From contig NZ_JALSKT010000069.1 in the NCBI RefSeq assembly GCF_026988655.1, positions 1 through 40,242 of the forward strand: a stretch of 40,242 bases of DNA. Reading direction: 5' to 3'. This DNA comes from Sulfurimonas sp. Lineage in GTDB: Bacteria; Campylobacterota; Campylobacteria; Campylobacterales; Sulfurimonadaceae. The stretch's first letter is position 1. Every line of letters begins with the position of its first letter. The notes below the pieces were generated by a model. That model was given only the letters and a program-made list of their open reading frames with translations, was not told the DNA's origin and did no database searches. Position numbers and translations under genes: made by a program. Shown here one piece after another: positions 1 through 40,242 of the stretch.

Positions 1-66
1 GAGAATTATTTTAGCCGCTGCCTCTGGATTGTTCTTGCAAAAATCTATAGCTTCTTGTTCTGTCAT
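1..66 (-). CDS. Start of an unidentified leftward gene, cut by the window edge
   Basis: A leftward reading frame begins with ATG at 66 and stays open to base 1, so only the first 22 residues are visible (beginning MTEQEAIDFCKNNPEAAAK). The short motif with 'NPEAAA' reminds me of the N-terminus of IS66-type transposases in related bacteria, but 22 residues cannot establish that. It lies beside toxin-antitoxin fragments, which fits a recombination-scarred stretch. It could equally be an ordinary small protein. Confidence 0.35.
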   Translation of the reverse strand, partial: MTEQEAIDFCKNNPEAAAKIIL

Positions 67-208
67 AATATGTATGTTTAAGCAATTTTTGTGCCTATTT
101 TTTTGTTTGGTGCTGAATGGTTACAAAGTTTAAAGCTAAAGATGGTCGATGATTATTTAGTAAGTTATAAGAAAAAATGATTATTCAGACCCCAGTATTT
201 TTCATTAA
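67..208. other. Non-coding or degenerate stretch
   Basis: No convincing gene is seen. One short open stretch on the plus strand (about 85-180, without a good start) encodes a hydrophobic segment followed by a lysine-rich tail. It may be the decayed end of a membrane protein, or chance. Together with the fragments on both sides it makes up the 1-346 gap outside glmU. Confidence 0.3.
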
Positions 209-298
209 GCCAAAAATGGCATTGGTCGTGCTGAGAACGGCGAAGTTTCTTCACATAAAGATGCAAAACAAAGAATTGCTAAATGGCTCTCACACTAG
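209..298 (+). pseudogene. C-terminal remnant of a ribbon-helix-helix-type antitoxin
   Basis: The plus-strand frame ending at TAG 296-298 encodes a tail with 'ENGEVSSHKDAKQRIAKWL'. This matches the typical end of small antitoxins of the CopG/ParD-like type (an 'E-G-E-V-S-H-E-D-A' stretch, then a basic helix ending K-W-L). An in-frame TAA at 206-208 closes the frame upstream, so the DNA-binding N-terminus is missing. The following toxin-like frame starts at 283, overlapping this stop by 16 bases, which is the usual antitoxin-toxin arrangement. Assignment is by motif resemblance only. Confidence 0.5.
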
Positions 299-402
299 AG
301 TGGTCAGAAGAGGCGCTTGAAGATATAGAGTCTATCGCGCCACTTACTAAGAAAAAAATCTATAATAAAAGTTTTGAATCAAACGCATTTTTGTTCTGCT
401 GA
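283..402 (+). pseudogene. Truncated ParE/RelE-type toxin start
   Basis: ATG at 283 begins 'MALTLEWSEEALEDIESIA', which closely resembles the first beta strand and helix of ParE/RelE-family toxins. After about residue 19 the similarity ends, because the frame runs into the antisense of the glmU 3' end, and it stops at TGA 400-402. A normal toxin of this family has about 90-100 residues, so this is a broken remnant with the break near base 340. The glmU C-terminus looks natural, so the junction spared glmU. Confidence 0.55.
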
Positions 403-1645
403 GTGCTAGGTTTCCACTAGGGACTGTTCCACTTGTTACTGTTGTTCCCGCAGCTATCATCACATCATCTTCTATAGTTACCGGTGCGACAAGTTGGCTA
501 TCACTGCCGATGAATACATTTTTACCGATGATAGTTTTATATTTTTTGATACCATCATAGTTACAGGTAATCGTTCCTGCACCAATGTTGGTTCCTTCAT
601 CTATTTCACTATTGCCAAGGTAGCTGAGATGTCCAGCTTTTACACCTTTGAGTGTTGATTTTTTGACTTCTACAAAGTTGCCGATATGGGTATCTTCAAT
701 GTTAGAGAGTGGACGAAGATGTGCCATAGGACCACAGTCGGAATTTTTCATGATGCTGTCTTCAACAACACTACCAGCTTTGATATGTGAGTTTATAATC
801 TTACTATCTCCTGTAATGCGACAGCCATTCTCAAGGATACATTCACCCTCAAACGCAACGCCTTCTTCGATATAGATAGTAGAAGGAAGTTGCATAATGA
901 CGCCTTCTTGCATCCAGTGTGTTCTTATTCTGTCTTGCATAATCTCTTCAGAATCTGCCAAATCTTTTTTAGAGTTTACACCTTTAAAGTGTTCTTCATC
1001 AACTAAAAGAGGAACAATACTCAGTCCATCATTTTTTGCCATAGCGATGACGTCTGTAAGGTAATACTCTTCTTGTGCATTGTCATTTGAGAGAAGTGGA
1101 ATGTACTTTTCTAACACATCTTTTGAAAAAGCATAGATTCCTGCGTTTACTGTTGTTGTGTTGAGTTCACCGTCATTGGCATCTTTTTGTTCTACGATAT
1201 ATTGTACGTGATTGTCTTTAATGATTACACGACCATATCCGTTTGGATCTTCAAGATCAAAAATACTCATGATAACATCATCATCAAGTTCTAAAAATCC
1301 TTGTAAAGCTTTTGAAGTAATGAGTGGCATATCTCCATTTAAAACCAAAACTTTTTTGTTTTTTGCTTTGACATTTTTCATAGCTCCACCAGTTCCTGGA
1401 AACTTCTCTGCATCTTGAACGACAAAGTTGATATTGTCAAAATACGCTTGCATTTGCTTTTGTACTTCTTCTTTTTGGTGGGCAATGACAACGGTAATAT
1501 CATCTGAGATTTCTTGAGAAGCTTTAATGATATGATAAAGCATAGGCTTTCCGCTTATGTTATGTAAAACTTTGGCTTTTGGCGATTTCATACGGCTGCC
1601 TTTTCCTGCAGCTAAGATGACTATACTGATATTATCTTTGTTCAT
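347..1645 (-). CDS. glmU: Bifunctional UDP-GlcNAc pyrophosphorylase / GlcN-1-P acetyltransferase
   Basis: GlmU acetylates glucosamine-1-phosphate and then joins it to UTP, giving UDP-GlcNAc for peptidoglycan and lipid A in the cytoplasm. The N-terminal nucleotidyltransferase domain shows the signature LAAGKGSRM near residue 11, the lysine/KVLH motif and 'LNGDMPL' near residue 102. The C-terminal half is a left-handed beta-helix with hexapeptide repeats. The 'AGHLSYLG' motif places the acetyltransferase histidine at about residue 339, followed by '[13 protein letters not shown]'. At 432 aa it is a little shorter than the E. coli enzyme (456 aa), which I believe is usual in this lineage. It is the last gene of a leftward block, 40 bases after the PAP2 gene. 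Its stop lies next to toxin debris, but the protein appears complete. Confidence 0.96.
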
Positions 1646-1685
1646 TTTTTCTCTTTTTGTTTTGATTTTGGAATTTTACCATTAT

Positions 1686-2360
1686 TTATGAATATTTTTC
1701 AACTTTATTTTTCATATTTTGATAAATATAGAGTGTAGAGAGTGAACCAACAAGCATTCCAGCTAAAACATCACTAACAAAATGATCAGCAGCTAAAATA
1801 CGTCCACTTGCAAAAACTAACCCAAGACTTAGCCAAAGGTAAGTATATTTTGGAAAGAGTAAATAAAGATACATTACTGTAGCAAAAATAGTAACAGTGT
1901 GACCCGATGGAAATGAAGAGTAGGTTGATGGAGAATGAAATAGCGTTGTAAAATGAACTTTCATCTTTTCAACAAAGCCTAAATCAAAATTCTTAAAAAG
2001 TAAAAATCCATACTCAGTATCTTCATATTTGAGTCCTTTAGGGCGAATACGACCAAAAAACAATTTCAAAAGAATACTGATAAGACCAGAAAAAACATTG
2101 ATATAAAAGAGAAATAAAAATCTATTTTTATAGAGTTCGTTTGGTTTTTTGTATTTGAAATATAAAAATCCAAGCACTCCTGTACCTATATACCATTGAG
2201 ATTCACCAAAGATACTTAAGAATTTTCCGATGGGTTTAAAGGTCTCTTTATGTGCTATGAAATACAGAGCCACTTCTTTATCAAAATAATTGTAGCTTAC
2301 AAAAATAAGACTTATAATGAAAAATACTAGGATAGCGATTTTACTTTTTGAAAATATCAT
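1686..2360 (-). CDS. PAP2-family membrane lipid phosphatase
   Basis: This 224-aa protein has about five or six hydrophobic segments and the three PAP2 phosphatase motifs: 'KLFFGRIRP', 'PSGHTVT' and 'GRILAADHFVSD', which hold the catalytic histidines and the conserved arginine and aspartate. Members remove phosphate from membrane lipids such as undecaprenyl pyrophosphate, phosphatidylglycerol phosphate or lipid A. The substrate cannot be read from the sequence. Its start overlaps the stop of the upstream GT39-like gene by 4 bases (ATGA type), so translation is probably coupled. The neighbours suggest lipid-linked sugar recycling or lipid A dephosphorylation; that part is inference. Confidence 0.85.
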   Translation of the reverse strand: MIFSKSKIAILVFFIISLIFVSYNYFDKEVALYFIAHKETFKPIGKFLSIFGESQWYIGTGVLGFLYFKYKKPNELYKNRFLFLFYINVFSGLISILLKLFFGRIRPKGLKYEDTEYGFLLFKNFDLGFVEKMKVHFTTLFHSPSTYSSFPSGHTVTIFATVMYLYLLFPKYTYLWLSLGLVFASGRILAADHFVSDVLAGMLVGSLSTLYIYQNMKNKVEKYS

Positions 2361-3790
2361 TGTAAACCTTGAAAATTTCTACACATTACTAAGTCAATAG
2401 TGTTTACTTTATGCTTATGCAACATAATATCGAATTTTTTAAGAGGTTCTATCTTGTCACACTTCATATATTTTTCAAGATTTTTATGAAAAAACTTTGT
2501 TTGGATTATCACTAAATCTTTGCCAACTTTGTTTTTATCTTCCCATAAATCAAACTGATCTTGACGTTTATCTATGAGATAAACCTTTGTTTTATAAGGA
2601 TTGTTGTAATACATTGCACGAGAAGCAAGCGTCCAGTTTGTCACGGCTATAGCTTCTTTGTTTGGATCTTTGATGGCGGCGTTTGCTTTTTTTATGATGG
2701 TGTCCCATCCGTAAATATCTCTGTGGATTGATTGGTAATCAGGAAAAGGAATAAACTTCAAGACAAGTTCTGCGTAGGCTAGGGCACTGAGAAGTAGTCC
2801 AAAAGCGATGGCAATTTTGACATATTTTTTAGAAACATTTAACATGTAGTATGTACCAATAGGAATAAAAAGCATATAAAAAAGAGCCGACCAGTGAGGC
2901 AGAGCAGTCTTATATAAAGATGCGTAAGTAAAAAATGCAATGAGTGTAAGTCCAAATAAAGCACTTAAAAAGAGTGTATTGTTTTGAGAACGAAATGCTT
3001 TATAAAGACCATAAAAAGCAAGAGGAAGCAAGAGAGGATTGTAAGCTCCAAATTGTGCACCAAGTGAGCGAAAAAATCCTAACCAATGAATACTTTTACT
3101 GCCTACAACATGAGAACTTTGATAGGAAAAACTTATCCAATCATGGAGAATATTCCAATATATTACAGGTGAAATAATAAGGAGTGCAACAACAATAGTG
3201 AGCAAAATCTTAGGTGAGATAAAAAGTGCGTATCTTTTTTTTATGATGAAATATGCAATGATGGGCAAAACAAATAAAACAGCAGTATACTTACTCAAAC
3301 CAGCAAGACCTAGTAAGACCCCAAGAGTAAGCCAGTTTTTGAGTGAGTTATTTTCTTCTAGTTTTATGACACTCAAAATGATAGGAATCATAAACAAAAA
3401 CAGCAGTGTGTCCGGCATGAGCATTAAAAATAGGGCGTTAAAAATAAAAGAAGCGTAAAGTGATAATACAGCTAGAAAAGCTTTGTTTGCATTTTTATCT
3501 ATCTGATAGAGTAGTTGATATAAAAAAATAGAAGTAAAAAATCCGATAAGCACGGCACTCACTCTTGCACCAAATTCGTTAACTCCAAAAATAGAGGTAA
3601 AAAAATACTGTGTCCAACCAACTAGCGGAGGATGGTCAAAGTAACTCCAGTCTAAATGAATAGCATACAAAACGTAATGTGCTTCATCAACTCCAAGACC
3701 AACATAAGGAGCTATAAGTAGCCTGAGAACAGCTACTAAAGTGATGAAAATTAAAAAACCTCTATGTTCTTTAGAAAGAAAGTTCATCAA
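2357..3790 (-). CDS. GT39/ArnT-like polytopic glycosyltransferase
   Basis: This 477-aa protein has many transmembrane helices and a short soluble tail. It fits the GT-C fold of the protein mannosyltransferase/ArnT group, which moves a sugar from a polyprenyl-phosphate carrier on the periplasmic side. The acidic pair of the first external loop is visible at D35-E36 ('VDEAHY'), followed by 'YFDHPP' near residue 51. A second family-like motif with 'HDWISFSYQ' lies further in. It overlaps the preceding GT9 gene by 20 bases and the following PAP2 gene by 4. A paralogue with the same motifs sits at 5971-7365. Acceptor and sugar are unknown. Confidence 0.8.
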   Translation of the reverse strand: MMNFLSKEHRGFLIFITLVAVLRLLIAPYVGLGVDEAHYVLYAIHLDWSYFDHPPLVGWTQYFFTSIFGVNEFGARVSAVLIGFFTSIFLYQLLYQIDKNANKAFLAVLSLYASFIFNALFLMLMPDTLLFLFMIPIILSVIKLEENNSLKNWLTLGVLLGLAGLSKYTAVLFVLPIIAYFIIKKRYALFISPKILLTIVVALLIISPVIYWNILHDWISFSYQSSHVVGSKSIHWLGFFRSLGAQFGAYNPLLLPLAFYGLYKAFRSQNNTLFLSALFGLTLIAFFTYASLYKTALPHWSALFYMLFIPIGTYYMLNVSKKYVKIAIAFGLLLSALAYAELVLKFIPFPDYQSIHRDIYGWDTIIKKANAAIKDPNKEAIAVTNWTLASRAMYYNNPYKTKVYLIDKRQDQFDLWEDKNKVGKDLVIIQTKFFHKNLEKYMKCDKIEPLKKFDIMLHKHKVNTIDLVMCRNFQGLQ

Positions 3791-4994
3791 GTTTAAATTT
3801 TAGTGTGTTAAACACCCAATCAGGTGTAATTACTTTGATACATTGGTTGTCTGTACAAGGTGTTTTTCTATGGTTTGAAGCACTTACACAAGGCGAACAA
3901 GACATACCAGCGAAGATAGGAGTGCTAGGACCTAGTGAGCCATACAGTGCAGGAGTCTCAGGACCAAAAATCACAAAAGTATGCATATCTGTAATGGAAG
4001 CAAAATGCGCAGGACCAGAGTCATTTGTAAGCATAAAGGCACTTACGCTGTAAAGAGCAGGAAGTTGTAAAAACTTCACACTACCCGCAAAGTTTATACA
4101 ACGTTTGTCATTGACATAGTCACTTAAAAGCTGTGCTCCTTCTTTTTCAGAAGGAGCACCAGTGAGTAAAATGATAGCATCTTGATTGTAGTCAAGAATT
4201 TTTTTGATGACTTCACCATAATTTTCTCTGTTCCATCTTCTTTGAGGTAGTAAATCTGATGCATTGGAGTTTACTAAAATGATAGGATTTTTGTTTTTAT
4301 CAAAACCATCATACATACCTGCAATAATGCCAAGAACTGACTCTTTTTCTTCATCGCTGATAACTGCTTTGGCAATTTGAATCTCTTCATCAGGAATGAT
4401 TCTTTTTGTAAATGGGACTTCTTGCTTTTCACTTAAGAGAGCATCAACCAAAGCGATGAAGTTTTTGGCGATATGTTGATGAGGATTGTAGGCTACTTTA
4501 TGGGTTAAAAAATCTCCACGGTAAAGACCTTCATTGTGAAAAGCATGAAATCCTACTCTATTGACTGCTCCACTCGCACCTGTTAAAAGAGCGGTAAATC
4601 GAGAAAATAGTTCTAAATCTATAACTGAATCAATGTGTTTATCTCTACACCATTGTAAAAATGCCAAAGTCGTTTTTGCAATGTCTAAGATACCATCTTC
4701 ATTGATTGTAAAAATATTTTCTTCTTTGACTGTTTCTAGTAGCTGCAAAGAGACTTTGTTTTTTGAAAAGATGACGAAAAAAAGTTCACCATCAATATTT
4801 TCTTTGAGTTTTCTCATAGCTGGGTCAACTAAGATAGAACTTCCCATCTCTGAGAGTTCGATAAGAAGCACATTTCTTGGTTTTATTTGAGGTTCTGATA
4901 CAAAAAAGTTTATAGTTTTTTTAATGACTGTTCCAGCAAAGGCAAGTGGCACACCTGCGTAGTGGTCAATATTTCTCATAGTATCTACATTCAT
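3771..4994 (-). CDS. GT9-family (ADP-heptose:LPS heptosyltransferase-like) glycosyltransferase
   Basis: The 407-aa protein has the two-domain GT-B layout of family GT9. The most diagnostic motif is 'LTNDSGPAHFA' in the C-terminal half, which binds the nucleotide sugar. Near the end a cysteine-rich stretch follows the pattern CSPC...C...C ('TPCTDNQC'), also seen in this family. It probably adds heptose or a related sugar to a lipopolysaccharide core at the inner face of the cytoplasmic membrane. It is not clearly WaaC or WaaF, so no symbol is given. A good AGGA ribosome site precedes ATG 4994. It sits between the flippase-like and GT39-like genes in one leftward run. Confidence 0.82.
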   Translation of the reverse strand: MNVDTMRNIDHYAGVPLAFAGTVIKKTINFFVSEPQIKPRNVLLIELSEMGSSILVDPAMRKLKENIDGELFFVIFSKNKVSLQLLETVKEENIFTINEDGILDIAKTTLAFLQWCRDKHIDSVIDLELFSRFTALLTGASGAVNRVGFHAFHNEGLYRGDFLTHKVAYNPHQHIAKNFIALVDALLSEKQEVPFTKRIIPDEEIQIAKAVISDEEKESVLGIIAGMYDGFDKNKNPIILVNSNASDLLPQRRWNRENYGEVIKKILDYNQDAIILLTGAPSEKEGAQLLSDYVNDKRCINFAGSVKFLQLPALYSVSAFMLTNDSGPAHFASITDMHTFVIFGPETPALYGSLGPSTPIFAGMSCSPCVSASNHRKTPCTDNQCIKVITPDWVFNTLKFKLDELSF

Positions 4995-5003
4995 ATATTT
5001 TCC

Positions 5004-5918
5004 TTATTTGAGTTTAGTATTTTTTTTATTTTTTAGCCAAAAGTAAGAACCTGGAATAGCACTGATAATGAGTAAAAGACCGTAAAGAATACTCATAGCT
5101 AAAACTTTTGCAGGATCCGCACCAACTAAAGTGAAGATACCAACCATAGCACCCTCACGGATTCCCCATCCTGCAAGTGAGATAGGGATGATAGTAAGTA
5201 AAAATACAGGAGGCAATGCAATAAGTAGCATTTGAAAACTTAGGTGTGCGTCAATACTAAGCGCAATACCATACATCGCTAAAACAGTAAAAAGATGAAC
5301 TGCAACTGAGATACTAATGTGTTTAAGAAGTAATGTTTTAGATGTGTAATGCTCGTTCAAACGTCTTGAAAGTCTGTGAAGTAAATTGATCACTTTGACT
5401 TTTTCAAGGAAATCAATACTGTGAAAGACAAATAAAGATGCAAAGCCAAGTATCCCAATCAGTGAAATCGTGATGATAAGTTGTGAAAAATCTGATGGAA
5501 ATGTTCCATAAAAAATTACAGAAGCGATAAGATTTAAAACTAAAAGACCTACAAGACCAATAACTCTATCAATAAAAACATCATAAAAAGAGTCTTTTTT
5601 GTCATAACCAGCTTTTGTCAAATCAATAACTCTTACAGCATCACCACCTATACTACTAGGGAGAACTTGATTGAAAAAAGTACCTTTAAAATAGCTTTTT
5701 ACATAAAATGATAGGCTCTCTTTAAATGCCAAAAGTTTAGATATTTTAAACCATCTGTAGGCTGCAAGATACGTACTCGCAAGTTGTAAGATAAATGCTA
5801 AAAGTATCCATCCTCCATGACTTTTTGCCAAAATAGCCCATAATTCATAAAAGTCAATATGTTGAAATAGATAATAAAAAATTGCTATAGTTATAAGTAG
5901 TTTAATTGTATTTTTCAT
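5004..5918 (-). CDS. Lysylphosphatidylglycerol synthase TM-region / AglD-like membrane protein (UPF0104)
   Basis: The 304-aa protein is nearly all membrane helices. It carries the family motif 'GGDAVRVIDL' near residue 90, followed by 'DVFIDRVIGL', and a conserved 'GWGIREGAMVG' near the C-terminus. Proteins of this kind share the flippase part of MprF and include AglD-like proteins near polysaccharide genes. They are thought to translocate or modify lipid-linked substrates. It lacks the MprF catalytic domain, so lysyl transfer is unlikely. It lies 9 bases before the GT9 gene and about 50 bases after the second GT39 gene, pointing to a role in the same glycan pathway. Confidence 0.78.
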   Translation of the reverse strand: MKNTIKLLITIAIFYYLFQHIDFYELWAILAKSHGGWILLAFILQLASTYLAAYRWFKISKLLAFKESLSFYVKSYFKGTFFNQVLPSSIGGDAVRVIDLTKAGYDKKDSFYDVFIDRVIGLVGLLVLNLIASVIFYGTFPSDFSQLIITISLIGILGFASLFVFHSIDFLEKVKVINLLHRLSRRLNEHYTSKTLLLKHISISVAVHLFTVLAMYGIALSIDAHLSFQMLLIALPPVFLLTIIPISLAGWGIREGAMVGIFTLVGADPAKVLAMSILYGLLLIISAIPGSYFWLKNKKNTKLK

Positions 5919-5970
5919 TCGATACCAAGTTTTTAAGTAAAGAGTATTTTACCCAAAAGTTGCTTTACTT

Positions 5971-7365
5971 TTATTGACCGATTGGATCACTCACGCGATA
6001 AAGATAAAAAACTCTTTTTTTTGGGATCACTACATTTGTATCAATAAGCTTTACATTTTTGTAAAGTTTTTGAAGTTCTGCATCTTTTCTATGGTTACGC
6101 ATAAGTACCAAACCATCTTGTAAAAAGTCAGCTTTTCGCCACATATCATACTGTGAATATCGTGAATGTGTTGCTACATCAGTATCAGGATGCTTAGGAA
6201 GATAGTATTTTAGGTAGGCTGCAAGAGCAAGATGGTCTCCATAAAATTTATCGTGCGGTTTTGCAAAGCTAGCAACTCGCTGAATAACTTTATCACTATT
6301 GTACATCTCTTTACGAATGATATCGAGATGAAAAAGCAAAAGATATCTGCCTAAGAGGGAGAAAAACAGAGCAATTAAAAGTCCCCATTTAAAAAGTTTT
6401 GTAAGCTTATAGCGAGATATGACAATGGCAACGATTATGACACCACCTATATATGCCGGCGCATCAAAATTGAGTCCCATATTTTTATAAAGAGACTTGT
6501 ATAAAAAGAGACCTATGGTCACAACAACACTTAAAGAGAGAAAAAAGAGCTTTTCATTTTTGAAAAAAAGTTTTTCTTTATAAAGATAATAAAAAAGAAT
6601 CCAGGCAAAAACCGGTGAAAATATACCAAATTGACCAGCTATAAAGGTAAAAAAGCTTTCTAATTTGATTTTAAAGACTTCAGTAGAACCATGATGAAGT
6701 TGAAATAAAAAACTTATCCAGTCATGTTTGTAGTTCCACCATATCATTGGAGAGACAATTATCAAGGCTATAGATAAGGTAATGTAAAATTTAATATTAA
6801 ACAATATCTCTCTTTTTTTGATGACAATAAAAAGTAAAATAGAAGTAATGAGTAAGATAGAAGTGTATTTACTCAGCATCATAAGACCTATCATTACACC
6901 AGCTAAAACATACTCTTTAAGTGAGCCAAAAAAGAGTGCTCGGTAAGAGTAGTATAGGGAAAGTGTCCAAAAAAGAATAATAGGTGCATCTGTAGTAGTT
7001 ATGATGTATCCTGCATTTACTATAATAACACTGAGAAAAATAAGTATAGCATTGAGTGCCGTTTTTTCATCAGAGAGTTCTTTTGTAAATCTAAAAATAT
7101 AAAATGCAGTTACAGTAAAAGAAAAGACATTTACAAGACGAATGCCCCATTCACTTTCAGAAATAAAATTGGTGAGATAAATCATAAAAGCAATCATTGG
7201 TGGATGATCATAATATCCTGCTTGTAAATGCTTGCTCCACATCCAGTAGTAAGCTTCATCTCCATGTAAAGGTACAAAACTATTATATATTGTAGAGAGT
7301 ATAGCCATTATAAGAATGAGTGTGTAGGCAGAGCGTTTTGGTGAGTTGTAGAGTTTTTCAAGCAT
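5971..7365 (-). CDS. GT39/ArnT-like polytopic glycosyltransferase (second copy)
   Basis: A 464-aa polytopic protein with the same landmarks as the product of 2357-3790: an acidic pair at D36-E37 ('HGDEAYYW'), 'YYDHPPM' near residue 54, and 'HDWISFLFQ' in the middle. The final 110 residues are mostly soluble. It would transfer a sugar from a polyprenyl-phosphate donor to a periplasmic acceptor such as lipid A, core or a protein. It is the first gene of the leftward block, with a 107-bp divergent gap to motA that must hold promoters for both. The copies are clearly diverged, so this is not a recent duplication. Confidence 0.8.
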   Translation of the reverse strand: MLEKLYNSPKRSAYTLILIMAILSTIYNSFVPLHGDEAYYWMWSKHLQAGYYDHPPMIAFMIYLTNFISESEWGIRLVNVFSFTVTAFYIFRFTKELSDEKTALNAILIFLSVIIVNAGYIITTTDAPIILFWTLSLYYSYRALFFGSLKEYVLAGVMIGLMMLSKYTSILLITSILLFIVIKKREILFNIKFYITLSIALIIVSPMIWWNYKHDWISFLFQLHHGSTEVFKIKLESFFTFIAGQFGIFSPVFAWILFYYLYKEKLFFKNEKLFFLSLSVVVTIGLFLYKSLYKNMGLNFDAPAYIGGVIIVAIVISRYKLTKLFKWGLLIALFFSLLGRYLLLFHLDIIRKEMYNSDKVIQRVASFAKPHDKFYGDHLALAAYLKYYLPKHPDTDVATHSRYSQYDMWRKADFLQDGLVLMRNHRKDAELQKLYKNVKLIDTNVVIPKKRVFYLYRVSDPIGQ

Positions 7366-7437
7366 GATATAGATGTCCCTATACTTTTAGTGGCGACATT
7401 ATACAATAAAAGATTTCTTTTGGATTTATTGTGGTAT

Positions 7438-7443
7438 TATAAT
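7438..7443 (+). promoter_or_regulatory. Candidate -10 box of the motAB-fliP promoter
   Basis: A perfect TATAAT lies at 7438-7443, 29 bases before the motA ATG. T-rich sequence (7414-7424) stands where a -35 box would be, as is common in this phylum, where a clear -35 is often absent. An AAGG ribosome site lies at 7462-7465. No sigma-28 or sigma-54 box is evident, so housekeeping control of motAB is my reading. Confidence 0.5.
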
Positions 7444-7472
7444 GTAAATGTAAATTTCTGTAAGGTATGTGA

Positions 7473-8237
7473 ATGGATTTAGGTACGGTCATTGGTATAG
7501 TGTTAATTATGGCTCTTTTACTCGGAGCTATGGTTATGGGTGTTGGTGTCGGTGCGTACATTGATATTCCTTCTGTTCTTATCGTTATAGGTGGTAGTAT
7601 TGGGGCTTTGATGGTTTCATTTAAACCATCTCAGATGAAGCAGTTTACTAAGATTTTTATGAAAGCTATTAAGCCAGGTGAAGAAGATGTTGGTGAACTT
7701 ATTAAAAAACTTGTTGAGTTTGCAACAAAAGCTAGAAAAGACGGTATCTTAGCTCTTGAAGGCGATGTAAACAACGAAGAAAATGAGTTCTTAAAAAAAG
7801 GTCTTTCTATGGCTATTGATGGAAGTGAACCGGATACTATTCGTGATTTACTTGAAATTGAGATGGAACAGACGAGCACAAGACACAAGATTCATGGTTC
7901 TATCTTTAATCAGTGGGCTGGACTTGCTGGTGCGATGGGTATGATTGGTACACTTATTGGGCTTGTTGCGATGCTTTTAAATATGGCTGATCCTTCAGCT
8001 ATTGGTCCTTCTATGGCAGTTGCCTTACTTACTACGATGTACGGTGCTATGATTGGTAATATATTTGGTACACCTATTTATAACATTCTTTCAATTAGAA
8101 ATGATGAAGAAACAGTTGTAAAACAGATAATAGTTGAAGGTATAATGTCTATTCAATCTGGTGATGCACCGAGAGCTTTAGAAGCGAAACTTCTTGCATA
8201 TTTGGCTCCGGCTGATCGTGTTAGTCAGTTTGACTAA
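7473..8237 (+). CDS. motA: Flagellar motor stator protein MotA
   Basis: MotA forms the five-subunit ring of the stator and contacts the rotor protein FliG. The 254-aa product has four membrane helices: two at the N-terminus (starting 'MDLGTVIGIVLIMALLLGA') and two in the second half. The conserved stretch 'LAGAMGMIGTLIGLVAML' and the following proline-containing 'DPSAIGPSMAVALLTT' are MotA hallmarks. The cytoplasmic loop between helix pairs contains the charged region that meets FliG. It is the first gene of a motA-motB-fliP run, 12 bases before motB. Confidence 0.96.
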   Translation: MDLGTVIGIVLIMALLLGAMVMGVGVGAYIDIPSVLIVIGGSIGALMVSFKPSQMKQFTKIFMKAIKPGEEDVGELIKKLVEFATKARKDGILALEGDVNNEENEFLKKGLSMAIDGSEPDTIRDLLEIEMEQTSTRHKIHGSIFNQWAGLAGAMGMIGTLIGLVAMLLNMADPSAIGPSMAVALLTTMYGAMIGNIFGTPIYNILSIRNDEETVVKQIIVEGIMSIQSGDAPRALEAKLLAYLAPADRVSQFD

Positions 8238-8249
8238 TGGATAGTATCT

Positions 8250-9029
8250 ATGGCTAAGAAAAAATGTCCAGAGTGTGAAGAGTGTTTGCCGGCGTGGCTA
8301 GCTGCGTTTGGAGACTTAATGTCTCTTCTTTTGTGTTTCTTCGTTTTACTTCTTTCTATGTCAAGTATGGATGCGAAAAAGATTTCTGAAGCTATAGGTT
8401 CGCTATCAGGTGCGATGAGTGTTCTTGAAGATGGAACAAAAACAGAAATTTCTAAAAAACGTATCCAAGAATCTACTCCTATTGAATCACAAGATGAAAC
8501 AAGTGAAGTTGTAAACAGAATTCAGCAAGCAGCTGGTGATGCAAATGAGATGATGGAAAAAACACAAAGTCCGACGGTTACAGTAGAAGAGGCGCAAGAT
8601 GGGTTTGTCATCAAACTTCCTGCTTCACTACTTTTCAAGCCTGGAAGTGCGACAATTGAAAATCAAGATGCCTTACTTTTTTTAAAACGAATTGCCCTTA
8701 TTACGCAGGAGCTTCCAAATGAGATGGAAGTGAGTGCGCAAGGGCATACTGATGATGTGCAACCTGGGGCAGATAGTCCTTTTAAAGACAACTGGGAACT
8801 CTCTGCTGCACGTGCGATCTCTGTAGTGCATGAACTTATTTTAGATGGAATTGCTCCTAAAAGATTGAGTGCTTCTGGTTATGCTCAGTATCGTCCAATA
8901 GCTACAAATGCAACTCCTGCCGGTCGTGAGAAAAATCGTAGAGTTGAGCTTCATTTTTATGGTCAAAAAAAAGAGAAACAAGCAGCTGTGGGGAATACAA
9001 TCTTAGATAAGGCAGTGCAAGATAAATGA
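8250..9029 (+). CDS. motB: Flagellar motor stator protein MotB
   Basis: MotB forms the dimer inside the MotA ring, carries the proton-binding aspartate and anchors the stator to peptidoglycan. The 259-aa sequence starts with a cysteine-rich cytoplasmic tip (C6, C9, C12). One membrane helix follows, with the essential aspartate at D22 ('AAFGDLMSLLLCF'). A linker leads to a C-terminal OmpA-like domain with 'AQGHTDDV' and the 'NRRVEL' motif. Its stop overlaps the fliP start by 4 bases. The cysteine-rich tip 'CPECEEC' is seen in many stators of this kind; I infer no metal binding. Confidence 0.96.
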   Translation: MAKKKCPECEECLPAWLAAFGDLMSLLLCFFVLLLSMSSMDAKKISEAIGSLSGAMSVLEDGTKTEISKKRIQESTPIESQDETSEVVNRIQQAAGDANEMMEKTQSPTVTVEEAQDGFVIKLPASLLFKPGSATIENQDALLFLKRIALITQELPNEMEVSAQGHTDDVQPGADSPFKDNWELSAARAISVVHELILDGIAPKRLSASGYAQYRPIATNATPAGREKNRRVELHFYGQKKEKQAAVGNTILDKAVQDK

Positions 9030-9763
9030 TAAAAATTCTTTTATCTATAGTAATGTTAAGTGCTTTGGCATTTGGCGCTGAAAATGTGACAGTTCCTACT
9101 TTAAATCTTAATCTTTCAGCTCCTGATACGCCACAACAATTGGTCTCTTCTTTAAATGTTTTAGTTGTTCTTACACTCTTGTTTTTAGCACCATCTATGG
9201 TGCTTGTTATGACAACTTTTACACGTTTTGTTATTGTATTTGGTTTTTTACGTCAGGCCTTGGGTACACAACAAGTACCGCCAACGCAGCTACTTGTTAT
9301 GCTTGCCATGATTCTTACTTTTTTTGTAATGGAACCTGTTGGTACAAAAGCTTATAATCAAGGTATAAAACCTTATTTAGCCCAAGAGATAGGTTATGAA
9401 GAGGCATTTACTAAGACAACCTTGCCATTTAAAAACTTCATGATTCGCAATACTAGAGAAAAGGATTTAGCACTTTTTCTTAGAATCAGAAAAATGGAAA
9501 ATCCAAAAAGTGTTGCCGATGTACCGCTTTCTATTGTTATTCCAGCCTTTATCATTAGTGAGTTAAAGACTGCGTTTGAAATAGGTTTTTTACTCTTTTT
9601 ACCATTTCTAGTCATAGATATGGTTGTCGCATCTATCTTGATGTCTATGGGAATGATGATGCTTCCACCGGTGATGATATCTTTGCCGTTTAAGATACTG
9701 GTATTTGTTCTTATAGATGGATGGAATCTTCTTATTGGAAACTTGATAGCTTCTATAAAATAA
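9026..9763 (+). CDS. fliP: Flagellar type III export gate protein FliP
   Basis: FliP builds the core pore of the flagellar export gate with FliQ and FliR. The 245-aa protein has a cleavable signal peptide (about residues 1-17, ending 'LAFGA') and four membrane helices. Family motifs are plain: 'FTRFVIVFGFLRQALGTQ', then 'PPTQLL', 'GFLLFLPFLVIDMVVASILMSMGM' in overlapping parts, and 'LPFKILVFVLIDGW'. It overlaps motB by ATGA, suggesting coupled translation. fliP is placed away from other export-gate genes, at least within this window. Confidence 0.96.
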   Translation: MIKILLSIVMLSALAFGAENVTVPTLNLNLSAPDTPQQLVSSLNVLVVLTLLFLAPSMVLVMTTFTRFVIVFGFLRQALGTQQVPPTQLLVMLAMILTFFVMEPVGTKAYNQGIKPYLAQEIGYEEAFTKTTLPFKNFMIRNTREKDLALFLRIRKMENPKSVADVPLSIVIPAFIISELKTAFEIGFLLFLPFLVIDMVVASILMSMGMMMLPPVMISLPFKILVFVLIDGWNLLIGNLIASIK

Positions 9764-9780
9764 AAATTTAGGATAAAGAT

Positions 9781-10890
9781 TTGGATTGTAAATATTTTGG
9801 AGAGTGTGGTGCTTGTAGGCTGTATGAGGGTGGATATCAAACGCAGCTTATGCAAAAGCTTACATTAAATAAAGAGAGATTTTTACCATTTTTTGATGGA
9901 GAGATTGCTGTGTTTGAATCATTGGATGCGCATTATCGTGCAAGAAGTGAGTTTAAAATATGGCATACAGGAGATGAAATCTCATATGCGATGAATCACG
10001 TAGATAAAAAAGGCGTTGTACTTATAGATGAATGTCCTCAGGTCAATGAACATATCAATGCCTTGATGCCAAAACTTCTTCATGAAATTCAAAAAGAAAA
10101 ACTTGATTTTAAACTCTTTGGTGCGGATTTTTTAAGCGCTAGCGATGGAGAAATTGTAGTCTCACTGCTTTACCATAGACAACTTGATAATGCTTGGCAA
10201 CAAGTAGCCACAAAGATTGCAGAAAAACTTGGTATCTATATGATAGGACGTGCACGAAAACAAAAGCTTGTTGTTGGACAAGATTATGTTACTGAAAGTT
10301 TACATATTAAGAACGAAGTATATAAATTTAATTATATTGAAAATTCTTTTACGCAACCAAATCCCAGAGTAAATGAGCAAATGATTACTTGGGCGATGGA
10401 AAAATTCAGTGATGCAAGTGGGGACTTGTTAGAACTCTATTGTGGTGCAGGTAATTTCACAATTCCTTTTGCAAAAGTTTTTAATAAGGTCTTAGCAACA
10501 GAAATTTCCAAGTCTTCCATAAACGCAGCAAAAGCAAATATGCTTTTAAATGATGTAGAAAATATTGAATTTGTTAGAATGAGTGTTGAAGAGTTTGTGC
10601 AGGCTTTAGATGGAGTACGTGAGTTTAGACGAATGAAAGATATAGATATAGCATCTTATAGTCTTGACTCTATTTTTGTAGATCCACCAAGAAGTGGAAT
10701 GGACGTGGCATCATGTCATTTTAGTGCAAGACATAAAAATATAGTATACATATCTTGTAACCCTCAAACACTTGTGAGAGATTTAGAAATTCTTTGTAAA
10801 ACACATAAAGTTGTTGATATGGCACTTTTTGATCAATTTCCATACACTTCCCACGTTGAGATGGGTGTAAAACTCATTAAAAAGTCATAA
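9781..10890 (+). CDS. trmA: tRNA (uracil-5)-methyltransferase with cluster-type cysteines
   Basis: This 369-aa S-adenosylmethionine enzyme should make ribothymidine at U54 of tRNA. The C-terminal domain shows 'LELYCGAGNFTIPFA' (SAM site), 'VDPPRSGMD', the catalytic cysteine in 'ISCNPQTL' and the final base-flipping glutamate region 'HVEMGVKL'. The start is TTG 9781, chosen because AGGA at 9770-9773 lies 7 bases upstream and no better ATG exists. The N-terminus holds C3-x5-C9-x2-C12 plus C85 in a 'CP' motif, the pattern of the [4Fe-4S] ligands in the rRNA methyltransferases RlmC/RlmD, which E. coli TrmA lacks. It could therefore act on tRNA, rRNA or both. Confidence 0.85.
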   Translation: MDCKYFGECGACRLYEGGYQTQLMQKLTLNKERFLPFFDGEIAVFESLDAHYRARSEFKIWHTGDEISYAMNHVDKKGVVLIDECPQVNEHINALMPKLLHEIQKEKLDFKLFGADFLSASDGEIVVSLLYHRQLDNAWQQVATKIAEKLGIYMIGRARKQKLVVGQDYVTESLHIKNEVYKFNYIENSFTQPNPRVNEQMITWAMEKFSDASGDLLELYCGAGNFTIPFAKVFNKVLATEISKSSINAAKANMLLNDVENIEFVRMSVEEFVQALDGVREFRRMKDIDIASYSLDSIFVDPPRSGMDVASCHFSARHKNIVYISCNPQTLVRDLEILCKTHKVVDMALFDQFPYTSHVEMGVKLIKKS

Positions 10891-10895
10891 AACCT

Positions 10896-11111
10896 ATGAA
10901 AATGATTTCTTTTATACTTATTTTATTTTTTTCTGTAAGTATCTATGCTGATGCAATTGAGCGTATAAACTCTATCACTAAAGATATACAAGTACTGCGT
11001 TTAGAAAAGAAAAATCTACAAATAGCCTTAGATAAATGTAATAAAAAGATCTTGATTGAAAAAAAAACTTTTAATGAATTTCCAAAATTGAAAATGAAAA
11101 GTAATTTATAA
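10896..11111 (+). CDS. Small secreted coiled-coil protein, function unknown
   Basis: The 71-aa product begins with a clear signal peptide (about residues 1-18, ending 'SIYADA'). It continues as a charged helix with heptad-like spacing of hydrophobic residues ('IERINSITKDIQVLRLEKKNL') and a single cysteine after it. It starts 5 bases after the trmA stop, and its TAA overlaps the next ATG by one base (TAATG at 11109-11113), so it is translated as part of this run. I do not recognise a family. A periplasmic helical protein is all that can be said. Confidence 0.6.
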   Translation: MKMISFILILFFSVSIYADAIERINSITKDIQVLRLEKKNLQIALDKCNKKILIEKKTFNEFPKLKMKSNL

Positions 11112-12517
11112 TGAAAAAAATATTAATAATTAGTAATGGTACGGTAGGAGAACGCTTTATTCAAAGGGTTATAGAAACGTACACAAGTGAAAATATCTAC
11201 TATATTGTTCAGTTAAAAGAGAAGAAGTTTGAAGATGCGAGTCCTGCTCGTTTTAAGTTTTATGAATTTGATCCTACGAGTTTATATAAGCTTACTAACC
11301 TCTTAAAAATGGAATTTATCGAAGTCATCATAGCGATGGATAATCAAAATGATGTTGAGATAACTATTAAAAACATTCGAACTGTAAAAAAGCAATTGCG
11401 TGTAGTTGTCTTAAACCAATGGAATATGATGCATGAAACTGCGAATGTCGTTTTGGTTAATGCTAATGATATTTTAGCATCAAGACTGCTTGATTATCTA
11501 CCAAATGTTCCTGTTATCGCTCAAAATGTTGGGGTAGGTGAGGGTGAAATAATGGAAGTCCTCGTCCCTTTTGGGAGTTCATTTGTGTACCGACATATTG
11601 GCGCTATTGAGCAGAAAAATTGGCGAATAGTTGCTATTTATAGAGAAAGAAAACTAGTAATGCCTTCACGAAGACGAATGATACAGCCTAATGATACACT
11701 TCTTTTAGTAGGTGAACCAGCTGTTTTAAAATCTGTCTATAAAGCTATAAAACGCGAACTTGGACAGTTTCCTGAACCATTTGGAACAAATATTTTACTC
11801 TATATTGATATGAATATTGTCAAACATCATAACATTTATGATTTAGTTGAACGCGCACTTTATGCACATGAAAAATTTCATCACGATTTAGTTATTAAAG
11901 TTGTTAATCCTTCAAATATAGAGATTTTGGCATATATAAAAAGTTTACGAAGCCTAGATATAGTTATAAATATAGACTATGACAGCGAAAATATTCGAGA
12001 AGTTTTTTTAAATGATGTGAACAAATATCATATTGGTTTGGTGATAATATCAAGCGAAATGTTTGCAGACTATTATGTTAGAAAAACATTGTATGATGTT
12101 CATGTACCTGTCTTAAAGCTTTCAAAGAAAAATCTTTTTGAAGTTAAAGATGTAGTGTTGATTTTATCAGATAATAGGGATTTAGAAAAAATATCAGCTA
12201 CGGTTTTTGATATTTCTGAAGAGCTTAACTTCAATATAGAACTCTACAACTATACTCAAGAACATCAAGAAAATCGAGAACAAGTTCTTGAACATTTTCA
12301 GAATCTTTCAACTATTTTTTCCAAATCAATTAAAGTTTACAATGAAAATGAAAATCCGATTAGAAAACTAAAACATAAAAATAATTTTATACATATTTTA
12401 CCCTTTACTAGCAAGTTGACAGCACATCATATCTTTAGTACATTTTCGACAGATAGTGAAAAACTCTATTATAAACTTAATGATTATACGCAAATTTTTA
12501 TTCCAGTACAACTCTGA
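11111..12517 (+). CDS. TrkA-like RCK-domain regulatory protein (COG3400-type)
   Basis: The 468-aa soluble protein has three parts. Residues 1-120 form a Rossmann-like TrkA-N segment in which the usual glycine motif is relaxed ('ISNGTVGERF'). Residues about 130-215 are a TrkA-C/RCK-C domain ('GEGEIMEVLVPFGS', ending 'DTLLLVGEPAVL'). The rest resembles a universal-stress-like alpha/beta fold ('EPFGTNILLYIDM'). Such proteins usually bind nucleotides and gate or regulate potassium transport. No channel or transporter gene lies beside it here. I recall this as a lineage-specific conserved family, so its exact role is unknown. Confidence 0.65.
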   Translation: MKKILIISNGTVGERFIQRVIETYTSENIYYIVQLKEKKFEDASPARFKFYEFDPTSLYKLTNLLKMEFIEVIIAMDNQNDVEITIKNIRTVKKQLRVVVLNQWNMMHETANVVLVNANDILASRLLDYLPNVPVIAQNVGVGEGEIMEVLVPFGSSFVYRHIGAIEQKNWRIVAIYRERKLVMPSRRRMIQPNDTLLLVGEPAVLKSVYKAIKRELGQFPEPFGTNILLYIDMNIVKHHNIYDLVERALYAHEKFHHDLVIKVVNPSNIEILAYIKSLRSLDIVINIDYDSENIREVFLNDVNKYHIGLVIISSEMFADYYVRKTLYDVHVPVLKLSKKNLFEVKDVVLILSDNRDLEKISATVFDISEELNFNIELYNYTQEHQENREQVLEHFQNLSTIFSKSIKVYNENENPIRKLKHKNNFIHILPFTSKLTAHHIFSTFSTDSEKLYYKLNDYTQIFIPVQL

Positions 12518-12577
12518 TTTAGCCATTTTTTAGTAAAAATTAAGTATTATCTATCATATTATAATTTTGGATAAATC

Positions 12578-13627
12578 ATGCAAGTAAACATCCCTTTAAG
12601 AAAAACAGTTGACAATTCATACGATATAACAATAGATGCAATGCCTAAAATGCATTTTCATAAAAAAGTAGCTATTGTGACAAATCCTAAAGTTGCAGGT
12701 TTGCATTTAGGGTATCTACTTTCGAAGATAAGTGCGAAAGAACTTTTTATCATTACTGTGCCTGATGGTGAAGAGTATAAAAATCAGGCTTCAGTTGATT
12801 TGATCTTAGAATCACTTTTTAATCATCGCTTTAATCGAAAGTCAATGCTTATAGCCTTTGGTGGTGGGGTGATTGGTGATATGACAGGTTATGTTGCTAG
12901 TATTTACCAAAGAGGGATAGAATTTATGCAAATCCCAACAACACTTCTTTCTCAAGTAGATGCTAGTGTTGGTGGGAAAACTGGTATGAATAATGCCTAC
13001 GGAAAGAACTTAATAGGGGCTTTTCATCAACCAAACGCAGTAAATATTGACCCACATTTTTTAGATACATTGCCTAAAAGAGAGTTTGCTGCAGGTGTTG
13101 CAGAAATAGTGAAAATGGCAGTTACCTTCAATAAAGATTTTTTTGAGTTTTTAGAAACTGCTGATCTAAGTGATAAGCAAGTTTTACAAGAGGCAATTAA
13201 AGAGGCTGTTAAAACAAAAGCAGGGGTAGTGGCAAAAGATGAAAAAGAACATGGACTGCGTGCCGCTCTTAATTATGGGCATACTTTTGGGCATGTTGTT
13301 GAAAATGAGACAAACTATAAAACTTATTTGCATGGAGAAGCAGTTGCTATTGGAATGGTGATGGCAAATGCTGTAGCTGTGAAAATGGGTCTAATGCAAG
13401 ATGAAGAAGCTTCGAGAGTTGAAAAACTTCTTCAAAAATACAACTTACCTACCACTTATAAAATTGAAGATACGGAAACATTTTATGAAGCTTTTTTCTT
13501 AGATAAAAAAAGTTCTGATGCTTCTGTGACTTTTATACTTCCTAAAGGTATAGGCGGTGTGACAATAACAGATGAATTAGATAAAGATTTAGTTATTTCT
13601 GTATTAGATACTTTTGGTGACTGCTAA
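12578..13627 (+). CDS. aroB: 3-dehydroquinate synthase
   Basis: AroB turns DAHP into 3-dehydroquinate, step two of the shikimate pathway, using NAD and a metal. The 349-aa sequence shows the NAD-binding 'GGGVIGDMTGYVAS', then 'PTTLLSQVDASVGGKT' with catalytic lysines, and metal-binding histidines in 'NYGHTFGHVVE' and 'YLHGEAVAIGM'. Length is normal. A TTGGA-like ribosome site lies just ahead of ATG 12578. The stop overlaps the mscS-like start by one base (TAATG at 13625-13629), the first of several tight junctions in this block. Confidence 0.96.
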   Translation: MQVNIPLRKTVDNSYDITIDAMPKMHFHKKVAIVTNPKVAGLHLGYLLSKISAKELFIITVPDGEEYKNQASVDLILESLFNHRFNRKSMLIAFGGGVIGDMTGYVASIYQRGIEFMQIPTTLLSQVDASVGGKTGMNNAYGKNLIGAFHQPNAVNIDPHFLDTLPKREFAAGVAEIVKMAVTFNKDFFEFLETADLSDKQVLQEAIKEAVKTKAGVVAKDEKEHGLRAALNYGHTFGHVVENETNYKTYLHGEAVAIGMVMANAVAVKMGLMQDEEASRVEKLLQKYNLPTTYKIEDTETFYEAFFLDKKSSDASVTFILPKGIGGVTITDELDKDLVISVLDTFGDC

Positions 13628-15315
13628 TGCCTTTTAAAATTTTTCTTTTTGCATTGATCTTTGTTTTTACAACAACACTATTTTCTGAAACAACTACTAC
13701 TGCTAAAAGTGTGCTTGTAAGTGTTGATCAAAATTTGACCGCTGAAAAATTAGCACATAAAAGAGTGCTAGAAGAACAGGCTCAGCAGGAAAAACAAAAA
13801 AATGAGTTGATAAAAAGTTATACTGAAGCTTTAGATAGTTTAGCTTCTCAAATACGAAATGAAAATATGTGGATGAAAAGTTATGCTTCATATTTGACTT
13901 CATTAAAAGTTAGAAAAAACCTTGAAGATATTAAAAAGCGTATCAGATACCTTTCAAACAGTGCAAAAACTTTAAGTGATAAAGATAAACTCAATGGTCT
14001 TATTGCAAAAGAAGAGATTTTAGCTTCACAGATTGGTAAGCTAAAGGGCAATAAAAATGTTGCTCTTTTCTCTGACTTAATTACTCCTCCTAAAATTGAT
14101 AAGGTTCCGGAAATTTTAAATCCTTTTGATATCTTGACTGGTCTCTCTTTGATTAAAACACTTGATTTAAATTTTGAGGAGTATAAGCAGAAAAAAGCTA
14201 ATCTTTCTAATCTTATAGAGTTACTTAAAGAACAGTATCATATTTATAAACAGCTAAAAGCTGTAGATACATCAAAAAAATATGACGAACTTTTAAAACA
14301 AAAACAAATGCAACTAGAGATGTTTGAAAGAGCACTCGATACGATGAATGTCACAATGGATGTGTATGAAAAAAGACTAGAAGTAGCTGAAATCAATATT
14401 AATAAAGGTATTGAAAGACAAGTATATGGATTGATGAAAATTGCTGCGGTTGTCTTGTTTGTTTTTATAATTTTCTTTTTATTGAAACTTATTGTTAAAA
14501 AATACATAACAGATAATGAACGTTTTTATATGGCGAATAAAATTATCACTTTTACAAACTTTATTGTAATCATTTTGATTCTCTTTTTTAACTATATAGA
14601 AAATGCTAGCTATATCGTTACTATTTTAGGTTTTGCTTCTGCGGGTATTGCTATTGCGATGAAAGATTGGTTTATGAGTCTGCTTGGCTGGCTTGTTATT
14701 GTCTTTGGTGGTAGTATTCACGTTGGTGATAGGATTCGTGTTGATTTGAATGGCATGAAATATGTTGGGGATGTTTTAGATATTTCCTTCCTTCGTATTA
14801 CAATATTAGAAGATATTACATTGACTTCTATTATGACAAATCGTCGTGCAGGAAGAATTATCTTTATTCCAAACAATTATGTTTTTACTCAAATGATTGC
14901 CAACTATACACACTATTCTCTCAAAACTGTGTGGGATGGAGTCAAAATTACCATTACTTTTGACTCAAACCATAAAAAGGCTATGCATTTGGTCAAAGAG
15001 ATTACGAAAAAATATTCTAAAGGTTATACGGATATTACAAGAAAACAGCTCAATAAACTGAGACAGCATTATAGTCTAAAAAATACAAATGTTGAACCAA
15101 GAATTTTCTCCTTTATAGAGCCAAGCGGGATAGATATTGAAGCATGGTATTTTACAAATGCCTATGGAACGCTAACACTTAGAAGTGCTATATCTACTGA
15201 GATAATTGATGCATTTCAAAAAGAAGATGATATTACTATTGCATATCCAACGCAAAAACTCAATATTTCTATGCATAGTGAAGCACCTATTGAACACAAT
15301 CACGAGATGGTATAA
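13627..15315 (+). CDS. MscS-family mechanosensitive channel with long periplasmic coiled coil
   Basis: The 562-aa protein has a signal peptide (residues 1-20, ending 'TTLFSE') and a long helical, coiled-coil periplasmic part (about 30-265). A hydrophobic cluster of three or more helices then leads into an MscS domain. The pore-lining helix region reads 'GFASAGIAIAMKDWFMSLLGW', here broken by M and W. The beta domain follows with 'VGDRIRVD' and 'RAGRIIFIPNNY'. Such channels release solutes on hypo-osmotic shock. The aroB-mscS-mtaB order matches what I recall from Helicobacter. It is joined to both neighbours by TAATG overlaps. Confidence 0.85.
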   Translation: MPFKIFLFALIFVFTTTLFSETTTTAKSVLVSVDQNLTAEKLAHKRVLEEQAQQEKQKNELIKSYTEALDSLASQIRNENMWMKSYASYLTSLKVRKNLEDIKKRIRYLSNSAKTLSDKDKLNGLIAKEEILASQIGKLKGNKNVALFSDLITPPKIDKVPEILNPFDILTGLSLIKTLDLNFEEYKQKKANLSNLIELLKEQYHIYKQLKAVDTSKKYDELLKQKQMQLEMFERALDTMNVTMDVYEKRLEVAEININKGIERQVYGLMKIAAVVLFVFIIFFLLKLIVKKYITDNERFYMANKIITFTNFIVIILILFFNYIENASYIVTILGFASAGIAIAMKDWFMSLLGWLVIVFGGSIHVGDRIRVDLNGMKYVGDVLDISFLRITILEDITLTSIMTNRRAGRIIFIPNNYVFTQMIANYTHYSLKTVWDGVKITITFDSNHKKAMHLVKEITKKYSKGYTDITRKQLNKLRQHYSLKNTNVEPRIFSFIEPSGIDIEAWYFTNAYGTLTLRSAISTEIIDAFQKEDDITIAYPTQKLNISMHSEAPIEHNHEMV

Positions 15316-16565
15316 TGAAAAAAAAAGTATATTTTAAAACATTTGGTTGCAGAACAAATCTTTATGACTCTCAGGTAATGATGAGTTCCTTACAAGATTA
15401 TGAGATAACAGAAAATGAAGAAGAAGCTGATGCTATTGTTATCAACTCTTGTACAGTGACAAATGGGGCTGATACTCATGTACGTTCGTATATCTCTCAT
15501 GTTGAGAAAAATAATACACAAGCAAAACTTTTTCTTACTGGTTGTGGCGCGCACACAAAGGGAGAATCTCTTTTAAAAGAGAATCGTATTCACGGTGTTT
15601 TTGGTCAAAGTGAAAAACAAAAGATTGATACAATGCTTGCAAAAGAGAAGCCTTTTTATGAGCCTGGTGATTTAAATCACATTGATGACATGGTTGTTGA
15701 CGAGTTTGTGGGAAAGAGTAGGGCTTTTATTAAAATTCAAGAAGGGTGTAATTTTCGCTGTTCTTATTGTATTATTCCTTATGTTCGTGGTGACGCAAGA
15801 AGTATGGATGAGAGTCGAATTCTTGAACAAATCACAAAACTTGCAGCTAATGGCTTTGGTGAGTTCATTTTAACAGGTACAAATGTTGGAAGTTATGGAC
15901 AAGATACGAAAACATCACTTGCAAAACTTATGAAAAGAATGTCTCAAGTGCGAGGTGTGCGTCGCATTCGACTAGGAAGTGTTGAACCTATCCAAATTAC
16001 AGATGAATTTAAAGAGATTTTAGATGAGCCGTGGATGGAAAAACATATGCATATAGCATTGCAACATACTTCCCCAAAAATGCTTAAACTTATGAATAGA
16101 AGAAATGTGTATAAGCAAGATAAAGAACTCTTTGAGCTCTTGGCAGAAAAAGGTTATGCTATTGGAACGGACTTTATAACAGGGCATCCTGGTGAGAGTG
16201 AGGCCTTGTGGTCAGAAGCTATGCTAAACGCAGTAGAGTTACCACTGACACATATTCATGCCTTTACATATTCTAAGCGTGATGGAACACCATCTGCTAC
16301 CATGAAACCTGAAGTGAATGGTAAAGTTGCTAAAGCAAGACTGCATGAACTACAAACGATGATTGATAAAAAAAATTATGAATTTAGGACTGCGTTTAAA
16401 GGTGAACTAGATGTTCTGATAGAGTCGTATAAAGATGGATTGTATCATGGACTCGATCAGCATTTTAATAAAATTATTGTAGACTCAAAAGAGGATTTAG
16501 TAGGTAATTGGATTAATATTAAGAAATATGAAGTTAAAAAGGATTGCAACTATGCTAGAATCTAA
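15315..16565 (+). CDS. mtaB: tRNA t6A37 methylthiotransferase
   Basis: MtaB is a radical-SAM enzyme that converts t6A to ms2t6A at position 37 of tRNAs reading ANN codons. The 416-aa sequence has the three N-terminal cluster cysteines (C12 in 'FGCRTN', C46 in 'NSCTVT', C77 in 'TGCGAH') and the radical-SAM triad C145-x3-C149-x2-C152 ('EGCNFRCSYC'). A TRAM-like segment closes the protein. MiaB usually has a different first cysteine motif (GCQMN), so MtaB is the better call. It overlaps mscS by one base and the following FtsH-like gene by 14 bases. Confidence 0.9.
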   Translation: MKKKVYFKTFGCRTNLYDSQVMMSSLQDYEITENEEEADAIVINSCTVTNGADTHVRSYISHVEKNNTQAKLFLTGCGAHTKGESLLKENRIHGVFGQSEKQKIDTMLAKEKPFYEPGDLNHIDDMVVDEFVGKSRAFIKIQEGCNFRCSYCIIPYVRGDARSMDESRILEQITKLAANGFGEFILTGTNVGSYGQDTKTSLAKLMKRMSQVRGVRRIRLGSVEPIQITDEFKEILDEPWMEKHMHIALQHTSPKMLKLMNRRNVYKQDKELFELLAEKGYAIGTDFITGHPGESEALWSEAMLNAVELPLTHIHAFTYSKRDGTPSATMKPEVNGKVAKARLHELQTMIDKKNYEFRTAFKGELDVLIESYKDGLYHGLDQHFNKIIVDSKEDLVGNWINIKKYEVKKDCNYARI

Positions 16566-18198
16566 AACAAACCGTATTGCTTTAATCGTATCTGCTTTTA
16601 TTATTATAGCTCTTATATTATTTGCAATATTAAGAGATAATGCTCAGCCAATAACTTTAGCGCAAGCAAATAGTTTACTGAAAGATAAGAGTATAAAAAA
16701 AGTTGTTGTGACGAAAAAGTATGTTTACCTAAAAAGTGATAAAGGCTACTATAAGATAGCATCTTCTCAAGTTACACCAAAGATGTTTGTTGATTATAAA
16801 GTAGAAGTGGGTAGTGAATCAAATATTTTAATTTATATACTATTTTTGGTATTGTTTTTAGGCCTTGGTTCTTTACTCTTCAAATATTTGCAAAAGAGCA
16901 ATCCTGCCTTATTACAAAATATTACTCCCTCAAACGCAGCTTCGTTAAATCAAGAAGATTCATCAGTAGTTCAGGCGATAAAAAGTGATGTGAGTTTTGA
17001 TGATATTGGTGGTATTACTGATGTTAAAGTTGAACTTGAAGAGATTATTGACTTTATGAAAAATCCAAAACGTTATAAAAGCTTTGGAGCTAGAATGCCA
17101 AAAGGTGTTTTACTTGTAGGCCCTCCCGGTGTTGGTAAAACAATGATTGCTAAAGCAGTTGCCTATGAGGCTGATGTGTCATTTTATTATCAAAGTGGTG
17201 CTTCTTTTGTACAGATATATGTTGGTATGGGTGCCAAGCGCGTACATGAACTTTTTGCTGCAGCGAAGAAAAACTCCCCTTCGATTATTTTTATAGATGA
17301 AATTGATGCAGTTGGTAAAAAGCGTGATGGACAAAGAAATGATGAAAGAGAAGCAACACTGAATCAGCTTCTGACTGAGATGGATGGATTTGAAGGTTCA
17401 AGTGGTGTTATTGTTATTGCTGCGACAAATAAAATAGATGTTTTAGACTCAGCATTATTACGTGCGGGTCGATTTGATAGACGTATATTTGTCGAACTAC
17501 CTACAAAAAAAGAGCGTCAATCAATCTTAATCAAATATCTTGACAAAATTCCCCATGAATTAGATGTTCAAATTATTGCCAACATGACCGTTGGTTTCAA
17601 TGGTGCATCTTTAGCTGCTTTAGTAAATGAGGCTGCACTTTTGGCTCTGCGACGAAATGATTTTCATGTAACGATTGAGCATTTTGAGCAAGTCAAGGAT
17701 AAAGTGATGTTTGGGAAGAAAAAGCTACAAATACTCAATGAAAAACAAAAAGCTTTTCGTGTAAGGTATCAGTCTGGAAAAGTCCTTGTTGCAACATATT
17801 ATGACATTGCATTTGAAAAATTAATGCTCTCAAATGAAAAACTAACCCCATCAGTAGATGAACCAGTCGTCAAGCAAGAACTTGAATATCGTGTCAAGAT
17901 GCTTTTAGCTGGTATGGCTGCTTGTGATATAAAGTATAATGAACATTCAAATAGTGCAAAAGATGATTTGGATGAGGCAAAAGAGATCGTTTCAAATATG
18001 TGTCAATCGTATGGAATGGGATCTTCACTATTGCCTGATGAAAAAGAACAAGAGTTGCTACTTAGTAGGCTTTATGAAGAATCAAAAGATTTACTGTTAT
18101 CCCTAGCTGATGTTTTAGAAAAGATTGAAGCTGTCTTTTTTGAGCGTGAAAGTATAAGTAAAGAAGAGGTTAAAAGATATTTAAATGAAATTTTTTAG
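16552..18198 (+). CDS. FtsH-like membrane AAA+ protein lacking the zinc-protease motif
   Basis: I start this gene at ATG 16552 (548 aa) because AAGGA at 16539-16543 is well placed; ATG 16528 has no such site. Two membrane helices (about 9-28 and 92-112) flank a small periplasmic domain as in FtsH. The AAA+ module is intact: Walker A GPPGVGKT (190-197), Walker B FIDEID (247-252), pore loop 'YVGMG' and 'LRAGRFDRR'. Where FtsH has HEAGH, this protein has 'YQSGK' (406-410), so both zinc histidines and the catalytic glutamate are gone. The rest of the M41-like domain persists. It probably unfolds or remodels membrane proteins without cutting them. Confidence 0.85.
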
Positions 18199-18703
18199 CG
18201 GATTTTCTTTGAAAAATGAAGAACATTTTTTTCAAGAGTTTATAAAAGAGAGTGATTTTACTGTTTGTGGTTTTAGTTATGGTGCAATCAAAGCGTATAG
18301 ATATGCCAAAGAGTGTATTTCTCAGGGCAAACGTGTTGACACATTACAACTTTTTTCTCCAGCTTTTTTTCAAACTCAGGGAGATAAATTTAAAAGGTTA
18401 CAAATGCTTTCTTATAGCAAAGAGAGAAAAAAGTATATAGAACAATTTATAGATGCTTGTTTCTCACCTTATGCAAAAGAAGAGCTAGAATTCCAAAAAA
18501 CGACAAAAGAGGAACTAGAAGAGCTTTTAAACTTTCAGTGGAGTTTTGATGAACTGAAATTTCTTATAGATAATGGTGTTACTGTAGAAGTATATTTGGG
18601 TGGGTGTGATGCAATTATTGATGTAGATAGTGCAAAAGATTTTTTTGTAAAAGTGGCTACAGTTAGTTATATAAAAGATGCAAATCATTTTTTACAGCTT
18701 TAA
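18185..18703 (+). CDS. bioV: Pimeloyl-ACP methyl ester esterase of the BioV type
   Basis: A compact 172-aa alpha/beta hydrolase. The nucleophile elbow is G29-F-S31-Y-G33, the likely acid is D142 ('GGCDAIID') and the histidine is H168 near the C-terminus. Small size, the 'MKFFSGF' start and position after the FtsH-like gene fit BioV, the Helicobacter-type esterase that frees pimeloyl-ACP at the end of the BioC route in biotin synthesis. Its start overlaps the FtsH-like stop by 14 bases. The hydrolase class is secure; the specific substrate rests on resemblance and recall, since no other bio gene is in the window. Confidence 0.65.
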   Translation: MKFFSGFSLKNEEHFFQEFIKESDFTVCGFSYGAIKAYRYAKECISQGKRVDTLQLFSPAFFQTQGDKFKRLQMLSYSKERKKYIEQFIDACFSPYAKEELEFQKTTKEELEELLNFQWSFDELKFLIDNGVTVEVYLGGCDAIIDVDSAKDFFVKVATVSYIKDANHFLQL

Positions 18704-18733
18704 TCATAAAATTGAAAATTTAAGGAAAATAAA

Positions 18734-19267
18734 ATGGCAGAGATAAAAATAGGTGTAATAACAGCAAGTGATAGAGCAAGTAAAGGTATTTATGAAGATA
18801 TCTCCGGTGTAGCAATTCAAGATACAATGAAGGATTATCTTAAAAGTGAATTTGAGATTGTTTACAGATGTATTCCAGATGAGCAAGATGTTCTTGAAGC
18901 TACAATGATTGAGCTGTGTGATGATGCTGGATGTTGTCTTGTTGTGACTACTGGAGGAACTGGACCTGCACTACGTGATGTGACTCCTGAAGCGACAGAG
19001 AATGTGTGTCAAAAGATGATGCCAGGTTTTGGTGAGTTGATGCGTCAGGTGAGCTTGCAGTATGTACCAACGGCTATTCTCTCACGTCAAACCGCTGGGA
19101 TACGCGGTAATAGTCTTATCATAAATCTTCCTGGTAAGCCAAAATCTATCCGCGAATGTTTGGATGCTGTTTTTCCTGCTGTGCCATATTGTATCGATCT
19201 AATAGAAGGACCTTTTATAGAAACAAATGAAGAAGTTATAAAAGCATTTAGACCCAAAGCAAAATAA
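18734..19267 (+). CDS. mog: Molybdopterin adenylyltransferase
   Basis: Mog (MogA) adenylates molybdopterin, preparing it for molybdate insertion. The 177-aa protein shows the MoCF motif 'VVTTGGTGPALRDVTPEAT' near residue 75, and 'GKPKSIRECLDAVFPAVPYC' near residue 137. Length is close to E. coli MogA. An AAGGA site lies before ATG 18734. It is a short gap away from bioV and may share its transcript. NapA at 32279 is a molybdoenzyme that would use the product. Confidence 0.92.
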   Translation: MAEIKIGVITASDRASKGIYEDISGVAIQDTMKDYLKSEFEIVYRCIPDEQDVLEATMIELCDDAGCCLVVTTGGTGPALRDVTPEATENVCQKMMPGFGELMRQVSLQYVPTAILSRQTAGIRGNSLIINLPGKPKSIRECLDAVFPAVPYCIDLIEGPFIETNEEVIKAFRPKAK

Positions 19268-19337
19268 GTTTAGACTCGTTTTAGTAGTAATGTGATAGTA
19301 TATTGTTAATAATTTATAACTAGGATATTTTATAAAT

Positions 19338-21203
19338 ATGAAAAAGATACTTATCTTGATGACCTTGGGAAAAACTTTTCTTCTAGGCTCAGAGAATTTT
19401 GATGCACTTTTGACCTCTTATGAAGAGGAGTCAAGTGGATCAAAGATAACAAAAAGTGAGTCTGCTGGTTTTGTTGATCTCTATACTCGCAAAGACCTTG
19501 ATAGAATGCAGGCTCGAACTTTAGGAGATATAACAAAGCTCTTTACTATTCCTTTTATCTCAAGAACTTCTCTCAACACTACACTCTTTTCCAAGCCTTC
19601 ACAAAATGGAGTCCCTACTTCAGGAGTGAGGATTTATATTAATGATCATGATATTACTCCATCAGCTTATAGAAGTGGGGCGATGATTTGTGACAGCATA
19701 ACACTTGATTTTATTGACTATGTTGAAGTATATAGAAGTAGTGCTTCTATAGAGTTCGGTAACGAACCTTCAACCGTTGTTATAAAGCTCTACACAAAGC
19801 GTCCAGCAAAAGAGGAGGGAAGTAAAATTCGCTTAACGGGAGACAACAAGGGAAGTGCTTATCTTAGTGCTTACAGTGCAAAAACACTCACTGGTGAGAT
19901 GAGCTATCTGGCATATGCAAATGTGAATGAGATACAAAGAGATGTTTACTACAATCAAGGTGCAGCACTGAAGAGTGACTCCTCAAATAGAAACTTTTAT
20001 GCAAACCTAAACTATAGAAGCTGGACATTTGAGATAGGTGGTTTTACAAGTAGAGGGGACTCACTCTTGGGCTTAGGGGTAAATGTCACACCTGAGACAA
20101 CTAAGCGTGATGTGAATTATCTTTATGGGCATATAACAAAAAAGTTTGATAACGGAGTACGAGCGCAAGTAAGTGTAGATTCTATAGTTACAGATGCACA
20201 GATGATAGATAGAGGTGGTATTATTACTGCTGGGTATGGAAGTGTTGAGAGTTACAAGTTTAATAATAGCGAGAATGTCTATTCACTTATTCTTGATAAA
20301 ACATTTAAAACATCTACAAACAGCCTCTATATAGGAGGGTTTGTGAAGCATAAAACAGTAGCGGTAGATGAGACTTTTGATGGAGCAAGCACAGATTTTT
20401 CTACAAACTATACACTCTACTCACTCTTTTTGGAAAACAAGTATGATATAGATACAACCACAACACTAGTAGCATCACTCAAGGGAGATACATATCGCTA
20501 TGAGACAAAGAGCATAAAAGATACAAATGAGTATATTTTTCGTTTAGGTGCTATAAAAAATATAGATAAGTTTCAGATAAAAGCATTTTATACACGGACA
20601 TACTATACAGCACCACTCTCTGTACTTTATAGTGGTGATAGTGATACCCTGTATAAAACAAATGGGAATCTAAACTTTTCACAGCCAACACTCTACTCTT
20701 TAGGTGTTGCTTATCGAGGAAAAAAACATTTTTTCAACATCAGAAGTAGCTACATTGTACTCTCGAACCCTATTAAGTATGACATGCAAGAGGGCTTTGT
20801 TAATAAAAATCAAACAAACTACACACAGTATGAAGCGTCATATACATATAAGTATACTAAAGATAGTAAAATTTCACTTGATGCTTATTATGGACAAAGA
20901 GAAGACTTAGAAGAGTATTCTGCTCCTTATGGCGGTCATATTGTGGCATATAATAGTTATGGGGATTTTGACCTATTTAATCTTTTGGATTATAGAGCTG
21001 GCTATAGTAACTTTGGTGTATCTGCGACACCATCATATGATTGGACTTCAAGTATTGTCTATCATGCAACAGAAGATTTGCTATTTGGATTGAAAGGAGA
21101 AAATATTTTAGATAAAGGGTACAAGCAACTCTATAGAGGGCTTGAGTATGGCATAAATGTGTTTGATAGGAAGTTTTGGCTAAATATGGAGTATCAGTTT
21201 TGA
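19338..21203 (+). CDS. TonB-dependent outer-membrane receptor
   Basis: The 621-aa protein has a signal peptide (about residues 1-17), then a plug domain ('LGDITKLF', 'GVRIYINDHDITPSAYRSG', 'IDYVEVYRSSASIEFGN'). A long series of amphipathic beta strands rich in tyrosine and asparagine ends in an aromatic residue ('NMEYQF'), the outer-membrane signature. It is related to ligand-gated receptors for siderophores, cobalamin or other large substrates; the ligand is not readable. It overlaps the next gene by its stop codon and heads a three-gene run with a YfiR-like protein and a GGDEF-EAL protein, suggesting a signalling role besides, or instead of, uptake. Confidence 0.8.
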   Translation: MKKILILMTLGKTFLLGSENFDALLTSYEEESSGSKITKSESAGFVDLYTRKDLDRMQARTLGDITKLFTIPFISRTSLNTTLFSKPSQNGVPTSGVRIYINDHDITPSAYRSGAMICDSITLDFIDYVEVYRSSASIEFGNEPSTVVIKLYTKRPAKEEGSKIRLTGDNKGSAYLSAYSAKTLTGEMSYLAYANVNEIQRDVYYNQGAALKSDSSNRNFYANLNYRSWTFEIGGFTSRGDSLLGLGVNVTPETTKRDVNYLYGHITKKFDNGVRAQVSVDSIVTDAQMIDRGGIITAGYGSVESYKFNNSENVYSLILDKTFKTSTNSLYIGGFVKHKTVAVDETFDGASTDFSTNYTLYSLFLENKYDIDTTTTLVASLKGDTYRYETKSIKDTNEYIFRLGAIKNIDKFQIKAFYTRTYYTAPLSVLYSGDSDTLYKTNGNLNFSQPTLYSLGVAYRGKKHFFNIRSSYIVLSNPIKYDMQEGFVNKNQTNYTQYEASYTYKYTKDSKISLDAYYGQREDLEEYSAPYGGHIVAYNSYGDFDLFNLLDYRAGYSNFGVSATPSYDWTSSIVYHATEDLLFGLKGENILDKGYKQLYRGLEYGINVFDRKFWLNMEYQF

Positions 21204-21622
21204 AGTTTTTTATACTATTATTTATTTTTACAATATCACTTTTTGCATCTGAGCAGTCAGCTGAAAAGAGGGTATATGCTTCTATTTTGAAAGCACTTTT
21301 TCCGGAAAAAACTATAGTTAAGGTTTGGAGTGATAAGAGTGAAAAGGGTGCCCTCTTTAGTAAGCTTGATGGTGTTAGAGTAGTTGCTCAGAAAAAGGAT
21401 GCAGATATCTTAATGATTTTTGGTCCTGAGGATATAGAGAATTGTGATAAGATGATTTTCGCAAATGGCTATCTTGTGTTTCGTAGATCAAAAGGAAAGG
21501 CTATAGGTGGGTTTTACTGGCAAAAAGGAAGGGCAAACCTTACGTTTATTAAGAAAAATTTAGAAAAAGAGGGTATCAGACTTCCTAAAAGTTTAGAAAA
21601 ATATGTAGAAGATGTAGAGTGA
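21200..21622 (+). CDS. Small periplasmic YfiR-like protein (DUF4154-type, tentative)
   Basis: I place the start at TTG 21200, overlapping the receptor stop (TTGA), because GGAG at 21188-21191 lies 8 bases upstream and the product then begins with a clean signal peptide ('MKFFILLFIFTISLFAS'). The mature part of about 120 residues ends with 'AIGGFYWQKGRANLTFIKKN' and 'LEKEGIRLPKSLEKYVE'. That layout resembles the C-terminal region of YfiR/DUF4154 proteins, which sit in the periplasm and restrain a membrane diguanylate cyclase. Position between a receptor and a GGDEF-EAL protein supports this. Family membership is tentative. Confidence 0.5.
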   Translation: MKFFILLFIFTISLFASEQSAEKRVYASILKALFPEKTIVKVWSDKSEKGALFSKLDGVRVVAQKKDADILMIFGPEDIENCDKMIFANGYLVFRRSKGKAIGGFYWQKGRANLTFIKKNLEKEGIRLPKSLEKYVEDVE

Positions 21623-23490
21623 AACAGTTAAATATAATTTACTCCTTTTTTGTTGTGCTACTTCTTTTTGTTTTAGTCTATCTCTATGTGCGTTTAGGAG
21701 ATTTTGAACTACAAGCAAAAAAGAACATAGAGAGTGTAATAATAAAAAACACGAGCTATTTTATAGAGAATGTGGAAAAAAATATAAAACAACATGTTAA
21801 GAGCAATCTGTATAAAAGCTTGAAATCAAATCCTCAATTACGAAAAGAGCTTGAAACAAATATGGGGATGCTTATAACCCCTTCTTTTAAATATATCTAT
21901 GTTCTTTATAGAGATAGTGCTGGAAAGTATCGCTACCTTCTTGATGGAAGTAAGGAGGAAAAGGGTCTCTTTGATATGAAGTTTGACATAGATACTCAAG
22001 CATGGGATAGTGTGTATCTATCTAAAGAGAAAAAAATTGTTACTCAAGATGATGTGAGTAGTATCTGGATTACAACACTTTATCCTATAGTTTATGACGG
22101 GGAGGTGCAGGGTGTTATTGCATTAGATTTTTCAACATCACTTTTTCAGTATATTTCAAAGGTGCTAAGTCCTTTAAAAGATATATTTCTTTATGTTTTT
22201 GTAGCAACATTTTCACTATTAGTAGTTATTCTTTACCAGATGTTTTTACAGTTAAAAACAAAAAGAGAGAGTATCACTGACCCACTTACTAAGGCATATA
22301 ATAGAGTTTACTTAAGAGATCTAGTTGAAAAAATAAATCTTTACAATTATGATGTTGCTATGCTTGATCTTGATCATTTCAAAAAAGTGAATGACAATTT
22401 TGGCCACGATATGGGAGATTATGTTCTTGTAAATTTTGTAAAACTTCTTCAAAAGAGTATACGAAGTAAAGATATTATTATTCGTTTTGGAGGGGAGGAG
22501 TTTTTACTTTTTCTCTATAAAGAGAAGAAAAAAGAGTCTCAGGCTACAGAGGTAATGCAAAGAGTGCTAAAAACAGTATCTCAATACAACTTTGTATATG
22601 AAAACAGTAGCTTACAGATAACATGTTCGGCTGGTTTAGTCAAGGAGGCATTTAAGTATAACAGTGTTCAGCAAGTTATAAAAAAAGCGGATGAGAGACT
22701 CTATAGTGCGAAGAGTAGAGGGAGAAATAGAATAGTAGAGAGTGATATCTCAGCTTGTGTAGATAGACTCTCTTTAGGGGCTGTAAAACAAGCACTTGAT
22801 GAGGAAAGGCTACTCTGCCATTTTCAACCGATTTTTACACTCAGTACAAAAAAGATAGCAAAATATGAAGCACTTGTACGCTTAAGAGGAGAGGGTGAAA
22901 AGCTCTACTACCCAAATCAGTTCTTAGATACAATTGAGGGGACAAATGTCTATAGAGATTTAACAAAAAATGTTTTAGAGATAGTTTTTGAAAAAATTGC
23001 AGAACATCAGATAGCTATGAGTATGAATCTAAATCTCTCAGATATTATTGATAATTCTATTTATGAAATGCTTATAAAAGAACTAGAAGCAAGTAAATCT
23101 CTTGCTCAGTTTTTAACGATAGAGCTTTTAGAGTATGAGTCGCTTGCAAACGACATATTGCTAGATAGGATTGTTGCTATAAAATCATATGGTGTAAAAA
23201 TAGCACTTGATGATTTTGGATCGGGCTATTCAAACTTCTCAATATTTGAGAACTTGCCTATTGATATTATTAAAATTGATGGATCTCTTGTAAAAAATAT
23301 AGACAATTCAAAAACCTCTTATATCATTGTAGAGTCAATTGCAAGATTAGCAAAAAGATTAGGATTGGTAGTAATAGCAGAGTTTGTTCATAGTAAAGCA
23401 GTATTAGATGTACTTGAAGAGTTAGATGTGCGATGCGGTCAGGGATTCTATCTTGGTAAACCAGATATTTTAATGCCGACAGGGCAGTGA
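21619..23490 (+). CDS. Membrane GGDEF-EAL c-di-GMP turnover protein with periplasmic sensor
   Basis: The 623-aa protein starts at GTG 21619, overlapping the previous stop by 4 bases. A membrane helix (about 5-25), a periplasmic sensor domain of roughly 150 residues and a second helix (about 187-210) precede the enzymatic part. The GGDEF domain has an intact active site GGEEF (291-295). The EAL domain keeps E-A-L (417-419), the paired aspartates of DDFGSGYS (531-538) and K552. Its later motif reads AEFVH (587-591) rather than the usual AEGVE, keeping the first glutamate. Both synthesis and breakdown of c-di-GMP look possible. The 3' end overlaps xth on the opposite strand by 43 bases. Confidence 0.85.
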   Translation: MKQLNIIYSFFVVLLLFVLVYLYVRLGDFELQAKKNIESVIIKNTSYFIENVEKNIKQHVKSNLYKSLKSNPQLRKELETNMGMLITPSFKYIYVLYRDSAGKYRYLLDGSKEEKGLFDMKFDIDTQAWDSVYLSKEKKIVTQDDVSSIWITTLYPIVYDGEVQGVIALDFSTSLFQYISKVLSPLKDIFLYVFVATFSLLVVILYQMFLQLKTKRESITDPLTKAYNRVYLRDLVEKINLYNYDVAMLDLDHFKKVNDNFGHDMGDYVLVNFVKLLQKSIRSKDIIIRFGGEEFLLFLYKEKKKESQATEVMQRVLKTVSQYNFVYENSSLQITCSAGLVKEAFKYNSVQQVIKKADERLYSAKSRGRNRIVESDISACVDRLSLGAVKQALDEERLLCHFQPIFTLSTKKIAKYEALVRLRGEGEKLYYPNQFLDTIEGTNVYRDLTKNVLEIVFEKIAEHQIAMSMNLNLSDIIDNSIYEMLIKELEASKSLAQFLTIELLEYESLANDILLDRIVAIKSYGVKIALDDFGSGYSNFSIFENLPIDIIKIDGSLVKNIDNSKTSYIIVESIARLAKRLGLVVIAEFVHSKAVLDVLEELDVRCGQGFYLGKPDILMPTGQ

Positions 23491-24233
23491 TCTGAACCGG
23501 TAATATGATCAAGGATAAAGGCGTCTTCAAGGTTTTCAGCTAAATCTTCAGATATGAAAAAATAATCTATTCTCCATCCAACATTATTTAATCTTGCATT
23601 AGAACGATAAGACCACCAACTATATCTATCTTCTTCATCTCCATTGACATAGCGAAAGGTATCTATGTAGCCATGATCTAAAAGTTTATCTATCCATTCT
23701 CTCTCAATATCAAGAAAACCTGAATTTTTAGAGTTTGCTTTTGGATTTTTAAGGTCGATCTCTTTGTGTGCAGTGTTTACATCTCCACAGATAATAATAC
23801 TTTTTTCTTCTTTTCTAAGTGCTTCGCAGTGTGCTAAAAAATCATCATAAAATTTCATCTTATAAGCAAGTCTTTCATCATCTTTTTGGCCATTTGGAAA
23901 ATAGACATTAAAAAGGACAATATCTCCATAGTGTGTTTCAACTATTCTTCCTTCGTGCATTGTATCTATATGATTACATTGAGAAGTATAATCACTTTGT
24001 AAATCACTAAAAGTAGCAGTTCCACTGTACCCTTTACGTTGTCCAGAATTGCTAAGTACTTCTATAAACTCTTTTTCAAACAATTTATCTGGTATCTGTT
24101 CTTTTTGTGCTTTAATCTCTTGTAGACACAATATACTTGTATCTCTTTCATCTATCCATGCGAGGGCTTCTTTATTTGCAACAGCACGTATTCCGTTAAC
24201 ATTCCAAGATATTATTTCTATAGAGTTTGACAT
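23448..24233 (-). CDS. xth: Exodeoxyribonuclease III / AP endonuclease
   Basis: ExoIII nicks DNA at abasic sites in base-excision repair. The 261-aa protein has the family motifs 'SWNVNGIRA' at the N-terminus, 'LCLQEIKAQ' with the metal-binding glutamate, 'GDVNTAHKEID' with the active-site aspartate and asparagine, 'WRIDYFFIS' and the terminal 'GSDHCPV' histidine. Length is normal. The last 43 bases run under the 3' end of the GGDEF-EAL gene in convergent orientation, so both C-termini share DNA. Upstream, a 15-bp hairpin separates it from sdhE. Confidence 0.93.
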   Translation of the reverse strand: MSNSIEIISWNVNGIRAVANKEALAWIDERDTSILCLQEIKAQKEQIPDKLFEKEFIEVLSNSGQRKGYSGTATFSDLQSDYTSQCNHIDTMHEGRIVETHYGDIVLFNVYFPNGQKDDERLAYKMKFYDDFLAHCEALRKEEKSIIICGDVNTAHKEIDLKNPKANSKNSGFLDIEREWIDKLLDHGYIDTFRYVNGDEEDRYSWWSYRSNARLNNVGWRIDYFFISEDLAENLEDAFILDHITGSDHCPVGIKISGLPR

Positions 24234-24283
24234 ATTAATTCCGTAATTTTGATTTATTGATTTGAAGTAAAGATAGTAAGTGA

Positions 24284-24321
24284 TTTTATATAACTCAGAA
24301 TTTATACTGAGTTATATAAAA
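24284..24321. terminator. Perfect 15-bp inverted repeat, likely 3' hairpin of the sdhABE transcript
   Basis: TTTTATATAACTCAG (24284-24298) and its exact reverse complement (24307-24321) flank an 8-base loop. The hairpin starts 9 bases past the sdhE stop on the leftward transcript and about 50 bases ahead of xth. There is no separate T-run after the leftward stem, so it is not a textbook rho-independent terminator. It may end or stabilise the sdh message, or serve as an operator for xth. Confidence 0.55.
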
Positions 24322-24330
24322 GGTTGAAAA

Positions 24331-25212
24331 TTAAACGAAGTCTACTGTCTCAACATGATGTTTAAGACCAAGTTCTTCTTTTGAACAACCAAGTGCAAGT
24401 CCTATCATTTGTTGCATATGTAGAACTGGAAGTGCTACATCGCGACCAACAGCTTTTGAGAGATGATCTGTTTGTGTATCTAGTTTAAGGTGACAAAGTG
24501 GACATGGAGTAACAATCCAGTCAGCATTGCCATCCATTGCACCCGCAACTGCTTTACCAGCTAAAACTGCTGATGTATGAGGTGCTTGAAGTTCAACATG
24601 AAAACCACAACATTTATTTTTCTCTTCATAATCTACTGTCTCGCCACCACAAGCAATGATTAGGTCATCAAGTGAAGTAGGGTTATAAGGATTTTCTGGA
24701 GTTTTATGTGTTTCATTTTGAAGCTCACTTGGACGGATGTTATGACAACCATAAAATGGTGCTATATTAAATTGACTCAGTGGAGTAACAACCATCTCTT
24801 TAACTTTATCTAAGCCAATATCATCAATAATCGCATACAAAAAGTGAGTGATTTGTGAAGTACCTTTGTACTCTAAACCTACTTCTGCCAGTTTTTCATT
24901 TACACGAGCTTTTAAGTCTGCATCCTTATCTAAACGATGTTTAGTCATAGCAGTGTTAAGTTGGCATGTATTACAAATAGTAACCATTGTAAGACCATGC
25001 TTTTCTGCATAGGCAATATTTCTAGCATTCAAAACAAGAGATAAAAAGTCATCATAATCCTGTAGGTGAGAAGCTCCACAACAAGAAGCTTCTGTTAATT
25101 CTACAAGTTCAATTCCCAATTTTTCAGCAACTGCCATTGTTGACATCATTTGTTCTGGAGTACTCTGTTTTGCTGTACAACCAGTAAAAAGTGCGTATTT
25201 TAATTTTTCCAT
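24331..25212 (-). CDS. sdhE: Succinate dehydrogenase/fumarate reductase CCG-type subunit (type E)
   Basis: This 293-aa subunit resembles heterodisulfide reductase subunit B and takes the place of the usual membrane anchor in type-E complexes. Two cysteine-rich CCG motifs are visible: C12, C44-C45, C80-x2-C83, and C156, C201-C202, C237-x2-C240. These bind unusual iron-sulphur clusters and pass electrons to or from quinone. There are no transmembrane helices, so membrane attachment would be through amphipathic parts. It is last in the order sdhA-sdhB-sdhE, 9 bases after sdhB. It is unrelated to the FAD-assembly factor that carries the same symbol in enterobacteria. Confidence 0.85.
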   Translation of the reverse strand: MEKLKYALFTGCTAKQSTPEQMMSTMAVAEKLGIELVELTEASCCGASHLQDYDDFLSLVLNARNIAYAEKHGLTMVTICNTCQLNTAMTKHRLDKDADLKARVNEKLAEVGLEYKGTSQITHFLYAIIDDIGLDKVKEMVVTPLSQFNIAPFYGCHNIRPSELQNETHKTPENPYNPTSLDDLIIACGGETVDYEEKNKCCGFHVELQAPHTSAVLAGKAVAGAMDGNADWIVTPCPLCHLKLDTQTDHLSKAVGRDVALPVLHMQQMIGLALGCSKEELGLKHHVETVDFV

Positions 25213-25221
25213 CTATAACTC

Positions 25222-26202
25222 CTAAAACTTTGCAGTTGATGATGATTTTACAAGTTTTTGTATTTCATCAAGATTTTCTGATTTTGTAATGCCCCATGGT
25301 GGTACAATCTTACCTTTTTTGAACATATTAAATGCAAGAGGTATATGTTTAACAACGGCTGCTCTTTCTGAATAAAGAACCATTCCACCTTCATCAAGAA
25401 CACCATTTTTAGCGATTGAGTGTTTAAATCCAACAGCATGACGTGTTGCTACATTAGATGTTGCAACACCTTCTGTGAAGAGCCTTTGGTGAAGTTTTGT
25501 AATCTTGTCAATAGGATTAACATCTTTTGGACAAGCTTCAGCACATTCAAAACATTTAACACAGTCCCAAAGACCTTGTTTTTCTGCATGTAAATCTTGA
25601 AGTCTTGTATCATGTGCCTCATCACGAACATCGATTTCAAAACGATATGCCTTAGCAAACGCAGCTGGACCAAAGAAATCTTCATTGACTTCAACAACTG
25701 GACAAGCATAGTGGCAAGCACCACACTGTATACATAAGTCAGCATCATCTAATCGATCTGCTTCTTCAGGTGTAACTAAATGTTCGTTTTCAGGATTTTC
25801 ATCAATGTCTGAAATAAGGTAAGGTTTGACAGCATCATGTTTCTCCCAAAAATCTCCCTTATCGATAATCATATCTTTAACAGCTCTTTTTTTACTTTGA
25901 GGTTCGATAACGAGCTCATTTCCAAAAAGTTCGATCATATTTGTCATGCTTTCTTTACATGCTAGTGTAGGTTTTCCATTGACTTTTATTCCACAAGCTC
26001 CACATATACCGTGGCGACAAGATCTTCTGTAAGAAAAACTTCCATCATGATCCCATTTGATTCTGTTTAAAATATCTAAAACAACTTCTTCTGAAGTGAC
26101 TTCCATATCATAGTTTTCATAATATGGAAGATAGTCTTCATCAGCATTAAAACGAAATACTTTGAAGTTTACTTTTTGTGTAGTAATTGTATTTGTACTC
26201 AT
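25222..26202 (-). CDS. sdhB: Succinate dehydrogenase/fumarate reductase iron-sulphur subunit
   Basis: The 326-aa subunit carries electrons between the flavin of SdhA and SdhE. An N-terminal ferredoxin fold holds the [2Fe-2S] ligands C62, C67, C70 and C82. The C-terminal domain has C157, C160, C163, C167 and then C214, C217, C220, C224. The last set normally lacks a residue equivalent to C217, giving a [3Fe-4S] centre. The extra cysteine here suggests a second [4Fe-4S] cluster, as reported for archaeal type-E enzymes. It lies 15 bases after sdhA. Confidence 0.92.
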   Translation of the reverse strand: MSTNTITTQKVNFKVFRFNADEDYLPYYENYDMEVTSEEVVLDILNRIKWDHDGSFSYRRSCRHGICGACGIKVNGKPTLACKESMTNMIELFGNELVIEPQSKKRAVKDMIIDKGDFWEKHDAVKPYLISDIDENPENEHLVTPEEADRLDDADLCIQCGACHYACPVVEVNEDFFGPAAFAKAYRFEIDVRDEAHDTRLQDLHAEKQGLWDCVKCFECAEACPKDVNPIDKITKLHQRLFTEGVATSNVATRHAVGFKHSIAKNGVLDEGGMVLYSERAAVVKHIPLAFNMFKKGKIVPPWGITKSENLDEIQKLVKSSSTAKF

Positions 26203-26217
26203 AAGTTCGTTTTCCTT

Positions 26218-27930
26218 TTAGTAAGTTCGAGTTTTAAGCTCATGTTTGCCAAGAACGACATCCATATAGTCAAGTGAAAGTTCACCGTTCTCATTCATAT
26301 AAGCCATAGTGTGTTTTAAAAACTCTTCATCATTTCGTGTATCAAAATCTTCTCTAAAGTGTGCACCACGGCTTTCATTTCTTGCAATAGCACTCTCAAC
26401 AATAAACATAGAATAGTCGAGCATATGACCAAACTCTATTGCTTCTTGTAGTTCAGTATTAAATACAGTAGATTTATCTTTAATACGAATATTTTTAAAA
26501 CGCTTACGTAATTCTTGTACTTTTTCTACAGCTTCAGTCAGTGTCTCTTTTGTTCTAAATGCACCTGCGTTTGCTGACATACTTTGTTGTAACTCTTCTC
26601 TTAGTGCAGGAATGGTTTCATTGCCATTATTTGTTAAGAACCAGTCTATTTCTTGGAGTGCAGTATTTGCATCTTCCTCAGTTGCTACACGAAGTTCAAT
26701 AGAATCAATTTCTTCAACCATTGTTTTTCCAACATATCGACCAAATAAAAGTGCTTCAAGAACAGAGTTTGCACCAAGACGATTTGCACCATGAACTGAT
26801 ACACAAGAACACTCACCAGCAGCATAGAAACCTTCTACAAGTTCATCATTGTTCTTACGGACATTTCCTGCGATATTTACTGGAATACCACCCATAGAGT
26901 AGTGTGCAGTAGCAGAGATAAGGATAGGTTCTTTAATCATGTCAAGACCTAAAAAAGTGATAGCAAGTTCACGAAGTTCAGGAAGTTTTGTCATGATTAA
27001 ATCTTTTCCAAGATGTGTCACATCAAGATAAACAGCATCTTTTCGCGGACCTACACCACGACCTTCTCTGATTTCATTTAATATAGCACGAGCAACAACA
27101 TCACGAGATGCAAGTTCAAGAGCATTTGGAGCATATTTCTCCATAAATCTTTCACCTTCTGAGTTGAAAAGTCTTCCACCTTCACCACGAGCAGCTTCTG
27201 AAATAAGTACACCATTTCCAGAAAGACCAGATGGATGAAACTGTACAAACTCCATATCTTCTAAAGGAAGACCATGACGCGCAACGATAGAAAGTCCATC
27301 ACCAGTATTTGCATGCGCATTTGAGTTAATCTTGAATGCTCTAGCATATCCACCAGTTGCAAACATTACAGATTTTGCATTGAAGATAACAGTTTGCATA
27401 TCACGGATATTAAAGGCAACTACACCTGAAACTTTTCCATCTTTATAGATAATGTCAGCAGCATACCATTCATCCCAAAACTTAACACCAGCACGATGTG
27501 CTTGTTCGTAAATAGTTTGAAGTAGTGTAAGACCAGTTCTGTCTTTTGCAAAACATGCACGAGGTGAAGATTGTCCACCAAAAGGACGTTGTGCTATTTT
27601 TCCATCAGGAGTTCTACTAAACGCAGCACCCATTCTTTCTGCCCAACGAATTGTTTCAGGTGCATTTTTACACATAAATTCAACAGCATCTTGGTCAGCT
27701 AAGTAGTCAGACCCTTTTACTGTATCAAATTCGTGAAGCTCAACACTATCTTCATCACTAAATGCTGCATTAATTCCACCTTGAGCTGCGCCAGAATGAC
27801 TCCTCAATGGATGTAACTTTGTAATAACAGCAACTTTTTTTCCTGCAGTTTGCAATTCTCTAGCTGCTGCACATCCTGCAAGACCTGCACCAACTACTAT
27901 CGCATCGTAAGTATAAATAGGAATACTCAT
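26218..27930 (-). CDS. sdhA: Succinate dehydrogenase/fumarate reductase flavoprotein subunit
   Basis: The 570-aa catalytic subunit interconverts succinate and fumarate. It shows the FAD-binding '[12 protein letters not shown]', the covalent-flavin histidine H45 in '[10 protein letters not shown]', the substrate motif 'QFHPSGL', the active-site 'REGRGVGP' arginine and 'TAHYSMGGI'. It has no twin-arginine or other signal peptide. That separates it from the periplasmic MfrABE methylmenaquinol:fumarate reductases of this phylum and places it in the cytoplasm. It is first in the leftward sdhABE operon, with a GGATGG ribosome site. Direction of the reaction in vivo cannot be read from sequence. Confidence 0.93.
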
Positions 27931-27965
27931 TAACCCATCCTTAATTAAGAACTAAAATATTTTTG

Positions 27966-27971
27966 ATTATA
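27966..27971 (-). promoter_or_regulatory. Candidate -10 box of the sdhABE operon
   Basis: The leftward strand reads TATAAT at 27966-27971, about 35 bases ahead of the sdhA ATG. The 128-bp gap to the next gene upstream gives room for a promoter. No convincing -35 element is seen, which is common in this phylum. Confidence 0.45.
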
Positions 27972-28058
27972 TCGTTTATAGTCTTAGGATAGAGTAAATG
28001 TGCAGTTGATAGGTGTGAAGTTTGAGTATGTTACTATTATGGACACAAAAATTTTAAA

Positions 28059-29270
28059 TTATTTTCGCATCTCTTTTTGCGCAAGGTCTCTAATCTGCAT
28101 TATTTTATTTTTTCCAATGCTTTTTGCATATGTTAGAATTTCTTTTGCTTGTTTCATTGCTTCTTCTAAACTTGTATTATTTGCTTTTATAACAAATCCA
28201 CCTGAAACAGTAATTGTGACAGCACCAGTCTCAGGTACATGAAACTTAAGTTCAGAAATACTTTCTCTAATAGTATCTACTTCTTTAAATGCTTGTTCTT
28301 TTGAAGAGCGTGATAATACAATGGTAAACTGGTTGTAGTCTGTTCTGGCTATGACATCAGCAGGTTGTTCATTTAAAGAGATAGTGTAAGCAACTTTTTT
28401 CAGCATTGCTTGAGCGACTTCTTGGGTGTAAGCTCTGTTTGATTTTGAAAAATTATCTATCTCTAATACTGTAACAGATGTGAAGTGACTATCTTTAAGA
28501 CTTTTTTTATGAGAGTAAGAATGTATAAGACCTTTGTAGTTGTTGATGCCAGTCACAGCGTCGATAAGGTTGGGATTGTCACTTACATTACTTTTTCTAT
28601 TCATTCGTAATGCTATGGCATCTGTTTCAAGTGAAAAAATATCATATTCATCTTTGTTCTTATCAATTTTAAGTAGATATTCAATATCTTTTAAAATGGA
28701 ATTGAGCATACTTCTGTACCAAAAAGTTGCAAGTAAAATAAGTATAAATACTAATGCTATGATGTATTGTAAAATATCAAACTTTTCTTTACTGTAGGTA
28801 ACGCTTTTTAAAATTATAGTATCAATTTTATTTGTCACTTCATGAAATGCAAGTTTTAAATCTGCATCTGTATTTTTTTGCACTGTTTTTGTATTTGTAT
28901 AATAATCGTGAACTGCATTATTAAATTTCTTGATTAATGTAGAAAGTTCTCTTAAATCGTTAAGATATTCACTGCTGTTATTTAAGATATATTTGTCTGT
29001 TAAATTATATTTATATAATCTTTGAAGCTTTTCAATATCTTGTTGTAGTTGAACACTTTTTGAATTGAACTCTATGAGAGCCGATTCAAGGTCACTTTTG
29101 TCTAGAGTAGTTAGTCTTTTGATTGTCTTTTTTTGTTTGTTTAAAATATCTATCTTATCAAAAGAAAGTTGTTGTTCAAAAGTAAAAACAACAGACAAAA
29201 ATGATACAAAAAATACAAAAAACAAATATGTGTTAAGATTTTTAAAGATATTCTTAATTGAGTGCTTCAT
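28059..29270 (-). CDS. Membrane protein with a degenerate GGDEF domain
   Basis: The 403-aa protein has a helix at about 13-32, a helical periplasmic region (33-165) and a second helix (168-186), followed by a GGDEF-type domain (about 235-395). The active-site loop, normally R-x-GG(D/E)EF, reads R309-TDYNQF (310-315), so the metal- and GTP-binding residues are lost. It should not make c-di-GMP. It may bind a nucleotide or a protein as a receptor, or regulate another cyclase. An AGGA ribosome site precedes ATG 29270. It faces thiL across an 84-bp divergent gap and reads toward sdhA. Confidence 0.82.
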   Translation of the reverse strand: MKHSIKNIFKNLNTYLFFVFFVSFLSVVFTFEQQLSFDKIDILNKQKKTIKRLTTLDKSDLESALIEFNSKSVQLQQDIEKLQRLYKYNLTDKYILNNSSEYLNDLRELSTLIKKFNNAVHDYYTNTKTVQKNTDADLKLAFHEVTNKIDTIILKSVTYSKEKFDILQYIIALVFILILLATFWYRSMLNSILKDIEYLLKIDKNKDEYDIFSLETDAIALRMNRKSNVSDNPNLIDAVTGINNYKGLIHSYSHKKSLKDSHFTSVTVLEIDNFSKSNRAYTQEVAQAMLKKVAYTISLNEQPADVIARTDYNQFTIVLSRSSKEQAFKEVDTIRESISELKFHVPETGAVTITVSGGFVIKANNTSLEEAMKQAKEILTYAKSIGKNKIMQIRDLAQKEMRK

Positions 29271-29354
29271 ATGGTAATTTTCCTAATAATGTTATAATAG
29301 CTTGTCATTCTATATTGACAGTTATTAATATATCCTTAATATGAAGAAGTTTAT
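29271..29354. promoter_or_regulatory. Divergent promoter gap between the GGDEF-like gene and thiL
   Basis: For thiL, TATAAT at 29293-29298 would give a leader of about 50 bases. On the other strand, TATTATAAC-like sequence over the same bases and TCCT (the AGGA site) at 29281-29284 could serve the leftward gene. A TTGACA at 29315-29320 is also present but poorly spaced for either. The two promoters appear to overlap. Confidence 0.4.
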
Positions 29355-30173
29355 TTGAATTTAGAAAATTATTTTATATCACAATTTAACAGTAAGCACA
29401 TTGGTGATGATGGAGCCTTGATAAATGGGTATGTTTATTCAAAAGATGCATTTTTTGAAAATGTTCATTTTAAACGCAGTTGGATGAGCTATTTCCAGAT
29501 TGCACGAAAAGCAATGCTTGTAAATATTTCGGATGCTGTAGCGATGAACGCAGAACCAAAATACGCACTTTTAAGTGTTGCAATGCCAAAAAATATGAGT
29601 AAATCGGATATGCAGCAATTAGCCAAAGGTTTTCTCTCAGCTGCAAAAGAATTTGACATTGACATTATTGGTGGTGACACGATAAGTAATACAAAACTTG
29701 ATATTGCAGTGACGATTATTTCTCAAACGCAGCGCCCGTTACTGCGTTTAAGAGTTAGACAAAATTATATGTTTGCATATACAGGAATACTAGGAAGGTC
29801 GTTAAAAGACTTAAAAAAAGTACAAAATCTTGGAAAAATTCATAAAAATTCAAAATTTATCAATATTAAATTACGAAATAAATTTTTAAAAAATACTCAA
29901 AGATTTTTAAAAGCAGGAATGGATATCTCAGATGGTTTATATAGTGATTTAGATAAAATTACAACATTGAACAAAATTGGTCTTGATTTCTTGCACAAAA
30001 TACCCAAAAATATCGCTTGCAGTGGTGAAGAGTATGAGATGCTTGTTGCCTTTGATAAACGAGATGAAAAAAAGATACGCAGACGTGCCAAGCAAAGTAG
30101 AACAAAACTCACTATTTTTGCAAATGCAGCTAGAAACAAATATGTAAACAGATGCAAAGCGCATCATTTTTAA
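29355..30173 (+). CDS. thiL: Thiamine-monophosphate kinase
   Basis: ThiL phosphorylates thiamine monophosphate to the active pyrophosphate. The 272-aa protein starts at TTG 29355; the nearby ATG at 29341 runs into a stop. Motifs seen are 'IGDDGALI' near the start, 'MLVNISDAVAMNAEPKYAL', 'IIGGDTIS' and 'GMDISDGLYSDL', the ATP- and magnesium-binding elements. It is shorter than the E. coli enzyme (about 325 aa), which I take as normal for the lineage. It contains three copies of AAACGCAG or its complement, two forming an inverted repeat at 29725-29749. It begins the thiL-truD-psd run. Confidence 0.88.
   Translation: MNLENYFISQFNSKHIGDDGALINGYVYSKDAFFENVHFKRSWMSYFQIARKAMLVNISDAVAMNAEPKYALLSVAMPKNMSKSDMQQLAKGFLSAAKEFDIDIIGGDTISNTKLDIAVTIISQTQRPLLRLRVRQNYMFAYTGILGRSLKDLKKVQNLGKIHKNSKFINIKLRNKFLKNTQRFLKAGMDISDGLYSDLDKITTLNKIGLDFLHKIPKNIACSGEEYEMLVAFDKRDEKKIRRRAKQSRTKLTIFANAARNKYVNRCKAHHF
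29725..29749. repeat. Inverted pair of the AAACGCAG word inside thiL
   Basis: AAACGCAG (29725-29732), a 9-base spacer and CTGCGTTT (29742-29749) form a perfect 8-bp stem. In Haemophilus and Neisseria, inverted pairs of uptake sequences are frequent, although there mostly between genes as terminators. Here the pair lies in coding sequence. Confidence 0.85.
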
Positions 30174-30186
30174 GGAACACAATAAT

Positions 30187-31260
30187 ATGGATAGATTTTA
30201 TTCACTTGAGCATGCAAGTATAGATTTTCACTTTAAACAGTCACCTCGTGATTTTGTGGTTGAAGAGATACCTCTTTATGAGTTTTCAGGAGAGGGTGAA
30301 CATCTTATTTTACAAGTAAGAAAGAAGAATCTTACTACTAATGAAATGGTAGGGCAGTTTGCTCGCTATTTGGGCATTAAAAACAAAGAGATAGGGTATG
30401 CTGGGCTTAAAGATAAGAATGCAATGACTGTACAGTATATCTCTTTGCATAAAAAGTATGAAGAAGCTTTGGAAGGTTTTAGTTTTGATGGAATTAAAAT
30501 TCTTTCAAAAACGTATCATAATAATAAAATAAGGATAGGACACTTAAAAGGGAACCGTTTTTACATAAAACTTAAAAAAGTTAATCCAACAAGTGCTACA
30601 AAAATTGATGAGGCTTTGAAAAATATTGATACTTTTGGTCTTCCAAACTTTTTTGGATATCAAAGATTTGGAAGAGATGGAAACAACCATATACTTGGTG
30701 AAAAAATTGCAAAAGGTGAAGCAAGAGAACGAAATCCTAGAGTAAAAAAACTTCTTATCAATGCCTACCAAAGTCACTTATTTAATCTTTGGCTTTCAAG
30801 ACGACTTGAAATCAATTCTCTTGTTAACAGTTTCAAGGTAGAAGAAATTGAAAGTCTATTAAACATGCCTAATGAAGAAGTGAAAAAGATGAAAGAACAA
30901 AAACATCCTTTTAAGCTGATAAGCGGGGATGTTATGGAACATTATCCGCATGGAAGACTTTTTAGCTTTGAAGGTGATGTAGAAGATATAAATAGGTTTC
31001 AATCAAGAGAAATTTCTCCTACAGGATTGTTGTGTGGTAAAAAAGTGACACTTGCTACTCAAAATGCATTGAGTATTGAAAAAGATTATGATGATGAAAT
31101 AAATGCAGATGGAGCAAGACGATATGCATGGATTTATCCTACTGACATTGAAGGTCGTTTCAATCAGATAGAAGCACAATATGAGATGAACTTTACTTTA
31201 CCAAAAGGTTCGTATGCAACAGTTCTGATAGAAGAAATAGCAAAGAGAAAAATTAATTAA
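30187..31260 (+). CDS. truD: tRNA pseudouridine(13) synthase
   Basis: TruD isomerises U13 of tRNA(Glu) to pseudouridine. The 357-aa sequence has the catalytic aspartate in 'GYAGLKDKNAMTVQ' near residue 77, 'GNRFYIKLKKV', 'NFFGYQRFG' with the family's conserved FG..RFG pattern, and 'LINAYQSHLFN'. Length matches the E. coli enzyme (about 349 aa). It starts 13 bases after thiL with an AAGGA site and is followed by psd after 17 bases. Confidence 0.95.
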   Translation: MDRFYSLEHASIDFHFKQSPRDFVVEEIPLYEFSGEGEHLILQVRKKNLTTNEMVGQFARYLGIKNKEIGYAGLKDKNAMTVQYISLHKKYEEALEGFSFDGIKILSKTYHNNKIRIGHLKGNRFYIKLKKVNPTSATKIDEALKNIDTFGLPNFFGYQRFGRDGNNHILGEKIAKGEARERNPRVKKLLINAYQSHLFNLWLSRRLEINSLVNSFKVEEIESLLNMPNEEVKKMKEQKHPFKLISGDVMEHYPHGRLFSFEGDVEDINRFQSREISPTGLLCGKKVTLATQNALSIEKDYDDEINADGARRYAWIYPTDIEGRFNQIEAQYEMNFTLPKGSYATVLIEEIAKRKIN

Positions 31261-31277
31261 AGAAGGATTTATATAAA

Positions 31278-32108
31278 ATGGAAAAAAGACACATTACTTC
31301 AGCAATATCTCAAATATTTGGAAAATTCGCATCAAAAGAGTTTCCACATTGGTTTCAAAATATAGTCAATAACACATATGTGAAACTTATGGGACTTGAT
31401 ATGAGTGAGTTTCATCACCCTAATACCTACAAAAGTTTAAATGCTCTTTTTACGAGAAAGTTAAAGGAGCCAAGAAAGTTTTCACTTGATGCGCAAGATT
31501 TTATCTCTCCATGTGATTCTCTTATAACTGAGTGTGGAAAATTGGTAGATGATTATGCATTGCAGATTAAAGGTATGCGTTATAAAGCCGATAATTTTCT
31601 TGGAAAAAGCTTCACACAAGAAGAAAAAGATTATATGCACAATGGTGACTTTATAAACTTTTATCTTTCACCAAAAGATTATCATCGTTATCATATCCCT
31701 ATGAATCTGAAAGTTTTAAAAGCAGTCCATATTCCGGGAAAATTTTATCCTGTAAATATTCCTTCACTAAAAAAACGTATAAATCTTTTTATAGAAAATG
31801 AAAGAGTTGTAATCCTGTGTGAAACGCCAGAAGGTAAGAAATTTTATATGGTATTAGTAAGTGCTTTAAATGTTGGAGTGATGAAAGTGGCATTTGAACC
31901 GCGTATACAAACCAATGCTGATGTTGCTAGTGAACAAGTCTATGATTTTGATAATTTATATTTAGATAAAGGTGATGACTTCGGTTGTTTTGAAATGGGT
32001 TCAACTATTGTTATATTATCTGAAAAAGATATGTTTGAAAAACTTTTAGTCAAAGCAAATCAAAAAGTAAAATTCGCCGATACAGTTGCAAAACTTCATC
32101 TTAAATAA
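31278..32108 (+). CDS. psd: Phosphatidylserine decarboxylase proenzyme
   Basis: Psd makes phosphatidylethanolamine by decarboxylating phosphatidylserine at the inner membrane. The 276-aa proenzyme self-cleaves between G241 and S242 in 'EMGSTIVIL' (the family's LGST site), generating the pyruvoyl cofactor. The catalytic aspartate is in 'SPCDS' (about D80) and a conserved histidine lies in 'DYHRYHIP'. AAGGA at 31262-31266 precedes the ATG. It is the last gene of the thiL-truD-psd run; the 170-bp gap to napA follows. Confidence 0.94.
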   Translation: MEKRHITSAISQIFGKFASKEFPHWFQNIVNNTYVKLMGLDMSEFHHPNTYKSLNALFTRKLKEPRKFSLDAQDFISPCDSLITECGKLVDDYALQIKGMRYKADNFLGKSFTQEEKDYMHNGDFINFYLSPKDYHRYHIPMNLKVLKAVHIPGKFYPVNIPSLKKRINLFIENERVVILCETPEGKKFYMVLVSALNVGVMKVAFEPRIQTNADVASEQVYDFDNLYLDKGDDFGCFEMGSTIVILSEKDMFEKLLVKANQKVKFADTVAKLHLK

Positions 32109-32278
32109 ATTTTTAAATCTGTTACTATTCTCTACACAAAAGATTAATTCTTTTCAATAGCTTAAAAAAAAAATATAAATATTTTATTTATTTTGATTAT
32201 TAAGTTATCATACTTAGTGTTAATACGCATCTGTAAAGCATTTATGTTTTAATGATTTTTAAGTTCTAAGGAGAATAT
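32109..32278 (+). promoter_or_regulatory. nap operon leader and promoter region
   Basis: This 170-bp AT-rich gap contains A- and T-runs. A possible extended -10, TGTTAATAC (32218-32226), would place transcription start about 45 bases before napA. A strong TAAGGAG ribosome site lies at 32267-32273. An imperfect palindrome TGAT...ATCA (32194-32210) lies just upstream, but its half-site spacing does not fit an FNR box. I cannot name a regulator. Confidence 0.4.
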
Positions 32279-35113
32279 ATGTCACTTTCTAGAAGAGAAT
32301 TCCTGAAAAATTCAGCAGCAGCATCTGCAGCAGCGGCAATTGGTATGAGTGTACCAGCCGAGTTAGAAGCAAGCGCAGCTAAAGCTGAGAGTGGATGGAG
32401 ATGGGATAAGGCAGCTTGTCGTTTCTGTGGTACTGGCTGTGGTATTATGATGGCTACAAAAGATGGTAAAATTGTTGCAGTAAAAGGTGATCCTGCTGCT
32501 CCAGTTAATCGTGGTCTTAATTGTATTAAGGGTTACTTTAATGCTAAAATTATGTATGGTGCAGATAGATTAACTACACCATTATTGCGAATGGATGCAA
32601 AAGGAAACTTTGATAAAAAGGGTAAATTTGCGCCAGTGACTTGGGAGAGAGCTTTTGACGAAATGGAACTTAACATTCGTAAAGCACTCAAAGCAAGTGG
32701 ACCTGAGGGTGTGGCAGTTTTTGCATCTGGTCAATATACTATTATGGAAGGTTACGCTGCTCAAAAGATGATGAAAGGTGGATTTCGCTCAAACGCGATT
32801 GATCCAAATGCTCGTCATTGTATGGCATCTGCAGTTGTTGGCTTTTACCAAACTTTTGGTATTGATGAACCATCGGGTTGTTATGATGATATCGAACTGA
32901 CTGATACTGTTGTATCTTGGGGTTCAAATATGGCTGAGATGCATCCTATTCTTTGGTCTCGTGTAACAGATAGAAAACTTTCTGACCCAGAAAGAGTGAA
33001 GGTCATCAATATGTCTACTTATAGACATAGAACTTCTGACCTTGCAGATATAGAAATTATCTTTTCACCAAATACTGACCTTGCGATGTGGAATTATATC
33101 GCTCGTGAAATTGTTTATAACAATCCAGATGCAATTGATTGGGATTTTTTAAAGAAAAATATTGTCTTTGCTGCAAGTCCTGTAAATATGGGTTATGGTA
33201 TGAGAAGAACTGGTGAAAAGTCTCTTTCTCCAGCACGTCCTGATGGTTCTGCAGGTAAATATACAGCAAAAGAGATGGAGACAATCAAGCACGAAATGGT
33301 ACATAATGTTTCTGCAAAAGAAGCACCAGCGTTGGAAGTGTATGGTTACAAAGAAGGTCAAGATATGGTTAATAAACCTGCTGGTCTTAAACACTGGGAA
33401 ATCTCTTTTGAAGAGTATAAAAAATTCCTTGCACCATATACACTTGATTATGTAGCAAAAATTGCTAAGGGTGATCCGGATGAGTCTATTGAAAGTTTTA
33501 AGAAAAAACTTCAAACTTTAGCTGATCTTTACATTGAAAAAGGAAGAAAAGTAGTCTCTTTTTGGACTATGGGTATGAATCAACATACACGTGGTACATG
33601 GGTAAATACACTTTCTTATAATGTTCACTTTATGCTAAACAAACAAGCACTTCCAGGTTCTGGAGCATTCTCACTAACTGGTCAACCATCAGCTTGTGGT
33701 ACTGCTCGTGAAGTTGGAACATTCTGTCACCGTTTACCGGCTGATATGATGGTTAAAAATCCTAAACATAGAAAAATTACTGAAAATAGATGGAAAATTC
33801 CTGAGGGAACACTCAATCCAGTTGGTAACCAACACATTATGAAAATTCATCGTGATATTGAAGATGGTGTTGTGAAGTTTGCATGGGTAAATGTTTGTAA
33901 TGCTTACCAAGATTCAGCTTCTGCAAAACATTGGATTAAAGCAGCAAGAGAGATGGATAACTTCATTGTAACTTCTGATGGGTATCCTGGTATTTCAGCA
34001 ATGGTGTCTGATCTTGTTCTTCCGTCTGCAATGATTTATGAAAAATGGGGAGCTTATGGTAATGCTGAACGTCGTACACAACACTGGAGACAACAAGTTC
34101 TTCCTGTAGGTGATGCGATGAGTGATACGTGGCAATGGATTGAATTATCTAAACGTTTTACAGTTGCTGATGTATGGGGTCCTTATACGCTTAGAAATGG
34201 TAAAAAACTTCCAGATGTAAGAAAAGCAGCACATGCGCTTGGATATACTGATGATACAACAATGTATGAAATACTCTATGCAAATAAAGAAGCTAAATCT
34301 TATAAAGTTGATATGGATTCATTCCCTCAAAAAGGTTATGACAACACAGAATCTAATGGTGATAGCAGAAATGTTATTGGCTCAGATGGTAAAGTATGGA
34401 AGGGTTATGGATTTATGATTCATGAGTACCTGTGGGAAGAGTATGCTTCATTTGGTCGTGGTCATGGTCATGACTTGGCAGACTTTGTTACATATCATAA
34501 AGTTCGTGGACTTAAATGGCCAGTTGTTGATGGTAAAGAGACTGCATGGAGATTTAATGTTAAATACGATCCATATGCAGCTAAAGCAGTGGCAAAATCT
34601 GGTAATGGTTCAACACATGCATTTTATGGTCCTCTAGCTAAAGCACTCTCACAAGGTGACTTAATGGGCATTACAGATAAAAAGAAAAAATCGCTTAAAG
34701 ACAAAGCGAAAATATTCGCACGTCCATATATGGATCCACCAGAAATGCCAGATGCAGAGTATGATACTTGGTTAGCTACAGGGCGTGTTCTAGAGCACTG
34801 GCATTCAGGTACTATGACTATGCGTGTTCCTGAGCTTTTCCGTGCGGTTCCTGAGGCTTTATGTTATATGAACCCTAAAACGGCAGAAGAAAAAGGTCTC
34901 AAACAAGGTGATCTTTGTTGGGTTGAATCACGTCGTGGTAGAGTAAAAGCTCACGTAGAGACTCGTGGTAGAAACAGACCTCCTCGTGGACTTGTATTTG
35001 TTCCGTGGTTTGATGAAAAAGTATTTATAAATAAAGTTTGTTTAGATGCAACATGTCCACAATCAAAACAAACAGATTATAAAAAATGTGCTGTTAAAAT
35101 TTATAAAGCATAA
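32279..35113 (+). CDS. napA: Periplasmic nitrate reductase, catalytic subunit
   Basis: NapA reduces nitrate to nitrite in the periplasm with a molybdenum bis-MGD centre and one [4Fe-4S] cluster. The 944-aa precursor begins with a twin-arginine signal (SRREFLK, then an alanine-rich stretch to about residue 35). Cluster ligands are C47, C50, C54 and C82, and the molybdenum-binding cysteine is C181 in '[10 protein letters not shown]'. Length exceeds the proteobacterial norm of about 830 aa, as is usual for Campylobacterota NapA. It leads the operon and needs Mog-type cofactor synthesis and NapD for maturation. Confidence 0.97.
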
Positions 35114-35136
35114 AAAACTAGGAATAAAAAAAGAAA

Positions 35137-35937
35137 ATGAAGACAAAAGCAGGATTGAGCGACAGACGAAAATTTATTCTCAATATGGCGCGAGGCATAG
35201 GTCTAGCAAGTATGGGTGGTTTTATCTGGAGTGCTTTTATTGATGAAGTGACAGCTTCTCAGTTAATACTTCGACCACCTGGAGCTATAGGAGAGAAAGA
35301 TTTTTTAAAAACATGTATTAAATGTGGATTATGTGCAGAAGCATGTCCATATGATACACTCCTGCTTGCAAAACCAGGCGATCATGAACCTTTGGGTACA
35401 CCGTACTTTATGCCTAGAGATACACCTTGTTATATGTGTACAGATATTCCATGTGTTCCAGTATGTCCTACAGGTGCATTAGATGTATCTAGTGTTACTA
35501 CTGATGGACACTTAGATATAAATATAGCAGATATGGGGCTTGCAGTTGTTGATGAACAAAGCTGTATTGCATTTTGGGGTATTCAATGTGATGCTTGTTA
35601 TAGAGCTTGTCCCCTTTTGGGACATGCTATTACTATTGAATATAACAAAAATGAACGTACTGGGAAACATGCATTTATGAAACCAATTGTACATGCTGAC
35701 GCTTGTACGGGATGTGGACTTTGTGAACATGCTTGTGTTACCGAAAAGCCAGCTATTCATATATTACCTCGTGAAGTAGCTCAGGGTAAGGCAGGTGATT
35801 ACTATATAAAAGGTTGGGATAAAAAAGACGAAAAACGTTTAAAAGATGCGCATGCAATCCATACAACAACTGAGATAAGTAAGGAAAAAGCTGCAGATAA
35901 ATTGAATGGTGACTTACTTGAAGGACTATACGAATGA
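35137..35937 (+). CDS. napG: Ferredoxin-type quinol dehydrogenase subunit NapG
   Basis: NapG is an exported iron-sulphur protein that works with NapH to move electrons from menaquinol to NapB/NapA. The 266-aa precursor has a twin-arginine start ('SDRRKFILNMARG'). Four cysteine clusters of the [4Fe-4S] type follow: 'CIKCGLCAEACP' near residue 64, 'CYMCTDIPCVPVCP' near 103, 'CDACYRACP' near 150 and 'CTGCGLCEHAC' near 190. An AGGAA ribosome site lies in the 23-base gap after napA. Its stop overlaps napH by 4 bases. Confidence 0.93.
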   Translation: MKTKAGLSDRRKFILNMARGIGLASMGGFIWSAFIDEVTASQLILRPPGAIGEKDFLKTCIKCGLCAEACPYDTLLLAKPGDHEPLGTPYFMPRDTPCYMCTDIPCVPVCPTGALDVSSVTTDGHLDINIADMGLAVVDEQSCIAFWGIQCDACYRACPLLGHAITIEYNKNERTGKHAFMKPIVHADACTGCGLCEHACVTEKPAIHILPREVAQGKAGDYYIKGWDKKDEKRLKDAHAIHTTTEISKEKAADKLNGDLLEGLYE

Positions 35938-36764
35938 AAAGCTTATGGAATCATTACCGTTATTTGATTTTACGTAGAGTTACACAGCTAGGTTTGTTGT
36001 TTTTATATTTTGGTGCGAATGCTTGGGGTTGGACAATGCTTCAAGGAAATCTTAGTTCGTCCATTATTTTAAATGTAGTCCCTATGAGTGATCCTTATGC
36101 AGCCTTACAAATGTTAGCGGCTGGTGCTATTTTAGCAACTGACCTTTTAGTTGGTGTCGCAGTTGTGACGTTTTTTTACTTTATTATAGGTGGACGGGCA
36201 TTTTGTTCATGGGTTTGTCCTATTAATATGGTAACTGACTTTGCAGCTTTTGTTCGTGAACTTATTGGAATGAACAAGCTTACAGGTGTTAAACAACCAG
36301 CTTCAAGAAATTTACGATATTGGGTTTTAGGTTTAAGTCTTGTAATATCAGCAATTATGGGTGTTACTGCGTTTGAGTTTATTAGTCCTATATCTATGCT
36401 TCATCGAGGTATCATATTTGGTATGGGATTTGGTTGGATGGCTGTACTTGTGATTTTTCTTTTTGATTTATTCGTCTTAAAAAATGGATGGTGTGGTCAT
36501 ATTTGCCCACTTGGTGGGTTTTACTCCATTCTTGGTAAATTTAGTCTTATTCGAGTACATCATTCTGAAGAGAATTGTACGTTATGTATGAAATGTAAGG
36601 TAGTTTGTCCTGAAAATCAGGTTCTATATATGGTAGGAAAAGAGTCTTTACCTGTTTTATCTGGTGAATGTACAAATTGTGCGAGATGTATTGAAGTATG
36701 TGATGATGATGCTCTTAATTTTTCGATTAGAAGCATGGCACAAAATAAAAAAATGGGAGAGTAA
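35934..36764 (+). CDS. napH: Membrane quinol dehydrogenase subunit NapH
   Basis: The 276-aa NapH has four membrane helices, two 'CxxxCP' motifs at the cytoplasmic face ('CSWVCPINM' and 'CGHICPLGG') and two C-terminal [4Fe-4S] sites ('CTLCMKCKVVCP' and 'CTNCARCIEVCD'). It takes electrons from menaquinol for NapG. In this phylum NapGH stands in for the cytochrome NapC, and no napC is present here. It overlaps napG by ATGA. Confidence 0.93.
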   Translation: MKSLWNHYRYLILRRVTQLGLLFLYFGANAWGWTMLQGNLSSSIILNVVPMSDPYAALQMLAAGAILATDLLVGVAVVTFFYFIIGGRAFCSWVCPINMVTDFAAFVRELIGMNKLTGVKQPASRNLRYWVLGLSLVISAIMGVTAFEFISPISMLHRGIIFGMGFGWMAVLVIFLFDLFVLKNGWCGHICPLGGFYSILGKFSLIRVHHSEENCTLCMKCKVVCPENQVLYMVGKESLPVLSGECTNCARCIEVCDDDALNFSIRSMAQNKKMGE

Positions 36765-36765
36765 A

Positions 36766-37431
36766 ATGAAAATTATAAATAAAATAACACTTGGTTTAGT
36801 AACCGCTACACTTCTTTTTGTTGGATGTAGTCAAAACGCTACTCCAGCAAAAAAAGAAGTTGTAAAAGCAACTATTAGTGAAGATTCACTTGGTCTGAGA
36901 AAGGCAAGCTTATTTAATGAAGCAGAGATTAAGCCTAATGGGACAGAATATTCTCAAAATTATGCTGGAAGTGGACATAAGATAAAAAGAGCATTTCAAG
37001 ATGCTCCACCTATGATTCCTCACGATGTAACAGGACTTATCCCGATTACAATTAATGATAATCAGTGTCTAGGATGTCATATGCCAGAAGTTGCTTCAAG
37101 TATGGGTGCAACTCCGATTCCACCTTCTCACTTTATGGATTTTAGACCTGTAACAACTATTGCAGCAGATGGTGAACTAGAGAAAAATGGTCATGTAATT
37201 AAGAACACTTCAAGTGAAGAACTTAAAAATGTTTCTATAAAGTCTACACATGGTAAATTATATGGTGGTCGTTATAACTGTACACAATGTCATGCTCCTC
37301 AGGCGACTGAACCTTTAGCAGTTAAAAACAACTTTCAAGCTGATTATACTGATAAAGATGGTGCAAATAAATCAAGCTGGCAAGGTACTAAACTCATGGA
37401 AGGCATTAATACTTACGAGAGTAGTAAATAA
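36766..37431 (+). CDS. napB: Periplasmic nitrate reductase diheme cytochrome NapB
   Basis: I start napB at ATG 36766 (221 aa), one base after the napH stop, because GGGAGA lies just upstream and the product then begins with an export signal. NapB passes electrons to NapA through two c-type haems, seen as CLGCH (101-105) and CTQCH (172-176). Distal histidine candidates include H122 and H162. The signal ends 'LLFVGCSQNA' with C21, which resembles a lipoprotein site, unlike the usual soluble NapB. Confidence 0.92.
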   Translation: MKIINKITLGLVTATLLFVGCSQNATPAKKEVVKATISEDSLGLRKASLFNEAEIKPNGTEYSQNYAGSGHKIKRAFQDAPPMIPHDVTGLIPITINDNQCLGCHMPEVASSMGATPIPPSHFMDFRPVTTIAADGELEKNGHVIKNTSSEELKNVSIKSTHGKLYGGRYNCTQCHAPQATEPLAVKNNFQADYTDKDGANKSSWQGTKLMEGINTYESSK

Positions 37432-37435
37432 CAGT

Positions 37436-37930
37436 ATGGAAAGACGAGAGCTTTTTAGCTTTCTCTCTTCATCTGTAAAAGATGTAGTAAAAGAGAAAGA
37501 ACCAATACGCATACGACCGCCATATTTTAATGATGAAGATGCCTTTGATAAAGGATGTCAAGAGTGTGATGGTAGATGTGCCACTCTTTGTCAAGAGCAA
37601 GTTATAATTATTGGTGAGGATAAGACGCCTTTTTTGGATTTTTCCAAAAGTGGTTGTACCTATTGTGATGATTGTGCAACTGCGTGTGAGTTTGGTGTTT
37701 TAAATATAGCTGATAAACAGTTGATAAATGTTGATGTAGTGATAGATACTAAGAGTTGTATGAGCTGGGATGGGGTGATGTGCTTTTCTTGTAAAGATCC
37801 GTGTTTAGAAGATGCTATAGAGTTTAAAGCAATGTTTATGCCTACAATCAATCAAGACAAATGTACTTCTTGTGGCTTTTGTATAAGTCGATGCCCATCT
37901 TATGCCATACATGTTAAGGAAAACAAATGA
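37436..37930 (+). CDS. napF: Ferredoxin-type maturation protein NapF
   Basis: NapF is a cytoplasmic iron-sulphur protein that interacts with NapA before export. I start it at ATG 37436 (164 aa), 4 bases after the napB stop, giving the typical 'MERRELF' N-terminus. Cysteine groups are 'CQECDGRCATLC' near 39, 'CTYCDDCATAC' near 68, 'CFSCKDPC' near 115 and 'CTSCGFCISRCP' near 143, allowing several [4Fe-4S] clusters. It overlaps napL by ATGA. Confidence 0.88.
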   Translation: MERRELFSFLSSSVKDVVKEKEPIRIRPPYFNDEDAFDKGCQECDGRCATLCQEQVIIIGEDKTPFLDFSKSGCTYCDDCATACEFGVLNIADKQLINVDVVIDTKSCMSWDGVMCFSCKDPCLEDAIEFKAMFMPTINQDKCTSCGFCISRCPSYAIHVKENK

Positions 37931-38877
37931 TAAAAATAGCTTTACTTTTTTTGATGCTAACTTCTCTTTTTGCAACAAGTGTTAAAAAACCTGATGCAAG
38001 ATATATGGCTAGTGGAGCAGTTACAGATTTAGTTTATGACAGCGCGAAACTTTATGCAGCTACCTCTGCAAGTTGTGTAGATATTTTTGATGTGAATAAA
38101 AAAAGTAAGATTAAGACAATTACAATTCCTCAAATCAAAGATTTTATGGGTGATGCAATTAATGCTAAAGTGTTTTCTGTTGATGTGCTAGGTGATAAGG
38201 TATTGTTATTGTCTCAAGCAGAACATGGTTATAGAAAAGTTGAAATATTTGAAAATATGAAATCTATAAACGCAGTTACAACTGCTGAAAAATTGCATAT
38301 TGCTAAAGCAAAATTTCTTGATAAAGAGACTTTGTTACTTGGGCTTTTAAGTAATGATATTATTTCTTATAATTTTGTAACACATAAAAGGAACTGGACA
38401 GTTCAAGCATCGCAGTCGAAATTTTCTAATTTTGCACTCAATGAAGATAAATCAAAAGTGGTTATATCCGATGAAAGTGGTGATTTGCATTTGTTAAGTA
38501 CAAAAGATGGAAAACTTTTAAAAGTTTTAAGTGGAGAAAATCTAGATAATGTTTTTCAAGTTGTTTTTAAAAACAACATTATTGCAACTGCTGGACAAGA
38601 TAGACGCAGTGTGATTTATGACTTAAAGTCAAATTCTGCGTACTATATGAAAGCTCCCTTTATTGTTTATAGTGTAGGCTTGTCTCCAAAGGGAAAAATT
38701 GCTGCATATTCATATGATGAAAATAACAACATCATGCTTTTTAATACAGCAACAAAAAGTAAACTTGGACTCTACGGTGGTAATAAAATGACATTGACAA
38801 ACATCCTCTTTATAAATGAAAAAGAATTTTTTGTATCTAGTGATGATAAAGTAATCAATTACTACAAAATTAAATAA
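37927..38877 (+). CDS. napL: Periplasmic WD40-like protein NapL
   Basis: NapL is a nap-operon protein known from Campylobacterota, of uncertain role in nitrate reductase maturation or electron supply. The 316-aa precursor has a signal peptide (about 1-17, ending 'SLFATS'). The remainder consists of repeated beta-propeller-like blades of about 40 residues, with 'DIFDVNKKSKI' and 'IATAGQDRRSVIYDL' as typical pieces. It overlaps napF by 4 bases and its stop overlaps the next ribosome site. Confidence 0.85.
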   Translation: MIKIALLFLMLTSLFATSVKKPDARYMASGAVTDLVYDSAKLYAATSASCVDIFDVNKKSKIKTITIPQIKDFMGDAINAKVFSVDVLGDKVLLLSQAEHGYRKVEIFENMKSINAVTTAEKLHIAKAKFLDKETLLLGLLSNDIISYNFVTHKRNWTVQASQSKFSNFALNEDKSKVVISDESGDLHLLSTKDGKLLKVLSGENLDNVFQVVFKNNIIATAGQDRRSVIYDLKSNSAYYMKAPFIVYSVGLSPKGKIAAYSYDENNNIMLFNTATKSKLGLYGGNKMTLTNILFINEKEFFVSSDDKVINYYKIK

Positions 38878-38886
38878 GGAGAAGCT

Positions 38887-39330
38887 ATGGAATTTAATGA
38901 AAGTGAATTTTTAGTTGAAACAGAAGTGCCTCAAGACGAGTTGATTATTTCTCGAACAGATTTAAATGGAAATATTACCTATGCAAATGAAACTTTTTGT
39001 GAAATAAGTGGTTACACAGAAGCTGAATTAGTTGGCAAAGCACATAGCATAGTTAGACATCCAGATATGCCAAAAGCTGCGTTTAGCGATTTGTGGTCTA
39101 CGATAAAAAATAAAAAACAGTGGATAGGTGTTGTTAAAAATCTTAGAAAGGATAAAGGTTTTTATTGGGTTGAAGCAATTGTTTCTGGTGTTTATAAAAA
39201 TGGAGAGTTAGTGGAGTATAAATCACTTAGAACCCCAATTAGTTATGAGAAAAAGTTAGAATATCAAAGACTCTATGATAAAATGCGTGCTGAAAATGGT
39301 GAAAAAATTAGAAAAATTATTTACGAATAA
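38887..39330 (+). CDS. Stand-alone PAS protein, Aer/CetB-like
   Basis: This 147-aa soluble protein is almost only a PAS domain (about residues 18-110). The motifs 'TYANETFCEISGYTEAELVG', 'IVRHPDMPKAAFSDLW' and 'GFYWVEA' are those of the FAD-binding PAS domains of the aerotaxis sensor Aer and of CetB. There is no transmembrane segment, transducer, kinase or GGDEF domain. In Campylobacter, CetB works with a separate transducer, CetA; no CetA-like gene is present here. A strong AAGGAG site overlaps the napL stop, so it is translated from the nap transcript. A redox or energy-taxis link with nitrate respiration is inference. Confidence 0.8.
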   Translation: MEFNESEFLVETEVPQDELIISRTDLNGNITYANETFCEISGYTEAELVGKAHSIVRHPDMPKAAFSDLWSTIKNKKQWIGVVKNLRKDKGFYWVEAIVSGVYKNGELVEYKSLRTPISYEKKLEYQRLYDKMRAENGEKIRKIIYE

Positions 39331-39347
39331 TAGAAGGAATTAAAATT

Positions 39348-39746
39348 ATGAATGTATCAAGTATAGTAGTACAATGTTTACCAAAGTATGTAGAAGAGGT
39401 GGCACAAAGCTTAAGGGATTGTGAAGTTTGTGATTATCACATGCATGATGAAAAGGGGCGTGTTATCATTACTATAGAAGGAAAAGGCGTAAGTGAAGAG
39501 TTAGAAAAACTTCGTGTTGTTGAAGCAATTCCCCATGTAATAGCAGCAGATATGCAGATGGCTTATAGTGAAGATGAACTTGATGAACATATGGAAGTGA
39601 TAAACAACCGTGATGCTGTACCTAAAATCTTAAATAATGCAGATGCTGATGTAGATAGAGTAATGTATAATGGAGATATGAAAAAACGCGAAGATATGGT
39701 TGCCTTTGCCAAAGAATTTGATGCTGCAAAAGAGAGAGAGGAATAG
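39348..39746 (+). CDS. napD: NapA chaperone NapD, with C-terminal extension
   Basis: NapD binds the twin-arginine signal of NapA and delays export until the cofactor is inserted. The first 75 or so residues match the NapD fold: 'MNVSSIVVQCLPKYVEEV', 'CDYHMHDEKGRVIITIEG', then a helix and 'VIAADMQMAYSEDEL'. The protein has 132 residues against about 85-110 in better-known NapD, owing to an acidic, helical C-terminal tail. It lies downstream of the PAS gene rather than beside napA. Confidence 0.82.
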   Translation: MNVSSIVVQCLPKYVEEVAQSLRDCEVCDYHMHDEKGRVIITIEGKGVSEELEKLRVVEAIPHVIAADMQMAYSEDELDEHMEVINNRDAVPKILNNADADVDRVMYNGDMKKREDMVAFAKEFDAAKEREE

Positions 39747-39748
39747 TA

Positions 39749-40048
39749 ATGGCTGTAATATTTGAAGCTAAGATTTGTGTAAATGAGGGTGATACTTGGT
39801 TGATAGAACTTAAAGATACTGTTGATGGTAAAATTATGTTATGTAATGATTTGGATGAACTTGAGAGAAACATAGAAAAACTTGGTGAAGATTATGGTGG
39901 TCATATTGATGAAGTGAAATGGCTCAAAGAAGATGATGTTTCTGAAATTATGATGGATGATTTAAGAGTTAAAATGGCTGAGCATAGAGAAAAAATAGAA
40001 TCAGAACGCGGTGAGTCAATAACTCCTGTTGCAGAACCTTATAATTAA
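39749..40048 (+). CDS. Small acidic protein of the nap operon, unknown function
   Basis: The 99-aa product starts 2 bases after the napD stop and should be co-translated. It is acidic, with an N-terminal beta-rich half ('FEAKICVNEGDTWLIEL') and a helical C-terminal half ('DDLRVKMAEHREKIESERG'). It has no signal peptide, membrane segment or metal motif; C10 and C32 are the only cysteines. I do not recognise a family. Position suggests a cytoplasmic accessory role alongside NapD. Confidence 0.6.
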   Translation: MAVIFEAKICVNEGDTWLIELKDTVDGKIMLCNDLDELERNIEKLGEDYGGHIDEVKWLKEDDVSEIMMDDLRVKMAEHREKIESERGESITPVAEPYN

Positions 40049-40128
40049 TATAATAATTTTATTTGGATTAATAATTATATAATTTTATTAATGTATAATT
40101 TATGTAATTTAAACACAAAGGAAAAAAA
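40049..40128 (+). promoter_or_regulatory. Candidate promoter before the terminal exported-protein gene
   Basis: The 80-bp AT-rich gap has TATAAT at 40094-40099 and AAAGGA at about 40117-40122, a good ribosome site for ATG 40129. A nap terminator might also be expected here, but I see no clean GC-rich stem. Confidence 0.4.
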
Positions 40129-40242
40129 ATGAAAAAAATGTTACTCTCAATGGCAACATTGCCATTAATAATCGGTGGATTAAGTGTAAGTGCTAGTGCG
40201 GCAGATGGTGTTAATATCTTTAACGATGCTAAATTTTCAGGA
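40129..40242 (+). CDS. Start of an exported, probably porin-like outer-membrane protein
   Basis: Only 38 residues are visible. They form a classic signal peptide ('MKKMLLSMATLPLIIGG', cleavage after 'SASA') and the beginning of the mature chain 'ADGVNIFNDAKFSG'. A start of this type, followed by an amphipathic strand, is common in Campylobacterota porins and related beta-barrels. The gene runs off the window, so the family cannot be confirmed. Confidence 0.55.
   Translation, partial: MKKMLLSMATLPLIIGGLSVSASAADGVNIFNDAKFSG

Follow-up and report, generated by a model that had tools for sequence, protein, structure and literature searches.

We analysed a 40,242-nucleotide stretch of DNA from Sulfurimonas sp. 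(contig NZ_JALSKT010000069.1), referred to here as the window. Three forward-strand genes at positions 19338-23490 encode a TonB-dependent receptor, a small periplasmic protein and an inner-membrane GGDEF-EAL protein. As the first-pass annotation had claimed for overlaps of 4 bases or fewer, the genes overlap, by 4 bases at each junction. Open reading frames and Pfam matches revealed no inner-membrane transporter gene in this overlapping cluster, hereafter the module. Its features are as follows.

19338..21203, + strand: TonB-dependent receptor gene; 621 aa, signal peptide, no STN signalling domain found (Pfam Plug, PDB profile matches)
19398..19475, + strand: conserved N-terminal segment between signal peptide and plug, consensus LL..Y...s.LS..TK.E..G
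19452..19763, + strand: plug domain (PF07715, residues 39-142)
21200..21203, + strand: TTGA overlap, small-gene start on receptor stop (sequence)
21200..21622, + strand: small periplasmic YfiR-fold protein gene; 140 aa from TTG, signal peptide (AlphaFold2, YfiR Z scores, hhalign)
21503..21547, + strand: small-family signature IGGFYWQKGRANLTF, consensus iGaFFWqKGRPNIvF
21619..21622, + strand: GTGA overlap, GGDEF-EAL gene start on small-gene stop (sequence)
21619..23490, + strand: inner-membrane Cache-GGDEF-EAL protein gene; 623 aa from GTG (Pfam GGDEF and EAL)
21649..22245, + strand: membrane helix, periplasmic Cache-like sensor domain, membrane helix (AlphaFold2 pLDDT 91.9; WalK match)
22273..22731, + strand: GGDEF domain with GGEEF and an RxxD (RSKD) inhibitory-site motif (Pfam; motifs read from sequence)
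22780..23463, + strand: EAL domain with the usual catalytic motifs EAL, DDFG, KID, AE and QGF (Pfam; motifs read from sequence)

The module was correctly described as lacking the AAACGCAG word, of which the window contains 19 copies versus 0.73 expected. This absence means little, because a stretch of the module's length would contain no copy with probability 0.13, and a gap of the size seen around it would arise with probability 0.17. The G+C content of the module (0.341) was close to that of the window (0.339). The suggestion that the missing word hints at separate ancestry was rejected on the basis of these G+C and word-gap tests.

The receptor was confirmed to be of the TonB type. It matched Plug (PF07715) with 32.9 bits versus a cut-off of 23.9, and Plug was found in 18 of 23 members of its family. 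Pfam detected the barrel in single sequences of only 4 of the 23 members, the window receptor not among them. The 23-member family profile, when compared with the PDB, matched BtuB (E 6e-11, BtuB residues 183-578) and CirA (E 1e-8), indicating a TonB-type barrel. A Pfam scan (E ≤ 0.001) identified Plug and the TonB barrel only, with no STN domain in any of the 23 members, and NCBIfam gave no match for the receptor. Inspection of the N-terminal alignment by eye revealed no standard TonB box; another conserved segment is present there, with at least 60% conservation at 9 of 27 positions versus 60 of 466 in the barrel. This segment is a candidate site for binding of TonB or the small protein. Mutual-information analysis of 91 trios (effective depth 58) was uninformative on contacts between the proteins and did not support N-terminal docking, as pairs between this segment and the small protein accounted for 1 of the top 60 versus 2.6 expected. 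Pairs between the plug and the small protein accounted for 19 of the top 60 versus 11.0 expected.

The third protein was also as annotated, a membrane GGDEF-EAL protein with a predicted sensor domain between two helices. Its Pfam scores were 122 bits for GGDEF and 184 bits for EAL, and no HAMP match was obtained with Pfam. The best structural match of the sensor model was the WalK sensor (Z 13.4-14.1); other Cache/PDC domains also matched. The GG[DE]EF and EAL catalytic motifs of the window enzyme, read from its sequence, are intact, and for this reason we rejected a LapD-like dead enzyme for the window copy. GG[DE]EF is retained in 84 of the 90 modules with a GGDEF domain.

The AlphaFold2 model of the small protein was confident (pLDDT 92.5). 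Comparison of this model with solved YfiR chains yielded Z scores of 8.4-9.5 and rmsd values of 3.5-3.9 over 119-122 residues. The claimed resemblance to YfiR thus held at the level of fold and of the profile-profile link described below, but not at the Pfam cut-off: the DUF4154 (PF13689) search proposed as a check was negative for the window protein, with nothing above cut-off, and for all 36 relatives scanned (E ≤ 1). No DUF4154 protein above cut-off was found in the module's own genome, a PDB profile search with the small family returned chance matches only, and the single NCBIfam match was at chance level. The failure of all 36 relatives to match DUF4154, together with the approximately 9% identity in structural alignments and Foldseek E-values of 1e-3 to 8e-3, would be expected if the protein were unrelated to YfiR and the two shared only a common alpha/beta arrangement. 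We regard this as very improbable. When the small family was aligned by hhalign with a profile of 38 DUF4154 proteins from Campylobacterota, a nearly full-length match (residues 4-138) was obtained with 94.1% probability and a score of 47.7, whereas the best of 60 column shuffles scored 16.6; the probability was only 28% with the divergent DUF4154 subset alone. In the structure ranking there is a gap below the YfiR-level matches, with Z falling to 6.3 after the top 17 rows. The genomic setting is also the same as that of true DUF4154 genes, and two canonical DUF4154 loci carry the module's sensor domain. We conclude that the small protein has, as modelled, the YfiR fold and is a distant homologue of DUF4154. 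Within the family signature, G103, K109 and R111 are essentially invariant. The window protein contains one cysteine and lacks both of the cysteine pairs that are conserved in P. aeruginosa YfiR. Two cysteines follow reading-frame residue 22 in 62 of 104 relatives, at positions that were not equated with those of YfiR.

Bona fide DUF4154 genes in Campylobacterota also adjoin TonB receptors; 40 of 50 DUF4154 places were fetched, leaving out the nine weakest and one near-duplicate. In two genomes the module's sensor domain occurs on kinases beside a true DUF4154 gene and a TonB receptor (E 4e-24 and 4e-23).

The co-occurrence survey that had been suggested for the three genes found them together repeatedly. 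Among the loci examined, 98 of 105 small genes were flanked by both the module receptor and an output protein, with the receptor upstream of 101 and the output protein downstream of 99. Five weak N-terminal small-family matches (E 4e-4 to 8e-4) were left out, as were locus L038, which shares a contig with L082, and L166, a contig-edge fragment in which no small gene was called. A survey of 397 Campylobacterota genomes placed all 94 strong sensor-domain matches at module loci, 93 of them no more than 300 bp from a small gene and the other in a rearranged module copy; 11 weak matches (E 1e-10 to 9e-6) had no small gene. All 92 strong matches to the receptor N-terminus and plug were likewise at module loci, 90 within 2 kb of a small gene and two where the locus has a tandem or interrupted receptor. 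No plasmid match to the small family was found outside Campylobacterota, and a contig scan with small-protein peptides from one sequence identified eight loci, all Campylobacterota by name. From these data we conclude that the trio is a conserved unit and that, among strong matches, the sensor pairs exclusively with the small protein. Pairwise distances of the three proteins were correlated (r 0.83-0.89; label-shuffle maximum 0.10). Correlated trees could arise without the proteins touching, because the three genes are inherited together as an operon.

The outputs comprised 75 GGDEF-EAL proteins, 15 GGDEF proteins and 9 histidine kinases. An EAL gene followed seven of the nine kinases, and all four of these seven that were scanned encode response regulator-EAL proteins. 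Each of three trees built from 91 modules showed at least 10 changes of output type; the output is swapped while the receptor, small protein and sensor front end stays. This retention of the front end argues against a simple uptake operon, with a receptor and small protein devoted to import and a GGDEF-EAL protein that is merely co-transcribed. While the receptor is a genuine TonB-type protein, as that explanation would have it, strong sensor matches never occurred away from module loci and the overlapping cluster contains no inner-membrane transporter gene, and we consider it improbable.

We favor the interpretation, which we consider probable, that the operon is a three-layer relay from the surface to c-di-GMP in which a TonB receptor takes the place of YfiB. 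The first-pass annotation had placed a receptor in the outer-membrane position of a YfiBNR-like unit; the neighbouring outer-membrane gene does encode a TonB receptor, and we infer the signalling step from receptor to enzyme, as well as the direct contacts, ligand, direction and effect on c-di-GMP. The receptor would sense an external ligand, and possibly TonB engagement too, and the soluble YfiR-fold protein, bound either to the periplasmic side of the receptor or to the enzyme's Cache sensor domain, would transmit the receptor state through the periplasm. The GGDEF and EAL domains would then alter c-di-GMP. The YfiBNR analogy suggests that the small protein may restrain the sensor until the receptor removes it by sequestration, although the sign could be otherwise.

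Cache domains commonly bind ligands, and the sensor model resembles many that do. A ligand-carrier role of the small protein is possible because its single-lobe fold is common to ligand-binding proteins. The receptor might import a small ligand, to be bound by the YfiR-fold protein in the manner of one half of a substrate-binding protein and handed to the Cache domain controlling the enzyme. Besides YfiR, the small protein matched lobes from type I substrate-binding proteins (3lkv, Z 9.6; 3lft, 9.4; 6k1x, 9.2), and 3lkv and 3lft are published DALI neighbours of YfiR itself (PMC4655355, section 5). According to PMC4887326, vitamin B6 or L-Trp can occupy the YfiB-binding pocket of YfiR, albeit with millimolar affinity. 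However, closure over a ligand would need a second lobe, which the small protein lacks; the sensor model is most similar to WalK; and the profile link of the small protein is to DUF4154. We therefore consider such a ligand relay unlikely, and prefer the relay of receptor state.

Detailed knowledge of signalling from outer-membrane nutrient or ligand receptors to the cytoplasm mainly concerns the sigma/anti-sigma route. The three genes together look like a widespread and little-described connection between cell surface and cytoplasm. We tentatively suggest, with less confidence than for the relay itself, that TonB receptor, YfiR-fold adaptor and Cache-type sensor may constitute a second general type of signalling from the cell surface, alongside FecA/anti-sigma. 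A fixed front end would be combined with interchangeable cytoplasmic outputs (GGDEF-EAL, GGDEF, or kinase plus response regulator-EAL), most of which would act on c-di-GMP, and P. aeruginosa YfiBNR may be one derivative in which a peptidoglycan-binding lipoprotein replaced the receptor. A conserved module of the three parts would provide a direct, testable route from a surface receptor to c-di-GMP, a named function for a protein family without a Pfam entry, and an evolutionary setting for YfiBNR. The co-occurrence supplies approximately 90 natural receptor-adaptor-sensor trios for interaction prediction. Among open-licence PMC papers found by keyword search and judged by title and abstract start, none concerned a TonB receptor-YfiR unit.

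Loci with a TonB receptor, DUF4154 and a GGDEF protein or kinase, in Campylobacterota and in plasmid records of Sphingobium, Pseudoalteromonas and Indioceanicola, have the three-part architecture in common with the module, and in two of them the sensor domain is the same. They differ in that the DUF4154 protein is about 30 aa longer than the module's small protein, gene order varies and the receptor barrel is detected by Pfam. WalK is a Gram-positive kinase whose extracytoplasmic Cache-type domain, similar in fold to the module sensor, is controlled by the partner proteins YycH/YycI; it has no outer-membrane receptor. FecA/FpvA-type TonB-dependent transducers carry out cell-surface signalling via an anti-sigma and a sigma factor. 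As proposed for the module, their TonB receptor signals across the envelope, whereas no STN domain was found in 23 members of the module's receptor family, and a soluble adaptor and c-di-GMP enzyme replace the anti-sigma/sigma pair. YfiBNR (TpbB) of Pseudomonas aeruginosa, like the module, combines an outer-membrane protein, a periplasmic YfiR-fold protein and an inner-membrane c-di-GMP enzyme with a periplasmic sensor, and PMC4655355 reports that YfiR binds the periplasmic PAS domain of YfiN. The module has a TonB-dependent receptor where YfiBNR has the OmpA-like lipoprotein YfiB, and its enzyme is Cache-GGDEF-EAL without HAMP whereas YfiN is PAS-HAMP-GGDEF; moreover, its small protein falls below the DUF4154 cut-off and its outputs vary between genomes.

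The module occupies three genes of the window, whose source assembly is 1.97 Mb, and each gene shares 4 bases with its neighbour:

19338-21203, + strand, TonB-dependent receptor (Pfam Plug)
21200-21622, + strand, small protein (nothing significant in Pfam)
21619-23490, + strand, GGDEF-EAL protein (Pfam GGDEF and EAL)

The 5' neighbour is a molybdopterin-binding protein gene, as identified with Pfam, and the 3' neighbour is a convergent gene on the opposite strand. The GGDEF-EAL gene and the convergent minus-strand reading frame share 43 bases at their 3' ends (23448-23490). The word AAACGCAG occurred 19 times in the window compared to 0.73 expected, and 1207 times in the whole genome (G000) compared to 29 for a backward-read control; such numbers suggest a signal spread over the genome, of the DNA-uptake or another type.

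Relatives of the small protein were found in 87 of 397 genomes of the phylum by single-sequence search. A profile search gave a match in 91, from which 99 places in 87 genomes were retained and five weak matches confined to the profile's N-terminal part were left out. The closest named kin were from Campylobacterota MAGs labelled Sulfurospirillum and Sulfurimonas. We examined 106 loci, i.e. the window, 98 genome stretches and seven named MAG loci, with possible overlap between the latter two sources. A small gene was callable in 105; the receptor was directly upstream of 101, an output protein was downstream of 99, and 98 had both. The small gene was apparently an orphan in L125 and L167, L115 had a receptor without an adjoining sensor protein, and L107 had a sensor protein with no receptor called. 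The order in L127 was enzyme-receptor-small, and L165 and L039 were contig-end loci.

In the same 397 genomes, strong matches to the other two components also lay at module loci. The sensor domain gave 94 matches at E ≤ 8e-41, 93 of which had a small gene at most 300 bp away; the other was the rearranged L127 copy. The receptor N-terminus plus plug gave 92 matches at E ≤ 4e-43, with 90 no more than 2 kb from a small gene; of the remaining two, one was the second of a tandem receptor pair (G037) and the other was interrupted by inserted reading frames (G056). The next-weaker matches were partial and lay at two more module loci (G336, E 6e-30; G361, 3e-25), beyond which E was 7e-21 or weaker. 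Pairwise distances of receptor, small protein and sensor were correlated (r 0.83-0.89), a result that shared inheritance alone can explain. In L088 (G037:C21) two module-family receptors in tandem precede a single small gene. The receptor gene is broken in L156 (G056) and L157 (G380), and in L156 the reading frames separating its halves resemble those of an insertion sequence. Weak sensor matches (E 2e-9 to 9e-6) in frames of ~650-680 aa without a nearby small gene were seen in G032, G052, G113, G118, G156, G160, G189, G213 and G339.

The downstream protein was GGDEF-EAL at 75 loci, GGDEF alone at 15 and a histidine kinase at nine. Eight of the nine kinases carried the sensor domain of the module, L117 being the exception. 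Three trees were built for 91 modules, and on every one of them the output type must have changed 10 times or more. We therefore conclude that the front end is under stricter conservation than the output type, which is mostly still a c-di-GMP enzyme. An EAL-domain gene with a receiver-domain-like start directly followed seven of the nine kinases; the four that were scanned were all response regulator-EAL proteins, three with PAS above the Pfam cut-off. In L109 the gene after the module kinase encodes a 963-aa histidine kinase with a periplasmic-binding-protein-like N-terminus.

The periplasmic part of the GGDEF-EAL protein was confidently predicted to adopt a Cache-like fold (pLDDT 91.9), and the top match of the model was WalK (Z 13.4-14.1, crystal structures). 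The receptor family profile matched BtuB and CirA, placing it in the TonB type. A Pfam scan of 23 members found only Plug and the TonB barrel, with no STN domain, and a standard TonB box was not seen in the N-terminal region. Positions conserved at ≥60% numbered 9/27 in the segment before the plug, 34/110 in the plug and 60/466 in the barrel; conservation of the N-terminal segment equals that of the plug. We propose that this segment may contact the small protein or TonB, a contact to which covariation gave no support.

None of 36 aligned small-protein members matched DUF4154. The AlphaFold2 model (pLDDT 92.5, pTM 0.81) was borderline by Foldseek on its own (best E 1.2e-3), and comparison with the PDB matched YfiR chains at Z 8.4-9.5 (rmsd 3.5-3.9 over 119-122 residues). 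Interleaved with these were substrate-binding protein lobes (3lkv, Z 9.6; 3lft, 9.4; 6k1x, 9.2), and Z fell to 6.3 past rank 17 (Z 8.1). By DALI, the nearest structures to YfiR itself are also 3LFT and 3LKV (PMC4655355). When 104 small proteins and 38 DUF4154 proteins from this phylum were compared profile to profile, the alignment over residues 4-138 had 94.1% probability and a score of 47.7, compared to ≤16.6 in 60 column shuffles and 14.0 with a reversed profile; the divergent DUF4154 subset alone gave only 28%. From the fold match and this score we conclude that the small protein is a distant relative of YfiR with a common fold, outside the curated family. Conservation (≥60%) was found at 18 of 40 positions in residues 101-140 versus 3 of 42 in residues 19-60, centring on iGaFFWqKGRPNIvF; the conserved partner-binding surface of YfiR is likewise mostly C-terminal (PMC4655355, PMC4887326). 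A cysteine at alignment column 65 and a second near 82-83, present in 65 of 104 members and absent from the window copy, might form a disulfide.

By analogy, the YfiR-fold protein would most likely be a shuttle linking the receptor to the Cache domain, with a role like that of YfiR between YfiB and YfiN. In that system, sequestration of YfiR by YfiB releases YfiN (PMC4655355, PMC4887326). Because the fold amounts to one half of a substrate-binding protein, ligand relay through the small protein is the main rival to the shuttle.

DUF4154 proper occurred in 36 of the 397 genomes, 29 above the cut-off, and we inspected 40 of 50 places. In at least 29 of the 40 a TonB receptor was next to DUF4154: Pfam confirmed 19 (19/19 Campylobacterota neighbours scanned, these having been picked for their size and location) and the module receptor profile added 10. 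GGDEF, EAL or kinase genes lay on the opposite side in many places. In L190-L192 DUF4154 and GGDEF share a single reading frame downstream of a receptor-sized gene, which is a TonB receptor by Pfam in L190 and L191; L189 also has both domains in one frame. The window's sensor domain was present on the kinase of a DUF4154-receptor-kinase locus in G288 (E 4e-23) and G305 (4e-24). Beyond the phylum, a like grouping occurred on five plasmid records of Sphingobium, Pseudoalteromonas and Indioceanicola. In one of these (L212) an annotated transposase immediately precedes the YfiR gene, and the receptor frames are broken.

Our search of the open-licence literature turned up no account of a unit that joins a TonB receptor to YfiR. 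The parts of the module belong to known families; as a variant of the YfiBNR type, it is new in how these are combined, in how widely it occurs across Campylobacterota and in that its outputs have been exchanged.
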